Positions 1 to 64,000 of a stretch of 64,000 nt of DNA are shown here, in pieces. The stretch is taken from the NCBI GenBank assembly GCA_025617745.1, contig CM046859.1, positions 992,001 through 1,056,000 of the forward strand, in the 5' to 3' direction. Numbering within the stretch: position 1 is the stretch's first letter; the number at the start of each line of letters is the position of its first letter. This stretch comes from Heliocidaris erythrogramma. Its lineage: Eukaryota > Echinodermata > Echinoidea > Camarodonta > Echinometridae. The notes under the pieces are model-generated. The model was not told the origin of the DNA and made no database searches. It saw only the letters and a program-made list of their open reading frames with translations. The translations under genes and the position numbers were made by a program.

Positions 1-230
1 CGGTATTAAAATGTGCGGAATATGATTCTTAATACGATGACCAAGTTTCAATTAAATATACTATTCATACTTAAAGTTTTATGTGAACATGCCAAAATGT
101 ACAATAGAAACAGGTCTGTGTATCATGGTATAACTAATGTTATACCAGCAAGACAAAGAGTTATTACCTCCCTTTATCACCCCTAACAAGCTTTTATTCT
201 GGACTCATTATATACGTTTTTAGATAATAA

Positions 231-1500
231 TCATGTCCTCTCCGCGCCTCAACATTCACGCATGGGCTTCTAATATTCATAAATTTGCCAGAGCTATAGA
301 CAGTGGCACACACTGCAGGTCTTTTCTTGGACTTCTCCAAGGCCTTTGCTACTACATATCATGATATATTGTATAAGTTATCTCACTATGGTATCCAGGG
401 AAATGCCTTGGAGTGGTTCAGGAACTAACCTAGTGATAGAAAACAATATGTATACATGAATGGTTTTGAATCGACCCTTCAGTCAATTACTTGTGGTATC
501 CCTCCAGGCTCTCTGTTAGGCCCGCTCCTGTTTATTTTATGTACACTAACGATCTACAAAACTCATCTGCAGTCTTGTCACAATCCTCTTTGCCGATGAC
601 TCCAATATTTGTTGCTCTCACCATAACCCTGTTACACTTCTGAACATTGTAAACACTGAATTAATTTGCGCTTTTGACTGGATGAAAGCTAACAAATAAT
701 TGTCGCTCATCATAAAATAAACAAATTTCTTGCCATTTAGTAATTCTATATCATTTTTCGGTGTTTATATAAACAGTAAGTCGTGGAAAGTTCAAATTTA
801 TTGTTGATGTAATTTGTAAACTCATGTAATTCATGTGTACATGTATATTGAACAAGGTCTTATATCTTAATTATCGTACTAGCTCCACAACCTTCATGGA
901 CAAAATGTAAGAATTGTAAAGAATGTTGGATTTCGTGCACATACAAGCTTTTCTATAACTTTTATATTCTTGAGATATCTGATTTGTACTTTCTTGGAAT
1001 CTTGGAATATTGGAATATTTATATAATACGAACTTTCGAAAAGTAATTTACCGCATGATTCCTTCCTATTTTCCAACCCAACATTATGCGGTACATTCCT
1101 ACCCAACTAGACAGACAAACAATTTCCACCTCCCCTGAGCCCCAACCGTGTTTGCAAACAAAACAATCACCTTTACTGGACCCAAATTCTGGAATAGCCT
1201 GCATGGAAAACGAACTGGTTGATAGCTCCTCCAACAATTCTGTCATGCTGGATCTTACAGGTGATGGTCACACAGCCTTTTCTTCTTGTTACACTGTCCT
1301 GCCTTTACAATTTTACTTTCGCTTCTTTCTTCTTCTTTTTCTTCTTTTCTTTAGTCTCTTTCGTCGTTTTCTTTTCTTTCCTCCACGTTATGAGCATTGC
1401 TCTCCTTGTTCGGGATCGTTTAGTAAATCTGATATTTCTATTCCGTTTCGCTTTTTATTACATATTAATCACAATTACTTATAATATTAAGTACTCTAAA
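231..1500 (+). pseudogene. Decayed CR1-like LINE, reverse transcriptase and C-terminal remnants
   Basis: Fragments of a non-LTR retrotransposon ORF2 can be read on the plus strand across many stops and shifts. About 315-420 reads as an RT block resembling FLDFSKAF followed by HYGIQGNALEWF. About 485-720 has the PPGSLLGPLLF block, an FADDSN catalytic box and an FDWMKANK segment. About 940-1020 matches the linker after the palm domain, and 1097-1210 matches the conserved LINE C-terminus (YPTRQTNNFHLP, then FTGPKFWNSL). A T-rich stretch follows. The order is collinear with the well-preserved copy at 18.7-22.4 kb, so this is one old copy rather than separate insertions. It encodes no functional protein. 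Confidence 0.75.
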
Positions 1501-2118
1501 GGAGAGCCTAATCATTTACAAGCCATATGCTTTTTATTTAAGCTCCTCCTCGTTTACAAATCCCCCCCCCCTTTCGTTCCTACATGTATATCTCTCTAAA
1601 CTTTCCACCTATTTACTGCACTTTATACTTGATTTTAGTTCTTTACTCGTACGTTTTGAAATTGACGCTTAATATATGCTAGTAATAATTGTTTTTGATG
1701 TGGAAGTGGAACAAATGAAAATTCAGAATTCAAACTTCAAACTATACCAATATGCCATATATACAAATATTACTGTGTTATTATAAAACTCCTCTCTCCA
1801 TTTGCACAAAAAAAGATCACAGAAACTATCTACTTTAGATAGTGTAATCAGTGAACCGGCCCAAATTTATAACGACAATACTTGGCAAAACGGAGGTTTC
1901 CACTGCAGTCAAGAACTAATGTCAATTATAATTATAACATAAAATCATTAACAATCACACAAACCATAATCCACATTGTTAAAAGGTACATAAATCGATC
2001 ATATTTTGCTGGTTTTACAGCGTTTGTCTGACGTCTAGATATCCCATTTATATGTAAAAAAAGGAATAAGAAAAACAATAATGACTGTTGATTTGCACAC
2101 TTTGAGTGTCCTTCTTTA
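1500..2118. other. Non-coding stretch, nothing recognised
   Basis: AT-rich sequence with a short C run at 1562-1571. No open frame with family resemblance, no terminal repeats seen. Confidence 0.5.
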
Positions 2119-2700
2119 AAACGTCTGGCATTGTCCATTCATGTATCTTGGGACTATGGCGAATCTTTTGATATTGATTTCTAAGGGTTTCCTTTCCAGC
2201 TGATCTAGCTCAATTTTTGGACCCCCTTTGGGGGCGTCTGGCGGGCACCCCCACCACTTAAAATGTCTGGCATTGCTCATTCATGTACCTTGGGACTATG
2301 GCGAATCTTTTGACGAAGGACTTTACGGGTTTCCTTTCCAGCTGATCTAGCTCAATATTGGGGGTTGGGGCACTTTAGGGGCGTCTGGCAAGCACTCCCC
2401 TCACTCAAAACGTCTGGCATTGTCCATTCATGTATCTTGGGACTATGCCGAATCTTTTGATATAGGTTTCTAAGGGTTTCCTTTCCAGCTGATCTAGCTC
2501 AATTTTTGGACCCCCTTTGGGGGCGTCTGGCGGGCACCCCCCACCACTTAAAACGTCTGGCATTGTCCATTCATGTACCTTGGGACTATGGCGAATCTTT
2601 TGATATAGGTTTCTAAGGGTTTCCTTTCCAGCTGATCTAGCTCATTTTTTGACCACTTTGTGACCTCCCCCTGGCCACACCCACCACATAGAACATGCCA
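2119..2700. repeat. Tandem repeat, about 4 units of ~143 bp
   Basis: The phrase ACGTCTGGCATTG recurs at 2121, 2263 (one base different), 2410 and 2553, giving periods of 142, 147 and 143 bp. Each unit also contains GGGACTATGGCGAATC and TTCCTTTCCAGCTGATC. The last unit diverges after about 2640. Minus-strand open frames here are by-products of the repeat, since the same peptide recurs in several units. The repeat stops just before the LINE ORF1 remnant at 2.8 kb and could be either a local minisatellite or LINE 5' repeats. Confidence 0.8.
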
Positions 2701-2801
2701 GACGGTCAATTCGTTATATCCGACTGTGCGATCTTTACATTCATGCACATGAAAATTGGTTTCCTTTCCAGCTAGGTTGACCTCCCTGGCTCCCGGACTA
2801 A

Positions 2802-2957
2802 AAACAATTTCTCTATAAAGCTTGTATAGCAAGAAAGAAGGCAGGCTTCGGCTTCCTATTGAGAAACAATGGGAAAATCCTCGAGAAGAAACGTGCTGAT
2901 TCTGCTGCAATATTGATCGCTTCTGAAGCAGACCTGCTCAAGATTAAGAAGCAATAA
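2802..2957 (+). pseudogene. LINE ORF1 C-terminal remnant
   Basis: A 51-codon open stretch without a start codon ends in a stop at 2955-2957. It contains KKAGFGFLLRNNGKIL, then a lysine-rich turn, then SEADLLKIKKQ. The pattern basic-arm / FLL..NGKI / DLLKIK matches the last part of the C-terminal domain of L1/CR1-type ORF1 RNA-binding proteins. It sits about 160 bp upstream of recognisable ORF2 sequence, the expected ORF1-ORF2 order. The RRM and coiled-coil parts are absent. The call rests on motif shape only. Confidence 0.5.
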
Positions 2958-3119
2958 TTTCCTTTACTGATCAATACAATTATATGAACTCTCTGTGATA
3001 ATGATAGATACTGACGATAATTATTCATCTAACACAATTCAGTCTTTTGCATGGTCGCCCGAGGAATTTAATGATAACTTTATTTCTTGTTCCTCTTCTA
3101 TGTTAAGTTTAGTGTTTCG

Positions 3120-4404
3120 CATATCAATATTCGGTCCTTAAATAGAAACTTTAAGAGTTTCAAAATATTCTACCAAAATGTTATTAAGCATGAATTCAGC
3201 AGTTTATTTTTCTGTTCGTAATTATAATTTTGAACATTCATGTCGTGAGAATGGTAGAGGGGGTGGTGTAGGAGCATACATAAGATCAAACTTCAAATAC
3301 AATGTTCTGGAAATGAATGTTTGTCATGCAGAATCTCTCTGGTTGCATATCCCTATAGGAAATAGATCTTTTATAGTGGCAATTGTATACAGGAAACCAA
3401 GTACGAATCTAGATGAATTCCAGGAAAGTTTGCTGAATGTATTACACCAATGCAAGATAGACAAACACAGTTGTATTCTGATGGGAGATTTTAACGTTGA
3501 TATTAGTATTGAAAACTCAAATGATAATTTAGTAAACTCATTTACATCACCCTTACAATGTCTAGGTATTGAACAGATTATAACAACGCCCACTCGTATT
3601 GCAAAATACTCCAAAACTCTAACTGATCACATTTATAAGAATATAGATGTCTGTAATATTCGTGCGGGGGCAATAATTACTGATGTCTCAGACCATTTTC
3701 CAGTCTGTGCCTTATTCAAGAATGTATGTCTCACCAAATCTTCTACAAAATCTCCGTAGGTAACAATGAGGAATTTTAGACGATATCAGAAGTCTTCGTT
3801 CCATGAAGATCTTGCATCTCTACCTTGGAATGAGGTATATGAATGTAAAGAAGTTGATGAAGCATACTCAAAGTTTCTCGCTCTGTTCATGAAAACTTGT
3901 AGTAATAAGCATGCACCACTTGTTACAAAATCTTATTCTAAAATACATTCTAAACCGTGGATAACAAAGGCAATTCACAAATCGATTAAGACAAAGCATC
4001 GACTGTACTCTAAGGTTCTCAAATCAAACTTTGATCCTGATGTGCATTTAAAGTATAAGAAATATAGAAATATGTTAACGACAACTTTGCGTAAGGCAAA
4101 ACAAATACATTATGGGAACTTATTCCAGAAGCACAAAGGAAATGCTTGTAAAACTTTGAATACAACCAATGAATTATTAGTTAGACAAGATGGTAGCAAA
4201 GCATCAGTGGAGAAATTAAACTATGATATAAATGATGTACAGCGTGAATCAATTAACCCTAAAGAAGTTGCTAAAATTTTTAATGATTTCTTTGTTAATG
4301 TTGGTCATAATTTAGCTCAACAAATCCAGAACGCCAATATGAAATTTGATCATTATCTATGTGATCCTGTTCAAGAATCGTTTTTTCTGGCTTCCAATTA
4401 CTAA
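3120..4404 (+). pseudogene. LINE ORF2 endonuclease and linker, broken
   Basis: ORF2 begins near 3120, where a frame reads HINIRSLNRNF, the first AP-endonuclease motif carrying the catalytic Asn. The frame shifts and the TETW block (catalytic Glu) is missing. The open frame 3178-3759 resumes at the part equivalent to YSLRGYD and carries GGGVGAYI, GDFNVD, a TDHIYKN block and SDHFPV. A stop precedes the next open frame 3766-4404, which is the linker between endonuclease and RT (KPWITKAIHKSIKTKHRLYSK). The domain normally nicks target DNA; without the catalytic Glu this copy cannot. Confidence 0.85.
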
Positions 4405-4999
4405 GAATGAAATAGAAAATGTGTTGAAAGACTCTGATAGAAAAAAGGCGTGTGGGCATGATAATGTCCCGATGAACCTTATTTGTGATGATGCTGACTA
4501 TATATCTCAGCCACTTTCATTTGTGTTCCACTTATCATTACAATCAGGCCAATTTCCAAATTCAATGAAAATTGCGAAAGTGAGTCCAGTCTTTAAAAAG
4601 GGTGCCAAAAATCAACCAGGTAATTATAGACCCATATCGGTTTTACCCGTTTTAAATAAGATTTTTGAAAAATTGGTTAATAATCGCTTGGTGAGTTTCC
4701 TGGAAAGAAACAGCATATTGTATAAGCATCAATATGGTTTCAGGGAAAAGTATAGTACCAAACTATCAGTAATAAACTTGATAAATCAACTGATACATTA
4801 TCAAGATGAAGGAAGAACAACTGTTGGTATTTTCATTGATTTTGCGAAAGCTTTTGATACTATCAATCACACTATATTATTATCTAAACTACAGAATTAT
4901 GGTGTTCGTGGACTCGCATTGAAATGGTTTAGAGATTACTTGCATTGTAGGTCTCAATATGTACACCACAATGGTGCAACTTCAAAAGAAAACGGGTAA
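4346..4999 (+). pseudogene. LINE ORF2 reverse transcriptase fingers/palm, truncated
   Basis: A 217-codon frame, shifted relative to the linker, carries the RT landmarks KKACGHDNVP, KVSPVFKKG, NYRPISVLPVLNKIFEK, HQYGFREKYST and FIDFAKAFDTINH. It ends at LHCRSQYVHHNG and a stop. The following PQGSxLGPLLF block and the FADD active-site box, present in every intact relative, are missing, because the next open frame starts downstream of them. The lesion is an internal deletion of roughly 80-100 codons. Confidence 0.9.
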
Positions 5000-5010
5000 A
5001 TACGGAAGGT

Positions 5011-5634
5011 TTGATCAAAATGAAGGGCCACATTCTGAATGAGGTTGAAGTTGCATCCTTTGTTGGGATTCACATTGATAATTATTTAACCTGGAAGAAT
5101 CATATAAATAGAACATGTACAGTGCTCCGCAAAAAAGTTGGAATTATGTATCGGTTGAGGCACCTTGTTCCACGTTACATACTATTATTGTTGTATCATT
5201 CTTTTGTTCAGCCACACATTTCCTATGGCCTTGAAGTATGGGGATGGGCGTATATACAGAAAATGATTGTTAGGGCTATTACCTTTAGTGGTTTTATGAC
5301 ACCGTCTGCGCCTTTATTTCTCGCTTTGAAAATCTTAGATATTTACAAGTTTCACAGGTTTCAAACAACTACCTTCATGTATAAGTTAATACATCAACTT
5401 CCCCATTCTGTATATGAATATTGCCAGTTTTTCGATCACAGGTATCATACGAGACAAAAAGATAGCAAAAGTCTCATTTTACCAAAAGTAAAGACTGAGC
5501 ATGGAAAGAGGTCAATTTCATTCTACGGTTCTAGAATATGGAATTCATTGCCCTTAGATATTAAAGAGAAACGGTCTGTCAAAACATTTTGTAGGACGTT
5601 AAGAGAAATGATGCTAATGGAATATCTAGAGTGA
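5011..5634 (+). pseudogene. LINE ORF2 C-terminal domain
   Basis: A 207-codon frame begins at the post-palm segment (SFVGIHIDNYLTWKNHI, equivalent to FLGLLIDDKLSWKHHI in the intact copy). It continues through LLLLYHSFVQPHISYGLEVWG and the terminal signature SFYGSRIWNSLPLDI. The stop at 5632-5634 is the natural end of ORF2. The block matching HTRQK..SLILP is the conserved CR1-like C-terminus. It is collinear with the RT fragment upstream. Confidence 0.85.
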
Positions 5635-5639
5635 TGTAT

Positions 5640-6183
5640 CACTTTTTGGTTTGTTTGTTGTTGTTTTTTGTGTGTGTTTTGTTTCTTAAATTTAAACATA
5701 TTTCAAGACATCATATTATATTCCACACTGGGGTAAATAATTAATTGATTCACATCACGTTAGTCATGATTTGACAGCTAGAGGTATATAGTACATAACT
5801 AAAATAAATTATATGAGTTTGCATTATTGCTTTAAAAATGTTATTACCAAGAAAAAATTTTCCACTTTTCATTCCTATTCACATCTGTGTTCTTATTTAC
5901 CCCGTTTTACGGTACACCATTTTTTTCGTTACCAATCCGTCCCTGCACTTCAACGCAGAGGGCAGCATAACAATACATGGTATAAGGTAAATATCACAAC
6001 ACTACTGTCACACCTCTCCCTTTTTAAAAGATAGATTAGGTCTTGCATTATTGAAAAGGATTAAGTATCAAGACTGTATGCATACAATATCAAAGTTTGT
6101 AACTGAATTGGTTTGAATAATAAATATCACGTTTTACAACCGAGATAGGCAAAATGAATGGATTGTGTGTGCGTGCGTGTGTG
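5640..6183. other. LINE 3' flank and unclassified sequence
   Basis: T/G-rich LINE tail to about 5690, then AT-rich sequence. A 73-codon frame at 5813-6034 has no recognisable features and is treated as chance. Confidence 0.4.
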
Positions 6184-6441
6184 TATGAGAGAGAGAGAGA
6201 GAGAGAGAGAGTGAGCAAGGCAGAGGCAGAGAGACTGGGACGGAAGAGGGAGAGGGACAAGGGAGTGGGAGACATAGTAGGACAGGGACAGCTGGAGGAG
6301 GATATTATAATTGTTATCATTATTATCGTCGTCATCATCGGCATCATCATTATTGATACCATTATTATTATTATTAGTATTAATTTTATTATTGTTACTG
6401 TTACAATGATTATTATTATTATTACTATATTATTTTTTTTT
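6184..6441. repeat. GA, then ATT/ATC microsatellites
   Basis: A (GA)n run at about 6187-6212 is followed by purine-rich sequence, then an imperfect ATT/ATC trinucleotide run from about 6302 to 6441. Open frames here on both strands are low-complexity artefacts. Confidence 0.85.
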
Positions 6442-6878
6442 CATTAGTGTCCAAAAACATTGGTATTATATCGAGAATCAAACATTTTTTGCCCAATCAC
6501 TTCTACGTAATTTTGTGCTCTCATACTCCCATATTTTTCATATTGTAATCTTGTTTAGGCTAATTCCTACAAGTCAAATACTCAAAAGCTTACATTACTA
6601 GGGAAGAAGATCATTAGTATATTATCGGGAATACACTATGGCTCCCACATTGGTCCTGTTTTTAAAGAACTTAATTTACTTACATTAAACCTGCATCAAC
6701 AATATATTTGTGACCCAACGCCTCAAAACCTACAATAAGTTGCCAAAATTATTTGTTTTTATTTTATACATTTTCTGAAAGTACAAATTCTCAGCTTTCC
6801 AATGGTATATCACTTGCCTAGTTTACTCAATGATAACACCTTTAAATATCACACTCTTAAAAATGCGTGGTCAAAAAT

Positions 6879-7171
6879 AACCCCAAACGGGGTTACAAAT
6901 GACCCCGCATGCGGGATCAACTATGCACAAACCCCGTACGGGGTCACATTGACCCTGCACATGCGGGGTCACCCAAAGTAACCACATAGCGTGGTTACAT
7001 TTCGACCCCGAATGTGGTCAAAATTTAACCACGATTGCGTGGTCATTTCTGCATAACTTGACCCCGCATAATTTGACCCCGCATACTAATGATCATTACC
7101 TTATAACCCCGTCAAAACGTACGGGGTCATTTCTTCCGACCACGCAACGTGGTCATTTCCCGTCGGACGGG
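6879..7171. repeat. Left array of ~10 short palindromic hairpins
   Basis: Units read directly: 6879-6894 (AACCCC/GGGGTT), 6901-6918 (one mismatch), 6931-6944 (ACCCCGTACGGGGT, perfect), 6951-6970 (one T.G wobble), 6979-6997 (TAACCAC/GTGGTTA), 7004-7019 (imperfect), 7028-7043 (ACCACG/CGTGGT), 7106-7127 (ACCCCGT/ACGGGGT), 7138-7154 (GACCACG-CAA-CGTGGTC, perfect) and 7159-7171 (CCCGTC/GACGGG). Arms change together between the CCCC/GGGG and CCAC/GTGG forms, so base pairing is kept while sequence varies. Confidence 0.85.
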
Positions 7172-7689
7172 GTTGATACTTCTGCCGGATGCGCGTGTAC
7201 CATCCACGTTTCAAAGATTAAAAAAAAAAGAAGCATATCATAACATATTTTGTATATTTTGCTCACTATGACCTATAACCTATCCTCTCCTATCGTATAA
7301 CATATCATACCCCTATCATCCTACTTTAACCCTACTCCTATTATAGTCCTACATCGTACACCTATAGGGACTGTATTGCAGTGCTTGCTAAAAGTGGTTA
7401 AAGATTTTAATTTAATTTTCTAATGTAGATTTTTAGATCTTAAACCTAATTACATGTTTGAATATGTACAACATAATAATTAGTATACATACATTTTTCA
7501 TCACATTTCAAAGTGCAATCATTGCATAAAAACTTAAAAATCAAGTGTCATTTATATATATAAATTCTGGTTGTTTACGGTTGCTCATGGGTATTCAGGA
7601 TACATCATGAATATTCATGACAATGGCCCAACGTTTAACCAAGTAGAAGTCGGACCAATACTTTCCTGATGAATAAGCAATATTTCAAA

Positions 7690-7903
7690 TGGTTAGTGAT
7701 TAACCAGTGAAATTGGAACATTGTGACCAACATATTTTTGGAAATAACCCATATGGTGTTGACCAATCGCATTGGTACATTTTTTGACCAGTCCTTTTTT
7801 AGAGTGCATTAAAATGACCAGTTTTTGCGTGGTCATTTTAATGCAGCGGGAGCATTATTGATCGAAAACAACCCCGAAACGTGGTCGAATAAATTCGACC
7901 ACG
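7690..7903. repeat. Right array of hairpins, including perfect 15-bp and 10-bp stems
   Basis: TGGTTA/TAACCA at 7690-7706; ACCAAT-CGC-ATTGGT at 7762-7776; a perfect 15-bp stem at 7806-7820 paired with 7830-7844 (loop of 9 nt); and a perfect 10-bp stem CGTGGTCGAA/TTCGACCACG at 7880-7889 paired with 7894-7903 (loop TAAA). Confidence 0.85.
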
Positions 7904-8179
7904 CAATATGCGACCCCGCATTTTTAAGAGTGCACATTTAGAATCAGTATGTAACCAGCAAGCAATAACTCCTATTCAGAGAAAATGGCCATTTAATTTC
8001 GGAACAAAAGAGTGCTAAACCTTCGCTCTCTGCGTGCGCCCAAGTAAAATTGGGTATTTAAATGGCCATAGCAAGCTGTATGAAGGGATTATCAGATTAG
8101 GCTGAAATTTGGCAAGCTGCTCTAGGAGAACCTATTCATTACTCACTCCAAAAATCAATTTAATACCTTTAGAGGTAAA

Positions 8180-9390
8180 GTAGTAATTTGTCATTGAATG
8201 AAAGTATTACAAAAGCTCTCCAAACATTCACTAGCTTTACGGGTGAAAGAAAAGGAGTCATTTTAAAATGCCCCCAAAACATATTTCTAAGTTAAATTAC
8301 GACTCACAACCTTGAGACATGATAGAATGATAATGAAACTACCCATTTCTGATCCAAGCAAATTTACTATTTTGGGCTTTTTGCTACGTTTTGAGGTGGC
8401 GGGTCACATTTTATGTTTACAATTATGAACAACATCTTTTCGGCACAATTTAATGATCTCAGCCATTTTTAATGCAACTCGGAAACTCATAGTGCAGACC
8501 AAATTCATATACCTAAACATAGAACCCGAAGATTTCAATAAGATATTCGATACTCTGGGCCAAATTCGCTTTCCTTGCAAACTTTTTCCCATAAAGCAAA
8601 AATGTAATTAATCGCTCGCTATAAAATCCCCTTTTTTATTTATATTTGTGTTTGACGTCGTCATCTTCTTGTAGAAGAAACGTTTTCCCCCTATTTTGCA
8701 TGTTGTTACCATCTTTTAGAAGATACTTTATCAATTGATTGAATCGAGTCAGCTATGTTATATTCTGACTGAACCATACTCCTCGAAGTTTACAATGTCA
8801 AACATTTATTTCTGCTGATCATTTACGTACATGCCTCAGCTGTTGCTAGGCCGGGTGAATATTTTTAAGTATTATGTAACATGGTATACTCCTCGAGAAA
8901 GTGTTGTCAGCCGGTTTTAAAATGATATGTATGCTGCCTATTTTAGTACTCTAATGCACTAGTACACTGCAATCTTTGATGATGTCATTGTATACACCTT
9001 ATACAGAAGGCTCGAAATGATATGCAATCTAATTAACTTTAATTCAAATGAACTTATCCACAACTATGCCTAATTTTTCTTCTCACTTTTCTCCATCTAC
9101 TGTTTTCTATTACCTGCACTCGTACTAATAATGATGATCTTTCAGTAACTTGTGTTTAATTGCTATGAGTGTTCCCAACACAAGCTTTGAATTATTTACT
9201 GTATTGTACTCTATCATGGCTATGTTCACCACATTGCTACACATGTATCCTTTGTATATAACATTGCACCGATGAGAAGGAAATAAATTTTCAATTTCAA
9301 TTTCAGTCAATTATGACTATTGATGTGCGTGCACATTACTCTTTTCTCATCTACATTAATTTTAATCCATCATTTTCATTGTACTGTATA
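8180..9390. other. Non-coding stretch, nothing recognised
   Basis: AT-rich sequence without long open frames, terminal repeats or family resemblance. The minus-strand frames at 8404-8592 and 9125-9310 have no features and look like chance. Confidence 0.5.
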
Positions 9391-9394
9391 GCGC

Positions 9395-9462
9395 GTGCAT
9401 TCTCAGTCAGATCTCTAAGAGAGACTGTTTATAAGCAAGCATATATCTGACTGAGGATGCAC
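9395..9462. repeat. Hairpin with 18-bp stem
   Basis: GTGCATTCTCAGTCAGAT (9395-9412) pairs with ATCTGACTGAGGATGCAC (9445-9462), one mismatch, with a 32-nt loop. Could be a small foldback element or a transcribed hairpin; nothing decides between them. Confidence 0.6.
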
Positions 9463-9662
9463 TCACTAGGCTATAACTATTTCAATTATTTGTATGATAC
9501 CTTATCATTTATCGCTCTCCTGAAGAAGACTCTATATAGGAGCATCGAAATTTGAGAACATAAAAATTCAAACTTACTGGCTACAATGCAATAACTGTGT
9601 GGATACACTTTCTTTGTCTTTGTCTATGTCAATGCCAGTACGTGAAATATAAACTTATACAT

Positions 9663-9791
9663 GACTAAAGGGTACATTATCTGGACACACAACAATGCCG
9701 TTTATTCCGTCATAATAGCGCCCCCTACATTAGCGGAACAGTTGAGCATAGAAATAAGACAAAAACCATCCAGCTAATGTAGCCTTTAGAC
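9663..9791 (-). mobile_element. MITE, same family as 17589-17734, opposite orientation
   Basis: The ends GACTAAAGGGTACATTA and TAATGTAGCCTTTAGAC form imperfect terminal inverted repeats. The interior (GTTTATTCCGTCATAATAGCG, CCCCTACATTAG) is the reverse complement of the copy at 17.6 kb. Short and without coding capacity; a TA-targeting (Tc1/mariner-type) origin is inferred from the second copy's TA-repeat setting. Confidence 0.7.
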
Positions 9792-9839
9792 TTATATTAA
9801 ACAAAATATGAAATTTCTGCGTCGGTGTGTAATTAATAG

Positions 9840-9915
9840 ATATCGAAGAAAGAGTTAGATTTAGCTCATGCGGTGTTTTTATTTGACTCCTGAGTATTTA
9901 CGCTTTCTTCGATAT
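9840..9915. repeat. 13-bp inverted repeat beside the mariner left end
   Basis: ATATCGAAGAAAG (9840-9852) pairs perfectly with CTTTCTTCGATAT (9903-9915), loop about 50 nt. Its right arm abuts the TA target of the mariner element. It may be a tiny older MITE. Confidence 0.5.
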
Positions 9916-11142
9916 ACAGTGCGTCCCAGAAAAAAAGGAAACCCGTTTTTGGAGATAGATATCTTGATAATGAAATAGGATTGGAATAAAACATGGACAC
10001 TTTTAGTTTTAAATAATAAAGTCTCTTCTTCTATGTGATACCAAATACACGAAGATTTGTTTATGCTTGACCGACTTAGAACAATTTTACCAGCTTAATG
10101 TAAGAATCGATTTGCACAGAATATTCGTACAAACGTTTTTAATAATGCAGATTATTCGAGTTTATTTTCAATTCCCTTCATGTTGTTATCGCGTTTTCTG
10201 TTTTGTCTTCAGTATCTTCTTTCTTGTGTTTTGGTTTCTGTTAATTCAGGTTTTTCTTTTCATTTCCCCTTTTCGCTCACTCCTTGCTTTTAATGTGATA
10301 CATTTTGTTTCACTTTATGAATCATTTCTGGCTATTTGCATATTTTCGCTTTTTACATTTTCACAGTCTCCATGCATCCCCATTTTTCATTCCCGATTTT
10401 TATTCAATCATTAACATTCTTTAACTAAGTTATCTTCAATTCATTTCAACCTTCTTAATTCATTTCAGTGATATTCTAACCTCAATCTTTTCAATCTCTT
10501 GCATATCTCAACTTGCTCTCTTGCTGTCTTCTCTTGTTTCCACTTAAAAGAATTGTTACGCCTAGTTGTGACACCGAATAACGACACACAAACAAACGAT
10601 GAAACTTTTATTTCTTTCTATTTCATCCTTCACAAGAGCAACTCATAAATCTTGGACCGTGTAACTCTATCCCCAACGTCCCTCAACATGTCCACCATGC
10701 CTGTCCACGCACACCTGTGCTCTGCCCCTCATGGCTCCTTCTGCCTGGCGAATCACGGGTTCTTGGTTCCGCAGTGCCTCATACTCTCTCACGATCCTGT
10801 TACGCAAGTCATTGGTGTCTCGTGGTGGGGAGGTGTAGAGCCTACACTTCAGAAAGCCCCAAAGAAAGAAGTCACACAGGGTGAGATCTGGTGACCTGGG
10901 AGGCGATTCGACATCATGATTCAACGCGATGACTCTGTTGTTGAAGAGTTCCTACAGTCTCTCCCTGACGACTAATCTTCGATGAGGCGGTGCTCCATCT
11001 TGTACCCACCAGACTCTTTCGAAGCTCCCATCAGGCTGGCGAACGAAGTGTTGATCAAGTTCTGGAACGATGACTTCGTTGATAAGATGTAGGTAACGTT
11101 CTCCATCGAGATTTCCGTTGAAGAAGAAGGGTCCGATCAACG

Positions 11143-11901
11143 ATGAAGTTAGATGAAGTGTTTACATGGACGCAAAAAAATAAACTTTTACTGAACACTA
11201 GTAAAACAAAGGTAATGGCTATTGGGTCGAGACAACGACTACAGACGTTAAGCAAAAGTAATTTAGATGTCCATATTGAAAATACGCCAATTGAATGTGT
11301 GTCACAATACAAATGCCTCGGAGTCATAATAGACAATAATCTTTTATTTTCGAAACATGTTGAAAGAGTCGCTCTCCAAATGAAACAGAAACTAGGCATC
11401 CTAAGAAGACTAAAAGGCACGTTCAATACCAATTATCTGAGTATGATATACTGGGGTTATATCCTACCCCATGCTATGTACTGCTGCAATGTGTGGACAA
11501 ATAGATCCCAAAATAACTATGAAATCATAAATAAACTACATAAGCGAGCAGCATATATCATATCGGGATGTTCATGGTCAACTTCTTCACATGAGGTCTT
11601 AATTCAACTTAACTGGTCGACACTCGAGGCATTGTATACAAAAGCAATGGGGATTATGGCATTCAAAATTGTTCATCACCTCGCGCCTAATTTACTAGCG
11701 AATAGATTTATTTTACACGACCATGTAGCACAACGCACGACACGCAATTCCCATCAGCTTATGCTTGAACCCTACAGGTGCCATACAGAATTTTTCAAAC
11801 GTTCATTTGTAAACTCTGCAATTGCACTGTGGAATAGTTTACCAACAGAAACCAGATTCTCCCCTGATTTGAATGTTTTCAAAACCAAATTATCACGCTG
11901 A
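11143..11901 (+). pseudogene. LINE ORF2 C-terminal half
   Basis: A 252-codon frame starts just after the RT active site and reads FTWTQKNKLLLNTSKTKVMA, then YKCLGVIIDNNLLFSKHV, then LHKRAAYIISG, ending with SFVNSAIALWNSLPTETR and a stop at 11901. These are the RT thumb and C-terminal conserved blocks of Jockey/CR1-type LINEs. The first ATG overlaps the target-site duplication, so it is not a natural start. The frame is open throughout, suggesting a fairly young insertion, but the endonuclease and RT palm never integrated (5' truncation). Confidence 0.85.
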
Positions 11902-12465
11902 GGCTGGAACGCACGGTTTATTTGAACAATAGATATGCTGCGATATCTATTTCACATTTTTTAATTTAGTCAACAATAAGTCGTTTACATGGTTATATAT
12001 TTCATTAATGCTAAGTAAACTGCTATTTTTCTTTGTTTATGTTTTATAATCTTAATCAATCTTAAACAAGTCATTAAATTATTGATTTATAAATTTGGTA
12101 TTTATTAAACCATGTATATCTATGTATATGTAATATTAAAGTTTTAATTATTAAATTATTAAAATATTGTTTGTATAAATTGTGTAACTGTAAGGGTGGT
12201 GGTTAACATATTTAAACATTTTAGTAGACTTGTATTAACAGCTTTTAAATATTTATTGCATATGCTAAGTTTTTATTATGTTTTCATCGGGTATACTACT
12301 GTGCTATTGTTTTTATTTGTATAATGTACACCAATTTCTATTATGTTTGACATTTGTTAGTTTATTGTACCATGTTTTAAAGGGCCCCGACGAAAACCAG
12401 CTCATGCTGATCGGGCTACCCTTTTTAAAGATGTGAAATAAATAAATAAATAAATAAATAAATAA
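11145..12465 (+). mobile_element. 5'-truncated LINE inserted in the mariner transposase
   Basis: The insert is flanked by AACGAT at 11139-11144 and 12466-12471, a 6-bp target-site duplication that restores the transposase frame when removed. The 3' end is an (AAAT)n tail at 12436-12465. Only the 3' third of ORF2 is present. It inserted after the mariner element, giving a relative age. Confidence 0.9.
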
Positions 12466-13445
12466 AACGATCCATTACCACAGAGTCCTACCCAGACGGA
12501 AACCTTCTCGCGACTGATGTTGACATCGTAGTGGAACGGTGGTGGGTTATGGATTGAAGCATACTGCCGGACGTTGTGGTTATTGACCTTGCCGTTCATG
12601 CAGGACGATTCATCTCCAATGATGAGGTTTTCAACAAACCTTGGGCCACGATCCAGCAACCACTGGGAATATCGGAGTCGTCTGGGCATGTCTGCTTCTA
12701 GTAGTTGGTGCCGAATGCGTATCCTGTAAGGATTATAAGGATACCATTGCACGTCCAGTCGGATGATCCTGTGGTAGGAAGACCTTGACATGCCAAGTCC
12801 GTTTCTTCTCGTCGAGACATGGGGATTTGCAGCTACTTCCTGCTAAACTGCGGCAATGTTGTCCTCTGTTCGGACTGACCTTGGCCTCCCCCCAGATCGG
12901 CCTTTGTTGACGTTCAAACTTGTACCTTCATTCTGGTATTTTCGAACGTTCTTCCAGATCGTTGACTTTGACGGAACATTCCGATCAGGAAACCGACGAC
13001 GGAAAGCTTGGGCAAATTCCTGAAGGCTTCCAGTGCGGTTCCATTCGGTTACTAGGAAAAATCTTTGCTGTGTTGTTAGCTGCATGGTCAGGCTGCATGG
13101 TCAGAAAAGCTTGTGCTTAAAACCGTATTCATTCTCATTGAGAAATTTGGTGAAAGAAACATAAAAAAGAACACCAAAGAATTGCTAATGAGCCCTCCCT
13201 TTGTTAACCAACGTTGCTGCATCCTTTCCAATCTTGACCACTTATTCTGTGCAACTTGATTTTGACATTCAAATTTTAAACTCTCCTTGCTCATCAATGC
13301 ATAAACTTTAAGTGTCACATTAGGTGTCGAAAGAAAGAGGAAGAGCTAAACTTTATGGTGATATATATTATAGGACATGAATTGTTCTATTTTACTGGGG
13401 AAATAACTGACAACTCCGGTTTACTTTTTATTGGGACGCAGTGTA

Positions 13446-14227
13446 TATACAGTCGTCCTGTGTAAAGTGTCAGCAATGTTCGAGAAGGAAGGAAATGTTT
13501 GAGTTTATTAATGATTCCGATATTTCTAGAAATTGTTTGACATGTGCTATCGATATGCGGTTTCCATGATAATTTGTTGTCAATAAGAACTCCTAAAAAT
13601 CTTGTTATAGAAACATTATCAAGAACATGGTTATCAAAATGGATACTGCCTGGCAAACTATTGATTTTATTACTAAATAACATGTAATTTGTTTTCTAGA
13701 GATTAAGTGAAAGTTTGTTTGACTTGATCCAATCGGTCACATATGTCAGTTCAGAATTCACAATTGTAATGAGTTGATTAATATCAGCATGAAAAAAGAA
13801 AATATTTGAGTCATCAGCGAAAAGTATGAATGACAATAAATTAGAAGATTTTATTAATTTATCATTAATGTACGTAATGAAAAGTAGAAGGCCAAGTAGG
13901 CTACCCTGTACAAGTAATTGGAAGAGCAGAAGAATTGCAATTGTTAACCGATACAAATTGAGTCCTATTAGTGAGGTAACTCCTTAACCACTCCAAGGCC
14001 TTCCCTCTAACTCCATAATGACAAAGTTTATGTAGAAGAATATCGTGGTTTGTGGTATCGAAGGCCTTGGAGAAGTCCAGGAAGACACCAACCTTTATCG
14101 ATAGAAGTGGTAACTTTATCAATAAATGACAAAATTGCATGAGAGGTACTATGGTTTTCAGAAAAAGTTTCAGAAAATGTTGTGTTGCTTGAAAAAATGC
14201 GTTGTTCTTGTGTGGACAATTTTTTCT
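13446..14227 (-). pseudogene. CR1-like RT palm and post-palm region, frameshifted
   Basis: Overlapping minus-strand frames (14219-14028, 14140-13901, 13956-13696, 13683-13446) together read SHAILSFIDKVTTSIDKG, VGVFLDFSKAFDTTNHDILLH, then GSLLGLLLFITYINDKL, an FADDSN box and FLGVLIDNKLSWKPHID. At least three shifts separate them. The active-site Asp pair is present but the frame is broken. Downstream the C-terminal domain is missing because the mariner element begins there. Confidence 0.85.
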
Positions 14228-14236
14228 AGAATCTTA

Positions 14237-14950
14237 TTTTTTTTTTTAATCTTTTTTATTGGTGTAATCATATCATACATGTACAGTGTAGCATAAACAT
14301 AGCAAGTATGCACAAAAGACATGTATTTAGCAGTAACATAGTATATGTATATCCAAGTACAAAGTACAAAATAGATTATCATGATTACAGTATAGATAAG
14401 AAATAGATAACAACAACAAAAACCAACAACACCAACAGAAAAAAGGAATATAGGTTATTTAGTCTTATGCTAAATCTTGTGTATTCCATTTTTATAAAAT
14501 TTATGCATTGAATTGTCCTTATAAGCAATACATTTTTCTGTTTGATATGTTTGTTTTAATTTGACAAGAAATAAGTCAAGGCTTGGTAGAACGTTAATAT
14601 ACCTACATAGATATAAAGTTTTCTTTGCAATGATAATGGAATGATTTAATAGCGTATATTTTTTGTTTTGGAATCCAAATAAGATCTCCTCGTCCTTTAA
14701 CTGATTAATATTGTTAAATTTGGTATGCCACAATTTCAGAAATTCGTTCCAGACGTCTGGAGTATATAAGCAATTTATTAACTAATAAGCATCTTATATT
14801 TATTTTATATTGGAATATTCTAGTTCTTGTATCAGGAATAACCTTAAAAGGCAATTCATACATAGAACGGAAATCAACTTCATTTATATCATATTTTGTT
14901 CTCCAATATCTTTCTGAAGTAGGGTTTTGATATTTCTTTCTTTTAAAACC
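14237..14950 (-). mobile_element. 5'-truncated L1/Tx1-like LINE inside the CR1-like LINE
   Basis: The insert is flanked by AGAATCTTA at 14228-14236 and 14951-14959 (9-bp duplication). On the minus strand it ends in a poly-A run (poly-T at 14237-14249). The coding remnant reads RYWRTKYDINEVDFRSMYEL, then RIFQYKINIRCLLVNKLL, then (open frame 14733-14470) NEFLKLWHTKFN, DEEILFGFQ and HSIIIAKKTLYLCRY. This is the typical C-terminal end of L1/Tx1-clade ORF2 (FQYK...LL then ILFG...IIIAK..LY.CR). It is a distinct LINE lineage from its CR1-like host. Confidence 0.8.
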
Positions 14951-14959
14951 AGAATCTTA

Positions 14960-15131
14960 GATAGCGAGGTTAGTAGGGATATTGGACGATAGTTAGAAAC
15001 AAGTTTGACTGTCACCTTTTTTGAAAAGAGGAATAACTTTTGCAATTTTCATTGTATTAGGGACCCGTCCTGTGTTAAGAGAAATATTAAAGATGTGCAC
15101 TAAGGGATCAACGATAGCTATGATAATTTTC
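14960..15131 (-). pseudogene. CR1-like RT amino-terminal fragment
   Basis: The minus strand reads LKKIIIAIVDPLVHIFNISL, NTGRVPNTMKIAKVIPLFKKG, a shift, then NIPTNLAISKIL-like text, equivalent to the stretch ending FSKILEK in the intact copy. It joins the 14227 piece when the Tx1-like insert is removed. Confidence 0.75.
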
Positions 15132-15142
15132 TTTAAAAATTA

Positions 15143-16054
15143 ATGAATAACAATTTACTTATTTCGTGTCAATACGGTTTTCGGAAACACAATTCAACAG
15201 ATGTAGCTCTCATTGAACTTAACGATAAGATTTCGAATGCTTTATCTAAAAAAGAACATGTACTTGGTGTATTTATGGACCTTAGTAAGGCATTTGATAC
15301 TCTTGACCATCGTATTTTACTTGAAAAATGAACTTTTATGGTATCCGAGGAATCCCCTTTTTATGGTTTAAAAATTATTTGTCTGATCGAAAACAATATA
15401 CAACTTATAATGATGTGAACTCTTATTATATTATCAATCAAAATAATGTGGGGTCCACCAAGGTTCAATCCTTGGCCCCTTGTTATTTCTCATATACATA
15501 AATGATATTTGTAATTCATCTTCTTTACTCCAATTCATCCTATTCGCTGATGACACCAATGTATTTCTTTCCCATCATAATCTTGAGTATCTTTTTGAAA
15601 CTATGAATGTAGAATTACCCAAGGTCTCAACGTGGTTCAGAAGTAATAAATTATCATTGAATATAAAAAAGACGAATTATATACACTTCAAAACCCCAAG
15701 GTCAAATATTAATAACCCATCCTTTGATATATTTATTGACAATATAAAGATTGAAAAAAAAGAAAGTACCAAGTTTTTAGGCGTAACTATTGATGAAAAA
15801 TTGAATTGGAATTCTCATATAGCTAATGTTGAACATTGTTTACTATTTATAATTCGATTATACTGCCTTACATTTCATATTGCAACATTGTATGGGGTTG
15901 TCAAAAAACTAAAATTAATTCATTGTTCCTTCTCCAAAAAAAAGCTGTCCGTATTTGTACCAACTCAGATTATCTTTCACATACGGATCCTTTATTCTAT
16001 CAGCTACGCACTCTCCCTATTCATGACATACATTATCTCCAAACTGCTCTTTTT
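15143..16054 (+). pseudogene. CR1-like RT, palm to post-palm, frameshifted
   Basis: Frame 15143-15331 carries SCQYGFRKHNSTDVALIELN and FMDLSKAFDTLDHRILL. After a decayed stretch, frame 15480-15840 carries LLFLIYINDICNSSSL, FADDTNVFLSHHNLEYLFET, FRSNKLSLNIKKTNYIHF and TKFLGVTIDEKLNWNSHI. A shift leads to frame 15836-16054 with NSIILPYISYCNIVWG and LLQKKAVRICTNSDYLSHTD. The protein is cut at 16054 by another element and resumes at 16951. Confidence 0.85.
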
Positions 16055-16942
16055 AGCTCACCTGAGTCCATGGCTCGAGTGAGCTATTGCGATGGAAATT
16101 TGTCCGTCGTCCGTCGTCCGTTAACTTTTTACATTTTCATCTTTTTCTCCAAAACCCGCGATCGGATTTCAACCAAACTTGGTAGGAATCATCCTTAAGG
16201 GTAGGGGACCCAAAGTTGCTAAAATGGTACATGTGGCCCCCAGGGGGGCCCAGGGGGAGGGCCCCCAATTGTAAAAGCTATGTAAATTTCAAACAACTTC
16301 TTCTCCAGAACCAGGCATAGCTCAGACTTGGTATTTTGTATGGAGATACCTCTATAGATGAATGTTGTTCATGAAATTTCTCTGAGTGGCCCTATAGGGG
16401 CCCTGTGGGGGGTAACATACTGGAGGGGGGGGGGGGGGCGCTGCCAGGCAAAATGTACATTCTGATCTTCTCCAAAACACATGATCGGAATTCAACCAAA
16501 CTTGGTAGGAATCATCCTTAGGGGTAGGGGACCCAAAGTTGCTAAAATGGTACATGTGGTCCCCAGGGGGGCCCAGGGGGAGGGCCCCCAAGTGTAAAAG
16601 CTATGTAAATTTCAAACATCTTCTCCAGAACCAGGAATAGCTCAGACTTTGTATTGTGTATGGAGATTTTTTTCCGGATGGCCCTATAGGGGGTCTGTGG
16701 GGGTAACATACTGGAGGGGGGGGGGGTGGGGCAAGTTGTCCGCCATCCATAAACTTTTTACATTTTCAGCTTCTTTTCCAAAACCCATGATTGGAATTTA
16801 ACCGAACTTGGTAGGAAGCTCAGACTTGGTATTGTGTATAGAGATACCTCTATAGATGAAGAATGAAAGTTGTTCATGTGCTAGAAAGAACATGCACCAG
16901 ATGTGAATTGATCCACCTCAGGTGAGCGTCGTGCCCCCTGGG
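16055..16942. mobile_element. 'AGCTCACCTGAG' marine-type repeat element
   Basis: It interrupts the LINE between TALF and MYRYHSRELPTN and is flanked by GCTCTTTTT (16046-16054) and GCTCTTGTT (16943-16951), a 9-bp duplication with one mismatch. It starts AGCTCACCTGAG and ends with CAGGTGAGCG, nearly inverted ends. A unit of about 310 bp (CAACCAAACTTGGTAGGAATCATC, then AGTTGCTAAAATGGTACATG) occurs at ~16165 and again at ~16490, with a partial third at ~16800. Similar sequences are widespread in marine invertebrate genomes (recalled, not searched). No coding capacity. Confidence 0.75.
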
Positions 16943-16950
16943 GCTCTTGT

Positions 16951-17212
16951 TATGTATCGATACCATTCCCGCGAACTTCCCACCAACTTGTTAAGCATGT
17001 TCCGTATCAATTCAGATATACACAATTATCCTACCCGAATTTCTTCAAATGTGCATTTAGAAAATCAAAAAACAGCCCTTGCCCAACGATCTATTCGACA
17101 CGCTGGTCCAGACCTTTGGAATTCTCTTTCTCTTAATATTCGAACGTGTCCAACAAAAAATACTTTTAAGAGACAATTAAAGAATACACTTCTCTGCAAA
17201 AATGAAACGTAA
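16951..17212 (+). pseudogene. CR1-like ORF2 C-terminus, continuation
   Basis: Resumes exactly after the inserted element with YRYHSRELPTNLLSMF, then NYPTRISSNVHLENQKTALA and RHAGPDLWNSLSLNIRTCP, ending in a stop at 17210-17212. This is the conserved LINE C-terminus. The ATG at 16922 belongs to the inserted element and is not a real start. Confidence 0.85.
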
Positions 17213-17529
17213 GGTCAAAAATTGCGATGATCCAACCTCTACCCCCCGTATTATATTTTTGTTATTTGTTATCCATTATGAGATAAATCACATAGGCTTG
17301 GTAACTAGTCTTCTTATTTGATAATGTATAGTACTTTCTTTATATGTATCCCCTCTCTATATCAATTTATAACCATGAATGAACATCATTACGTCTAAAT
17401 GCTACCAATTATCATGTGTGTTCTTTTTTGTTGTTGTTTTTTGGACGTCCCTGTCAAGCTCATGACGATCCATTCATATATGTATATATTTCTTGATTAC
17501 ACCATGTATGAAGATTATGATTATAATGA

Positions 17530-17534
<5 letters not shown>

Positions 17535-17588
<54 letters not shown>
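17535..17588. repeat. TG/TA microsatellite, target of the MITE
   Basis: (TG)n then (TA)n to about 17582. The TA run continues on the other side of the MITE at about 17738-17768, consistent with insertion into TA repeats. Confidence 0.85.
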
Positions 17589-17733
17589 GACTAATGGGTA
17601 CATTAGGACAGTTTTTGTTCTTTTCCTTTGTTCAACTGTCGACCTAATGTACCAACTGTCTACCTAATGTAGGGGTCGCTATTATGACGGAATAAACTGC
17701 ATTGTTAGGTGTCGACTTAATGTACCCGTTAGT

Positions 17734-17734
<1 letters not shown>
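17589..17734 (+). mobile_element. 146-bp TA-flanked MITE
   Basis: Ends GACTAATGGGTACATTA and TAATGTACCCGTTAGTC form inverted repeats with one mismatch. Internal GACCTAATGT / CTACCTAATGTAGGGG resembles the ends. Long TA runs flank both sides. A diverged inverted copy is at 9663-9791. Tc1/mariner-type non-autonomous origin is inferred from the TA setting. Confidence 0.8.
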
Positions 17735-17774
<40 letters not shown>

Positions 17775-17789
17775 AATAAAATCAAATCA

Positions 17790-18310
17790 AAAGGAAATTA
17801 GGCGTGTCAAACCCAGGACTTTTCTTATTCTACAGATTGCTAACAATATCGATGATTTCACTCGTATTAGTAGGATTGAAAAACATGGAATTAGGGTTAG
17901 GGTTGTCAAGGAAATCATTGAAAAATTTATTAGCTTGCAGCACTTCTTTCGCCAGATTGTTACCAACTTGTGAAAAATATGAATTAAACTTGCCTGCGAT
18001 AATATTGTCATCGGTTGAGGTATTGCTTGTTTTTATTTTTGTGATTGAAGAACTCTTTTTCTTTTTATTCAATGCCCCATTAATAATTTTCCATGTGTTC
18101 TTCGTATCAATTTTGTACATATTAGGTTGAGAAGTGTAGTATTACTTTTTTTGCAAAACGCAAGAAAGAGGTGAGGGTGGTTTTATAAGTGGTGTATTTA
18201 GAACGAGAGACATCACTTGGTTTGGAGATATATCTATAATAAAGATTGTTCTTTCTGTTGATAGATCTCAAAAGCGATTTTGTAATCCAAGAAGATGAGG
18301 GAAAAAAGAA
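17790..18310 (-). pseudogene. CR1-like ORF2 linker between endonuclease and RT
   Basis: The minus strand reads SSSWITKSLLRSINRKNNLY, then SDVSRSKYTTYKTTLTSFLR, then the open frame 18120-17830 with NTWKIINGALNKKKKSSSI, FNSYFSQVGNNLAKEV, FLDNPNPNSMFFNPTNTSEI and a stop. Beyond the stop the same frame reads NKKSPGFD, matching NKRSCGHD of the intact copy. The RT domain itself lies beyond the nested LINE at 15131 and below. Confidence 0.85.
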
Positions 18311-18683
18311 ATGTGTCTTGCACGGTACTCAAATCAATTACAGATTTGGATACAAGTGAGCAGAACCAACACATGTGGTGTATCTTTTTGGAAAGGAAAA
18401 AAATAGTGCCAATGTTTGCTCAGAAGTGAAAAAACCCACATATTATAAATCAGTCAAATAATGCAACCGTTAGAAGACAAAGTGAATAATAATACTGCGT
18501 TCGATTCCTATTTAGATACGGAATGATAAAAGTGTATACCGATCTTTTACACTTTATTCATTATATGTGTATAGAAAGCTAATCCATATTTTTAATATTG
18601 TCATAGAGTGGAAAAAAGAGAAATATTCTGTTCCACAAGCATGTATGAACCTGCAAGAAAATTGTTGCACAAACTGTGTATTA
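18310..18683. other. Spacer between two LINEs, nothing recognised
   Basis: AT-rich, no terminal repeats or open frames with features. Confidence 0.4.
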
Positions 18684-19333
18684 TATTTAGATTTAGATTT
18701 AGATTTATTGTTTGTTTATTTCAATTCTTTTCAGCAATCAACATACAAATCAATAATAATGTAAATACAAATCAACAAGTAATCATCATAAACATAGTGT
18801 ATGGGTAACATGAATAATAACAATATTACTCATTAGAATCAATTTAGATAATAATATGATTTAAATACATGTACATAGTTATTCAAGTGTGTGATTTAAA
18901 GTAAGAAAAGAAATGAAAAAAGAGACCAGCAAAAGAAGCAGAGCTTGTACAAAACGCTGGCCCCTGGAATAATTAGACTGTAAAATATTTGAACAAAAAT
19001 AAATACGGGAAGACGTTATTTTTTAAGCACATACAAAATTTTAATAAAAAAAAAAAAAATGGTATTAAAGAGTATTACTGTTTCCAGCTGTAGGCAATTG
19101 TAAGCAATTATACATGAAGGATCCACAAGGTAGTAAAATAAAGGCCAAAAACCCAACACAAAAAAACAAAACAAAACAAAAACAAACAATAACAAAGGAC
19201 ATAGTGACAGGAGCGGATGGGGGGGGGGGGGTTGTAGGAAAAGTTAAAGGTCGAGTTGTGTAAGTTTATTTTTTAATAAACACTATTATACTTGTCGTTT
19301 GAATAATACCAAAAGATTATTGAGGGGTTGGTT

Positions 19334-20023
19334 TTAGTGTGTATAAAAAGCAATAAAAGATTTTTTTAGTTTTAGTTTAAATGTGCCTAAGCTTAGGCTC
19401 TCTCTCATGTTCAGTGGAAGGGAGTTCCAAAATTTGGGAGCAGTAAATATAAAAGTATTCTGTGCGAGTGCTGTACGAGTTCTAGGGAGGTGATAAAGAT
19501 TAATTTGTCTAGTGGGATAGTGATGAATTTCATTATTTGCTTGAAATATATTATTAAAAACTTTGGGTAGTTCTCCTTTGTGAAACTGATACATAAGTAT
19601 GGCAAGATTTAATCGATAAATGTCGTAAATTTTTAGAATATTATTAGTATAAAAAAGACCATCAGAGTGGTGTCTGTAATGTACATGACTTATGATCCGC
19701 ATAGCTTTTTTTTGTAGTAATAGAATTCTATCTAATAGGCATGCCGTGCTGTTTCCCCATGCAAGAATTCCGTAATTTAAGTAAGGAAGAACTAACGTGG
19801 AGTATAAAGATTTAAGAATATTGGGGGGAAATGTCCATTTTAGTTTGTTGATTATGCCAATATTTCTTGAAATAACCTTACATATGTTATCAATGTGATG
19901 TTTCCATGAAAGTTTGTCATCAATTAGTAATCCTAAAAATGTTGTTGTAGTAACCTGGTGTATTTGAATGTTATCTATTAAGATTGGGTAAGGTAGATGG
20001 TTAAATGTATTACTAAATAGCAT
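19334..20023 (-). CDS. LINE ORF2 C-terminal part, shifted by one base
   Basis: 229 codons, overlapping the main ORF2 frame by 11 bases. It begins at MLFSNTFNHLPYPI, which directly follows the LEKTNY expected after SLNLEK in relatives. It continues with FLGLLIDDKLSWKHHID, NIGIINKLKWTFP, LVLPYLNYGILAWGN, LQKKAMRIISHVHYRHHSD and the terminal HYPTRQINLYHLPRTR / TAPKFWNSLPLNM signature, with a natural stop. The 'start' Met is not a real initiator. The shift lies in an A-homopolymer (plus strand T7 near 20032-20038), so it is either a single-base mutation or a sequencing error. Confidence 0.88.
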   Translation of the reverse strand: MLFSNTFNHLPYPILIDNIQIHQVTTTTFLGLLIDDKLSWKHHIDNICKVISRNIGIINKLKWTFPPNILKSLYSTLVLPYLNYGILAWGNSTACLLDRILLLQKKAMRIISHVHYRHHSDGLFYTNNILKIYDIYRLNLAILMYQFHKGELPKVFNNIFQANNEIHHYPTRQINLYHLPRTRTALAQNTFIFTAPKFWNSLPLNMRESLSLGTFKLKLKKSFIAFYTH

Positions 20024-22427
20024 ATAATTGGTTTTTTTCTAGATTTAATGACAATTTATTAGCTTTAACCCAAGTGATAACTGAATTCAGTTCAGAATTG
20101 ACAAGTCGACAAAGAGTTTCTAAGTTTTTGTGTGAAAGGAAAAGATTGGTGTCATCTGCGTAAGTGATAAAGGAAAATAAATTCGATGATCTAGGGAAAT
20201 CGTTGATGTATAAAATAAATAACAATGGGCCAAGAATGGAACCCTGAGGTACACCACAAGTAATATTTCTTAGGTCTGACATATTATTTTCAATGGAAAC
20301 GTATTGTTGGCGTTTATATAAATAGTTACAAAACCAGTCTAAAACGATGCCTCTAATTCCATAATGGGACAGCTTATGTAAAAGAATTCTGTGGTCTATC
20401 GTATCGAACGCTTTAGAAAAATCTAAAAACATTCCTATTGTGTGAGTACCATCGTCAATAGAGGTAGCAACTTTGTTGATGAAAGACAAGATTGCATGTG
20501 ATGTATTATGACTTTTTCTAAAACCAAATTGACAGTCGTGTAAAATTTCATTCTGATTTAGAAAATCTACTGTTTGTGAAAAAACAATTTTTTCTAATAT
20601 TTTGGAAAATGTAGTTAATAAAGATATAGGCCTGTAATTTGATAGTACAAGAGGATTGCCTTTCTTAAAAATGGGTATTATTTTAGCTAATTTCATTCTA
20701 TTTGGAAAAACGCCTGTTCTCAAAGACAAATTACAGACATAAGTAAATGGTTCAATAATACATGAAATAATTTTCTTCGTAATGAAATTATCAATACCAT
20801 CGTGCCCGCAACTACGTTTGTTTGTGAAGTTATTCACCATATCAAGAATTTCACCTTCAATTACAGGAGCAAAAAACATAGAATTAGGGTTAGGGTTTTG
20901 TAAGTAATCAAGAAAATTTTTATCACTGTCGGGTATCTTGCTAGCTAAATTTGGACCCAACTCCACAAAATATTTATTAAAGTGATCTGAGATTTCTTGT
21001 AAATTGCTAACAGTTTTATCACCGATTTGTATTTTAGAAAATGTGTCTTTTCTATCATGTTTATTTAAAACTTCATTGATTATTTTCCATGTGCATTTTG
21101 CATCTTTTTTACAGTGAATAAATTGGCGTGAAAAATAATTTCTTTTTTCTCTACGTAATAATCCTGTCAGTGTATTTTTGTAATTTAAATATTTAGATTT
21201 GGAACTTTCAGTCGGCTTCGCTTTATATTTTAAATAAAGATTATTTTTCCTATTTATAGATCTGAGTAAGCTTGCCGTAATCCAAGGCGATTTGGGGGTT
21301 CTTTTTCGACTGCGATGGTTTATTTTTCTAATCGGGATACATTCATTAAATAAAGTAGTTAATTTATCCATAAACTCATCAAAACAACTATTAACTTCAG
21401 TAATATTATATAAACTACTCCAATCCAGTTCATCTAATCTGTTTTTGAGAGTGTTAATATTGCGTTCGGAAAAATTCCTAGAATAAGTTTTAGAGGGTTG
21501 ATGAGTTTGTTGTAAAATTGGGAAGTTCGCAAATATTGGGAAGTGATCCGTGATATCGGAGACTACAACTCCAGCTTGTGGAAAAGGATGCATGTTTGTA
21601 AATATGTTGTCAATTAGCGTGGAAGATTTTTCTGAGATACGAGTTGGTTTAGATATTAGTGGTACAAATGATGATGAGAGGAGCGTTCCATAAAATTCAT
21701 GAATAAAGGCATCAGAGTCGTATTTCAACAAATTGGCATTAAAATCTCCCATTAAAAAACAATCCTTACCACGTAGGATAGGGTGTGAGATAATGTTTTG
21801 CATGTTTAACAAAAAATCATTGTGACTGGAATTGGGAGGTCTATATACTATTCCAATCACGATATTTTTTCTACCCACAAAATCAATTTCAACAAAAAGT
21901 GTTTCAATCGAATCATTAATTTTGTTTAAAAGAGTTATATTATTAAAATTGAAATCAGAAGAAATATACAAAGCCACCCCTCCTCCAGATCTGTTGGGTC
22001 TATTATTCACTATTAGGTCATAACCACGGAGAGAGTATAATGAATGAGGTGTGTCAGAGAGCCAAGTTTCTGTTAGGCCAATTACGGAGCAATTTAACCT
22101 AAACCTGTCAAGAAGATTACGTAAGGAATCAAAATTACTATTCATGCTTCTGATGTTAGTGTGGAACAAAGAAAAAACAGTCTCATTAAGGTTTGAGAAG
22201 TGAGAAACAACTTGATTTTCAGTGTAGTAACAAGATGGGTTAACTTGCTCATGTTCGTTATCATCAAAAGGGACTTCAAAATCTTTATAATAAGTATTTA
22301 GAGCAGTGATCATATGATTGACAAAATTACTATCGGGATTGATATAATGGGAATGCAGCAATGTTTGAAAGGCATCTAAAAATTCGTCATTGGTTAAGTC
22401 ATAGCCAGGAATGTCATCAACCGCCAT
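20013..22427 (-). CDS. LINE ORF2: AP-endonuclease and reverse transcriptase (main part)
   Basis: 804 codons. Residues 1-85 are an acidic, unassigned N-terminus. The endonuclease spans about 86-300: HTNIRSMN (Asn91), LTETWL (Glu120), SGGGVALYI, MGDFNAN (Asp228), LIDNIF and SDITDHFP (His295), so the catalytic set is complete. The linker 310-530 includes PWITASLLRSINRK and NPNPNSMFF. The RT runs from about 535: KRSCGHDGID, NYRPISLLTTFSKILEK, CQFGFRKSHNTSHAIL, FLDFSKAFDTIDHR, CGVPQGSILGPLLF and the active site YADDTN near 756. The frame ends shortly after KLSLNLEK, where a run of seven A replaces an expected six. It performs target-primed reverse transcription. Apart from that indel no lesion is visible, so it may be recently active. 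Confidence 0.9.
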   Translation of the reverse strand: MAVDDIPGYDLTNDEFLDAFQTLLHSHYINPDSNFVNHMITALNTYYKDFEVPFDDNEHEQVNPSCYYTENQVVSHFSNLNETVFSLFHTNIRSMNSNFDSLRNLLDRFRLNCSVIGLTETWLSDTPHSLYSLRGYDLIVNNRPNRSGGGVALYISSDFNFNNITLLNKINDSIETLFVEIDFVGRKNIVIGIVYRPPNSSHNDFLLNMQNIISHPILRGKDCFLMGDFNANLLKYDSDAFIHEFYGTLLSSSFVPLISKPTRISEKSSTLIDNIFTNMHPFPQAGVVVSDITDHFPIFANFPILQQTHQPSKTYSRNFSERNINTLKNRLDELDWSSLYNITEVNSCFDEFMDKLTTLFNECIPIRKINHRSRKRTPKSPWITASLLRSINRKNNLYLKYKAKPTESSKSKYLNYKNTLTGLLRREKRNYFSRQFIHCKKDAKCTWKIINEVLNKHDRKDTFSKIQIGDKTVSNLQEISDHFNKYFVELGPNLASKIPDSDKNFLDYLQNPNPNSMFFAPVIEGEILDMVNNFTNKRSCGHDGIDNFITKKIISCIIEPFTYVCNLSLRTGVFPNRMKLAKIIPIFKKGNPLVLSNYRPISLLTTFSKILEKIVFSQTVDFLNQNEILHDCQFGFRKSHNTSHAILSFINKVATSIDDGTHTIGMFLDFSKAFDTIDHRILLHKLSHYGIRGIVLDWFCNYLYKRQQYVSIENNMSDLRNITCGVPQGSILGPLLFILYINDFPRSSNLFSFITYADDTNLFLSHKNLETLCRLVNSELNSVITWVKANKLSLNLEKNQLYAI

Positions 22428-22440
22428 GGATCAAGATAAT

Positions 22441-24554
22441 CATAACCGTTAAGATGTAAATCGTAAGGAAAATTGAAAGGGTTGGGGACTGGGGGAGGGA
22501 CAACCTGTCACAGCGTACAAAACAACATACAGACAATAGAATGAAATAAAATAACATCGTAAGAAATAAACAGGAAACAGAGTAGAAAAATAGAAAAGTA
22601 GAAAAATAAACGATATCAAGTCAAAAAAAGAATTGAAAAGGAAGAATAAAAAAGATAAATAACTGGCCATGAAACCCTTCGAGGGAGATGTAAAAAGTAA
22701 TACCTTGCATATTAAAAAAAAAATACTTAAGAACAGACAGCAGCTAAAAAAAAGTGTAAGAAAAAAGATGAAAAGAGAAGCAGCCCCATGTTGAGCTATA
22801 CTAAAAGGATTACAATAACATTTTTTTTTTTTAAAGAAAACAAGAATACTTAAAAGGAATAAAGTAAAATGCTTTTCAAAAAGGAACGGGAAAACATCTG
22901 TTTTAAAAGAAATGAAGAAGGAGAAAAGAAATGTAAAAAGAAGGAAAGAATTGTCCTTTTATCCTTGAGTGGTACCTGCGTTTCAACAAATTTTACGTGT
23001 GGTAAAAGATAAACTTTTTGCAGAGAGAAAAAAAAACCCCAAAAACCTAACGCTACTGAATAAACAATAATGGGCCTATAACGTAATTGTCGAGTTCAAA
23101 CAAAACAATAAATCTATTTGTTCAAGTAAATAGGATAATAATATACACAACATGTAACATAGGTGTTTGAACATAGATATGCAAATTTTGAACTGGCCTA
23201 AATTTAAATTGCAATATGTTACAGACCCAGACATTTGATAAGATCCATAGAGTAATTCAGTTGACAGTTTTTGATGCATGTTACACATTGCAGATTATAC
23301 TGTTTTAAAAATCCAACATAAATATCCAGGTTAGGAAATAGGAAGTCTTTAATCTGTAAATATTTAATGTTTATTCCATTTTGCAACCTCATAAGATAAA
23401 AGTAATTGGACCCTCTTTTCTGGTGTCAAAACGATAACCCAAATTACACTGTATCGAATAGTCTGAATGACCAAGTAGTTATCAATAGGTTTGCAATCTT
23501 AGAAGATATAGGTAATTGCATCATCGTTACTGGTGTAAAATAATAACAAAATTACATAGATCACACATTCGAGTAGCGAATTGAAGTTTCAAACAAGTAT
23601 GCCAGTTGATTAATAGGAAAAGTAGGTACCTACACTATTCGAGAACTACAATGTAATTTAATTTCAACTTTTCAACTGACAATGAACAGCTAGAAATAGT
23701 AGAAGCATGATAAAACGATTTTACAGAAAAAATGGGGTTATAATACATGTAACCAAGGTAGCACTTAATAAACATGACTAACGCATTCGTAGTCTTGTTA
23801 ATCAACATTTGAATAATTTGCATCAGAAATTCGTTTAAAATTTATCTGTTTAAAAAACATAGTAAATGTGGATGAGAATATCATCAGCTGATCAGGGTGT
23901 TGATTATCACCTGATATATAAAGAAAGGTTGGTATTACACAAGTTGAGTGGTCATAAAAATTATCAGATATTCATCAAAATAATATATTTCGCCACAAAC
24001 TATAAAAATATATTATTCTGAAGATGGTTATTAGCTGAATCATAGGGGAATATGAAAAGTTCTGTAATCAATTGCACATAAAAATAATGTATAAACATGT
24101 ATAATTTATTCGAGTATTGATGAAAACGCTACCCTGTTACGAGTTAAACACTGAAAAAAATCTTCCACGATTCCTCATACACTACCAATATAATATAATA
24201 CAATATTGTTGATACAAATAGTTAATATTTATTATTTGCGATCTAGTGCAAAAATTTCTTCGACTTTTGGGACAACAATCATGACAAAAGTTATGGCTAC
24301 AGTTTTAGCGTTTAGATATACTTAATTTGTGAAAGACATTTGTTATTTAGTATTAAGATTGACGTGTAACCACTTAGCATTGGGGTATGACACCCAGGGA
24401 TACGGATCCAACGTGCTGATGATCATTCGAGCGATGGTAACAAACATGAATTAAATGAACCAAAGGCACAAAATATAGGGGACCTTTTTCTCCTTTCTCC
24501 TAAATTATATGAAAATCAAGAGAAATGAGTTGAATTTATATTTACCGACGGCAG
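22441..24554. other. A-rich non-coding spacer with a ~121-bp duplication
   Basis: 22540-22960 is strongly A-rich and may include LINE 5' UTR. Two related stretches start at about 23380 and 23502 (TTTGCAA..., AAGTAATTG/GGTAATTGCA, CTGGTGT, AAATTACA), a period near 121 bp. A 12-bp perfect hairpin AATAATATATTT/AAATATATTATT lies at 23978-24016. No coding frame is recognised. Confidence 0.5.
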
Positions 24555-25625
24555 TCATTCTTTCCATGTATCCCAGGTATCTTCCCTGCTACGTTTTGTT
24601 TGGAGGATGACTTTTGTTTTGACAACTTTGATACGTGTCATCAACTTCGATTCTTTCCTGAGCTTGAAAGCAATAGATGATAACCGGCCCCGTTCACGCT
24701 TCATGGCTGGAGGCAAATCCGTCCTGACGGTGATCGGTCTATTGGCGGCGGCCTCTTCGTGGCTCAAAGATCGTCGGCGAGCGTAATCTGGTCGCTCGAA
24801 GGCTTGTAGGACATTGTCACGGTCCTTCATATTGACGAAACGAACTATGATTGGGTTAGGGGGATCGCGGGTGTTATTCGACAGGTTCCGAAGTGATGGA
24901 AGACGATGCGCGTTTGCGATCGGGATTTTCTGGGCAACGTCGATAGGAACATTGAGGATCTCAGCGATGGCGGTCGTTGTCTCGGCCAAAACATTCTCAT
25001 CTCTTTTCTGCTCGATGCCATACAATAACAAATTCATCTTTCGTGTATGGATTTCCTGCAAGATCAATTTTTCCTCTATATCACTCACCAATTTCTTGCA
25101 CTCGGCAGCTACATTAGGTATGGTAACAGATTCCATGGTACTGACTCGAGCTGAGCTGTCGGCCACAGATATTTCAAGGTCAGCCACAAGTTGCTTGGTA
25201 ACAGCGAGATCAGCTTTGAAAGTAGAAATCTCACTTAGTACCAGATCAAGCTTCTTGTTAATTTCCGCGTAGGATTCAGCGTTAGCCTTCTGGACGGCTG
25301 CTTCCACTATAGCCGCGAGATGTAAGTCGCTCTTTTGTGCGGGGGCAGTAGTGCGTGACCGAGCCCCTGCTGCTATGTCGGGCCGTTTGTTATCAAATCG
25401 GGGTGTGGCTCCACTTGCCGCTGATTTTTGTCCAGTGACCTTCTCCTTGTTGGACGGGGTAGGCTTGGCGATGGAGGCAGCTAGGCTTCCGTTTAGGTCC
25501 TCCTGTGAGTTGGTCGGCATTTTGAGAGGAGTTTTTTGGCAAAATTCTACCTTTCTGTCTTTCGAACGTAGATGATAGTCCTTCTTATGCTGCTTAGTCT
25601 GATTCACATCAGAAATATCACACAT
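24555..25625 (-). CDS. LINE ORF1 protein, intact (coiled coil, RRM-like, C-terminal domain)
   Basis: 356 codons, open from the first Met at 25625 to a stop at 24555-24557. Residues 1-95 are basic and low-complexity. About 98-190 is a heptad-rich helical segment (EINKKLDLVLSEISTFKADL onward) expected to form a coiled coil. About 195-290 has the RRM-like pattern HTRKMNLLLYGIEQKRDEN, NAHRLPSL and PNPIIVRFVNMKDRDNVL. The end (TVRTDLPPAMKRERGRLSS, then KLRKES and a basic tail) matches the C-terminal domain of L1/CR1-type ORF1 proteins. Such proteins trimerise and coat LINE RNA. No ORF2 follows within 2.1 kb, and the next ORF2 (22427) is CR1-like. It may be that element's ORF1 with a long spacer, or an orphan ORF1-only element. 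Confidence 0.85.
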   Translation of the reverse strand: MCDISDVNQTKQHKKDYHLRSKDRKVEFCQKTPLKMPTNSQEDLNGSLAASIAKPTPSNKEKVTGQKSAASGATPRFDNKRPDIAAGARSRTTAPAQKSDLHLAAIVEAAVQKANAESYAEINKKLDLVLSEISTFKADLAVTKQLVADLEISVADSSARVSTMESVTIPNVAAECKKLVSDIEEKLILQEIHTRKMNLLLYGIEQKRDENVLAETTTAIAEILNVPIDVAQKIPIANAHRLPSLRNLSNNTRDPPNPIIVRFVNMKDRDNVLQAFERPDYARRRSLSHEEAAANRPITVRTDLPPAMKRERGRLSSIAFKLRKESKLMTRIKVVKTKVILQTKRSREDTWDTWKE

Positions 25626-25743
25626 AGTTATTATGTTGGCGCGTATTTGAAGGGTTTTTGACCAGGATATCCACCTACCTACCTACTGTACATAACGTCG
25701 CTCTCTATCAATATATACAGTTAACATATATACTGTATATATA

Positions 25744-27413
25744 CAGTTAACAACAAAATTATTCATACCCCTTGGAAAATTCTATTTTTTTTTTGCATTT
25801 TTCCTAAAAATGAATGGTTAACTGAATTTAATTGCACATCACATGAATACATTTAGTTATCATCTGCAAATGAATGCCATTTCTGGTTTCACCTCATTTG
25901 CATAACAATAGAAAAGGTGAATTATCCAAACTGGGTGATGTTCAAAATTATTCATACCCTTGGTGATCTATTGACTTTGTCAATCAGTATGAATCCAGTC
26001 CTTGTGATTAATGCTCGTAACACTTTATTCACACTGTCACAATGCTTCTGGAGGTCTCTACTGAGATATCAGGCCAATACCTGGTCTCCAATGGCCCAAT
26101 CTCCTTGAGGATGTTGTCCACACATGCCATCACCTGGTCTTCAGGGGATTCGATGGATTTAAAGCAGATTTTGTGTTTGCAGGTGGTGTAGTTTTAGACG
26201 TCATGAGGATAGGACTATGATATTGATATTTTCGTTAATATTCCTTACATTTTAATGACAATTCTTTATCTAAGTTGAAACAAAGCACTCTTCCTGGAGA
26301 GACTTCCCTAGAGGCATTCACTGTTGCACTGTCAAGGGAATGTATTTCCTGATACTTTTGTTCCATTATGTTTAGGGAGGCCATGGTAGTTGTCTAAAGG
26401 TTGGATGGTGCCAATTTTATCAGTTTATTCAGTTACACTGATTGACACATTTTTGATATGGACACCTGCAAGTGGGTACTCTAGTGAAGCTTAAAATACT
26501 GATCTTTATGTTCCAGTGCACTGTCAAACTGGTAGCATTTTGTGCACTGCAGCTGGTAACATGGAGGGCATATGGTGTAAATTTGGTTTACATTCATTTT
26601 GATATCAAGGATTGTAGCTTTCATACCAAAGATACAAAGAATATACCATATGAAGATTGATATACAGTAACAGTCAATGTGGGATGTGTATGGTACTCAA
26701 AGGTTACATACTGTTATTCATGGTGACCTGACGTTAGAGTCATGAAATGACATGAAATGACTTTAATATCACCAACATGGCCTTCCTGAGCACTCTGATT
26801 AAGAATGGGGCCAATGAATAAAGGTGAACCCTCCCACAGGCAGTGCAAAAGGGAAGGGCTCTTCAGGAATGGTGCTTTGCTTCATAAGTAGATACAGAAT
26901 TTTCATTAAAATGCATGGAATAAATGACCGAAAATTTCAGTATCATAGTCCTGTCATCATGAAGTCAATAACTGCATCACCTGTAGGACACGAAATCTAA
27001 TGAACTCCCTGAAGGTCAGGTGAAGGCATGTGTGGACACATCCTCAAGGAGATTGAGCCATTGGAGAACAGGTACTGGCCTGATATCCCAGCAGAGACCC
27101 CTCCGGAAGCCTTGTGACGGTGTATTATAATAAAGTGAATTACAAGCATTAATCACAAGGATCGGATTCATACTGATTGACAAAGTCAATAAATCACCAA
27201 GGGTATGAATAATTTTGAACATCGCCCAGTTTGGATAACTCACCTTTTCTATTGTTATGCAAATGAGGTGAAACCGGAAACGGCATTCATTTGCAGATGA
27301 TAACTAAATGTATTCAAGTGATGTGCAAGTAACTTCATTTAACCATTCATTTTTAGGAAAAATGCAAAAAACTAGAATTTTCCAAGGGGTATGAATAATT
27401 TTGTTGTTAACTG
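25744..27413. mobile_element. 1.67-kb foldback element with Tc1-type ends
   Basis: The left end CAGTTAACAACAAAATTATT (25744) and the right end, its inverted complement ending at 27413, are both flanked by TA, within TA/AC-rich sequence. Both ends continue into ATTCATACCCCTTGG. Inverted similarity continues inward through TGATGTTCAAAATTATTCAT, CTGGAGGTCTCTACTGAG versus its complement, and CACTCTTCCTGGAGAGAC, until about 26500. The whole element could therefore fold on itself with arms of roughly 700-800 bp. The centre has no transposase. A second member is at 40751-42351. Open frames inside are not coding. Confidence 0.85.
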
Positions 27414-27544
27414 TATATATATATATATATATATATAGTTTGAACATGAATTAGGTCAACACCATCAAAAACAATAACATGTTCGGAGTAAAGACCAGAA
27501 AAACATCTGAAAACGATAAGTAAGAAAAATACACAGGAACATAT

Positions 27545-28453
27545 TTAAAGGAGAATTACGCTCAAAAATAAAGACGATAGTGTTCAAAGGTGTTATTTAT
27601 TCGTACTTGTTAGACTATATGGCTTCGCGTCAAAATATACGAGATCGATACGAATCAAATTTTTCTGAGCAAAATTTACCATCTGCTAGCAATATGTACG
27701 TCTGCTAGCACCACATGGGGGCTGCCATTTTGTTTATGTGTACAAGAAGATTTTCTTAATCCAAATGCTCAATTGCCTTTTTCAAAATTAAAAACCCATT
27801 TGAGATTAAAAATATAGAATAGATATGTCAATTTATTTTTAAACTGAAGATTTCCTTTTATATTTCTGTTGAAAATCGATATTCGCTTAATAGAAATCTA
27901 TTTTCTCGATACTGGACGTATGGGACGGACCAAATTAATTCAAATTTTATGGATGCTTCTTCCCTGACCATCTATAGCGGCAAACTATGCATTCACCTGC
28001 TTTCGGATAATGGACTTGAAAAGTCAGAATGCATGCTGCATATATTATGTTCTGCTCTGTGTGGCAAACCCAAGAAACTAGATTTTTGTTAAGCAAAACC
28101 AGACAATTTAAAAGTATCATTATAAAGATTTAATTTTTATAATACATGTAAACACTCACTTTATATTTTCCGTCACATATGGGATTTTAGGTAATGAAGA
28201 AAATCAATTTAGGATTTGGATTCAAAATATCTTCCTGACTGGAACATTTCTCAATGGTTCATGTACAACTCCAAATCAGCAAGAAAATGGCAGCCCCCAT
28301 GTAAATGAGTAGGAGACGATACCAGGTGTTGGAATATCTTTATTTATACCCTTTTCTGATATCTTATTAGAAAATGATTTAGGCCAATAAGTAGGAATAT
28401 ATTACACCTTCCAATATAAGTAAATTTGTAATCAGGGCTTAATTCTCATTTAA
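27545..28453. mobile_element. Foldback element with TTAAAGGAGAATTACGC ends
   Basis: TTAAAGGAGAATTACGC (27545-27561) faces GCTTAATTCTCATTTAA (28437-28453). Inside, a perfect 19-bp inverted pair ACATGGGGGCTGCCATTTT lies at 27713-27731 and 28284-28302. The arms are otherwise decayed. No coding frame. Confidence 0.6.
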
Positions 28454-28657
28454 GTACATGACCAACAGCAGGTCAGATATTGATAAAAGAATAATCGCAA
28501 AAGTACGATCGAATAAAATGCATTCACTTGCCACTTCAGCGATGACAGGTCACAGTATAAATTATTAAAGAGAAATAACAAAAAATCAGAAACTGCTCAA
28601 AGGAAACCATGAGAAAGCAGTCATCGCATGAACTAACATGGAACATAGAAAGAACTT

Positions 28658-29205
28658 TTAAACATCACCAGTTGCTGTACTAAGACAGACACCGTGAGCG
28701 ACATGATGAGATGTATCCTCTAAGTTGTAGGCATCTCCTCCACGAAGACGACACTTGCCGGCATAGAATCGCATCCTAATACCTTTTGCATAGAGCGACT
28801 GAACATGTTTAGCCCATTTTCGCTTTTCTTGAAGATCAGCATTGGTGAGTTCATCGATGATGAAAAACTTTTCCTTTTTCAAGATATCACGAGCTTTCTT
28901 CATTATTTCAACCTTATCGCGATAGGACAAGAGCTTTACAAGAATGTGACGCGGTTTACCGGCAACCTTCCTTCCGTCACAGTGAGCACGCTCAACCTTC
29001 GAGCTGATTCCGAAGAGAGATCGTAGCTTTTCTTCAATCAACGCGATGCAATCTTTGCTTTGTTGAAGTTGGGCAGGTGCTTGAAGCTGAGAGGTTGATC
29101 CAATATCAGCAGGACGTGATGTTGGCTCGAATTCATCGATCCCGATGAGACGGATGTTGTTCCTCCTCGATGGAATGGAAAAAGTCAGGAGAGACAGATT
29201 ATATG
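28658..29205 (-). pseudogene. L1/Tx1-type LINE ORF1, N-terminally truncated
   Basis: From about 29180 down the frame reads SRRNNIRLIGIDEF, then CIALIEEKLRSLFGI, VERAHCDGRKVAGKPRHILV, KLLSYRDKVEIMKKARDIL and ELTNADLQEKRKWAKHVQSL, ending with KGIRMRFYAGKCRLRGGDAYN and a stop at 28658. This is the RRM plus C-terminal domain of L1/Tx1-like ORF1 proteins (RRNNIRI.GI.E / ER.HR.G / PR.I.VK.L.Y.DK / A.... I...D). The coiled-coil N-terminus is lost just before a 26-bp hairpin, which supplies an artificial start codon. It shares little sequence with the ORF1 at 24.5 kb. Confidence 0.8.
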
Positions 29206-29213
29206 TATAGTTT

Positions 29214-29275
29214 AGTGTCCCTGTATTAAAGAGTTGCGATATGGACATGTCGCAACTCTTTAATACAGGGACACT
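29214..29275. repeat. Perfect 26-bp inverted repeat, 10-nt loop, flanked by 8-bp direct repeats
   Basis: Bases 29214-29239 and 29250-29275 are exact complements (outer end AGTGTCCCTGTATTAAAG). GTATAGTT lies on both sides, at 29205-29212 and 29277-29284, like a target duplication. It borders the truncated ORF1. Confidence 0.85.
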
Positions 29276-29334
29276 AGTATAGTTGTTAAAAGAGCGCCAT
29301 CACTCTATGCTTTATAAGCATTTACATATAAATT

Positions 29335-29530
29335 CTTCGATGCACTATGAACATGATGACAAAGAAAGCGGACAAAATATACAGCTTCCCCATTGTATCC
29401 TCCACAATTGCTCTGGTAGACAGAAGAACATCCCTTCATTGCTATTATGTAAAATAAGTAGAACGGGTGAATATGCATGTGACACCTGTCCGCTTCTTTG
29501 TTCGCCATGTTCATAGTGATGCATTCTTTG
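29335..29530. mobile_element. Small foldback/MITE
   Basis: About 34 bp at 29341-29374 (TGCACTATGAACATG, GACAAAGAAAGCGGACA) is complementary, with a few mismatches, to 29487-29522. The frames on both strands here arise from this symmetry. Confidence 0.65.
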
Positions 29531-30955
29531 TTTCTCCCTAACTCTTTACCTCTATCCTATTCTTTTATGTGTTTATTTAACGCCATATTTTGTTGTGCGA
29601 TAACCTAAGAGTGGATTGGAAACATGTAACATGATAATAGTAGAGTCGAGCTATCAGCTTACTACTTTTATGAATGATTATTTGCACAATGAAACTCTCT
29701 ACGAATATAACAATTCATGATTCATTTACATTTTGTTTAAAAGCCCGTCAGTTTGTTATCTTAATACGTGCATTCAGCTTTCTTAACTAGGAGAATACGT
29801 TATTGATCACAGTGCCCCTTCTATTTAATTCTTCCTATGTGGTAATAAATAAGTGCTTTACTCTATATTAGTATATTATGTCAACGCTATTTTCCGATTA
29901 TGTGGTAATCCATAATATCTGGAAGAAAAGTTCCTTTGTTCCTTTGTTAGCCCTTTGTGTTGCTTGATTGTAATAGGGTAAAGTGCAATTCTTGAATTCT
30001 TTAATCAGTGAAGCATTGGGGCTTGGAGATGAACCAGGTTGTTATCTCCTTGGAAGGTCTATCCATTGTATTAACCCATTGTCAACGGGAACCGGGTGGT
30101 CTCTGTATTAAGTCTATGGCAATAAAAGTATTCAGTAGTCACCGAGTTAAGGGAAGTTTGAGACAGGGGAATGTTGTTCCTTTGTTAGCCCTTTGTGTTG
30201 TTAATTCATGTATTTGAAAGCACATGTAGCCCAATAGACCGCTTCTGTAATGTATACAAATTTATGCACATATATTCTTTGAGCACCTAGTGACGAGCTA
30301 TTCCATGAACCTGCTTTTTATAAATGAGCCTCAATGCTTGGAATCCAGTTTGCATACATTATTTGTAGCTATGTCCGGCAAGCATTCAGATTGTCAAGAA
30401 CAACCTTTGTTTGAAAGGTATGCATAAAATGTGCATACATTACCGAAGGGGTCTATTGTGAGTATAGGGTGTGTCCAAGTTTAGAGTTGAGTGACATTAT
30501 CAGAAAGTAGTTCTGATGGTGGAAGGGGGTTATTTGGTACATATAGGCATGACAGGGGAATCGATGGTTTTTTTTTAGATTTACCCTTTTGTTGTTGATT
30601 CTATATATCAGTTTCGTGATTCGGTTTTAGAGGAGGTTGGTATAATTTTAAGTGTATCTCGTCACTGCAACTTGATGACTCCAAAGAGATAGGGTGTTAG
30701 TTTTGAGGAAGCAGTCCTGGCATGACAGGGACATGGACATGTAAGATTTTTCTAGTTCGATATTTAGAAGTTCAGTGAGTTTAAAGTGTGTTTTAGAAAT
30801 ACTTTAATACACTGAAGATGTAGTGAGCGGTATATGTGAGGTTTCAGGCAGTGATTTAGGTATTACATGAAGTTGGTAGGGATTGAAAAGGATTGTTATA
30901 CCTGACTGGGAATTATTGTACCGTGTATAGATTCAGATTCTAATTTAGAATAATA
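29530..30955. other. Non-coding, with a 24-bp direct repeat
   Basis: TTCCTTTGTTAGCCCTTTGT is present near 29938 and again near 30176, about 240 bp apart. Otherwise no recognisable element or gene. Confidence 0.45.
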
Positions 30956-31015
30956 ATATTATGCCAGGGTAGCCTCATCAGTATTATATACTGTTCTCCC
31001 TGAGGGCCCTGCAAA
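30956..31015. repeat. Short dispersed repeat, shared with 42413-42464
   Basis: CCAGGGTAGCCTCATCAGTA, then TACTGTTCT-CCTGA, then CCCTGCAA-C occurs at both places with few differences. At 42.4 kb it directly precedes a SINE-like unit, so it may be a SINE tail. Confidence 0.6.
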
Positions 31016-31019
31016 CAAA

Positions 31020-31905
31020 AGTTAATGAATACAAGGGACATTTATTATTGATTTCTTGTGAATGTATGATACAAGTATAGAGCATGGGGGTATTATATTT
31101 CTTGTGTAAAATATTAGCTTGCCAGTAGTTAGATATGTTTGGCGGGATTTAAATGGCATATCAGTAATATCTAAAGTTTTAAATTTGAATAGCAGTGATT
31201 CATGTTAGTAATTTTTGTATACTTGAATGAGTAATTATTTGATGCTGAATTAATCCAAGGTCTTGTCCGTATGGACGAGTTACGTTTAAGTCAAGTGCCA
31301 GTATAGCTGGGGGAGGCCGCGACCATTGATTTTCGACGAGGAGTGACCGATCAAGGTTACGAATCTTTCATATGTTATATTGTTTATGTAAAGGAAAGTT
31401 TAACTTAGATTAAGGGATCGGAATTAATTGTTCATTTGATGAGACGTAGATGGGCCTATATATTTGACTTATACCTTTACACAATGGATAAAAGATATAT
31501 TTCTTTAGATGACTTTTTACATGATGAAATTAAGTGCTCTTTGAGAAGTATGTATAATGTAGATTATTAAGCGTAACGAAGGGACATGCTTAGTTTAAAG
31601 ATTTAAATTCCATACTCGAAGATAGTAATTGCTGTCGCAGAGCTGTTTTCAGTGTTCTTATGATGCTTCTTTTTATTTTTTGCAGGGTTTTTTTTTTTTT
31701 TTTTTTTTTTTGCTTTCTTTTTGGTTTCGTTCTATATCGAATATAGACCACTACAACCGTACAAGCGTCTTTCGTGTCCTTTGTGGGATCGCTTCACTTA
31801 ATTTCATAGATTTTAGGCCCATTGTTGGGTATGCTAAATTTATTGATTGCGATATCGCGTGACGATTGATCGAGGTGAAAATTGTCCGTTGTCCCTTGTA
31901 ATATT
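31020..31905. other. Non-coding, with poly-T run
   Basis: A T run of about 25 bases lies near 31687-31711. A 77-codon frame across it is low complexity. Nothing else recognised. Confidence 0.45.
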
Positions 31906-33463
31906 AGTTATGTTCACACGTAGTACATAGCATCGATGCTATGTTAGCATCGATGCTATGTAAGTTTCAAAAATATTTCCAGTACGTTCAGACAGGCCGT
32001 GATCGACTTGCTTCTATCACCCACTCGTGACTATTCATCGCTCACCCGCTGCCAAAACAATAAATACTGCGCCACACAGAGTGACCCGAGTATATAATTG
32101 GTATGCATGGTCAAACGCGCGGAAGTTATATGTCTTCATAAATCAACATAATAACACAATAACAATCCATTTGTAATATCGATAATACAATCAAGTAGCA
32201 AATACATGTGTTATAATACTTAATTTTAAATAAACCTTGTACATGTCAAAATTGACTGAACTCCAATCTTATGCCAAAATAAAACACTGCATGCACACTA
32301 TATTCTCTGGTAAGCACATGTAAATCAATATATAAATACCACATCATACTTTAGTTAAGGTCTGATTCTGAAAGAGCAGATTCTCAGCTTTAAAATGATA
32401 TATAACTCATTGGATGTTCATAACTCAATGTACAAAGAGAAGAATGCACAGTCCCTCATAATGTTACTTCTTAATAAGGGTTTAAAGTTTGCAGTCTATT
32501 GAAGCACTCTGACTTGCAAAGTGTTGTGCTAAGGTGACAAATGGAGGATTAGAACTCAATGAAAATTTCTATGAAGGGATTATCAGATTGTCCTAAAACT
32601 TGGCATACTACATAGACATATCCTGTTTATCATAGTGCACAAGTATCAATGCAAGAACTTACTCCGGGAGATTTATGGGAGATTTTAAATGAGACAAGTA
32701 TTCAGGGTCGTGAAAAAGAAAAGTAATACAACAAAATCCAGAGAAGACACACATAAGTCTGATAAAAAGCTGGCAAAAATACCACTTCTAGATTGTTTGG
32801 TGCCTCCACATTTTAGATTACTTAGAAAAAAGCATACTAAAGTTTCAGGAAATACCCAAAACTAAAATTTGATCATGCATGCCAACCAAAACACATTGAT
32901 TGATCTCTAACTGAAAATCACACAGTGCGACTTTTGGGTGGTTTTGTGGTGCCTGGTCACATATATAAAAAAAGAAAAATATTTAAAAAAAAGGACCCCC
33001 CCCCCAAAAAAAAAAAAAAACCCTTCCTTACCACACAGTATACACATTACCCTACTATACCCCTATATACATCACATGAATACATACATTACATTACAGT
33101 ACCAGATGAAACAGACAGAATGATAATAGAAAAAAAAGTAGGGAAGAGGATACATCACATGAATACATACATTGCAAACATATAGAATTATAATAGCAGC
33201 GAGTGAAGATAGCAGCGATTGCGCTCACACGACAAATAGTCACAAGCGCAGTGGGTGGTCTACCGCAAAGCGTCGATGCTTTGTCGCTGGATCCTGAGAT
33301 TTACTTGTGCTAAACTCGCTGCAAGAATAGTTTGGAAACTCGCTTCTATCTCGTGACTATCTGCGTTCAGACAGCGTTTGGTCTCGACACTATCTGGTCT
33401 TCACCAAAATAGCATCGACACCTCGATAGCATCGATGCTATCGCTCTACATGTGAACGTACCT
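31906..33463. mobile_element. GCATCGATGC MITE, copy with a 1.1-kb internal insertion
   Basis: The left end AGTTATGTTCACACG and the right end (complement of AGGTACGTTCACATG) are flanked by ATT at 31903-31905 and 33464-33466. Near the left end a perfect 18-bp palindrome CATAGCATCGATGCTATG (31926-31943) is followed by a second TAGCATCGATGCTA. The right end has ATAGCATCGATGCTAT. It matches 53778-54255 except for about 32100-33190, which is extra and includes the dispersed repeat at 32370-32640 and A-rich tracts. No transposase. Confidence 0.85.
32370..32640. repeat. Dispersed repeat, also at 6770-8180
   Basis: AGATTCTCAGCTTT, ACTCAATG and ATGAAGGGATTATCAGATT occur in the same order as in the copy near 6.8-8.1 kb. 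There they are separated by the hairpin element, so this copy approximates the empty state. Confidence 0.55.
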
Positions 33464-34123
33464 ATTGTCGTAGCTCTGCTCCTACATAACACCAACATGG
33501 ACAACATTTTCATGATTTCGGGGAACGCTCCCTGCTACAGAATTTTCGGAGGGGTGGGGTTTGTTTTTGTTTAGCTTTTTTTCATTTTGGAGGCCTGTAA
33601 AAGGGGAGGGATGGGGAGCAGAGGCGGCTGTCCGGAGGGGAGGGCAGGGAAGGCACAGTACCCCCTTTTTTCAAGTAACCCCAATGTGCCCCTTTTAACC
33701 TCAGACATTAATGCCCCTTATGGAATCTAATAATTGCCCCTTTTTCGTCTAATTAGTGCCCATTTCCCGTTCTAATAGTGCAATTTTTCCTTCTGATAAG
33801 TGCCTTTTTCCACTTCTAATAAGTGCCCCTTTTCCTTCGTATAATTGCGCCCCTTTCTGATAAAGGCCCTTTTCAGCTTCAGATAAGTGCCCCTTTAACT
33901 TCAGACATTACTGCCCCTTTTGAAATCTGTGCCTTTGTTTTTCGTTTGATTAGTGCCCATTTTCCGTTCTAATAGTACAATTTTGCTTTCATATAAGTGC
34001 CCTTTTGTACCTCTGATAAGTGACCCTTTGTCTTTGTACGACTGCCCCTTTCTAATAAGTGGCCCTTCTCAGCTCAGATAAGTGTCCCCCTTTGAAATCC
34101 GACAAGTGTCCCTGTTTTCGGGG

Positions 34124-34375
34124 TGTTTGGAAAACGAAGACTGAAGACCAAAGACCAAAGACCGAAGACCGAAGACCGAATGTTGAATGTACAAAACACG
34201 TGCGCTAGCCAGGGATCCAGGGAGCCCGACTTTGGACTTTGCCTCCTACACGTGTTCTCGCCCCAACCAAACGTGTGCGCGCGGGGACTTCCGGGTCTTC
34301 CGGGTCTTCGGTATTCGGTCTTCGTTTTCCAAACCTGTTGTTGGGTGTCTGGAAAACGAAGACCGAAGACCGGAG
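34124..34375. mobile_element. GAAGACC-rich hairpin element
   Basis: GTTTGGAAAACGAAGAC plus GAAGACC repeats at about 34127-34180 is complementary to GGTCTTCGGTATTCGGTCTT plus CGTTTTCCAAAC ending at 34342. A second direct copy of the start (GGGTGTCTGGAAAACGAAGA) follows at ~34348. Frames on both strands are due to the symmetry. Confidence 0.7.
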
Positions 34376-34399
34376 ATCTCTGATATAGCCTCCCACTTA

Positions 34400-34541
34400 T
34401 TTCATTATTATACTCAGTTCGGAATCCACGAATATTCTGTTGCATTGCCAACTACATAATGATTAGCTACATTCAAACTGCTTTCATTATTATACTCAGC
34501 TCAAATCCATGAACAATATTCTGTTGCATTGCCAATTACAC
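34400..34541. repeat. Tandem duplication, ~83-bp period
   Basis: TTTCATTATTATACTCAG, then AATATTCTGTTGCATTGCCAA is present at about 34400 and 34483, with moderate divergence. Confidence 0.7.
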
Positions 34542-34573
34542 TACAAAACTGCTTTAATTTAAAAATATTGCAT

Positions 34574-34868
34574 TGAAAATAGACTCAAGATTTTCAATGC
34601 ATTTTTCTCTTTCTATTTATGTACAATGTGTATATTGCCCAGCTTTCTGGATCTTCAAATACTCGATGGCAAAACGTTTCCTATTTGAAGATGACGCCGG
34701 AGGTGACGGTGTACGTAGATGGGTTAAGCTCTTGTAGCTAGCTGGCATTAATTACTTTGCACTTTTATTCCCATTGACTATACGCAGATCCCTGAGAAAG
34801 CTGAGCATTACACATTGTACATGAGTATAGAAAGAGAAAAATGCACTGAAAGATTTGAGTCTATTTTC
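34574..34868. repeat. Inverted repeat, arms ~83 bp
   Basis: AAAATAGACTCAA, TGCATTTTTCTCTTTCTAT, TGTACAATGTG and CAGCTTTCT on the left are met in reverse complement and reverse order at 34786-34868. Foldback MITE remnant. Confidence 0.75.
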
Positions 34869-35102
34869 TGACCCTTTGTCTCCGTATGACTGCCCCATAA
34901 GTGCCCTTTTCACTTGATAAGTGCCCCTTTTAAGCTCAGATAAGACTAGTGTCCCATTTGAAATCCGACAAGTGTCCAAGTTTTTGTCAGAATGGTGCCC
35001 ATTTCTGTTCTAATAGTGCAATTTTCCGTTCTAATAGTGCAATTTTTCCTTATGATAAGTGCCCTTTTCACCTCTGATAAATGCCTCTTTTCAAGCTCCC
35101 CT

Positions 35103-35536
35103 TTAAAGACCTCAGCCTGACCCAAAACAACCATATATTGACGTAAAGCTTAGTAAACAAAGAATATAATTACCCTGGTTATTCATAAATTTTCGTCTCC
35201 GTTTATCCATAAAAAATAAAAAAAGATAATTTTTTTGGTCCGCCCCCTCCCTATGGCGTAACACTGCAGGGGGTCGCTAGACGTGTGACGACATGTCATG
35301 TATACAGCTCCGAGTGCGTCTACACGATATGTCGTCATCAAATTTTCACCCCCCGCAAAGTAGCGTTCCTCAGAGACGGGGCCCAAACCACCGGGGCTCA
35401 ACATTCGGGACGCTGTTACTCATTCCACAGGAAACGGAATCTCATGAAGTTGGTTTCAATTTGTTCAGAAAATATATAGCTCCCCGTGGATGAATAAAGG
35501 GTATATTTCAAAATTCGGTCAGGCTGAGGTCTTTAA
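35103..35536. mobile_element. 434-bp MITE with perfect 20-bp TIRs
   Basis: TTAAAGACCTCAGCCTGACC (35103-35122) is matched exactly by its complement at 35517-35536. Both ends show TTAA, which could be part of the repeat or a TTAA target duplication (piggyBac type). It lies inside the AAGTGCCCC array, which resumes after it. No coding capacity. Confidence 0.8.
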
Positions 35537-35673
35537 CTTCTGATCAGTGACCCCTATTCCTTTCTAATAGTATTTTTTCCCCCTTTTGATAAGTGCCCCT
35601 TTTGTCTTCTGGTAAGTGCCCTAGCTATTTACCTATATATATTTAATATATTGTACCTATATACTCCGATGTC

Positions 35674-38169
35674 AGCTAGCTTCTTAAACCCACCAAGTAG
35701 ACTCGCCTCCCTTGGAAACAGCGACCATTGCTCCAATTCATGAACTAGTTAGAAAGAACCAAAGTAATATACTTACCCGCCCTCTCAAAGACTCTCCCAT
35801 TAGAGAATTTGGTCAATGGATTGTTAACCATGCTTGGGATAATGTATATTCTCAGTTGTCAAGCAATGATGCTATCAGTGTTTTCAATAGTGTACTGAAT
35901 AGAGCTTACATAGACCATTTTCCCCTATCTAAGTCTGTGCTCAACAATAAAGACAAACCTTGGATGACGTGTAAAATCAAGCAACTCTTAAAGGATAGGG
36001 ACAAGGCTCATCAAAAGAATGACCATACTAAATGGGATTCTTTGCGTAATCAGGTACAATCAGAAATAGGTAAAGCTAAAGCTAATTATTACAACCAAAC
36101 TATACAGGATTTGAAGAGTTGCCAACCAGCGAAGTGGCATAAACACATTAAGAAACTATGTAAACTAGGTTATAAGAGAGTTGCTATACCCGGTGCTGAC
36201 AACGATCCAGTTGGTACAGCATCAGCCATCAATACCCACTTTGCGACAATATGCAATCAATTACCACCTCTAGATCTTAACTTACTCCCGGCATACCTAC
36301 CTGCGAATTCCCCTCCACCTACCATCTATCGGGGGCAAATTTTGTCTGTTCTGAGAAAACTAAAAACCAATAAATCAATTCATCACAATGACTTACCTTC
36401 TCGCCTAGTCAAAGAGTTTGCTGTGGAACTCGCAGAACCTTTGACATACCTTTTCAATAAATGCTTACTGGAAGGCATTTTCCCAAAGGACTGGAAAACA
36501 TCGTCCATCACTCCTGTACCGAAGGACAAAGAAATAAGCTCTTTCGACCAGCTAAGGCCTACATCTCTCACCCCGTTGTTCTCGAGAGTACTTGAATCAT
36601 TTATCGCAAAGTGGGTAGTGGAGGATATATCGAACCATGTTGATAAGAAACAGTTTGGGAATGTCAAGGGTTGTTCAACTACACACTACCTTGTCTACTT
36701 GCTCAAGTTTGTGTTGGAAGGCCTTGATAAACCTGGCCATTATGCCTATCTTACTACCATTGACTTTACTAAGGCGTTTGATAGGGTAAATCATTCAGTT
36801 GTAGTCAAGAAACTCATCCTGTTAGGTGTACGCAGATCGATCATCCCAATTATTTGCAGCTTCCTAACTGCACGCACTCAGAGCACCAAAGTCTGTAATT
36901 ACTACTCTCCCCTACTAGAGGTATCCTGTGGAGTACCACAGGGTACCAAGTTGGGTCCGGTTTTGTTTCTGATTCTTGTTAATGATGCTGTGAATGATTG
37001 CGAGAATCGATGGAAATACGTTGATGATTTAACACTTGGAGAAATTGTGAAGCGTAATGCTGAACCTACATTGCAATCTGTATTAGATCGTCTTTCAGTA
37101 TGGTGTAATGATAATGACGTGCTCCCCAAACCATCCAAATGTAACCTCATGACCATATCATTTTTAAGGAACTTAAACCCCAGGACCGACTTCCAGCTTA
37201 ACTCAACCCAACTCAATGTCGTTCAAAATCTCAAACTACTCGGAATCACAATTCAGAATGATCTAAAATGGAACTTACATATCTCAGATATTGTGTCAAA
37301 AGCATCCTGAAGATTGTACACACTATGTATCCTTAGGAAATCTAAGGCAAGCCTGGTGGATATGGTAACTGTCTACACTACGTACATAAGACCCATACTC
37401 GAATATTGTTCCCCTGTTTGGCACACCTCAATTACCCTAAATGAGAATAATAAATTGGAATTTGTTCAAAAGCGGGCCCTCAAAATAATTGTAGGCTATA
37501 ACGTGACTTATGCCAATGCCCTTGCCATAACTAAACTCACTACTCTATCTGATAGAAGAGATTCCCTTTTGCTAAGCTTTGGACAAAAAATCAAAAACTC
37601 TGATCACCACAAACACCTTCTTCCCGTCCCTAGATGTAATTCAAATTTAAGACAGCTTCGTAACATGACTGGCTTCCCTACAATTAAATGCAATACAGAG
37701 CGATATCGAAAATCCACTATCCCTCACCTTGCCAGAATCTTGAAATAAACTCCCCCCCCCCCCCCCCCCCCACACTTTGCATCCCAAACAGTTTCACTTC
37801 TCAGATTATACCTAGATGTAATGACTCATTTTACATGGTTATGGCTTTCTAACTTGGTTATATTTATGTATTGTTCCCAAATCTTCTCCTTTCTATCTAT
37901 CTCCTTCCTTCTTTCTCTTCCCTTTTCTTTCCTATTCTTTACTCTTTCTTTCTTTCTCTCACTTTTCACACTTGTTATCTTATTATTTGTGTAGCGTAAA
38001 TCTTAGTATTTTTGTTTTGCTTCCAATTATGTATCTTTTCATTATTTGATGCGATTCTATTGAATATATGCACATATATATCTGATTGTAAATTGACCCA
38101 TTCAGCCCCTGTGCTGCTGGTCAATCATCATATACCATAATAAATAAATAAATAATAAATAAATAAATG
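35674..38169 (+). mobile_element. 5'-truncated LINE flanked by 44-bp direct repeats
   Basis: A 44-bp motif beginning TACCTATATATATTTAATAT and ending ACTCCGATGTC is present at 35630-35673 and 38170-38213, immediately outside the LINE. The 3' side ends in an (AAAT)n tail at about 38139-38168. The motif could be an unusually long target duplication, or the LINE may have landed in a pre-existing tandem array, since the motif also occurs at 39223 and 39655. A poly-C run (37752-37771) lies in the 3' UTR. Confidence 0.8.
35712..37748 (+). pseudogene. LINE reverse transcriptase ORF, one in-frame stop
   Basis: Two frames in the same phase, 35712-37310 (532 codons) and 37314-37748 (144 codons), are separated by a single TGA (37308-37310). 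The linker includes KPWMTCKIKQLLKDRDKAHQ. RT blocks are LRPTSLTPLFSRVLESF, KKQFGNVKGCSTTHYLVYLL, TTIDFTKAFDRVNHS, SCGVPQGTKLGPVLF, the active site YVDDLT and LKLLGITIQNDLKWNLHI. The second part has TTYIRPILEYCSPVWH and FVQKRALKIIVGYNV. Upstream, another frame shows LGNSDHC, the last endonuclease motif, so the rest of the endonuclease is missing. The sequence differs strongly from the CR1-like copies and resembles I/Vingi- or L2-like RTs; the clade is uncertain. Confidence 0.85.
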
Positions 38170-39687
38170 TACCTATATATATTTAATATATTGTACCTAT
38201 ATACTCCGATGTCGCTTACAAACTGTGCCCTAAAGTCCACAAAAGAGCCATATAGGCCTACCTAGCTTCAGATAATCAGAGAGGCTTCATAATAATAGAT
38301 TCCCCTACTGAATACCGGCACAATGAGAGGCAATGGAGCAGGGACCAGGGAGCAGAGGACAGGGGGGGGGGCACAATTCCCTAAGTTATACAAGAATGAG
38401 CAGTGCCCCTAAATCATAACAGGAAGGAGGGGAAAAATTAACAATTTTCCAAAGCTCGCTCGCTACACTCGCTCGCATTTACCATTGCCTTCGTATCATA
38501 TTAGGAAAATCGCTCCTAATCAAAATATATTCAATATTTTACTTGTTCGCTTCGCTCGCTCGCAAATGAATAATCAAATCATTGCACTCAACTGCACAGT
38601 AGCTTTTATCGAGAACCATGTTAACAATGTGTCGAATATGATCCTCGGTCAGAATGTAGCGGTATACAAATGTCTCAAAGTGGCATTTTCCGCCTTGTTT
38701 TCACCCTTTGTAGGTGCCCTCGTCCCAAAGCGCCCCTTTTTGTTGCCCCCCCCCCCCCTCCCCCCACTTTGAAAGACGCTCCGCCGCCCCTGATGGGGAG
38801 TACTCCGGCTCCGCCATAGTTATGCTGAATTCGTCTTTGGTAACTTGTAACAACACACGTTATAAGAATTTTGGTGTTCAATATGTCTACACTGCATGTT
38901 TCATTAAATCGTACTTTTGCATGGCCACAAAAGATACAAAGAATATTATTTCCCTCTTGCTCGTTTCAGGACGTTAATAATAGAGAATTCTTAAATTCCA
39001 TGATGCTATTTTCAGAAGTATGCATTGATTATACCTGAAGAACCGTGAACTTCGAAGTCACGCTCTAACTATGTACAATCCAACATTTCAATGTTGAAAG
39101 GAAACGAACCAGGAACTAGAATAGTTTTTTTCACAGTCCCCTCCCACACAGACATGCGTTAAATGTACTTTTTAAACACCATTATTCTTGTACTACAAAC
39201 TGTATCACCATATTTACCTATGTACCTATATATATTTAATATATTTTACCTATATACTCCGATGTCGCTTACAAACTGTGCCCTAAAGTCCACAAAAGAG
39301 CCATATAGGCCTACCTAGCTTCAGATAATCAGAGAGGCTTCATAATAATAGATTCCCCTACTGATATCTGCACAATGAGAGGCAATGGAGCAGGGACCAG
39401 GGGGCAGGAGTGGCACAATTCCTTAAGTTATACAAGGATGAGCAGAAGTATGCATTGATTATACCTGAAGAACCGTGAACTTCGAGGTCACGCACTATCT
39501 ATGTACAATCCAACATTTCAATGTTGAAAGGAAACGAACCAGGAACTAGAATAGTTTTTTTTCGAAGTGCCCTCCCACACAGACATGCGTTAACTGTACT
39601 TTTTAAACACCATTATTCTTGGTACTACAAACTGTATCACGTCATTTACCTATTTACCTATATATATTTAATATATTGTACCTATAT
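38170..39687. repeat. Tandem units of ~430 bp beginning with the 44-bp motif
   Basis: The unit (motif, GCTTACAAACTGTGCCCTAA, GCCATATAGGCCTACCTAGC, GAAGTATGCATTGATTATAC, ATTTCAATGTTGAAAGG) occurs at 38170-39222 and 39223-39654, with a third partial start at 39655-39687. The first unit carries about 590 extra bases (38400-38990). Confidence 0.8.
38400..38990. other. Insert in the first tandem unit, with GCTCGCTTCGCTCGC motifs
   Basis: Present in unit 1 and absent from unit 2. Contains GCTCGCTCGC and TTCGCTTCGCTCGCTCGC motifs, also seen in either orientation near 54.77, 59.8, 59.97 and 61.4 kb, and a poly-C tract (38743-38764). No coding frame. Confidence 0.6.
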
Positions 39688-39703
39688 TACTTTGTGAAGA
39701 TTG

Positions 39704-39832
39704 CTACGGCTTCTGAAATATATCTTCATTTATCATGTTTATCACATTTTGCAACTGCTCGTTAACTGTTATAGAATAATGTGCTTCTTCTCTGCCTCCT
39801 TCTCTGGTGGATGTCCTCAGTAGACCGCCAGC
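39704..39832 (-). CDS. Candidate terminal exon of a secreted-protein gene
   Basis: On the minus strand a good acceptor (TTTCTTTCTCTTAG, 39833-39846) precedes 42 codons and a stop at 39704-39706. The peptide starts AGGLLRTSTREGG and continues EEAHYSITVNEQLQNVINMI, ending in FQKP. The part VNEQLQNVINM resembles VNHSAIDNLLNM in the exon at 44388-44505, hinting at related helices. As drawn the exon starts in phase 0, whereas the 44388-44505 exon ends in phase 1. A further exon of length 3n+2 must therefore lie between them, or this exon belongs elsewhere. Its assignment to the same gene is inference from strand, order and splice signals. Confidence 0.4.
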   Translation of the reverse strand, partial: AGGLLRTSTREGGREEAHYSITVNEQLQNVINMINEDIFQKP

Positions 39833-39846
39833 CTAAGAGAAAGAAA

Positions 39847-40310
39847 TGATTCAGCATCCCTACCAAGATTTACTAATGACAATATTTCCATAACATAATC
39901 GCCAAGACTTTCGAGAAATTAACTCAAGAGCAATTTCTATACCCTAATTTACATCCCATATAAACCATTTTCAGATTACGTTAATGGGCCATTCTTTGTA
40001 AAGTGAAACTTTTTTGATAGTATATTCTTGAAGAGCAATGTCCAAAGTTACATGGAGCACATTTTTTGTTTGAAATGAAGACCCAATTATGCTAATTTGC
40101 ATACAATTAAATTGGCATAAATTAAAGTTTAAAAACTTTCTTTTTTCACCATATAAGTCATCTCTCAGTATGAGCTTTGATAGTTGTTGCCACTATGTAG
40201 TGAAATCATACCCTTTTATAGGTTCTTTTGCAAGAAAATAAGTTGAAGGAAAGAAAAAAGATTTCTAAGCATTATGTAAAAATTAGCATCCATAATTAAG
40301 TAATTCTAAT
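39847..40310. other. Probable intron sequence, nothing recognised
   Basis: AT-rich unique-looking sequence between the candidate terminal exon and the first CACGTG motif. Confidence 0.4.
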
Positions 40311-40750
40311 GTCGCACACGTGACCCAAACCATAAAAAGTTTATGCTATTAGAAAAATACAGTTTGGATAATGTATATTTTTCCTGTCCTAAGCTAACGT
40401 GTATGTGTCCTTCATCTCACCAAATATTATTCCAAATATTGCCCAACTAACTTTGTCACACACGTGACCTGAGTGCAAATGGTCAGTTGCATATGTATTG
40501 GGCAAGTCATGGGTACAGTGTTTTTCGTCTATTATTGCTGAGTTTATTGACCTGATAAATCTGTTTTTCACTCTTTGTTACAATATTTAATTAGCTATCG
40601 CATATTTATCGTGTAATTGGCCAATGCTTCTAAAAATAGTTTGTAAAGCGAGCTGGAGATGAATATACTTGTATATCAGCATGACAAAACTTTAAAAACT
40701 TTGGTCTGAACATTAATAATAATGAAAAGAGTAAATATTAACGATATATA

Positions 40751-42351
40751 CAGTTGTCCTCAAAATTATTCATACCCCTTGGAAAATTAGAGAATTTTGT
40801 GTTTTTCGCAAAAATGAAAGGGGAACTGGATTTACTTGCACATCACTTGAATACATTTACATCATCTACAAATGAATGCTGTTTCTGGTTTCACCTCATT
40901 TGCATAACAATAGTGAGTTATCCAAATTTGGTGATGTTCAAAATTATTCATACCCTTGGTGATTCATTGACTCTGCTGATCATTATGAATCAAAACCTTT
41001 GTGATTAAAGCTTGTAACCCTTCAGTACACTGTCCCAAGGATTCTGGAGGTCTCTTACTGAGATAGCAGGCCAATACCTGGTACTTAATGGCTAAATTAA
41101 AGACAGAACATTAAAGACATATTGTCCAGAGATGCCTTCACCTGGTCTTCGGGGCATTTCTTGGATTTAATGTATACAAGGGGTGTAGTTATTGAATTAG
41201 TGGTTACGGGACTATGATACTGCTATTTTCATTTAGTTTTCTGCTTATTTTGATGAAAAATTTTACTCTGAAGACGAAGAAAAACACTCTTCCTGCAGAG
41301 ACCTTCCCAGATCCCTTCCCTGTTGCACTGTCTGAGAGGAGTTTGCCCTCTTAATTTTGCTCCATTCTCATTAAGAATGTTTAGGAAGGCCATGGTAATC
41401 AGTTTGTTCAGTTACACAAACTGACACACTTGGATCTGGACACCTGCCATAAGGTCCTTCACAAGTGGGTACTCTGGTGAAGCTTAAATACTGTCTTTAT
41501 TTTCCTGTGTGCCATCTAATTCGTAGCATTTTGTGCTCTGCAGCTGGTACCATTGAGGGAATTAATTTATGGTATAAATTTAGTGCCAAGTGATATCAAG
41601 GCTTGTACCCACTATACCACGGATAGCATCAAAAATATGAAAATTGGCACAATAAAAAGTCAATTTGGGAAGTGTAAGGTGCTAATAGGATACATAGTGT
41701 AATCAATGGTGACCTGGCATCAGGGTCATGAAGTGACTTACACATCACTAACATGGCCTTCCTGAGCACTCTAATTGAGAATGAAACCAAATAATGAGGG
41801 CGAACCCATCTAAGACAGTGCAACAGGGAAGGGCTCTAGGGAAGGTCTCTCCAGGAAGAGTGTTTTACTTCCTCGTAAGCGCAACATTTTCATTAACGTA
41901 AATGAAAAACTGAATGAACTACACCCTTGTATACATTAAATCCAAGGAATGCCTTGAAGACCAGGTGAAGGCATCTCTGGACAACATCCTCAAGGAAATT
42001 AAGCCATTGGTTACCAGGTATTGGTCTGCAATCTCAGTAGAGACCTCCAGAAGCATTGTGACAGTTTACTGAAAGGTGACAAGGTTTAATCACATAGGAT
42101 TTGATTCACGTTGATCGACAAAGGCAATAAATCACCAAGGGTATGAATAATTTTGAACATCACAAAATTTGGATAACTCACTTTTTCTATTGTTATGCAA
42201 ATGAGTTGAAACCAGAAACGGCATTCATTTGTAGATGATAACTAAATGTATTCAAGTGATGTGCAAGTAGATCCAGTTCCCCTTTCATTTTTGCGAAATA
42301 TGCAAAAATCTCCAATTTTCCAAGGGGTATGAATAATTTTGAGGACAACTG
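40751..42351. mobile_element. 1.6-kb foldback element, second member of the 25.7-kb family
   Basis: CAGTTGTCCTCAAAATTATT at 40751 and its complement ending at 42351, both flanked by TA (40749-40750 and 42352-42353). Inner blocks (TGATGTTCAAAATTATTCAT; CTGGAGGTCTCTTACTGAG against CTCAGTAGAGACCTCCAG; GGAAGGTCTCTCCAGGAAGAG against its partner) are inverted about a centre near 41550. No transposase frame. Confidence 0.85.
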
Positions 42352-42412
42352 TAGTATTAATAATTACAATAACAATAATAATAGTAATGATAATATGTCT
42401 TGTTTACACAGG

Positions 42413-42464
42413 GTAGCCTCATCAGTACTAAATACTGTTCTTCCTGAAGACCCTGCAAGCAGAT
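42413..42464. repeat. Short dispersed repeat, shared with 30956-31015
   Basis: CAGGGTAGCCTCATCAGTAC, then TACTGTTCTTCCTGA, then CCCTGCAAGC; it directly adjoins the SINE-like unit. Confidence 0.6.
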
Positions 42465-42674
42465 CATTGCCCTGGTTTTAGCCCGACAATCGTATAATTA
42501 TAGCACTCAGTGCAGTCAAAAAATAAATCCTACAGGTACCCATTTATTACACCTGGATCGATCATGGCAAATGCAGATAAATGACTTTCCTAAGGACGTT
42601 AGTGCCGTGGCAATTAAATGAACCCCATGCACTGTGATCTGCAGTACGGTTACTAATCCTCTAGGCCATAACAC
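42465..42674 (-). mobile_element. tRNA-derived SINE, diverged
   Basis: Minus-strand order matches the better copy at 45588-45784: a head ending GGCACTAACGTCC, then TTTGCCATGATCGATCCAGG, GTAATAAATGGGTACCTGTA and GGGCTAAAACCAGGGCAATG. The pol III boxes are decayed here. It lies within the 4.5-kb intron of the candidate gene. Confidence 0.7.
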
Positions 42675-42699
42675 CTCTACAGATTTCAATAAATATAAA

Positions 42700-43400
42700 T
42701 AAAAGTACGAAAATGAAAAAAAGGTGTTCCCTGCATAAAGAGAAGATCTGAGAATCACTTTCTACCGTATTGATGATAATTCCCTTAGAGCTATTGCAAA
42801 ATGAATTTTGAATATTATTTTTCAATAGTTCACAAAATCTGTACACATTACCTATGGCATGTCACACACGTGACCACCCCCAATGTCACACACGTGACCA
42901 TACATCATGAAACAAATATTGCATAACAAAGATCTTATGCAACTTTCAACAGAATTAATGCTATATCCTAAGAAATAATACCATGGAATATACCCACCAT
43001 AAATATTAACATTGAAGCTTTTGAAAATTCAGAGAGATCTAAAGATAAAATGTGAGTTTCAAAAACCTGCTTCTGTGCAAGGTCACACACGTGACCTGAA
43101 CTTTTTGACCTCTGACGTCGAACAGGTATTATCTTTGACCTTTTTGGTTATTTAATCCATGTACCTATGTCTGTATTTTTGTATATACAGAAAAAAAAGA
43201 ACACACTTGGAAGGTTCTTAAAAATAGGGCCCACAATAGCCCTATTCCCTATTTTTTGTTCACACACGTGACTGAGAAGGGCCCTAATATATGATGATGA
43301 TGGCTTCTTGTATAGCGCCGGTATCCGTCTATGCTAGGTTGGCGCTCATGACGCTTGAATATCATTTGTATTAAACGTTCACATATTTCAGTAGGTGACG
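42700..43400. other. Non-coding, CACGTG motifs and a short 'GCGCC' repeat
   Basis: Contains three complete and one partial copy of the 15-mer. 43290-43345 has TGATGATGGCTTCTTGTATA-like text, a type of dispersed repeat end seen in many invertebrates (recalled). A potential exon 42852-42967 was examined and not supported because its frame closes at its own donor. Confidence 0.4.
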
Positions 43401-43407
43401 GACAAGA

Positions 43408-43656
43408 CTATTGAAATTGTCTCAGGTCGTTTGCTCGTCGTGTTCCGATCGTGTTCCATAATAACATCCACTCTTTTCCAATCTCTAGTGGATACCCTAC
43501 TGGATCTTGTATGGGAAAGTCAAAACTATACATAAAGCAATGCTGTAACAAGAGGTATTCTGTTTTAATCAAATTCGAAAGAGAATCAAAGTACAGAAAA
43601 ATACACCTTTGACAATAACAACGTATATTCAAAGGTTTCACATGAAGCATATCCAC
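43408..43656 (-). other. 82-codon open frame, unassigned
   Basis: The minus strand reads MDMLHVKPLNIRCYCQRC, then a Leu-rich part, then MYSFDFPIQDPVGYPLEIGK and NTIGTRRANDLRQFQ. A possible acceptor (CTTGTTACAG) lies inside, near 43551-43560. It sits between the two outer candidate exons, but the phase does not fit the 44388-44505 exon. No family recognised; it may be chance or a decayed mobile element. Confidence 0.2.
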
Positions 43657-43669
43657 GTATTGACAAGTG

Positions 43670-44060
43670 GGTCATACCGTGTCAAATTTAAACACTACCC
43701 CCTTCAAACTGGCCTAAATTTGGAGGGGTAATAGACTCTTCCATAGTCGGCCAAACGGTTTTTGCGCTATGACACGCATTCCACAGGCATGACGGCCAAA
43801 AATAAATTGATACCTTTATTAAATTTTGAAATGACCACAAACATGTATCTCTCTAAATACCGGGTCAATTTTGTTAATATTGATTCAGAACAGTATAATA
43901 TCCATGTTAACATCTGTCATTCCACAACATCCTATTCAGGCAACATTATCAATAATTATACACTGGGCTAATAAATCATTTTTAGAATGACGTACTTGTG
44001 ACTCATCAAAGCACTTTAGTTTATTATTACCACTGTCACTGGATTCAAATTACGATACTG
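43670..44060. other. Non-coding, nothing recognised
   Basis: AT-rich. A 69-codon plus-strand frame (43762-43971) has no features. Confidence 0.4.
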
Positions 44061-44074
44061 CACTCACCAGGTTT

Positions 44075-44310
44075 ACAGTACCCATTCCCCCCCCCCCCCC
44101 TTCCCTCGTGAGCATTCCAGCCTGGCAACCATTTACAGGCGCACGTATGCCATTCTACTGGGCATGATGGGTACCCATTGAACACATTGGTGGAGAGGAG
44201 CAATGTAGATAAAATTCCTTGCTCAAAGACATAAGTATCGTGTCGAGATTCGAACCCACCACCTTTGCATCTCCAGTCAACCAGTGATGAAACCACTCGA
44301 CTACGGCACC
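44075..44310 (-). mobile_element. tRNA-derived SINE with clear A and B boxes
   Basis: On the minus strand the head begins GGTGCCGTAGTCGAGTGG (A box TAGTCGAGTGG, plus 44293-44303) and has GGTTCGAATCT (B box, plus 44246-44256) about 37 bp later, the internal pol III promoter of a tRNA. A body follows with GAGCAAGGAATTTTATCTAC and ATGGGTACCCATCATGCC, and poly-G (poly-C at 44086-44101). It lies in the intron of the candidate gene. It is a different SINE family from that at 45588-45784. Confidence 0.8.
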
Positions 44311-44387
44311 TCTGAAGCAACCCCCGTTGTGATTCAGCCACTTATTAGGCACTAATACTATCTTGATTTCCTTCGTAATTAACTCAC

Positions 44388-44505
44388 CTTCAGGGGCACT
44401 GCTTGGTTCCGGGCTCTGAAGGAGGTCCAAAATTGTACGGGTCATGTTCAGTAGGTTATCAATGGCTGAGTGGTTAACAGACGAAGAATCGCAACCCTTA
44501 TCGAT
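44388..44505 (-). CDS. Candidate internal exon of a secreted-protein gene
   Basis: Acceptor TTTTTTTTCATCTCGCAG (just above 44505) and a consensus donor AAG|GTGAGT (exon end 44388) bound 118 nt that stay open in the phase required by the upstream exon. The peptide begins IDKGCDSSSVNHSAIDNLLN and continues MTRTILDLLQSPEPSSAPE. It holds one Cys, an NMT N-glycosylation sequon and a short amphipathic helix. It ends in phase 1. The intron to the signal-peptide exon is 390 bp. Both splice sites being near-consensus, with a matching frame, is the main reason to believe it. No family recognised. Confidence 0.55.
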
Positions 44506-44895
44506 CTGCGAGATGAAAAAAAAATCATATCTTATTATGTATCATTTAATTCGTTTCAATTTTAAATGGGAATAGATATGTTTGGGGGTTTTGAATGATT
44601 TGTTAACACCTTTATTCATTTCAGTGGATTCTATGGGCCCAGTGGAACTATCTGTAAGTCCATACAATATTTCAAGAACGAGAGTGTCAAAATGGTTAAT
44701 GGCATACGAAAACCTAGCTCATAATGACAATGCTTGGTTAAAACCAATCCGAATCATTTTCATTTTCTGCTATAATTCTAACTGTAAAATCGGCCAAGAG
44801 CAAGAAGGGCGGTTACTCAAATATTTTGTACAGAGTCAACGCCCTTATGGCTCTCAAAAGGAGATGAATTTTTTTTTTCTGTATTGTTTGCTTAC

Positions 44896-45078
44896 GTAAA
44901 TGTTATTAACTGGATGAAAGTCAGGCTCCCAATAAGGTCGCTTCCCATCAGAATCGGTACTTCGGCGTGTCGATGGGACGTCTTGGCTGGAATCTAACGG
45001 GGATACCGTGTACGCTCGAGTTAACGAACATGCCACCATGCCAATAATTAGAACAGGAGTAAGCCAGAGACAGTTCAT
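44896..45078 (-). CDS. Candidate first coding exon: signal peptide and dibasic sites
   Basis: 61 codons from ATG at 45076-45078 to the donor TAC|GTAAGC (exon end 44896). Residues 1-22 (MNCLWLTPVLIIGMVACSLT, RA) form a typical signal peptide, with likely cleavage after TRA. The mature part has RR at 38-39 and GKR at 45-47, which are prohormone-convertase/amidation-type sites bracketing STDSDG, then PYWEPDFHPVNNIY. An in-frame Met 11 codons upstream (45111) would spoil the signal peptide, so the inner Met is preferred. The product would be secreted, perhaps a peptide precursor or small secreted protein; the family is unknown. Codon usage and signal structure look genuine, but no transcript evidence is available. 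Confidence 0.5.
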
Positions 45079-45109
45079 TATGTCGGTTCTTTGACAATGT
45101 TTTGGAGGC

Positions 45110-45587
45110 ACTGGTATACAAAGAAACTGTAGGCAACTCTCTATACTGGATCTTTGGAGCTTTCAAACCGTTTTGAGAAAATGAAGCAGTTGCACAATGG
45201 TGCATGAATTATACAAACAGTATTACAATTTGTAGTACCATATACGGTAAGAGGGGAGGGGCGTCAGAGATCAATAACTTAAAAAAAAAAGAACCTACGC
45301 TCGCATAACCAATGGGAGGAAAGGAAAATGGAGGCGGTAATGGGATACCTAAATGTATTGAACCTGTAATGCCGTTGTCTGCACTGTCAGGGGCGGCGAT
45401 CCCGGGGCGCGGGGGGTGGGGGGGGGGGGGGGTGGGGGGACTTACAAAATTCACAGCACATATCTAGTAAAGGCTAGCCCCCCCACCCCCCCCGGTCGTG
45501 ACAAGAAATGTTCACTTATGATCACTGTATAATAATAATACATAACATTTATGTTACGCTTAATACAATGTTTCTAAGCGTCGAAGT
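45110..45587. other. Upstream region of the candidate gene, poly-G/poly-C rich
   Basis: 5' flank of the candidate gene. Contains long G runs (45410-45437) and C runs (45479-45495). No clear TATA box was assigned. Confidence 0.4.
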
Positions 45588-45784
45588 AGTATTATTACCC
45601 TGGCTTTAGCCCGGCTACCCGTATTCAAGGAATAAATTCCTACCAGGTACCCATTTACTACACCTGGGTGGAGAGTGGCAAATGTAGATTAATATCTTGC
45701 CAAAGGACATTAGTGCCGCGGCGGAACTCGAACATCGAACCATGAGATCCACAGTCCGGTGACGTATCCACTAGGCCACGACAC
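45588..45784 (-). mobile_element. tRNA-derived SINE
   Basis: On the minus strand the head starts GGTGTCGTGGCCTAGTGG (A box TGGCCTAGTGG, plus 45768-45778). B-box-like GGTTCGATGTT / GTTCGAGTTCC follows (plus 45723-45741), then GGCACTAATGTCC, TGGCAAGATATTAATCTAC, CACCCAGGTGTAGTAAATGG, GTACCTGGTAGG and CCGGGCTAAAGCCAGGG. The tail is AATAATA. The conserved body may be a Deu-like core; that is not certain. A decayed copy is at 42465-42674. Confidence 0.8.
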
Positions 45785-45789
45785 CAGTA

Positions 45790-46190
45790 TAGTATTATAC
45801 ATTAGATCAATATCATGATTTCGAGGAGAAAATACCTTCTCAATGAAAATAAATGGATTTATTCAATTATAAACCAAATCTAATACGCTATATACATTGT
45901 GGAAGTTTAAAAGATTGCTTCATTGATATTATTTTTTACAAGAAGAATGATATTAAAATTTCACAAGACACTTTTGGTACGACACAAGATTTTTTAGACC
46001 TCAAAAGAAGCGGGATGGAAAGCAGGACCACCCCCCCCCCCCCCTTCCCTGGAATTTCGAAATTACTAATATACGAGCAGCCACATCTTCTTTTCAGGCA
46101 GCAAGGTGTGTTTTGTTTGTTTCTTGTTTTTTATTCGATTGAGTATATTCTTCTGACGATATATTTTCACCGTGATGAGAGATATGACTT
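45790..46190. other. Non-coding with poly-C tract
   Basis: Poly-C at 46029-46044. The 145-codon plus-strand frame (45853-46290) spans low-complexity sequence and one arm of the inverted repeat; not a gene. Confidence 0.4.
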
Positions 46191-46191
46191 T

Positions 46192-46395
46192 GACAAAAGG
46201 AGTTCGCCCAAGCTTTGCGATTGTTCTGAAATTACGGCGTCTGGGTTGCGTCCGGATTCATCGAGTATAATAATAGTTGATTTCAAGTAATTTGTTATAT
46301 ACCTGTGTGATAACCTGATGAGTGCATGAACCCGGACGCAACCCAGACGCCGTAATGTCAGAACAATCGCAAAGCTTGGACGAACTCCTTTTGTC
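46192..46395. repeat. 70-bp inverted repeat at the 3' end of the Penelope remnant
   Basis: 46192-46261 and 46326-46395 are complementary with about four mismatches (outer end GACAAAAGGAGTTCG, inner CGTCTGGGTTGCGTCCGG), loop 64 nt. The right arm codes for the end of the Penelope frame (CADKRSSSKLCDCSDITASG), so the left arm is a reversed duplicate of it. Confidence 0.85.
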
Positions 46396-46870
46396 TGCAC
46401 AGAAGGGGTTCGTGCGATTGAATGTTGAGAGTTGATCGTCGGCATAGCTTTGTGCGTAAGCTGGATTGTTCAGCAAGTGGAGACCAATCGCTGAATCGCA
46501 TTTGGCTATCTTTGGTCTGTTAGCGTGCATTTCAGATTTGCAGGCACGGACGGGCTGATTGGTTGTACGGTTCCGAATAGTCGAGGGGACGTGTTGTTTA
46601 ATGCGATCAGCCAACCGCTGAGAAGTACGGCCCACGTACCTGGCATCGCACCGACGCTGAAATTGGTAAATAACATTACTTAAGTGGGGGTGTGTAGTAC
46701 ATCCTTGCTAGTTGACGGTAGCATCCGGTGTGTAGAAAACACAATGCGTGTCGAAACCGCCTAATAGCAACGTGACACTGCGTGTTTGATCTGACTGGCG
46801 TATTTGTATGATACCTTACCCCTCCAGGGTAGTTAGAGATACACGGGGCATTTAGCAGGTCCAAATCTGG
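46258..46870 (-). pseudogene. Penelope-like element, C-terminal GIY-YIG endonuclease remnant
   Basis: Reading down from about 46790, a frame shows HCVFYTPDATVN, a stop, then TTHPHLSNVIYQFQRRCDAR, then YVGRTSQRLADRIKQHVPST. The frame 46635-46258 continues with RACKSEMHANRPKIAKCDSA, IGLHLLNNPAYAQSY and the terminal Cys/Arg-rich part. SNVIYQF-C-C-ARYVGRTSQRL..RI.QHVP is the hallmark of the GIY-YIG domain of Penelope-like retroelements. The RT domain is absent, so this is a 5'-truncated copy. Confidence 0.8.
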
Positions 46871-48664
46871 TGTCAGATTTGGATTGTGCCTCCATCGTCC
46901 GTGTTATGGTGCGAGATATAACATGCTCAGGGTACCCATTGTCAAGTTTTGATTTTCGCGATTTCAGAAGCTAATTTGCACTCAGAGGAAATCCTAAGGG
47001 AGCGGCACACTAAGTTTCTCATGAGCCCAATCTTGTATGAAGTTGCACTGTACGAGTCCCATCAAGTCTGACCTGTCTCTAATGGCTGTAATTAGATTTC
47101 TCCAAATTAGTGTTGGAAATAGGAATATATTTTGGATTTTTAAACGTTAAAATGTCATAAAAGTGATTTTACAACGTCGTACTTCTGAACCAAACAGTGT
47201 TTAAAAATATTGACATCGAATCCAAGGAATGAACAGTGAAATTAATATTTTTATGGTGTGGAGTATACTAAAATTCTCTTTTTACAGCTTAAAGAACTGT
47301 TTCACCCTTATCCGTGATATTTCAAGTCGTGTATCTGACAGTCATATCCAGCTCTGTCAACCGCTTTTCCTATCAACATTTTTTTTTCCTTCCAAACTTT
47401 AATTTCCCACCTCTTGTGTATTATTAACCGGTTTAGACCCATAACTATCCATTTCCGACATGTCTTATGAATCGTTAATTTTGTTTTCTAATATGTATAG
47501 ACCTACAGTTAATTTTCATTTTTCGTGATAGATTTTTGAAATGAGGTCAGGGTCATTAGCTCTTTATATAAAATTAAGTTTTAGCAGGGAGGTGGAAGAG
47601 AGACATGGGCCCTGTAACATAAAGCTTGAAATGGATCGTACGATCAATCTAAAGCTTTATAGTAAGTAGTGTATGTATAATACGCGCTGTGATTGGTTAG
47701 ATTCGCATCACGTGACGTGCACAAATGTTGTTATAGTGCACGATCGTGCACGATAACTTTGATTTTTTGCACGGGGAATACACAACAGTTATAGATCTTG
47801 GGGTCTATTTACTATAACAGTAAGCGGATGTTCTTTTTTATGCACCATTACTGGACTATTATGAACTCCTAATACTAAATTATCTCTCGGGCAGGTCTAT
47901 TTCACCTCGGTGAAACAAAATTGCACTCGTGATAATTTAGTATTTGTCGTGCACATAATCCAGTACAGTGCATGATAGGCCATGCACTATTTATATAATG
48001 ATACACGGCCCTGGTTTTAGTAAATGGATCAGTGAAAAAAACGCAGTACGGACGTCGATAACAAAACCAGGTGGAATATTGTTGACTCCCCAGGGAGTGG
48101 AGAAGGTGCATACATGTGTGCGGGCAAGCCATGAATCCGATGGCCGGGGTAATAATATATATGTAAATCGCTTAGAGACATTGTAAATGTATTAAGCGCT
48201 TTATAAATCCAGAATATTATTACTATTTTTGACAATTTATAGTTAACATGGTAGAACTAAGGACACAATCTAGATGAAAAAAGAAGGTATCGTTTCGCCT
48301 TCAAATCCTCAATATAGAAAGACGTTTTCTCCCATGCACAGTTTATTTCCTAAAACATGGCTGTGCCCTTGGAGCAATAACAACACATCCGTTCCATTAC
48401 TGTTAAGTAAAATAAATTGTACAACACCTTTGATTTACTTGCTTTATTACAAGTAAGTATGCATTTATTGTCCAATACCGGAAATTCTTCTTCCACTGGT
48501 GATACAAACATTTCCAATAATAATAGAGTACAATATAAGTACAATACAGTACAAACGATGATGATAGGGTACAGTGCAAACATTATAGGTATAGAAAACG
48601 TAAACGTTAACAAAGGTTTAAGAAAAAGTAAATCATTGGAGTTACTGCAATACACATAAAAATT
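46871..48664. other. Non-coding, with a perfect palindrome at 47.7 kb
   Basis: GTGCACGATCGTGCAC near 47737-47752 is a 16-bp perfect palindrome; GGATCGTACGATC lies near 47634. 48150-48225 has a GCTTTATAAAT-type repeat end. The several short frames have no features. Part of 48240-48660 may be decayed Harbinger interior. Confidence 0.4.
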
Positions 48665-48676
48665 CAAGAGATTAAT

Positions 48677-49000
48677 TTACATAATTATAATACAACTGGG
48701 TCTCGGGTTTTTCCTGGGACACCGGATTTTCACATGTTTACCGTCTAGAGCCCATAGACAGTGTGGATATTGCCAGTGGTTCTGAAAGTTCAGTGCGACA
48801 TCTCGCCACTCTGCTGGAGTTGATGGACATGGCACCACTTCCTCAGCATACTCATCAATTATCGCCTGGCACACATCACGCACGACCAAGGAAATAGTGT
48901 TGTGAGGAACACGGAACCCATACATCAGGGAGTGGTAACTGTCTCCTGTAGCCAAGTAGCGCAAGGTCATGGCAAGTTCAGTTGTGGCTCCAGACTTCTC
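48677..49000 (-). pseudogene. Harbinger transposase, second exon, truncated DDE domain
   Basis: After the acceptor TGTGTCTGTGTACAG (just above 49000) the frame reads EKSGATTELAMTLRYLATGD, SYHSLMYGFRVPHNTISLVV, CPSTPAEWRDVALNFQNHW and CLWALDGKHVKIRCP. ALDGKHV carries the first catalytic Asp of the DDE_Tnp_4 domain. The frame then shifts (another frame shows LYYNYVN, the expected next block) and stops. The second Asp and the Glu are absent, so no activity is possible. Confidence 0.8.
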
Positions 49001-49086
49001 CTGTACACAGACACATAAAACACACAATTATTATTAGTGCAATGCATAGTGAAACATGTTTTGTAGGGGAAAATGTGTAATAACAC

Positions 49087-49435
49087 CTGAAAATAAAGCC
49101 CACATATAAAATGTGTTCTGCTTGCTGATTCTGTCATGCAACCTGTCACTCAACTCTCTGAACATAGCCGGTTCCATTCGCAAGAAGTTACGGAAGGAAG
49201 CCTCGTCTTCAATCATCAGTTCTTGTACAAGATGATCAAACCATCCATAATCTGCACGCCTCATCACCCATGGACGAACCCACCACCTTCTCCTCCTTCT
49301 GCGCTCTTCTCTTGCCCTTGCCCTTGCAATGATATTCTGTCTTTGGTCTCTATCAAGTACAAGCAGATGGTTCATCAACCCAAGCCTTGCTGGTGCAGCC
49401 AACATGGCAGCCATCGTCACAATGTACAGCTTCAA
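49087..49435 (-). pseudogene. Harbinger transposase, first exon
   Basis: The frame starts at MKLYIVTMAAML and carries RARAREERRRRRRWWVRPW, FDHLVQELMIEDEASFRNFL, MEPAMFRELSDRLHDRISKQ and a WALFSG ending. This is the N-terminal region of HARBI1-type transposases (WVRPW...FRNFLRM....F.EL). A possible donor CAG|GTGTTA follows, at 49081-49087. Joining to the next exon is out of phase by one as drawn, so the true junction or a frameshift remains unsettled. Confidence 0.75.
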
Positions 49436-49499
49436 TGAGGATCAATGGGATCTTGTACACTATATATACCCCCACAATGCACAATCGTCACGCAAGTCC

Positions 49500-49910
49500 T
49501 CATGCATCGTAGGGGATCGTAGCGACGGCGTACACTAGCGTACTTAGGCGTCGCTGGTCGTGCAAAATCGTACTTTAGCGTACAATAGCGTAGGAACATC
49601 GTACTTCAAGCGTACATTATTGTACATGGGCGTAGGCTTTTGCCACATATCGCACTCAAAGCGTACTGATATCGTACGACCAGCGTACAAAGAACGTACT
49701 GTTGTCTGCATGAAACGCCGCACAGTCTTCTCCCATCGTACTCAGTGCGTACGCTAATCGTCCTCACGCGTACTTATATCGCCATGTAGCGTACTCGATT
49801 CGCCAGGGCCTACTCCCACCACCCCTCTCATCAATATCATGCCGCTTGGCCACGACTTTGGTTGTCGCCGCTCATCGCCCTGAAGCGTAGCTATAGTCGT
49901 GTATATGTGA
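49500..49910. repeat. Subterminal array of CGTA(C) at ~10-11-bp spacing
   Basis: CGTA occurs near 49508, 49518, 49529, 49539, 49569, 49579, 49589, 49600, 49611, 49631, 49662, 49673, 49684, 49695, 49737, 49748, 49769 and 49790. Decayed forms (GCGTCG, TGTACA, TCGCAC, TCGTCC, TCGCC) fill several gaps at the same step. Many copies alternate ATCGTAC and GCGTAC. The copies stop about 120 bp before the terminal repeat, apart from one CGTAG near 49886. Confidence 0.8.
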
Positions 49911-49918
49911 CCGGGCCT

Positions 49919-51126
49919 TAACTTGTTCTACAGTTCTAGTTTGTATCAAAATCGGGGTGTAATCAGAGGGATTTCTTCGAAATTCAGTTATCATCTCTTT
50001 TGTTTTGGTTACATTTAGTTTCAGGTAGTGGTCATCACACCATTGCACAAACTTATCTATTACCATAAGGGCCAGTGTCTTCAGAGAGGTAACATGTAAT
50101 CACAGTATCGTCTGCATACTTAATGATGCTACACTCTCTTACATTACATAGACAGTCGCTTGTGTACAAGGAGAAAAGCACCGGAGAGATGACACAGCCC
50201 TGATTTCTGATACTGGAAAGAGTGTTACCTATATCATCACTCTTTGTGGTCTGTTTAGTGATTAGTAGATGCGGTATGATATTGTTAAACGCACTAGAAA
50301 AATCTACGAAAGTGGATCTCACGTACGTCTTACCCTTATCCAAATGAGCATACACTTTATGTAAATATGCCAACACCGCATCTTCGACTCCTCTCTTAGA
50401 TCTATAAGCAAATTGCATTGGTCCATGTATGGGGTATGAGGAGGTGCGTCATCATAATCTTTTCAAAACATTTCATAACACTGCAAGTGAGTGAAATGGG
50501 TCTAAAATCATTAAACCCATTTACCTACTTTCCTTTTGGGATTGGCCTTATCAATGATGTTTTCCACAGATTTGGGATAATTCCCCGTTCCAATGAAAGT
50601 CGGAAAAGTTCAGTAAAAACACATGCTAACTGATCCCTACAAAGCGTAAGCACTTTATAACAGATGCCGTCGGGCCCTGGGACTTTGCTGGCATGGCATG
50701 CCCCCCAAAAATCTCCTATATAACATCGTGTTCAGAAATACTTATTACAAGTTCAGATACATTTAATATTTCCCTCAATCTGAGTGCAACTTTTTCATTT
50801 TTAGATATAAAATGCTGATCGAATCTACAGTAAAAGTCATTCAGTTCTTTTACAGACATCTGTGTGACGTCAGCTCCCAGAGTCTTTGGTTTTTGTTTGT
50901 ACCCGGTGATCACCTCCATAGTTTTCCAAGCAGCAGCGGGGTTGTTAGCTCGCAAGGTATTTTCAAACTTATCTTTATAAAGATAGTCAACCGAGCGTTT
51001 TATTGCCCTTTGTACTTCTTTTACACGCGTTTTGTTACCTTGGATGAACGCTTTATTCTTTTCGTTCAACAGGTCCCTAAGTAGTGGAGTCATTGCACGA
51101 AAATAACCTGAAACGAAATATTCCAC
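49919..51126 (-). pseudogene. Rex/L2-like LINE reverse transcriptase, several frames
   Basis: Frame 51126-50716 is the linker (AMTPLLRDLLNEKNKAFIQG, NPAAAWKTMEVITGYKQKP, ELNDFYCRFDQHF). A decayed stretch (about 50650-50420) follows. Frame 50418-50053 has MQFAYRSKRGVEDAVLAYLH, YVRSTFVDFSSAFNNIIPHL, GCVISPVLFSLYTSDCL and the active site YADDTV. Frame 50066-49919 has KFVQWCDDHYLKLNVTKTKE, MITEFRR. The pattern (AYR..RG.EDA..., WC....L.LNV.KTKEM) fits Rex1/L2-type LINEs. Codons for the W..FL..R.Q stretch are missing. It ends where the Harbinger terminus begins. Confidence 0.8.
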
Positions 51127-51129
51127 TGT

Positions 51130-51814
51130 TCTAGTCTAATAAACATGAAAATAAAGCAAAATAAATCCAAACAATGGAAAAATCTTTAAAATACCGAAGT
51201 CGGCGATGTAACTATTTTCCTTTGTGGCCGAACTAGGCTATGTGTATAGATGCATGGCTATGAGCAAAGGCGTACAGAAACGCCCGAGCAGAGGAGAGAG
51301 AAGGGAGGAAAGAGAATGAAGTGGGGGGGGGGGGGGGGTACCGGACAGCACGGTGACCGTACCTAGCGACACTATTTTTTTTCAAAATTGATGTTTCTGA
51401 AGGGTTAGGGTATTTTTCTTAAATCAGCGAGATTTCTTACTATATAGAGTTGTATTTTATATCAGGTTGGGGGTCAAAACCTCAAAATAATTATTGTCTA
51501 TTTCGTGAAACCATGGATCATGGATTATTCATTCATGTAGCTTATGGGAATGAAGCATAATGTTAAAATAGAGTTTATTCGTCAAAGGGGCATTTTCATG
51601 ATGAACATAAAAGTACTTCTTGGAGGTTATATAGCGAGTACGAAAGGCTGTAATATACAGCTCAATCATCAGTCAGCCGCAATCTCTCGAAACCTGTATT
51701 GTCTTTGCCCAGTAAAATTACCGACTAAAATCACTACCTCAACCTCTTTGAGGAAGTCAATCAAATTTTGTGTTTTCTGCCCTCTCAAAATACAGGCATG
51801 GCTTTAAAAAAAAA
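51130..51814. other. Non-coding, poly-G run
   Basis: G run at about 51325-51338. The 87-codon frame 51544-51807 has no recognisable features. Confidence 0.4.
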
Positions 51815-52454
51815 AATAATTGAAAGCTTTAACACACCATGATTGAAAGATATAGAACACAGAGGTTAAATTCCTTGAGGAAATGTGTGCACTGCCCCCC
51901 CCCCCCCCCGACCATTGCTTTCCTATTGTTTTTCATGTTCCCATAATGTAGCACATAATTTTGTGTACATGCAGTCACTCATTGAGAGCATAATGGGGTT
52001 AAATATTTAATTAATACCTCTATACATTGCCTTACAATGGCTGACAGTGTAGCAAATATTTTTAAAATTACTTTAAAAATTACTTTTGAAATCTTTAAAT
52101 GCACACTTGCAAGCAAGCAAGCATTATGGTGACTATACAACATGGTAGACATTCCAATTAAATAATCATAAGGTTTTCCAATGTACCTCAATTCAAAATC
52201 GGTAGAATTATAATCAAATCTACACAACCTGTAATTAATCACTGTAAAAAAAATCAAGTTACTTTGGACATACATGTACATGTATGCCCGAATTTTTAAG
52301 CTTGAACTTAAACTGATATGGTGTAACTGTTTTTACAAACATAATGTAATTTTGTGATGCAAGTTTTTAATCATACTTCATTATTCATATTAATAAGTAA
52401 TTGTTCAACAATATCCAATGTGAGATATGAAGAATGTATTTTGAATTTCAAAAA
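51815..52454 (+). repeat. Long dispersed repeat, block A copy 1
   Basis: About 640 bp aligns by eye with 62271-62933 from AATAATTGAAAGCTTTAACA to TTTTGAATTTCAAAA, with a low level of mismatch and small indels. The clearest indel is a poly-C expansion at 51895-51909. No coding frame. Confidence 0.85.
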
Positions 52455-53579
52455 CCTACACCTATAGCAGAACACTATTATTTTTTTTTTAGATATTGGC
52501 TGACCGTGCCTCTGTTGCCTTATTATGTTTGTTAAATTAGTTGTTAACTTTTAAAAAGGTTGTTAGGGTGTTTCCATTTAGACATGTTAGAAGGGCGATA
52601 GCTATTTACCGTGCCGTCCTATTGAGTTGATTTTCCTTTAATTATAACTTTAGGTCTGTTGATTTTGAGGAAATTAAGGGCAAAATCGGCTGGTTACGGG
52701 ATTCAATTACGAAGGAGAGAATACCCTTCCTAAGGTGAAAGATTGCCATTCCCATTGCTGCCTTTGGTGCCCTATTTCTTACCGGGGGGGGGGGGCAGAT
52801 GGGGCATGTCCTCCGGGCGGCAGTTGAAGAGGTCACAAAGAGTAAAAGGGAGACAGAGACAGAGAAAGAGTACTAGAGAGCGAGCGGGAGAAGGGGAAAA
52901 TGGGGGGAAATGTTCCTTTGCATATACGTTTCTCACGGAATTTATGCTTCTCTTATCCGAGATAAAGCTAGTGCAGAAAATAAAAATGAATGCAAATGTT
53001 CTAGTTTCAGGTTACTTCGTTCCCTCTCACAATTTGTTTCACCTTCAGGATTTCCGATTTCGATCTCAAAAATAACGGATGTACTGAGTGCAAAAAGGTA
53101 TTTTGAGAGTTAAAAATTCGAGAAAAATAAAACCTAACACTTGCAAATTTCGTCAGGATCTTTAAATTTCTTGCTCCAACATAGGATAAATCACATAGAA
53201 ATGTAGTTTTCCAAGGTTTTAACATTCGGATTTTTGTTAACTCATGGTTTAAACGTTCACATTCTCTGGTAAAGGAGAGAGGGTAAAAGATGTAGGCATA
53301 CCTAATTATCAAGGGCTTAGTATCTGGGCCCTGTAACATTAACATCGACTTACATTTAATTGTAGATATAAGATTGATTGATGAAGGTACGATTAATTTT
53401 GGGGAGATGCGATAAATCGTAAAATTCCACGTTACAAAGTCCCTGTTTGTTTGCATAATGAAGGCTATAGGTATAAATTAAGTTCACATCAGATAAAGAA
53501 AATGCCATTTTACCTTGCAGAAGACGCACTAATTCTGTCAGAGGGACATATTTTTGGAATGGGCACGTTGAAGAGGCAC
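52455..53579. other. Non-coding, poly-G and purine-rich tract
   Basis: G run 52783-52794, A/G-rich 52845-52915. Frames here (for example 53007-53456 minus, 149 codons) show no family features and overlap other frames. Left unassigned. Confidence 0.4.
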
Positions 53580-53777
53580 TTTGAAAGGGGTATAAGCTAT
53601 TATAGGCGCCGTTATACGAATGTTGTGCCCCGTGATTCGTACAAAGAGATTCCATCATGCACAGTATGCCCTAGGGATTCGTAGTGGAATAGCGCCCCCT
53701 GGTATCAAAAAGCTGAAGACGAAATGCTCTGACACTAATTTAGTCGCTGGAAGGAGGCAGACGTCTCGTAAAGTAAT

Positions 53778-54255
53778 AGTTATGTTTACACGTAGTACAT
53801 AGCATCGATGCTTTGTTAGTCTCGAAACTTGCGTTCAGACAGGCCATGATCGACTTGCTTCTATCACCCACTCGTGACTATTCATCGCTCACTCGCTGCC
53901 AAAACAATAATTACTGCGCCACACACGGTGACCCGAGTATAATTGGTAATTGAAGTTTGTGCACAGGGGTCATATCATGCGAAGTTGCGAGTGAAGATAG
54001 CAGCGAGTGAAGCAGCGATTGCGTTCACATTACAAATAGTCACAAGCGCGGTGGGTGGTCTACCGCAAAGGATCCTGAGATTTACTCCTGCAAAACTCGC
54101 TGCCAGAATAGTTTCGAAACCTAGCTCCAACTCGCTTCTATCTCGTGACTATCTACGTTCAGACAGCGTTTGGTCTTAAAACTATCTGGTCAGGACCAAA
54201 ATAGTCTCGAAACCTAGATAGCATCGATGCTATCGCTCTGCGTGTGAACGTACCT
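53778..54255. mobile_element. GCATCGATGC MITE, compact copy
   Basis: 478 bp. Ends AGTTATGTTTACACG and complement of AGGTACGTTCACACG, flanked by AAT at 53775-53777 and 54256-54258. Block B copy 2 has the uninterrupted site with one AAT (61849-61851), so the boundaries and a 3-bp target duplication (or 4 bp, TAAT, if the terminal T is counted as target) are well supported. It has ATAGCATCGATGCTAT near the right end and GCATCGATGC near the left. Related to 31906-33463. The superfamily is uncertain. Confidence 0.9.
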
Positions 54256-54355
54256 AATATTAACTTTCCAGTTTCTAAAAGTTATGAATAAATGAAGCAA
54301 GCTAACAAATAACTTAAAGGGTAGATCAAAATTAGTCAGAATACACACCGACTCT

Positions 54356-54500
54356 CATTCTCTCTTTCTCTCTCTGTCTCTGTCTCTCTCTCTCTCTGTA
54401 CTCCTTTTTCAGCTTTCTAATCTCTCTCTTTCTCTTTCTACTCTCTTTCTCTCTCTCTCTCTTTTCTTTCTATCTCTCTCCCTCTCTGTCATTAAACCAT
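54356..54500. repeat. CT-rich microsatellite
   Basis: Imperfect (CT)n inside block B copy 1. The equivalent tract in copy 2 is at about 61904-62050. Confidence 0.9.
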
Positions 54501-54573
54501 GAATAAACCCACTCCAGACGAGGTGTTCTTGCAGCAAACACTTTTTTTATTATGATTATACTGCTTCACAGTC

Positions 54574-54790
54574 AGGCCCGTAACTAGGATTTTTGCGGGG
54601 GGTTCAACATTGGAAAAGGTGGACCTTTCTGAGGGAGCGAAGCGGCCGAGTAGGGGTGTCGGGTCAGGGGGTGTGCCCCTACAAGGGTATGGGCATGAGC
54701 ATAGTCAGAATTATTTGACAGGGGGTGGGTCAAATGTGAAGCCCGATAATAGTAGGATTCCAAATATTTCGAGCGAGCAAAGCGAGTGAG
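54574..54790 (+). repeat. Dispersed repeat, inverted partner of 60270-60478
   Basis: AGGCCCGTAACTAGGATTTT, GGTTCAACATTGGAAAA, GGAGCGAAGCGGCCGAGTA, GGGTGTCGGGTCAGGGGGTG and GACAGGGGGTGGGTCAAATG read in the opposite direction at 60283-60478. Confidence 0.85.
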
Positions 54791-54899
54791 AGAAAAGTAA
54801 AAAATTAATGTACTTTTAAATGGCAAAATTTTATTGCATTAGTCACCAATAGGTGAAATGTAAAGCTATATCTCCGGTCATCTAGCTGTCATATGCAGG

Positions 54900-55444
54900 A
54901 ATAATTCATATTAATAAGGTTTTTAGAAAGTGAAGGGGGGGGGGGGGCACTTTGCTGTTCTTTTATGGAAAGGTAACCCTAATATCTGGGCGCTATGGCG
55001 ATAGGGCAGTGACGTGCCCAAAATTGTCATAACATTGAATATTTATGGACCTCGCTGCATGAAACATCTCGTTTATAAGGTTTGCGAGCGAGGAGAAATG
55101 CAATTTACTTTGCTATTGCTTTTTCAATATAGAACGTGGACCTAACAAGCATGGGCGTCGATCCGAACCTGAGCATGGGGGGGGGGGGGGACACAATAGC
55201 TTGTCACCTTCCCAGTTACTTTAAAAGTGATACCTCGTTATATTGTTACACTCCCCCCCCCCCCCCCCCCCCTCTCTCTCTCTCTCTGACTCTCTCTCTA
55301 GTTATGCTCTTTCATGCTGTTTCGTTTCATTGGTGACCGGTTCATTGTCTATTTATCAGCGTTACAAGCTTTAATAATTCATGAGTAATTTTGATTACTT
55401 CTGGGCAACTTGCTACCATTATTATTCTTTCCTTTCATGTGCCT
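54900..55444. other. Poly-G/poly-C and CT tracts, GCGAGCGA-type repeat
   Basis: G runs at 54936-54948 and 55178-55191, C run 55252-55272 joined to a CT run to about 55302. 54960-55140 is related to 59690-59900 (GGGCGCTATGGCGATAGGGC, ATATTTATGGACCTCG). Confidence 0.6.
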
Positions 55445-55784
55445 ATTTTAAAGGCATTGTTTAACATTGTGTTCAGTTTAAAAAATCGAAGCTGCACGGT
55501 CCTAAGTGCTATCAGAATATTGATGGGGTGCAAAAACTGAGCTGTGAAAATATTATGCTTCAAAATATGAAAACTTGAAATATCCTCTTCATAGACTACT
55601 CTGCTAGAATTATTCTCGAGAATAAATGCAATTTTCATAGATTTTATCTTGATAGTGAATGTGTTACCATCATTATTTTTGCATCCTTGGTTGTTTTTTC
55701 ATTCATCTGATCATAATTAGACAGGTCAGGCAGCTCAGTTTTAGAATTTTTTTAAATTGATCAACTGCAATGTTAACCAGTGGC
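55445..55784 (+). repeat. Dispersed repeat, direct partner of 58645-59012
   Basis: ATTGTGTTCAGTTTAAAAA, TTGATAGTGAATGTGTTACC, TTTTTGCATCCTTGGTTGTT and AATTAGACAGGTCAGGCAG recur in the same order about 3.2 kb downstream. This copy adjoins the foldback element that follows. Confidence 0.85.
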
Positions 55785-56467
55785 TTTAAGGGACCTATGT
55801 ACAAATGCAAAGGCATGTTGACCTGTGTTGATCAGCAATACCCTAATCATCACTGATGTAGCCAATGAAATATCAAAATATGTGCCATATATTTTATAAT
55901 AAGTTTTCTATTATTTTTCTTCAGATTACTTAGAAACGCCCGCAAAAAACTTCCAAACCAAGATTCTGCTTGTGACATCATCTGTCAATCACTACTTAAT
56001 TATCATGCACTAGACACAAGACACTGGAATGCGTCCTCCCCAAGAGGTGGCCATATTCCTACAAAAGCATTTGCCATGTTTGCCCACAATACCAACCCAA
56101 ATACATGTACTTGCAAGTTCAATGGAAGTTGCTATGCTAGGAAGTTCTACCAATTAACACGCAACAAAAGCCACTAATTTGCCACTGTTCTCAAACATGC
56201 AAATTATACTGTTTAGGGAAGGTGTATTCCAGTGTCTTTTGTCAATTGCATAGTTGATTAAGCAGTGATTGACAGATGATGTCACAAACAGAATCTTGGT
56301 TTGGAAGCTTTTTGTGGGCGTTTATAAATAATCTGAAGAAAAATAACAGAAAAGTTATTATAAAATATATGGCACATATTTTGATATTTTATTGGCTACA
56401 AGTAATGATTAGGGTATTGCTGATCAAAACAGGTCAACATACCTTTGCATTACATAGGTCATTTAAG
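55785..56467. mobile_element. Foldback element, arms ~220 bp
   Basis: From TTAAGGGACCTATGTACAAA the sequence to about 56020 is mirrored, with scattered mismatches, by 56225-56467 (blocks GTTGACCTGTGTTGATCAGC / its complement, CAATACCCTAATCAT, ATCATCTGTCAATCACT). The central ~200 bp are single copy. The frame 56276-56476 is an arm and not a gene. Confidence 0.85.
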
Positions 56468-56792
56468 AAAGTATGATAATTATTTACACTTGAACAATTA
56501 CAGTTCAGCTTTAATTTGTTTTCTTTACCCCAATTAAAGTTTGCATTGTTTTGTATTCTGTTCAATAACGACTTGAATATGATTGTATTTGTATAATTAA
56601 ACATATATCAAACTCAAAACAAAATGCATTACCTCTCATATTTTATTAGGACTTCTAAAAATATATGACACATTATTGCAGTTGAAGGGGAAAGGCACCC
56701 CAATAGTTTTGAAAGAAAATCATTCCTGTTGATTGCTGAAGTGGCATTTACTAATTTCAACTACATAAATAAACACATAAATTCCTCCCATA

Positions 56793-57271
56793 TTAAAGGG
56801 GAAGTCGAAACGATTTTTTAAATTTCACATCAGGTATAGTACATAAATCAAAAGTGTTACATACAGATTTGTGAAATTTATTGTGATCCTGCATGGAGCA
56901 GAAATACATGTATTATCAAAATCTAAAAGAGTAAACACTAAACAAGGATTATGACATAGAAGGTGCACAAATTCCAATAATGTGGCACTGTAATTCCATT
57001 ACATAATACGACTTACTCAAGTTCACCTGTGCAGAATTTGTGCATGTGTTCCTCGATTGTTCTGCTTCCTTGAGCAGCTAAACATGCATTCTACTACACA
57101 CTTGCTATGTCATCATCCTTGTTCACTGTTATTTGTTATGAACTTTGGAAACTTTCTTCTTCCTCATCCCAATTCCCAATTACTACAAATTATGAAACTC
57201 TGCACCCAGTATAACCAATTTAGAGATGTTCAGATGCAAAATTCTGAAAATCGTCTGGACTTCCCCTTTAA
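56793..57271. mobile_element. 479-bp MITE with TTAAAGGGGAAGTC ends
   Basis: TTAAAGGGGAAGTCGAAACG (56793) is matched by the complement of TTAAAGGGGAAGTCCAGACG ending at 57271, about 24 bp with two mismatches. Inner inverted blocks (AACAAGGATTATGACATAG / CTATGTCATCATCCTTGTT) show it is largely a foldback. Confidence 0.8.
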
Positions 57272-57537
57272 CTAACAGAGTTGCAAAGCCAGTCTAGAGC
57301 CTTTCCTGGCTGACAGCTATGCATGCAATTACCTCATTACATCATGGGGAATTATCAAAGTCTACTAGTTTGATCATCTACAGTTTAACAAAGTCACTGT
57401 CCATCTTGCTGCAATCAAAAAAAAATCAAAGATTGCTTTTGCCCTTAAAACTGCATGTAGTTTGCAATAAGTTACCGAACTGTTCACAAACTTTTATGCA
57501 TACATGTATATAATGTATATATGCATAAAACTTAGAT
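57272..57537. other. Non-coding, nothing recognised
   Basis: AT-rich. TTTTATGCATACATGTATA pairs with TATATATGCATAAAA near 57492-57530, a small hairpin. Confidence 0.4.
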
Positions 57538-57604
57538 AATTCTGAAATGCATGATGTAGTGAGGCATATATTATATACCTCACTACATCATGTATTTAAG
57601 AATT
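57538..57604. repeat. 33-bp hairpin
   Basis: AATTCTGAAATGCATGATGT plus AGTGAGGCATATA pairs with its downstream complement around a single central base (57571), about four mismatches. MITE remnant or pre-miRNA-like. Confidence 0.7.
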
Positions 57605-58644
57605 CTCTGTATATCTGCTTGATGGGTGCCTAAGGATTTCTTGTGCTTTATTTATATCCCTTGAAATGAATATTTACACATATATGTAAATTGAATGCAC
57701 TATTTAATTATATGACTGCAGTATGCAATATAAATGCTGCAACATTGTTGTAATGCATGTCTTCTTCAGCTCTCTGTTTAAGGGTCTATGTTATTCACCA
57801 CAAATACCCACGTGTACAGCATAACTTAATTAGGTAAGACAATTATGGGGAAATGTGCTTTCTGAGGCACAAAGGTCTCCCTGAATGTATTCACTTTTTC
57901 TCGTACATTAATTTGGGTGCTCTTGTGGTTTTGCTATATTGTTAATGCCTGGCATAATAATGACAGTACATATTTAAAAGAAAAATTTGACCAAATATTT
58001 ATAGGAAAGCTATGAATATGTTCATTAAAAAAACACTATCTGATTGAGACATACATGTATTGACAAATTTGAGTTTGTGGTGACATTTGCACACTGATGA
58101 CTTGACTGCCAAATTCCCTTATTTTCTGAGATACACTTTCCTCATACCTTTATTTTCACAATTTGTATTTATTGTATCTAAGGGTTGTTTTGTACATATG
58201 CATTTATATGAAAAATAAACATTTTTAAAAACATAATATAAGTGATAAAGAATAGACTCGTATACGAAATAAAGGTTTATGAATATACACATGTATCAAA
58301 ATACATTTGTTTTCTTGGGGGATGGGTGGGGCTCTTTCTAAACGAAATTGATTGTCATTCTATCAACGTGTATGAATGCAAGAACACTGTTATGACTAAT
58401 CTCAAAAAATATATTAGGAAAGATTTTTGACGGTAAAATGGGAATTTATGGTCATTAGACTGACATCACAAACTTATGACAAAGTAGCAAATCTGACTGA
58501 CTTTAACTGAGAGTGAATTGTACCAATTCTGTCAAATATCCGATGAATTCACATATAATGATAATTATAATGGCTACTGTCTGATTCAAAAGCTTTAAAT
58601 CTGTTTGCCACCCACAGTGGCCGAATTTGCTAGTTGAATATTAT
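57605..58644. other. Non-coding, nothing recognised
   Basis: AT-rich; no open frames with features, no terminal repeats seen. Confidence 0.45.
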
Positions 58645-59012
58645 CTTAAAGGCACTGGCTCACATTGTGTTCAGTTTTAAAAATCTGAGCTGCTTGTCTA
58701 TACATGTTATCAGAATATCTGATGGGATGTCAAAATGAACCTGTGAAAAAAATTATGCTTCAAGATTATCATTTAGTGCTTCAAAAAAGTGAAAACCGAA
58801 AGTATCACCCAATAGACTACTGTGGCAGAATTATTATGAGACTCATAATAAATACAATGTTCATAAATATCTCGATAGTGAATGTGTTGCTATCATTATT
58901 TTTGCATCCTTGGTTGTTTTTTCATCCATCTGAACATAATTAGACAGGTCAGGCAGTTCAGTTTTAGAATTTTTTAAATCGATCAACCACAATGTTAAAC
59001 AGTGGCTTTAAT
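58645..59012 (+). repeat. Dispersed repeat, direct partner of 55445-55784
   Basis: Same blocks as the first copy, slightly longer; followed here by the mariner end rather than the foldback element. Confidence 0.85.
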
Positions 59013-59035
59013 CATCAGTGATCGCAAGTACAATA

Positions 59036-59300
59036 CAGTGCGTCCCAGAAAAAAGGAAACCCGTTTTTGGTGATAGATATCTTGATAATGAAATAGGATT
59101 GGAAAAAACAGCACTTTTAGTATGAATAAAGTCTCTTCTTTTATGTGATACCAAATACACGAATATTTGTTTATGCTTGACTGACTTAGAACAATTTTAC
59201 CATCTTAATGTAAGAATCAATTTGCACAGAATAGTGATGTCAACGTCTTAGTGCAGATTATTCGAGTTTGTTTTCAATTCCCTTCATGTTGTTATCACGT
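59036..59300. mobile_element. Truncated end of the mariner family at 9917-13443
   Basis: CAGTGCGTCCCAG at 59036, after TA, continues closely parallel to 9917-10210 (ATAGATATCTTGATAATGAA, ATGTGATACCAAATACACGA, TTCCCTTCATGTTGTTATC) and breaks off near 59300. No other end was found. Confidence 0.85.
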
Positions 59301-59579
59301 GCCACGCGCGGCCAAACCCCCGCTCGCTCTGGAAAGCTAGCGTTAGTATAAAGCTCGCCATATATGTATCCATGTATATTATGCATGCCAATGCTGTTGG
59401 AGTGTACTGTTGGTCAATCCCGTCTCAATGTACTGCACTTGGCCCTATCGTCCGAAACTGAGAATGCACTGAAAAGTAAGGTATATGACATTTTTTGGCA
59501 TTGCTAATTTTCTATGGAAATTTATATCTCCTTGACAAGGTATACACCATCACATGTCCCCCATTGGTCCCCCTTATTT

Positions 59580-60010
59580 TCTGACAAAACATGGGGGGGG
59601 GACATTTGATATGATGTCCCCCACCCCAAAAATCGTGGGGGGGGGGGGACGTGTCCCCCCTGTCCCCCACCGATTAACGCCCATGCTAACAAGTATTCGG
59701 GTGCCATGGCGATAGGGCAGCGACGTGCCTGAATATTGCAATAACATCCTATAGAAAATATTCATGGACCTCGTTACCTCATTTCTAAGATGAGCGAGCG
59801 AGCGAAGCGAGAGAAGAAAAATGCACTTTAATATGTTGTTGCTCATTTTACTATAGAAAGTAAGGTAACCATAATTTCTGGGCGCCATGGCGATAAGGAA
59901 GACATATTACAATAACATACTATGGAAATATTCTTGCTGCCTGAAACGATCTCGTTTCAGAATTTTGTGAATGAGCGAAGCGAGCGACAGAAAACGCACT
60001 TTACCATCTC
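59580..60010. repeat. Two-unit ~180-bp repeat with GAGCGAAGCGAGCG motifs and poly-G
   Basis: GGGTGCCATGGCGATAGGGC (59700) and GGGCGCCATGGCGATAAGGA (59880) each begin a unit running through AATATTCATGG/ATATTCTTG to a GAGCGA(AGCGA)n motif and TGCACTTTA/CGCACTTTACC. G runs at 59593-59600 and 59637-59648 precede them. Confidence 0.7.
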
Positions 60011-60269
60011 CCAAATGTTTCCAAAACACCCCAATTGTTATGTTGGGGCATCTTGTTATTTCTGATTATAGTTTCCAAGAAGTCTATGTTTTATGAAATA
60101 CTCTCATGGCACTCCGGTTGAACAGGCTGTATTAGAGGGCCATAATTTAAGGGCCTGAATGACTAGACCGGGTCCGCCAGGAGTATTCAACTTGAGAGCG
60201 GGAAAAATTTCCATTTTAAAGTGAACAGACACATTAAATATACCCCTCTCTCTTTTCCAGTAATATTTT
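60011..60269. other. Non-coding, nothing recognised
   Basis: Short unassigned interval. Confidence 0.4.
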
Positions 60270-60478
60270 GAATCCTACACAGTGGTAGTATATGTTCGGG
60301 CTTCACATTTGACCCACCCCCTGTCAAATAACTCTGACTACGCTCATGCCCATACTCTTGGAGGGGTACACCCCCTGACCCGACACCCGTACTCGGTCGC
60401 TTCGCTCCCTCGGAAAGGTCCACTTTTTCCAATGTTGAACCCCCGCCCCCGCACAAATCCTTGTTACGGGACTGAGTA
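60270..60478 (-). repeat. Dispersed repeat, inverted partner of 54574-54790
   Basis: TTCGGGCTTCACATTTGACC, TCGCTTCGCTCCCTCGGAAA and TCCAATGTTGAACCC are the reverse complement of the 54.6-kb copy. Confidence 0.85.
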
Positions 60479-61675
60479 TGGTTTCTATATTTCACTTTTA
60501 TATTCCATTACCACAGATTTCATTTGAGTCTTCTCATGCTTGTCACTGCTTATCTTCCCACGTTATCTTTGTTTTAAGCAATCTATCTCCTTGTATTGTC
60601 AGGATTTTCTGTCCAATCTAACACTTCTCAAAGATCAAAATACCCTTCATTTTCGTCCTATAGTCTGATAGGAATCAATAATCATCCAAATGTCAGATGT
60701 CTAAGATAGTTTAATAATTAAAAATGTAATTCAACCTTCGCCTTGTGATTCTTTTATGTTGTTCAAGCAGATTTCTGCTCGCCAGCTTGGGGGCGATACT
60801 ACAAACGAATTTGAATAATTCTTTGAATGAAACAAAATCGATTCCAACATGGCATAATGTACAAAATTCGAAAATGAATGGTGAAAGACGGCATTAATCA
60901 TAAATTTGCCAGATTAGGAAGTTACGGGACAAAATCAAAATAAAATGTATTAAAATACACGGAAAGACCGATATTTTATGAAGTTATTTTCCCTTTCCAT
61001 CATCTCTCCCCTCGCTTCTTTTTTTTTGTTTTGTTTGTATTTATCTTTTTAAGCGGACCTCTGCTCGCCAACGGTGAGGGGGGGGGGGGGGGGGGGTCGT
61101 TCGAACCCCCCCCCCCCCCCCCCCCCCAGTTACGGGCCTGTGGTTACAGTGCAAAATTCGTCGATATCAAGTCGCTCATGACGACGGTGTTCTAATTTTT
61201 TTTGGGTTAAATATCAATTTTCAATATACTCACATTCAGAATTCAAATGTATATAAATGACTTGTATGTTCCAATGAATAAACAAACAAAGTCACCCGAT
61301 GTTCGGGCAGCAGAGCGAAATGCCCGAATATCAGATGTAAATACCTTATCTCGTATATTTTGGTAATAATATTTCCTCTAAAGGCTGTAAAATTAAAGTG
61401 CCAAAAATTCGCTCGCTTGCTTCGCTCGCTCGCCATATGTAGAATCCACAAATTGATCGGGCAAGTGACGTCAGTCCTTGCAGAAATAGTATATTAATTT
61501 GTACAAGAGACACCTGTCACGTCGAGTTCGAAATTGAGCCCGCGCGCAGATACAGGTACGGTACTCCTATGTAATGAGTTGATGTAATTGGTGATTGAAC
61601 TTTGCAATTTTCATATTTCCGCCCCCTAACCCCCCCCCCCCCCCCCTTTTGGAAAATCCTGGATTCGCCCCTGCT
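60479..61675. other. Non-coding, contains a G19/C22 palindrome
   Basis: 61078-61096 is G19, then TCGTTCGAA, then C22 (61106-61127), followed by AGTTACGGGCCTG, which is the reversed start of the 54.6-kb repeat. GCTCGCTTGCTTCGCTCGCT is near 61410. A C run is at 61630-61645. No gene recognised. Confidence 0.6.
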
Positions 61676-62136
61676 TTGAAAGTAAGGGGTATAGGCGCCG
61701 TTATACGCATGTTGTGCCCCGTGATTCTATCATGCACAGTATGGCCTAGGGATTCGTAGTGGAATAGCGCCCCCTGGTATCAAAAAGCTGAAGACGAAAT
61801 GCTCCGACACTAATTTATCGCTGGAAGGAGGCAGATGTCTCGTGAACTAATATTAACTTTCCAGTTTCTAATAACTTAAATTAGTCAGAATACACAATGT
61901 TTCTCATTCTCTCTCTCTCTCTCTCCTTTTTCAACTTTCTAATCTTTCTCTCTCTCTCTCTCCAGTTCTCTTTCTCTTCTCTCTCTCTCCAGTTCTCTTT
62001 CTCTTCTCTCTCTCTCTCTCTCTCTCTTTCTTTCTATCTCTCTCCCTCTGTGTCATTAAATCATGAATAAACCCACTCCAGACGAGGTGTTCTTGCAGCA
62101 AACACTTTTCTTTATTATGATTATACTGCTTCACAG
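61676..62136 (+). repeat. Dispersed repeat, block B copy 2 (empty MITE site)
   Basis: Matches 53580-54571 but lacks the 478-bp MITE; the intact target CTAATATTAAC is at about 61848-61857. Confidence 0.85.
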
Positions 62137-62270
62137 TACATTATGTACTCCACAGATATGAGATTCAAGGCATAGAGCAGACCACATTGCAATGTGTCTT
62201 TTACCAATTGTTAACCAGAATTCACCACATATGCAGACATTAAATATAAATAGGCCTACACATGAACAAA

Positions 62271-62933
62271 AATAATTGAAAGCTTTAACACACCATGATT
62301 GAAAGATATAGAACACAGAGGTTAAATTCCTAGAGGAAATGTGTGCACTGCCAAAGAACTTATTCATCCCCCACCATTGCTTTCCTATTCTTTTGCATGT
62401 TCCCATAATGGGGAGGGAGTAGCACATATGTGTACATGCATTCACTTATTGAGAGCATAATGGGGTTAAATATACATGTATAATCAATTTGTTACCTCTA
62501 TACATTGCCTTACAATAGCTGACAGTGTAGCATATTTTTTTTAATAATTTTAAAAATTGCTTTTGAAATCTTTAAATGCACACTTGCAAGCAAGCAGGCA
62601 TGATGGTGGCTATACAACATGGTAGACATCCCAATCAAATAAGCATTTATAAGGTTTTCCAACGTATCTCAATTCAAAATCGGTAGAATTATAATTAAAC
62701 AATCTACACAACCTGTAATTATTCACTAAAAAAAATTCAAATTACTTTGGACAAACATGTACATGTATATCTATTTTTAAGCTTGAACTTAAACTGATAT
62801 GGTGCAACTGTTTTTACAAACATGATGTAATTTTGTGATGCAAGTTTTTATTCATACTTCATTATTCATACTGATAGTAATTGTTCAAAAATATCCAATG
62901 TGAGATCTGAAGAATCCATTTTGAATTTCAAAA
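62271..62933 (+). repeat. Long dispersed repeat, block A copy 2
   Basis: Counterpart of 51815-52454. Here block A follows block B directly; at 51.8-54.6 kb block A comes before block B. Confidence 0.85.
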
Positions 62934-64000
62934 GATGAAGCTTTCCCACCCCCCCCCCTTTCAAAAAGAGCAGAGCGCCACTTATGCACAAAGTTTGACC
63001 AACCCAGTTTCAGTTGGGCACGACATGGCATATACATGTAATTCCTATGTTGTATAATGACTGCATGACTGTAGCACTGTATAACATTGGGCGTGTTTAG
63101 ATATGACGTTCAGACATGATATTGCGAATCCTTTAAAAAAAATAACGCCATGGCAAACTAAAAACTATTTTATGTGTACATGAATGGCAGGTGGGTTGAA
63201 AAAGAAAAGTAGCTGTGTGCAACATAGCCCCTACAAGTACATCTACTCTGTGATCAGTGTGTTATAATACAGATTGTGAGATTGTCATGTGCGCTACTCA
63301 TGTCTTTTTAATTTAATTCTGTTTTTATGAATTGGTTTGCCAAGTCATGTCAGAATAAGCGCTTCAACAAGGAAATGTAACACTACTCAGATATAATAGT
63401 ATAAGTAATACAAAACGAATGGAAAAATTATAATTGAAGAAGTCTTGATACATGGTGCTTGAACAAAATGTAAAAAAAAAAAATGTATGGCATACAGAAA
63501 TTTTTTGTCTAAACAGACTGGGCTCATTTCTCTGACTGCATTCACAATGCAAGTCAGTCAAGATAACATAGCATATCTGTCATGAGAAATGGCTCCAGTA
63601 TAACAATAACACAATAGCATTCTTCACATGACATCTTATAGTTGTAAGCCTCACATACTAGTAACATTGGGTTATATCATGTTAGAAAAAAATTCATAGG
63701 AAAATTAAATATTTTTGTAATTTTAAGAGGGTTAAATACTTCAATAAAATAAACATTTAAGCATTTTATAAAATATACAATTGTACATCGGATAACACAT
63801 AATAATACAGGTTTCAAACTTTCATACAAAACTTTCCAGTATTGTGTAGAGGGCTAAGAGCCACTTTCAGTAACATTTACAAGAGAAAATGGGTGGATGC
63901 AGTTATGGAGGAAAATATTTGTATTTGAAATACAGTGTAATTCATGTAGCACAATGTAAAATATGAAATTTATAAATACTCTGAAACATCAAAACTGTAA
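62934..64000. other. Non-coding to the end of the window
   Basis: C run at 62949-62958, A run near 63471-63482. No recognisable gene or element end. Confidence 0.45.

Follow-up and report, generated by a model that had tools for sequence, protein, structure and literature searches.

An intact transposon copy and its ends

The window that we analysed, a 64,000-nucleotide stretch of Heliocidaris erythrogramma DNA, contains at positions 6852-7932 one intact copy, 1,081 bp long, of a DNA transposon family that is dispersed and non-coding. The perfect 16-bp terminal inverted repeats given in a preliminary description of this locus were borne out when we read 6852-6867 against 7917-7932 from the sequence, and when lengthened to 21 nt, the two repeats are 95% complementary. 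The termini take the 5'-CAC..GTG-3' form of CACTA/EnSpm elements, with CACTCTTAAAAATGCG at both ends, the first letters being CACTC and not CACTA. No stop-to-stop open reading frame of ≥120 amino acids (aa) overlaps the element, the features of which are collected in Table 1. Elsewhere, the window holds non-LTR retrotransposon remains at 20013-22430 (- strand), 35688-37310 (+ strand) and 3142-4999 (+ strand), with reverse transcriptase in three frames and endonuclease in two, and a tandem repeat of 142 bp in 3.7 copies at 2116-2651.

Table 1. Features of the transposon copy, with their positions in the window
Feature	Position	Strand	Remarks
Left target-site duplication, CA	6850-6851		CA on either side of the window copy
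Left terminal inverted repeat, CACTCTTAAAAATGCG	6852-6867	+	Perfect, 16 bp; continues into half-site TGCGTGGTCA at 6864-6873
Left subterminal array of short palindromes	6878-7174		Mostly half-site TGACC[C/A]CG[C/T]A; some direct half-sites (7059, 7074)
A+T-rich non-coding middle	7201-7800		CCTATA-like stretch of variable length; no ORF of ≥120 aa
Internal terminal-repeat-like end, CACTCTAAAAAAGGACTGGTCAAAAA	7781-7806	-	May once have been the right end
Hypervariable palindrome site (perfect stem of 16 bp, loop of 9 nt)	7805-7845		
Right subterminal palindromes	7869-7905		11-bp stem at 7880-7903 and overlapping mixed-arm palindrome at 7869-7887
Right terminal inverted repeat	7917-7932	-	Perfect, 16 bp; overlaps half-site CGACCCCGCA at 7911-7920
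Right target-site duplication, CA	7933-7934		Same dinucleotide as the left flank

We searched the H. erythrogramma genome (1.06 Gb in 26 contigs) with the element as the query and found at least 58 matching pieces, on many contigs, from the best 40 of 642 first-look candidates; the number of copies is thus a minimum, and those sampled are biased toward the most similar ones. Forty copy regions, the window's own included, were taken for comparison. We treated 28 of them as copies with ends, the remaining 12 being truncated or having a different left end, and we removed three of the 28 (L015, L022 and L032) because their flanks were identical to those of another locus. Of the 25 copies kept, 24 have both ends; L034 is without its right end. 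The 25 copies diverge from their consensus by 0.3 to 3.8%, which marks them as young. With a length of about 1 kb, no open reading frame of ≥120 aa, terminal repeats and near-identical dispersed copies, the family has the characters of a miniature inverted-repeat transposable element (MITE).

Matching 2-bp flanks, within the 2- or 3-bp range of CACTA/EnSpm duplications, were found in 22 of the 24 copies with both ends (TA in 14, CA in 4, TG in 3 and TT in 1), the mismatched pairs being those of L018 and L027. The right end of L027 also carries a tandem expansion of AAATTCGAAT-like units adjoining the terminal repeat. In three regions whose left end differs on its inner side (L024, L035 and L037), the same dinucleotide likewise stands on both flanks (TA, CA and TA, respectively). 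At about 375-430, their left end retains CACTCTTAAAAAT and then differs (AACAGTCCC), which suggests a subfamily in which the left end has been exchanged.

Over 26 nt, the internal end-like sequence listed in Table 1 shows 85% complementarity to 6852-6877, and it has 3 mismatches to the terminal repeat. At that stringency, the terminal-repeat pattern matches six places in the whole window against 3.6 expected, a number that 15 of 100 shuffles reach, so such matches are no scarcer than chance would make them. Use of a downstream end may have added the last 126 bp to the family, this diverged one possibly having been the earlier terminus.

Short palindromes at both ends share a half-site

To assess the palindromes, we counted non-overlapping perfect stems of ≥6 bp with loops of ≤12 nt and compared the counts with those in 100 dinucleotide shuffles. 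The whole element holds 17 such stems, against a shuffle mean of 4.0 and maximum of 9. The excess is clear in the left part (6852-7200), with 10 stems against 1.2 (maximum, 6), and less clear in the right part (7801-7932), where there are 2 against 0.4 and the shuffle maximum is also 2; the middle (7201-7800) shows no clear excess (5 against 2.9; maximum, 6). The two arrays therefore hold 12 perfect stems, and adding the imperfect palindromes at 7003-7022 and 7869-7887 brings the number to 14. The preliminary description had spoken of at least 14 consecutive hairpins, a number that is reached only with these two imperfect members, and they are not consecutive but form two groups about 600 bp apart. 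The perfect stems that it gave as 15 and 10 bp are present and prove slightly longer, at 16 bp (7805-7845) and 11 bp (7880-7903).

Common to most of the stems is a half-site that reads approximately TGACC[C/A]CGCA, an exception being the left stem TAATGATCATTA at 7087-7098; the imperfect palindrome at 7869-7887 has a half-site in common with the 11-bp stem. With up to one mismatch allowed, TGACCMCGCA occurs 22 times in the window against 3.7 expected, and 14 of the 22 matches lie inside the element. A looser listing of the half-site comes to 37 places, chance matches included. Each terminal repeat has the half-site at its inner end as well, and the subterminal motif stands in direct as well as inverted orientation, as can be found in CACTA/EnSpm elements.

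Because of its termini, its target duplications and its subterminal motif array, we file the family as CACTA/EnSpm type. It is probably a non-autonomous cut-and-paste transposon of that superfamily (CMC) with binding sites in inverted pairs. The palindromes most likely serve the transposition machinery as pairs of binding sites, and since the half-sites mostly stand as inverted pairs, they have the look of hairpins. A related autonomous element would supply a transposase or a TnpA-like DNA-binding protein; that protein would bind the half-sites, mostly as palindromes, and its binding would bring the two ends together so that the element is moved in trans. The arrays probably lose and gain whole units. 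Gaps of unit size do occur in the left array, one 22- to 24-bp unit being absent from 8 of the 25 copies and one 15-bp unit from 4 of the 25.

Stem changes among copies include no compensated pairs

The preliminary description held that the palindrome arms switch together between two forms, so that pairing is kept, and it offered two inferences: hairpins bound by a transposase, copied and conserved by pairing, or an RNA folding into a series of stem-loops. The transposon with putative transposase sites fits the CAC..GTG ends, the 2-bp duplications and the half-sites at the inner ends; conservation by pairing does not share in this agreement.

Among 12 palindromes scored by hand, 6 have CCCC in both arms, 4 have CCAC in both arms and 2 are mixed. 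The arms are thus concordant in 10 of 12 cases, which gives the claim of joint switching weak support (Fisher p = 0.06). Concordance of this kind would also follow if palindromes had been duplicated as whole units, and the hairpins, being repeats of one another, are not independent.

The compensatory-change check for which the preliminary description had called was run on 24 aligned copies with 16 consensus stems; L027 was omitted because of its tandem expansion, and L011 and L034 were cut at the right. Relative to the consensus, 34 stem cells have changed (20 in the left part, 4 in the middle and 10 in the right part), some of the right-hand ones stemming from deletion variants of the 7805-7845 palindrome. 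Thirty of the changes break the pair, 4 give a G-U pair and none is compensated, a result of little power, since the copies are about 1% apart and few double changes are expected. Conservation of the stems by pairing is thus unsupported, and the paired changes that joint switching of the arms would lead one to look for across copies number 0 of 34.

Could selection on pairing nevertheless maintain the palindromes, with the arrays acting as DNA cruciforms or as a string of RNA stem-loops? In the left part, stem cells changed less often than non-stem cells (0.66% against 0.92% at non-CpG positions and 0.98% against 2.34% at CpG positions), and the same was true of non-CpG positions in the middle (0.25% against 1.17%), although the non-stem cells there include the length-variable stretch, where the alignment is unsure. 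In the right part, however, non-CpG stem cells changed more often than others (0.86% against 0.42%), the CpG positions giving 0.58% against 2.26%. Folded as RNA, 6852-7200 has a z score of -7.65, and none of 100 shuffles folds equally well, but this strong folding, which the palindromes impose, is all that the RNA reading has in its favour, and Rfam gives no match at gathering thresholds. With neither an Rfam match nor, in the low-powered comparison of copies, a compensated change, we set a structured RNA aside as unlikely. Weighing the folding, the concordant arms and the lower stem rates against the right-part rates, the borderline p value, the lack of compensation and the Rfam result, we consider selection on pairing very unlikely.

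A palindrome that exists in 25 forms

The palindrome at 7805-7845 differs from copy to copy. We compared this site in 36 of the 40 regions, having dropped L015, L022 and L032 as duplicates and L036 for want of the segment, and found 25 distinct sequences ranging from 28 to 93 nt, the commonest lengths being 43 nt (10 copies) and 67 nt (8 copies). In L026, L029 and L034, the palindrome is perfect, its 29-bp arms enclosing a centre of 3 nt, which is AAA in L029 and TTT in the other two; in L033, arms of 29 bp enclose a centre of 29 nt. The length of 67 nt recurs in L024, L027, L037, L042 and L045, whose arms have two or three mismatches. From the sequences, the window's own form can be read as the 67-nt form shortened by the 24 nt between a pair of TGGTCA repeats. 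Similar centre deletions seem to underlie several other forms, and the palindromes of L033, L038 and L041 have added or other sequence. The loop of L016 (CGCAAAAAC for GTTTTTGCG) was considered as an inversion, but it can be explained equally well by a deletion from the 67-nt form in mirror image.

On the nearly star-shaped tree of the remainder of the element, the forms look scattered by eye. The palindrome is not a unique hot spot of length change, since variation at about consensus positions 361-560 is as large.

Deletion between direct repeats is known at inverted repeats, and many of the length variants need slippage between direct repeats only. Template switching is also known to homogenise arms and invert spacers at inverted repeats (PMC8604942, PMC8794818), and it can give rise to hairpins as well as repair them (PMC8794818). 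The palindrome at 7805-7845 and other long perfect ones may arise and be reshaped by slippage and template switching in replication or repair, processes that, at hairpin-forming DNA, can match the two arms without selection for pairing. Judged from these footprints, slippage and template switching at DNA hairpins would explain the variation at 7805-7845 with no selection on pairing.

A rival reading would make the palindromes by-products only, hairpin-prone sequence multiplied by template switching and having no role in transposition. The hypervariable palindrome, the unit-sized gaps in the left array and the creation and mending of hairpins described for template switching (PMC8794818) all agree with this. 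Yet the half-site is found not only in both arrays but also where each terminal repeat meets the interior, and its spacing varies, as that of binding sites would. We think it quite unlikely that the palindromes are by-products alone and retain the reading of paired binding sites within a transposon.

Binding sites and hairpin-driven mutation might also be joined. Palindromic transposase sites could be self-renewing, template switching re-copying one half-site from the other arm, so that the array is kept perfect by mutation and not by selection. The traces at 7805-7845 that prompt this idea are the long forms, near-perfect in some copies (AAGGTCA or AGGGTCA) and perfect in others (GTGGTCA), together with the AAA and TTT centres. 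We offer it tentatively, as a possibility that we hold to be rather less than even. If it is true, the copies form a natural series for the measurement of hairpin-driven mutation.

CACTA-type transposases are present in the genome

A search of the genome for PF02992 gave 14 matches, 13 of them over the cut-off, showing that CACTA-type transposases are present. All 14 loci were examined as 10-kb stretches for the 13-nt end of the family with ≤2 mismatches. Some match to one end, with up to 2 mismatches, occurs in 12 of the 14, and none has, within these stretches, a left-type end with a right-type one after it. The only matches of the loci to the element are 15 to 19 nt long (E values of 0.008 to 0.12). 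Within the 10-kb stretches, then, the 14 loci offered no candidate for the autonomous partner with these ends.

One locus, L061, holds what appears to be a complete element of another family (977-8197; 7,221 bp), its right boundary resting on one copy. Its ends are CACTCTCC..AAGGGTG with TA on both sides, and an 877-aa frame contains PF02992 (E = 6.8e-15) and DUF1258. A search of L061 for CAC..GTG ends that agree at 12 of 14 positions gave no pair. A run of GCAAGCTTGC palindromes precedes the right end, where 6 palindromes compare with 3.6 in shuffles (12 of 100 reach 6); the left end (2 against 1.6) and a stretch of the transposase frame (1 against 2.0) show no excess. L061 resembles the present element in its CACTCT start, GTG end, TA/TA flanks and short palindromes beside the right end. 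It differs in having the PF02992 frame and in its motif, GCAAGCTTGC in place of TGACCMCGCA, and no match between the two is longer than 15 nt.

Other palindromic motifs lie near the right end in L063 (7 against 3.5 in shuffles; 3 of 100 reach this number) and in L071 (5 against 1.6; 1 of 100). The right-end palindromes of these three PF02992 loci are suggestive only. At 8860-9066, L071 has a single array of hairpins of the form ACTGGTTCCAGTT..AACTGGAACCAGT, the loops of which are found in both orientations.

The anatomy could be the same and yet the element be driven by another superfamily, be it Tc1/mariner-like, PHIS or an unclassified DDE group with 2-bp duplications. TA is the commonest duplication, in 14 of 22 copies, and the PF02992 loci include no partner, both of which would suit such a driver. 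Tc1/mariner elements duplicate a strict TA target, however, and the remaining 8 of the 22 duplications are CA, TG or TT, on which count we rejected Tc1/mariner; moreover, the CAC..GTG ends and the subterminal motif arrays point to CACTA. Another superfamily thus seems to us unlikely, and we keep to the CACTA/EnSpm assignment.

Searches of viral and prokaryote contigs with the terminal-repeat pattern gave 0 matches in each, as expected for an animal element. A fish CACTA-like terminal sequence also gave 0 matches in viral and prokaryote contigs, the papers in which one of its strings occurs have unrelated titles, and it forms no part of the evidence here.

Comparison with known transposons and template switches

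The structure at this locus is real, yet it is of a known transposon kind, and as a transposon family it is ordinary. What is unusual here, though only to a modest degree, is the palindrome with its 25 forms. A string of hairpins that appears to covary can arise without an RNA, from repeated sites in inverted pairs together with hairpin-driven mutation, and many similar copies of one palindrome would allow hairpin slippage and template switching to be measured in an animal genome. In the open-licence literature, the titles and opening lines of abstracts held nothing on this family or on hypervariable palindromes in a CACTA-type MITE.

The nearest likeness in architecture is the soybean CACTA element Tgmt*, which is described as having direct and inverted subterminal motifs with 12 potential stem-loops at the right border and 2 at the left (PMC2613891). 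The preliminary description's statement that ordinary MITEs have one big foldback overlooks this case of a CACTA element with a subterminal string of stem-loops. Tgmt* and the present element share a stem-loop-forming motif in both orientations, unequal numbers at the two ends and CAC-type termini. According to the same account, TNPA recognises the subterminal repeats of Spm/En, and the Tgmt* motif is discussed as a binding site for a TNPA-like protein, which is how we read the half-site here; that account leaves open whether the motifs compared are recognition sites (PMC2613891). In contrast, Tgmt* is a 20.5-kb coding plant element with a 3-bp duplication and another motif, whereas the present element is 1.1 kb long and non-coding and has 2-bp duplications.

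In their ends, CMCT transposons as a group mostly have CA..TG and duplicate 2 to 5 bp, as summarised in PMC12730594. The tunicate element ENS1_Cis and two wasp/virus MITEs, CMC-NA_1/2, are reported to have 5'-CAC/GTG-3' termini and a 2-bp duplication (PMC6004678), as the present element has, a likeness at the level of description. Like the present element, the two MITEs are non-autonomous and, in that report, without a known partner.

For the hypervariable palindrome, the comparison is with template-switch mutations at short inverted repeats, which have arm homogenisation and spacer inversion as the points of likeness (PMC8794818, PMC8604942). The switches described in those papers come from RNA genes and yeast coding genes, whereas here many palindrome forms occupy one position in a transposon.
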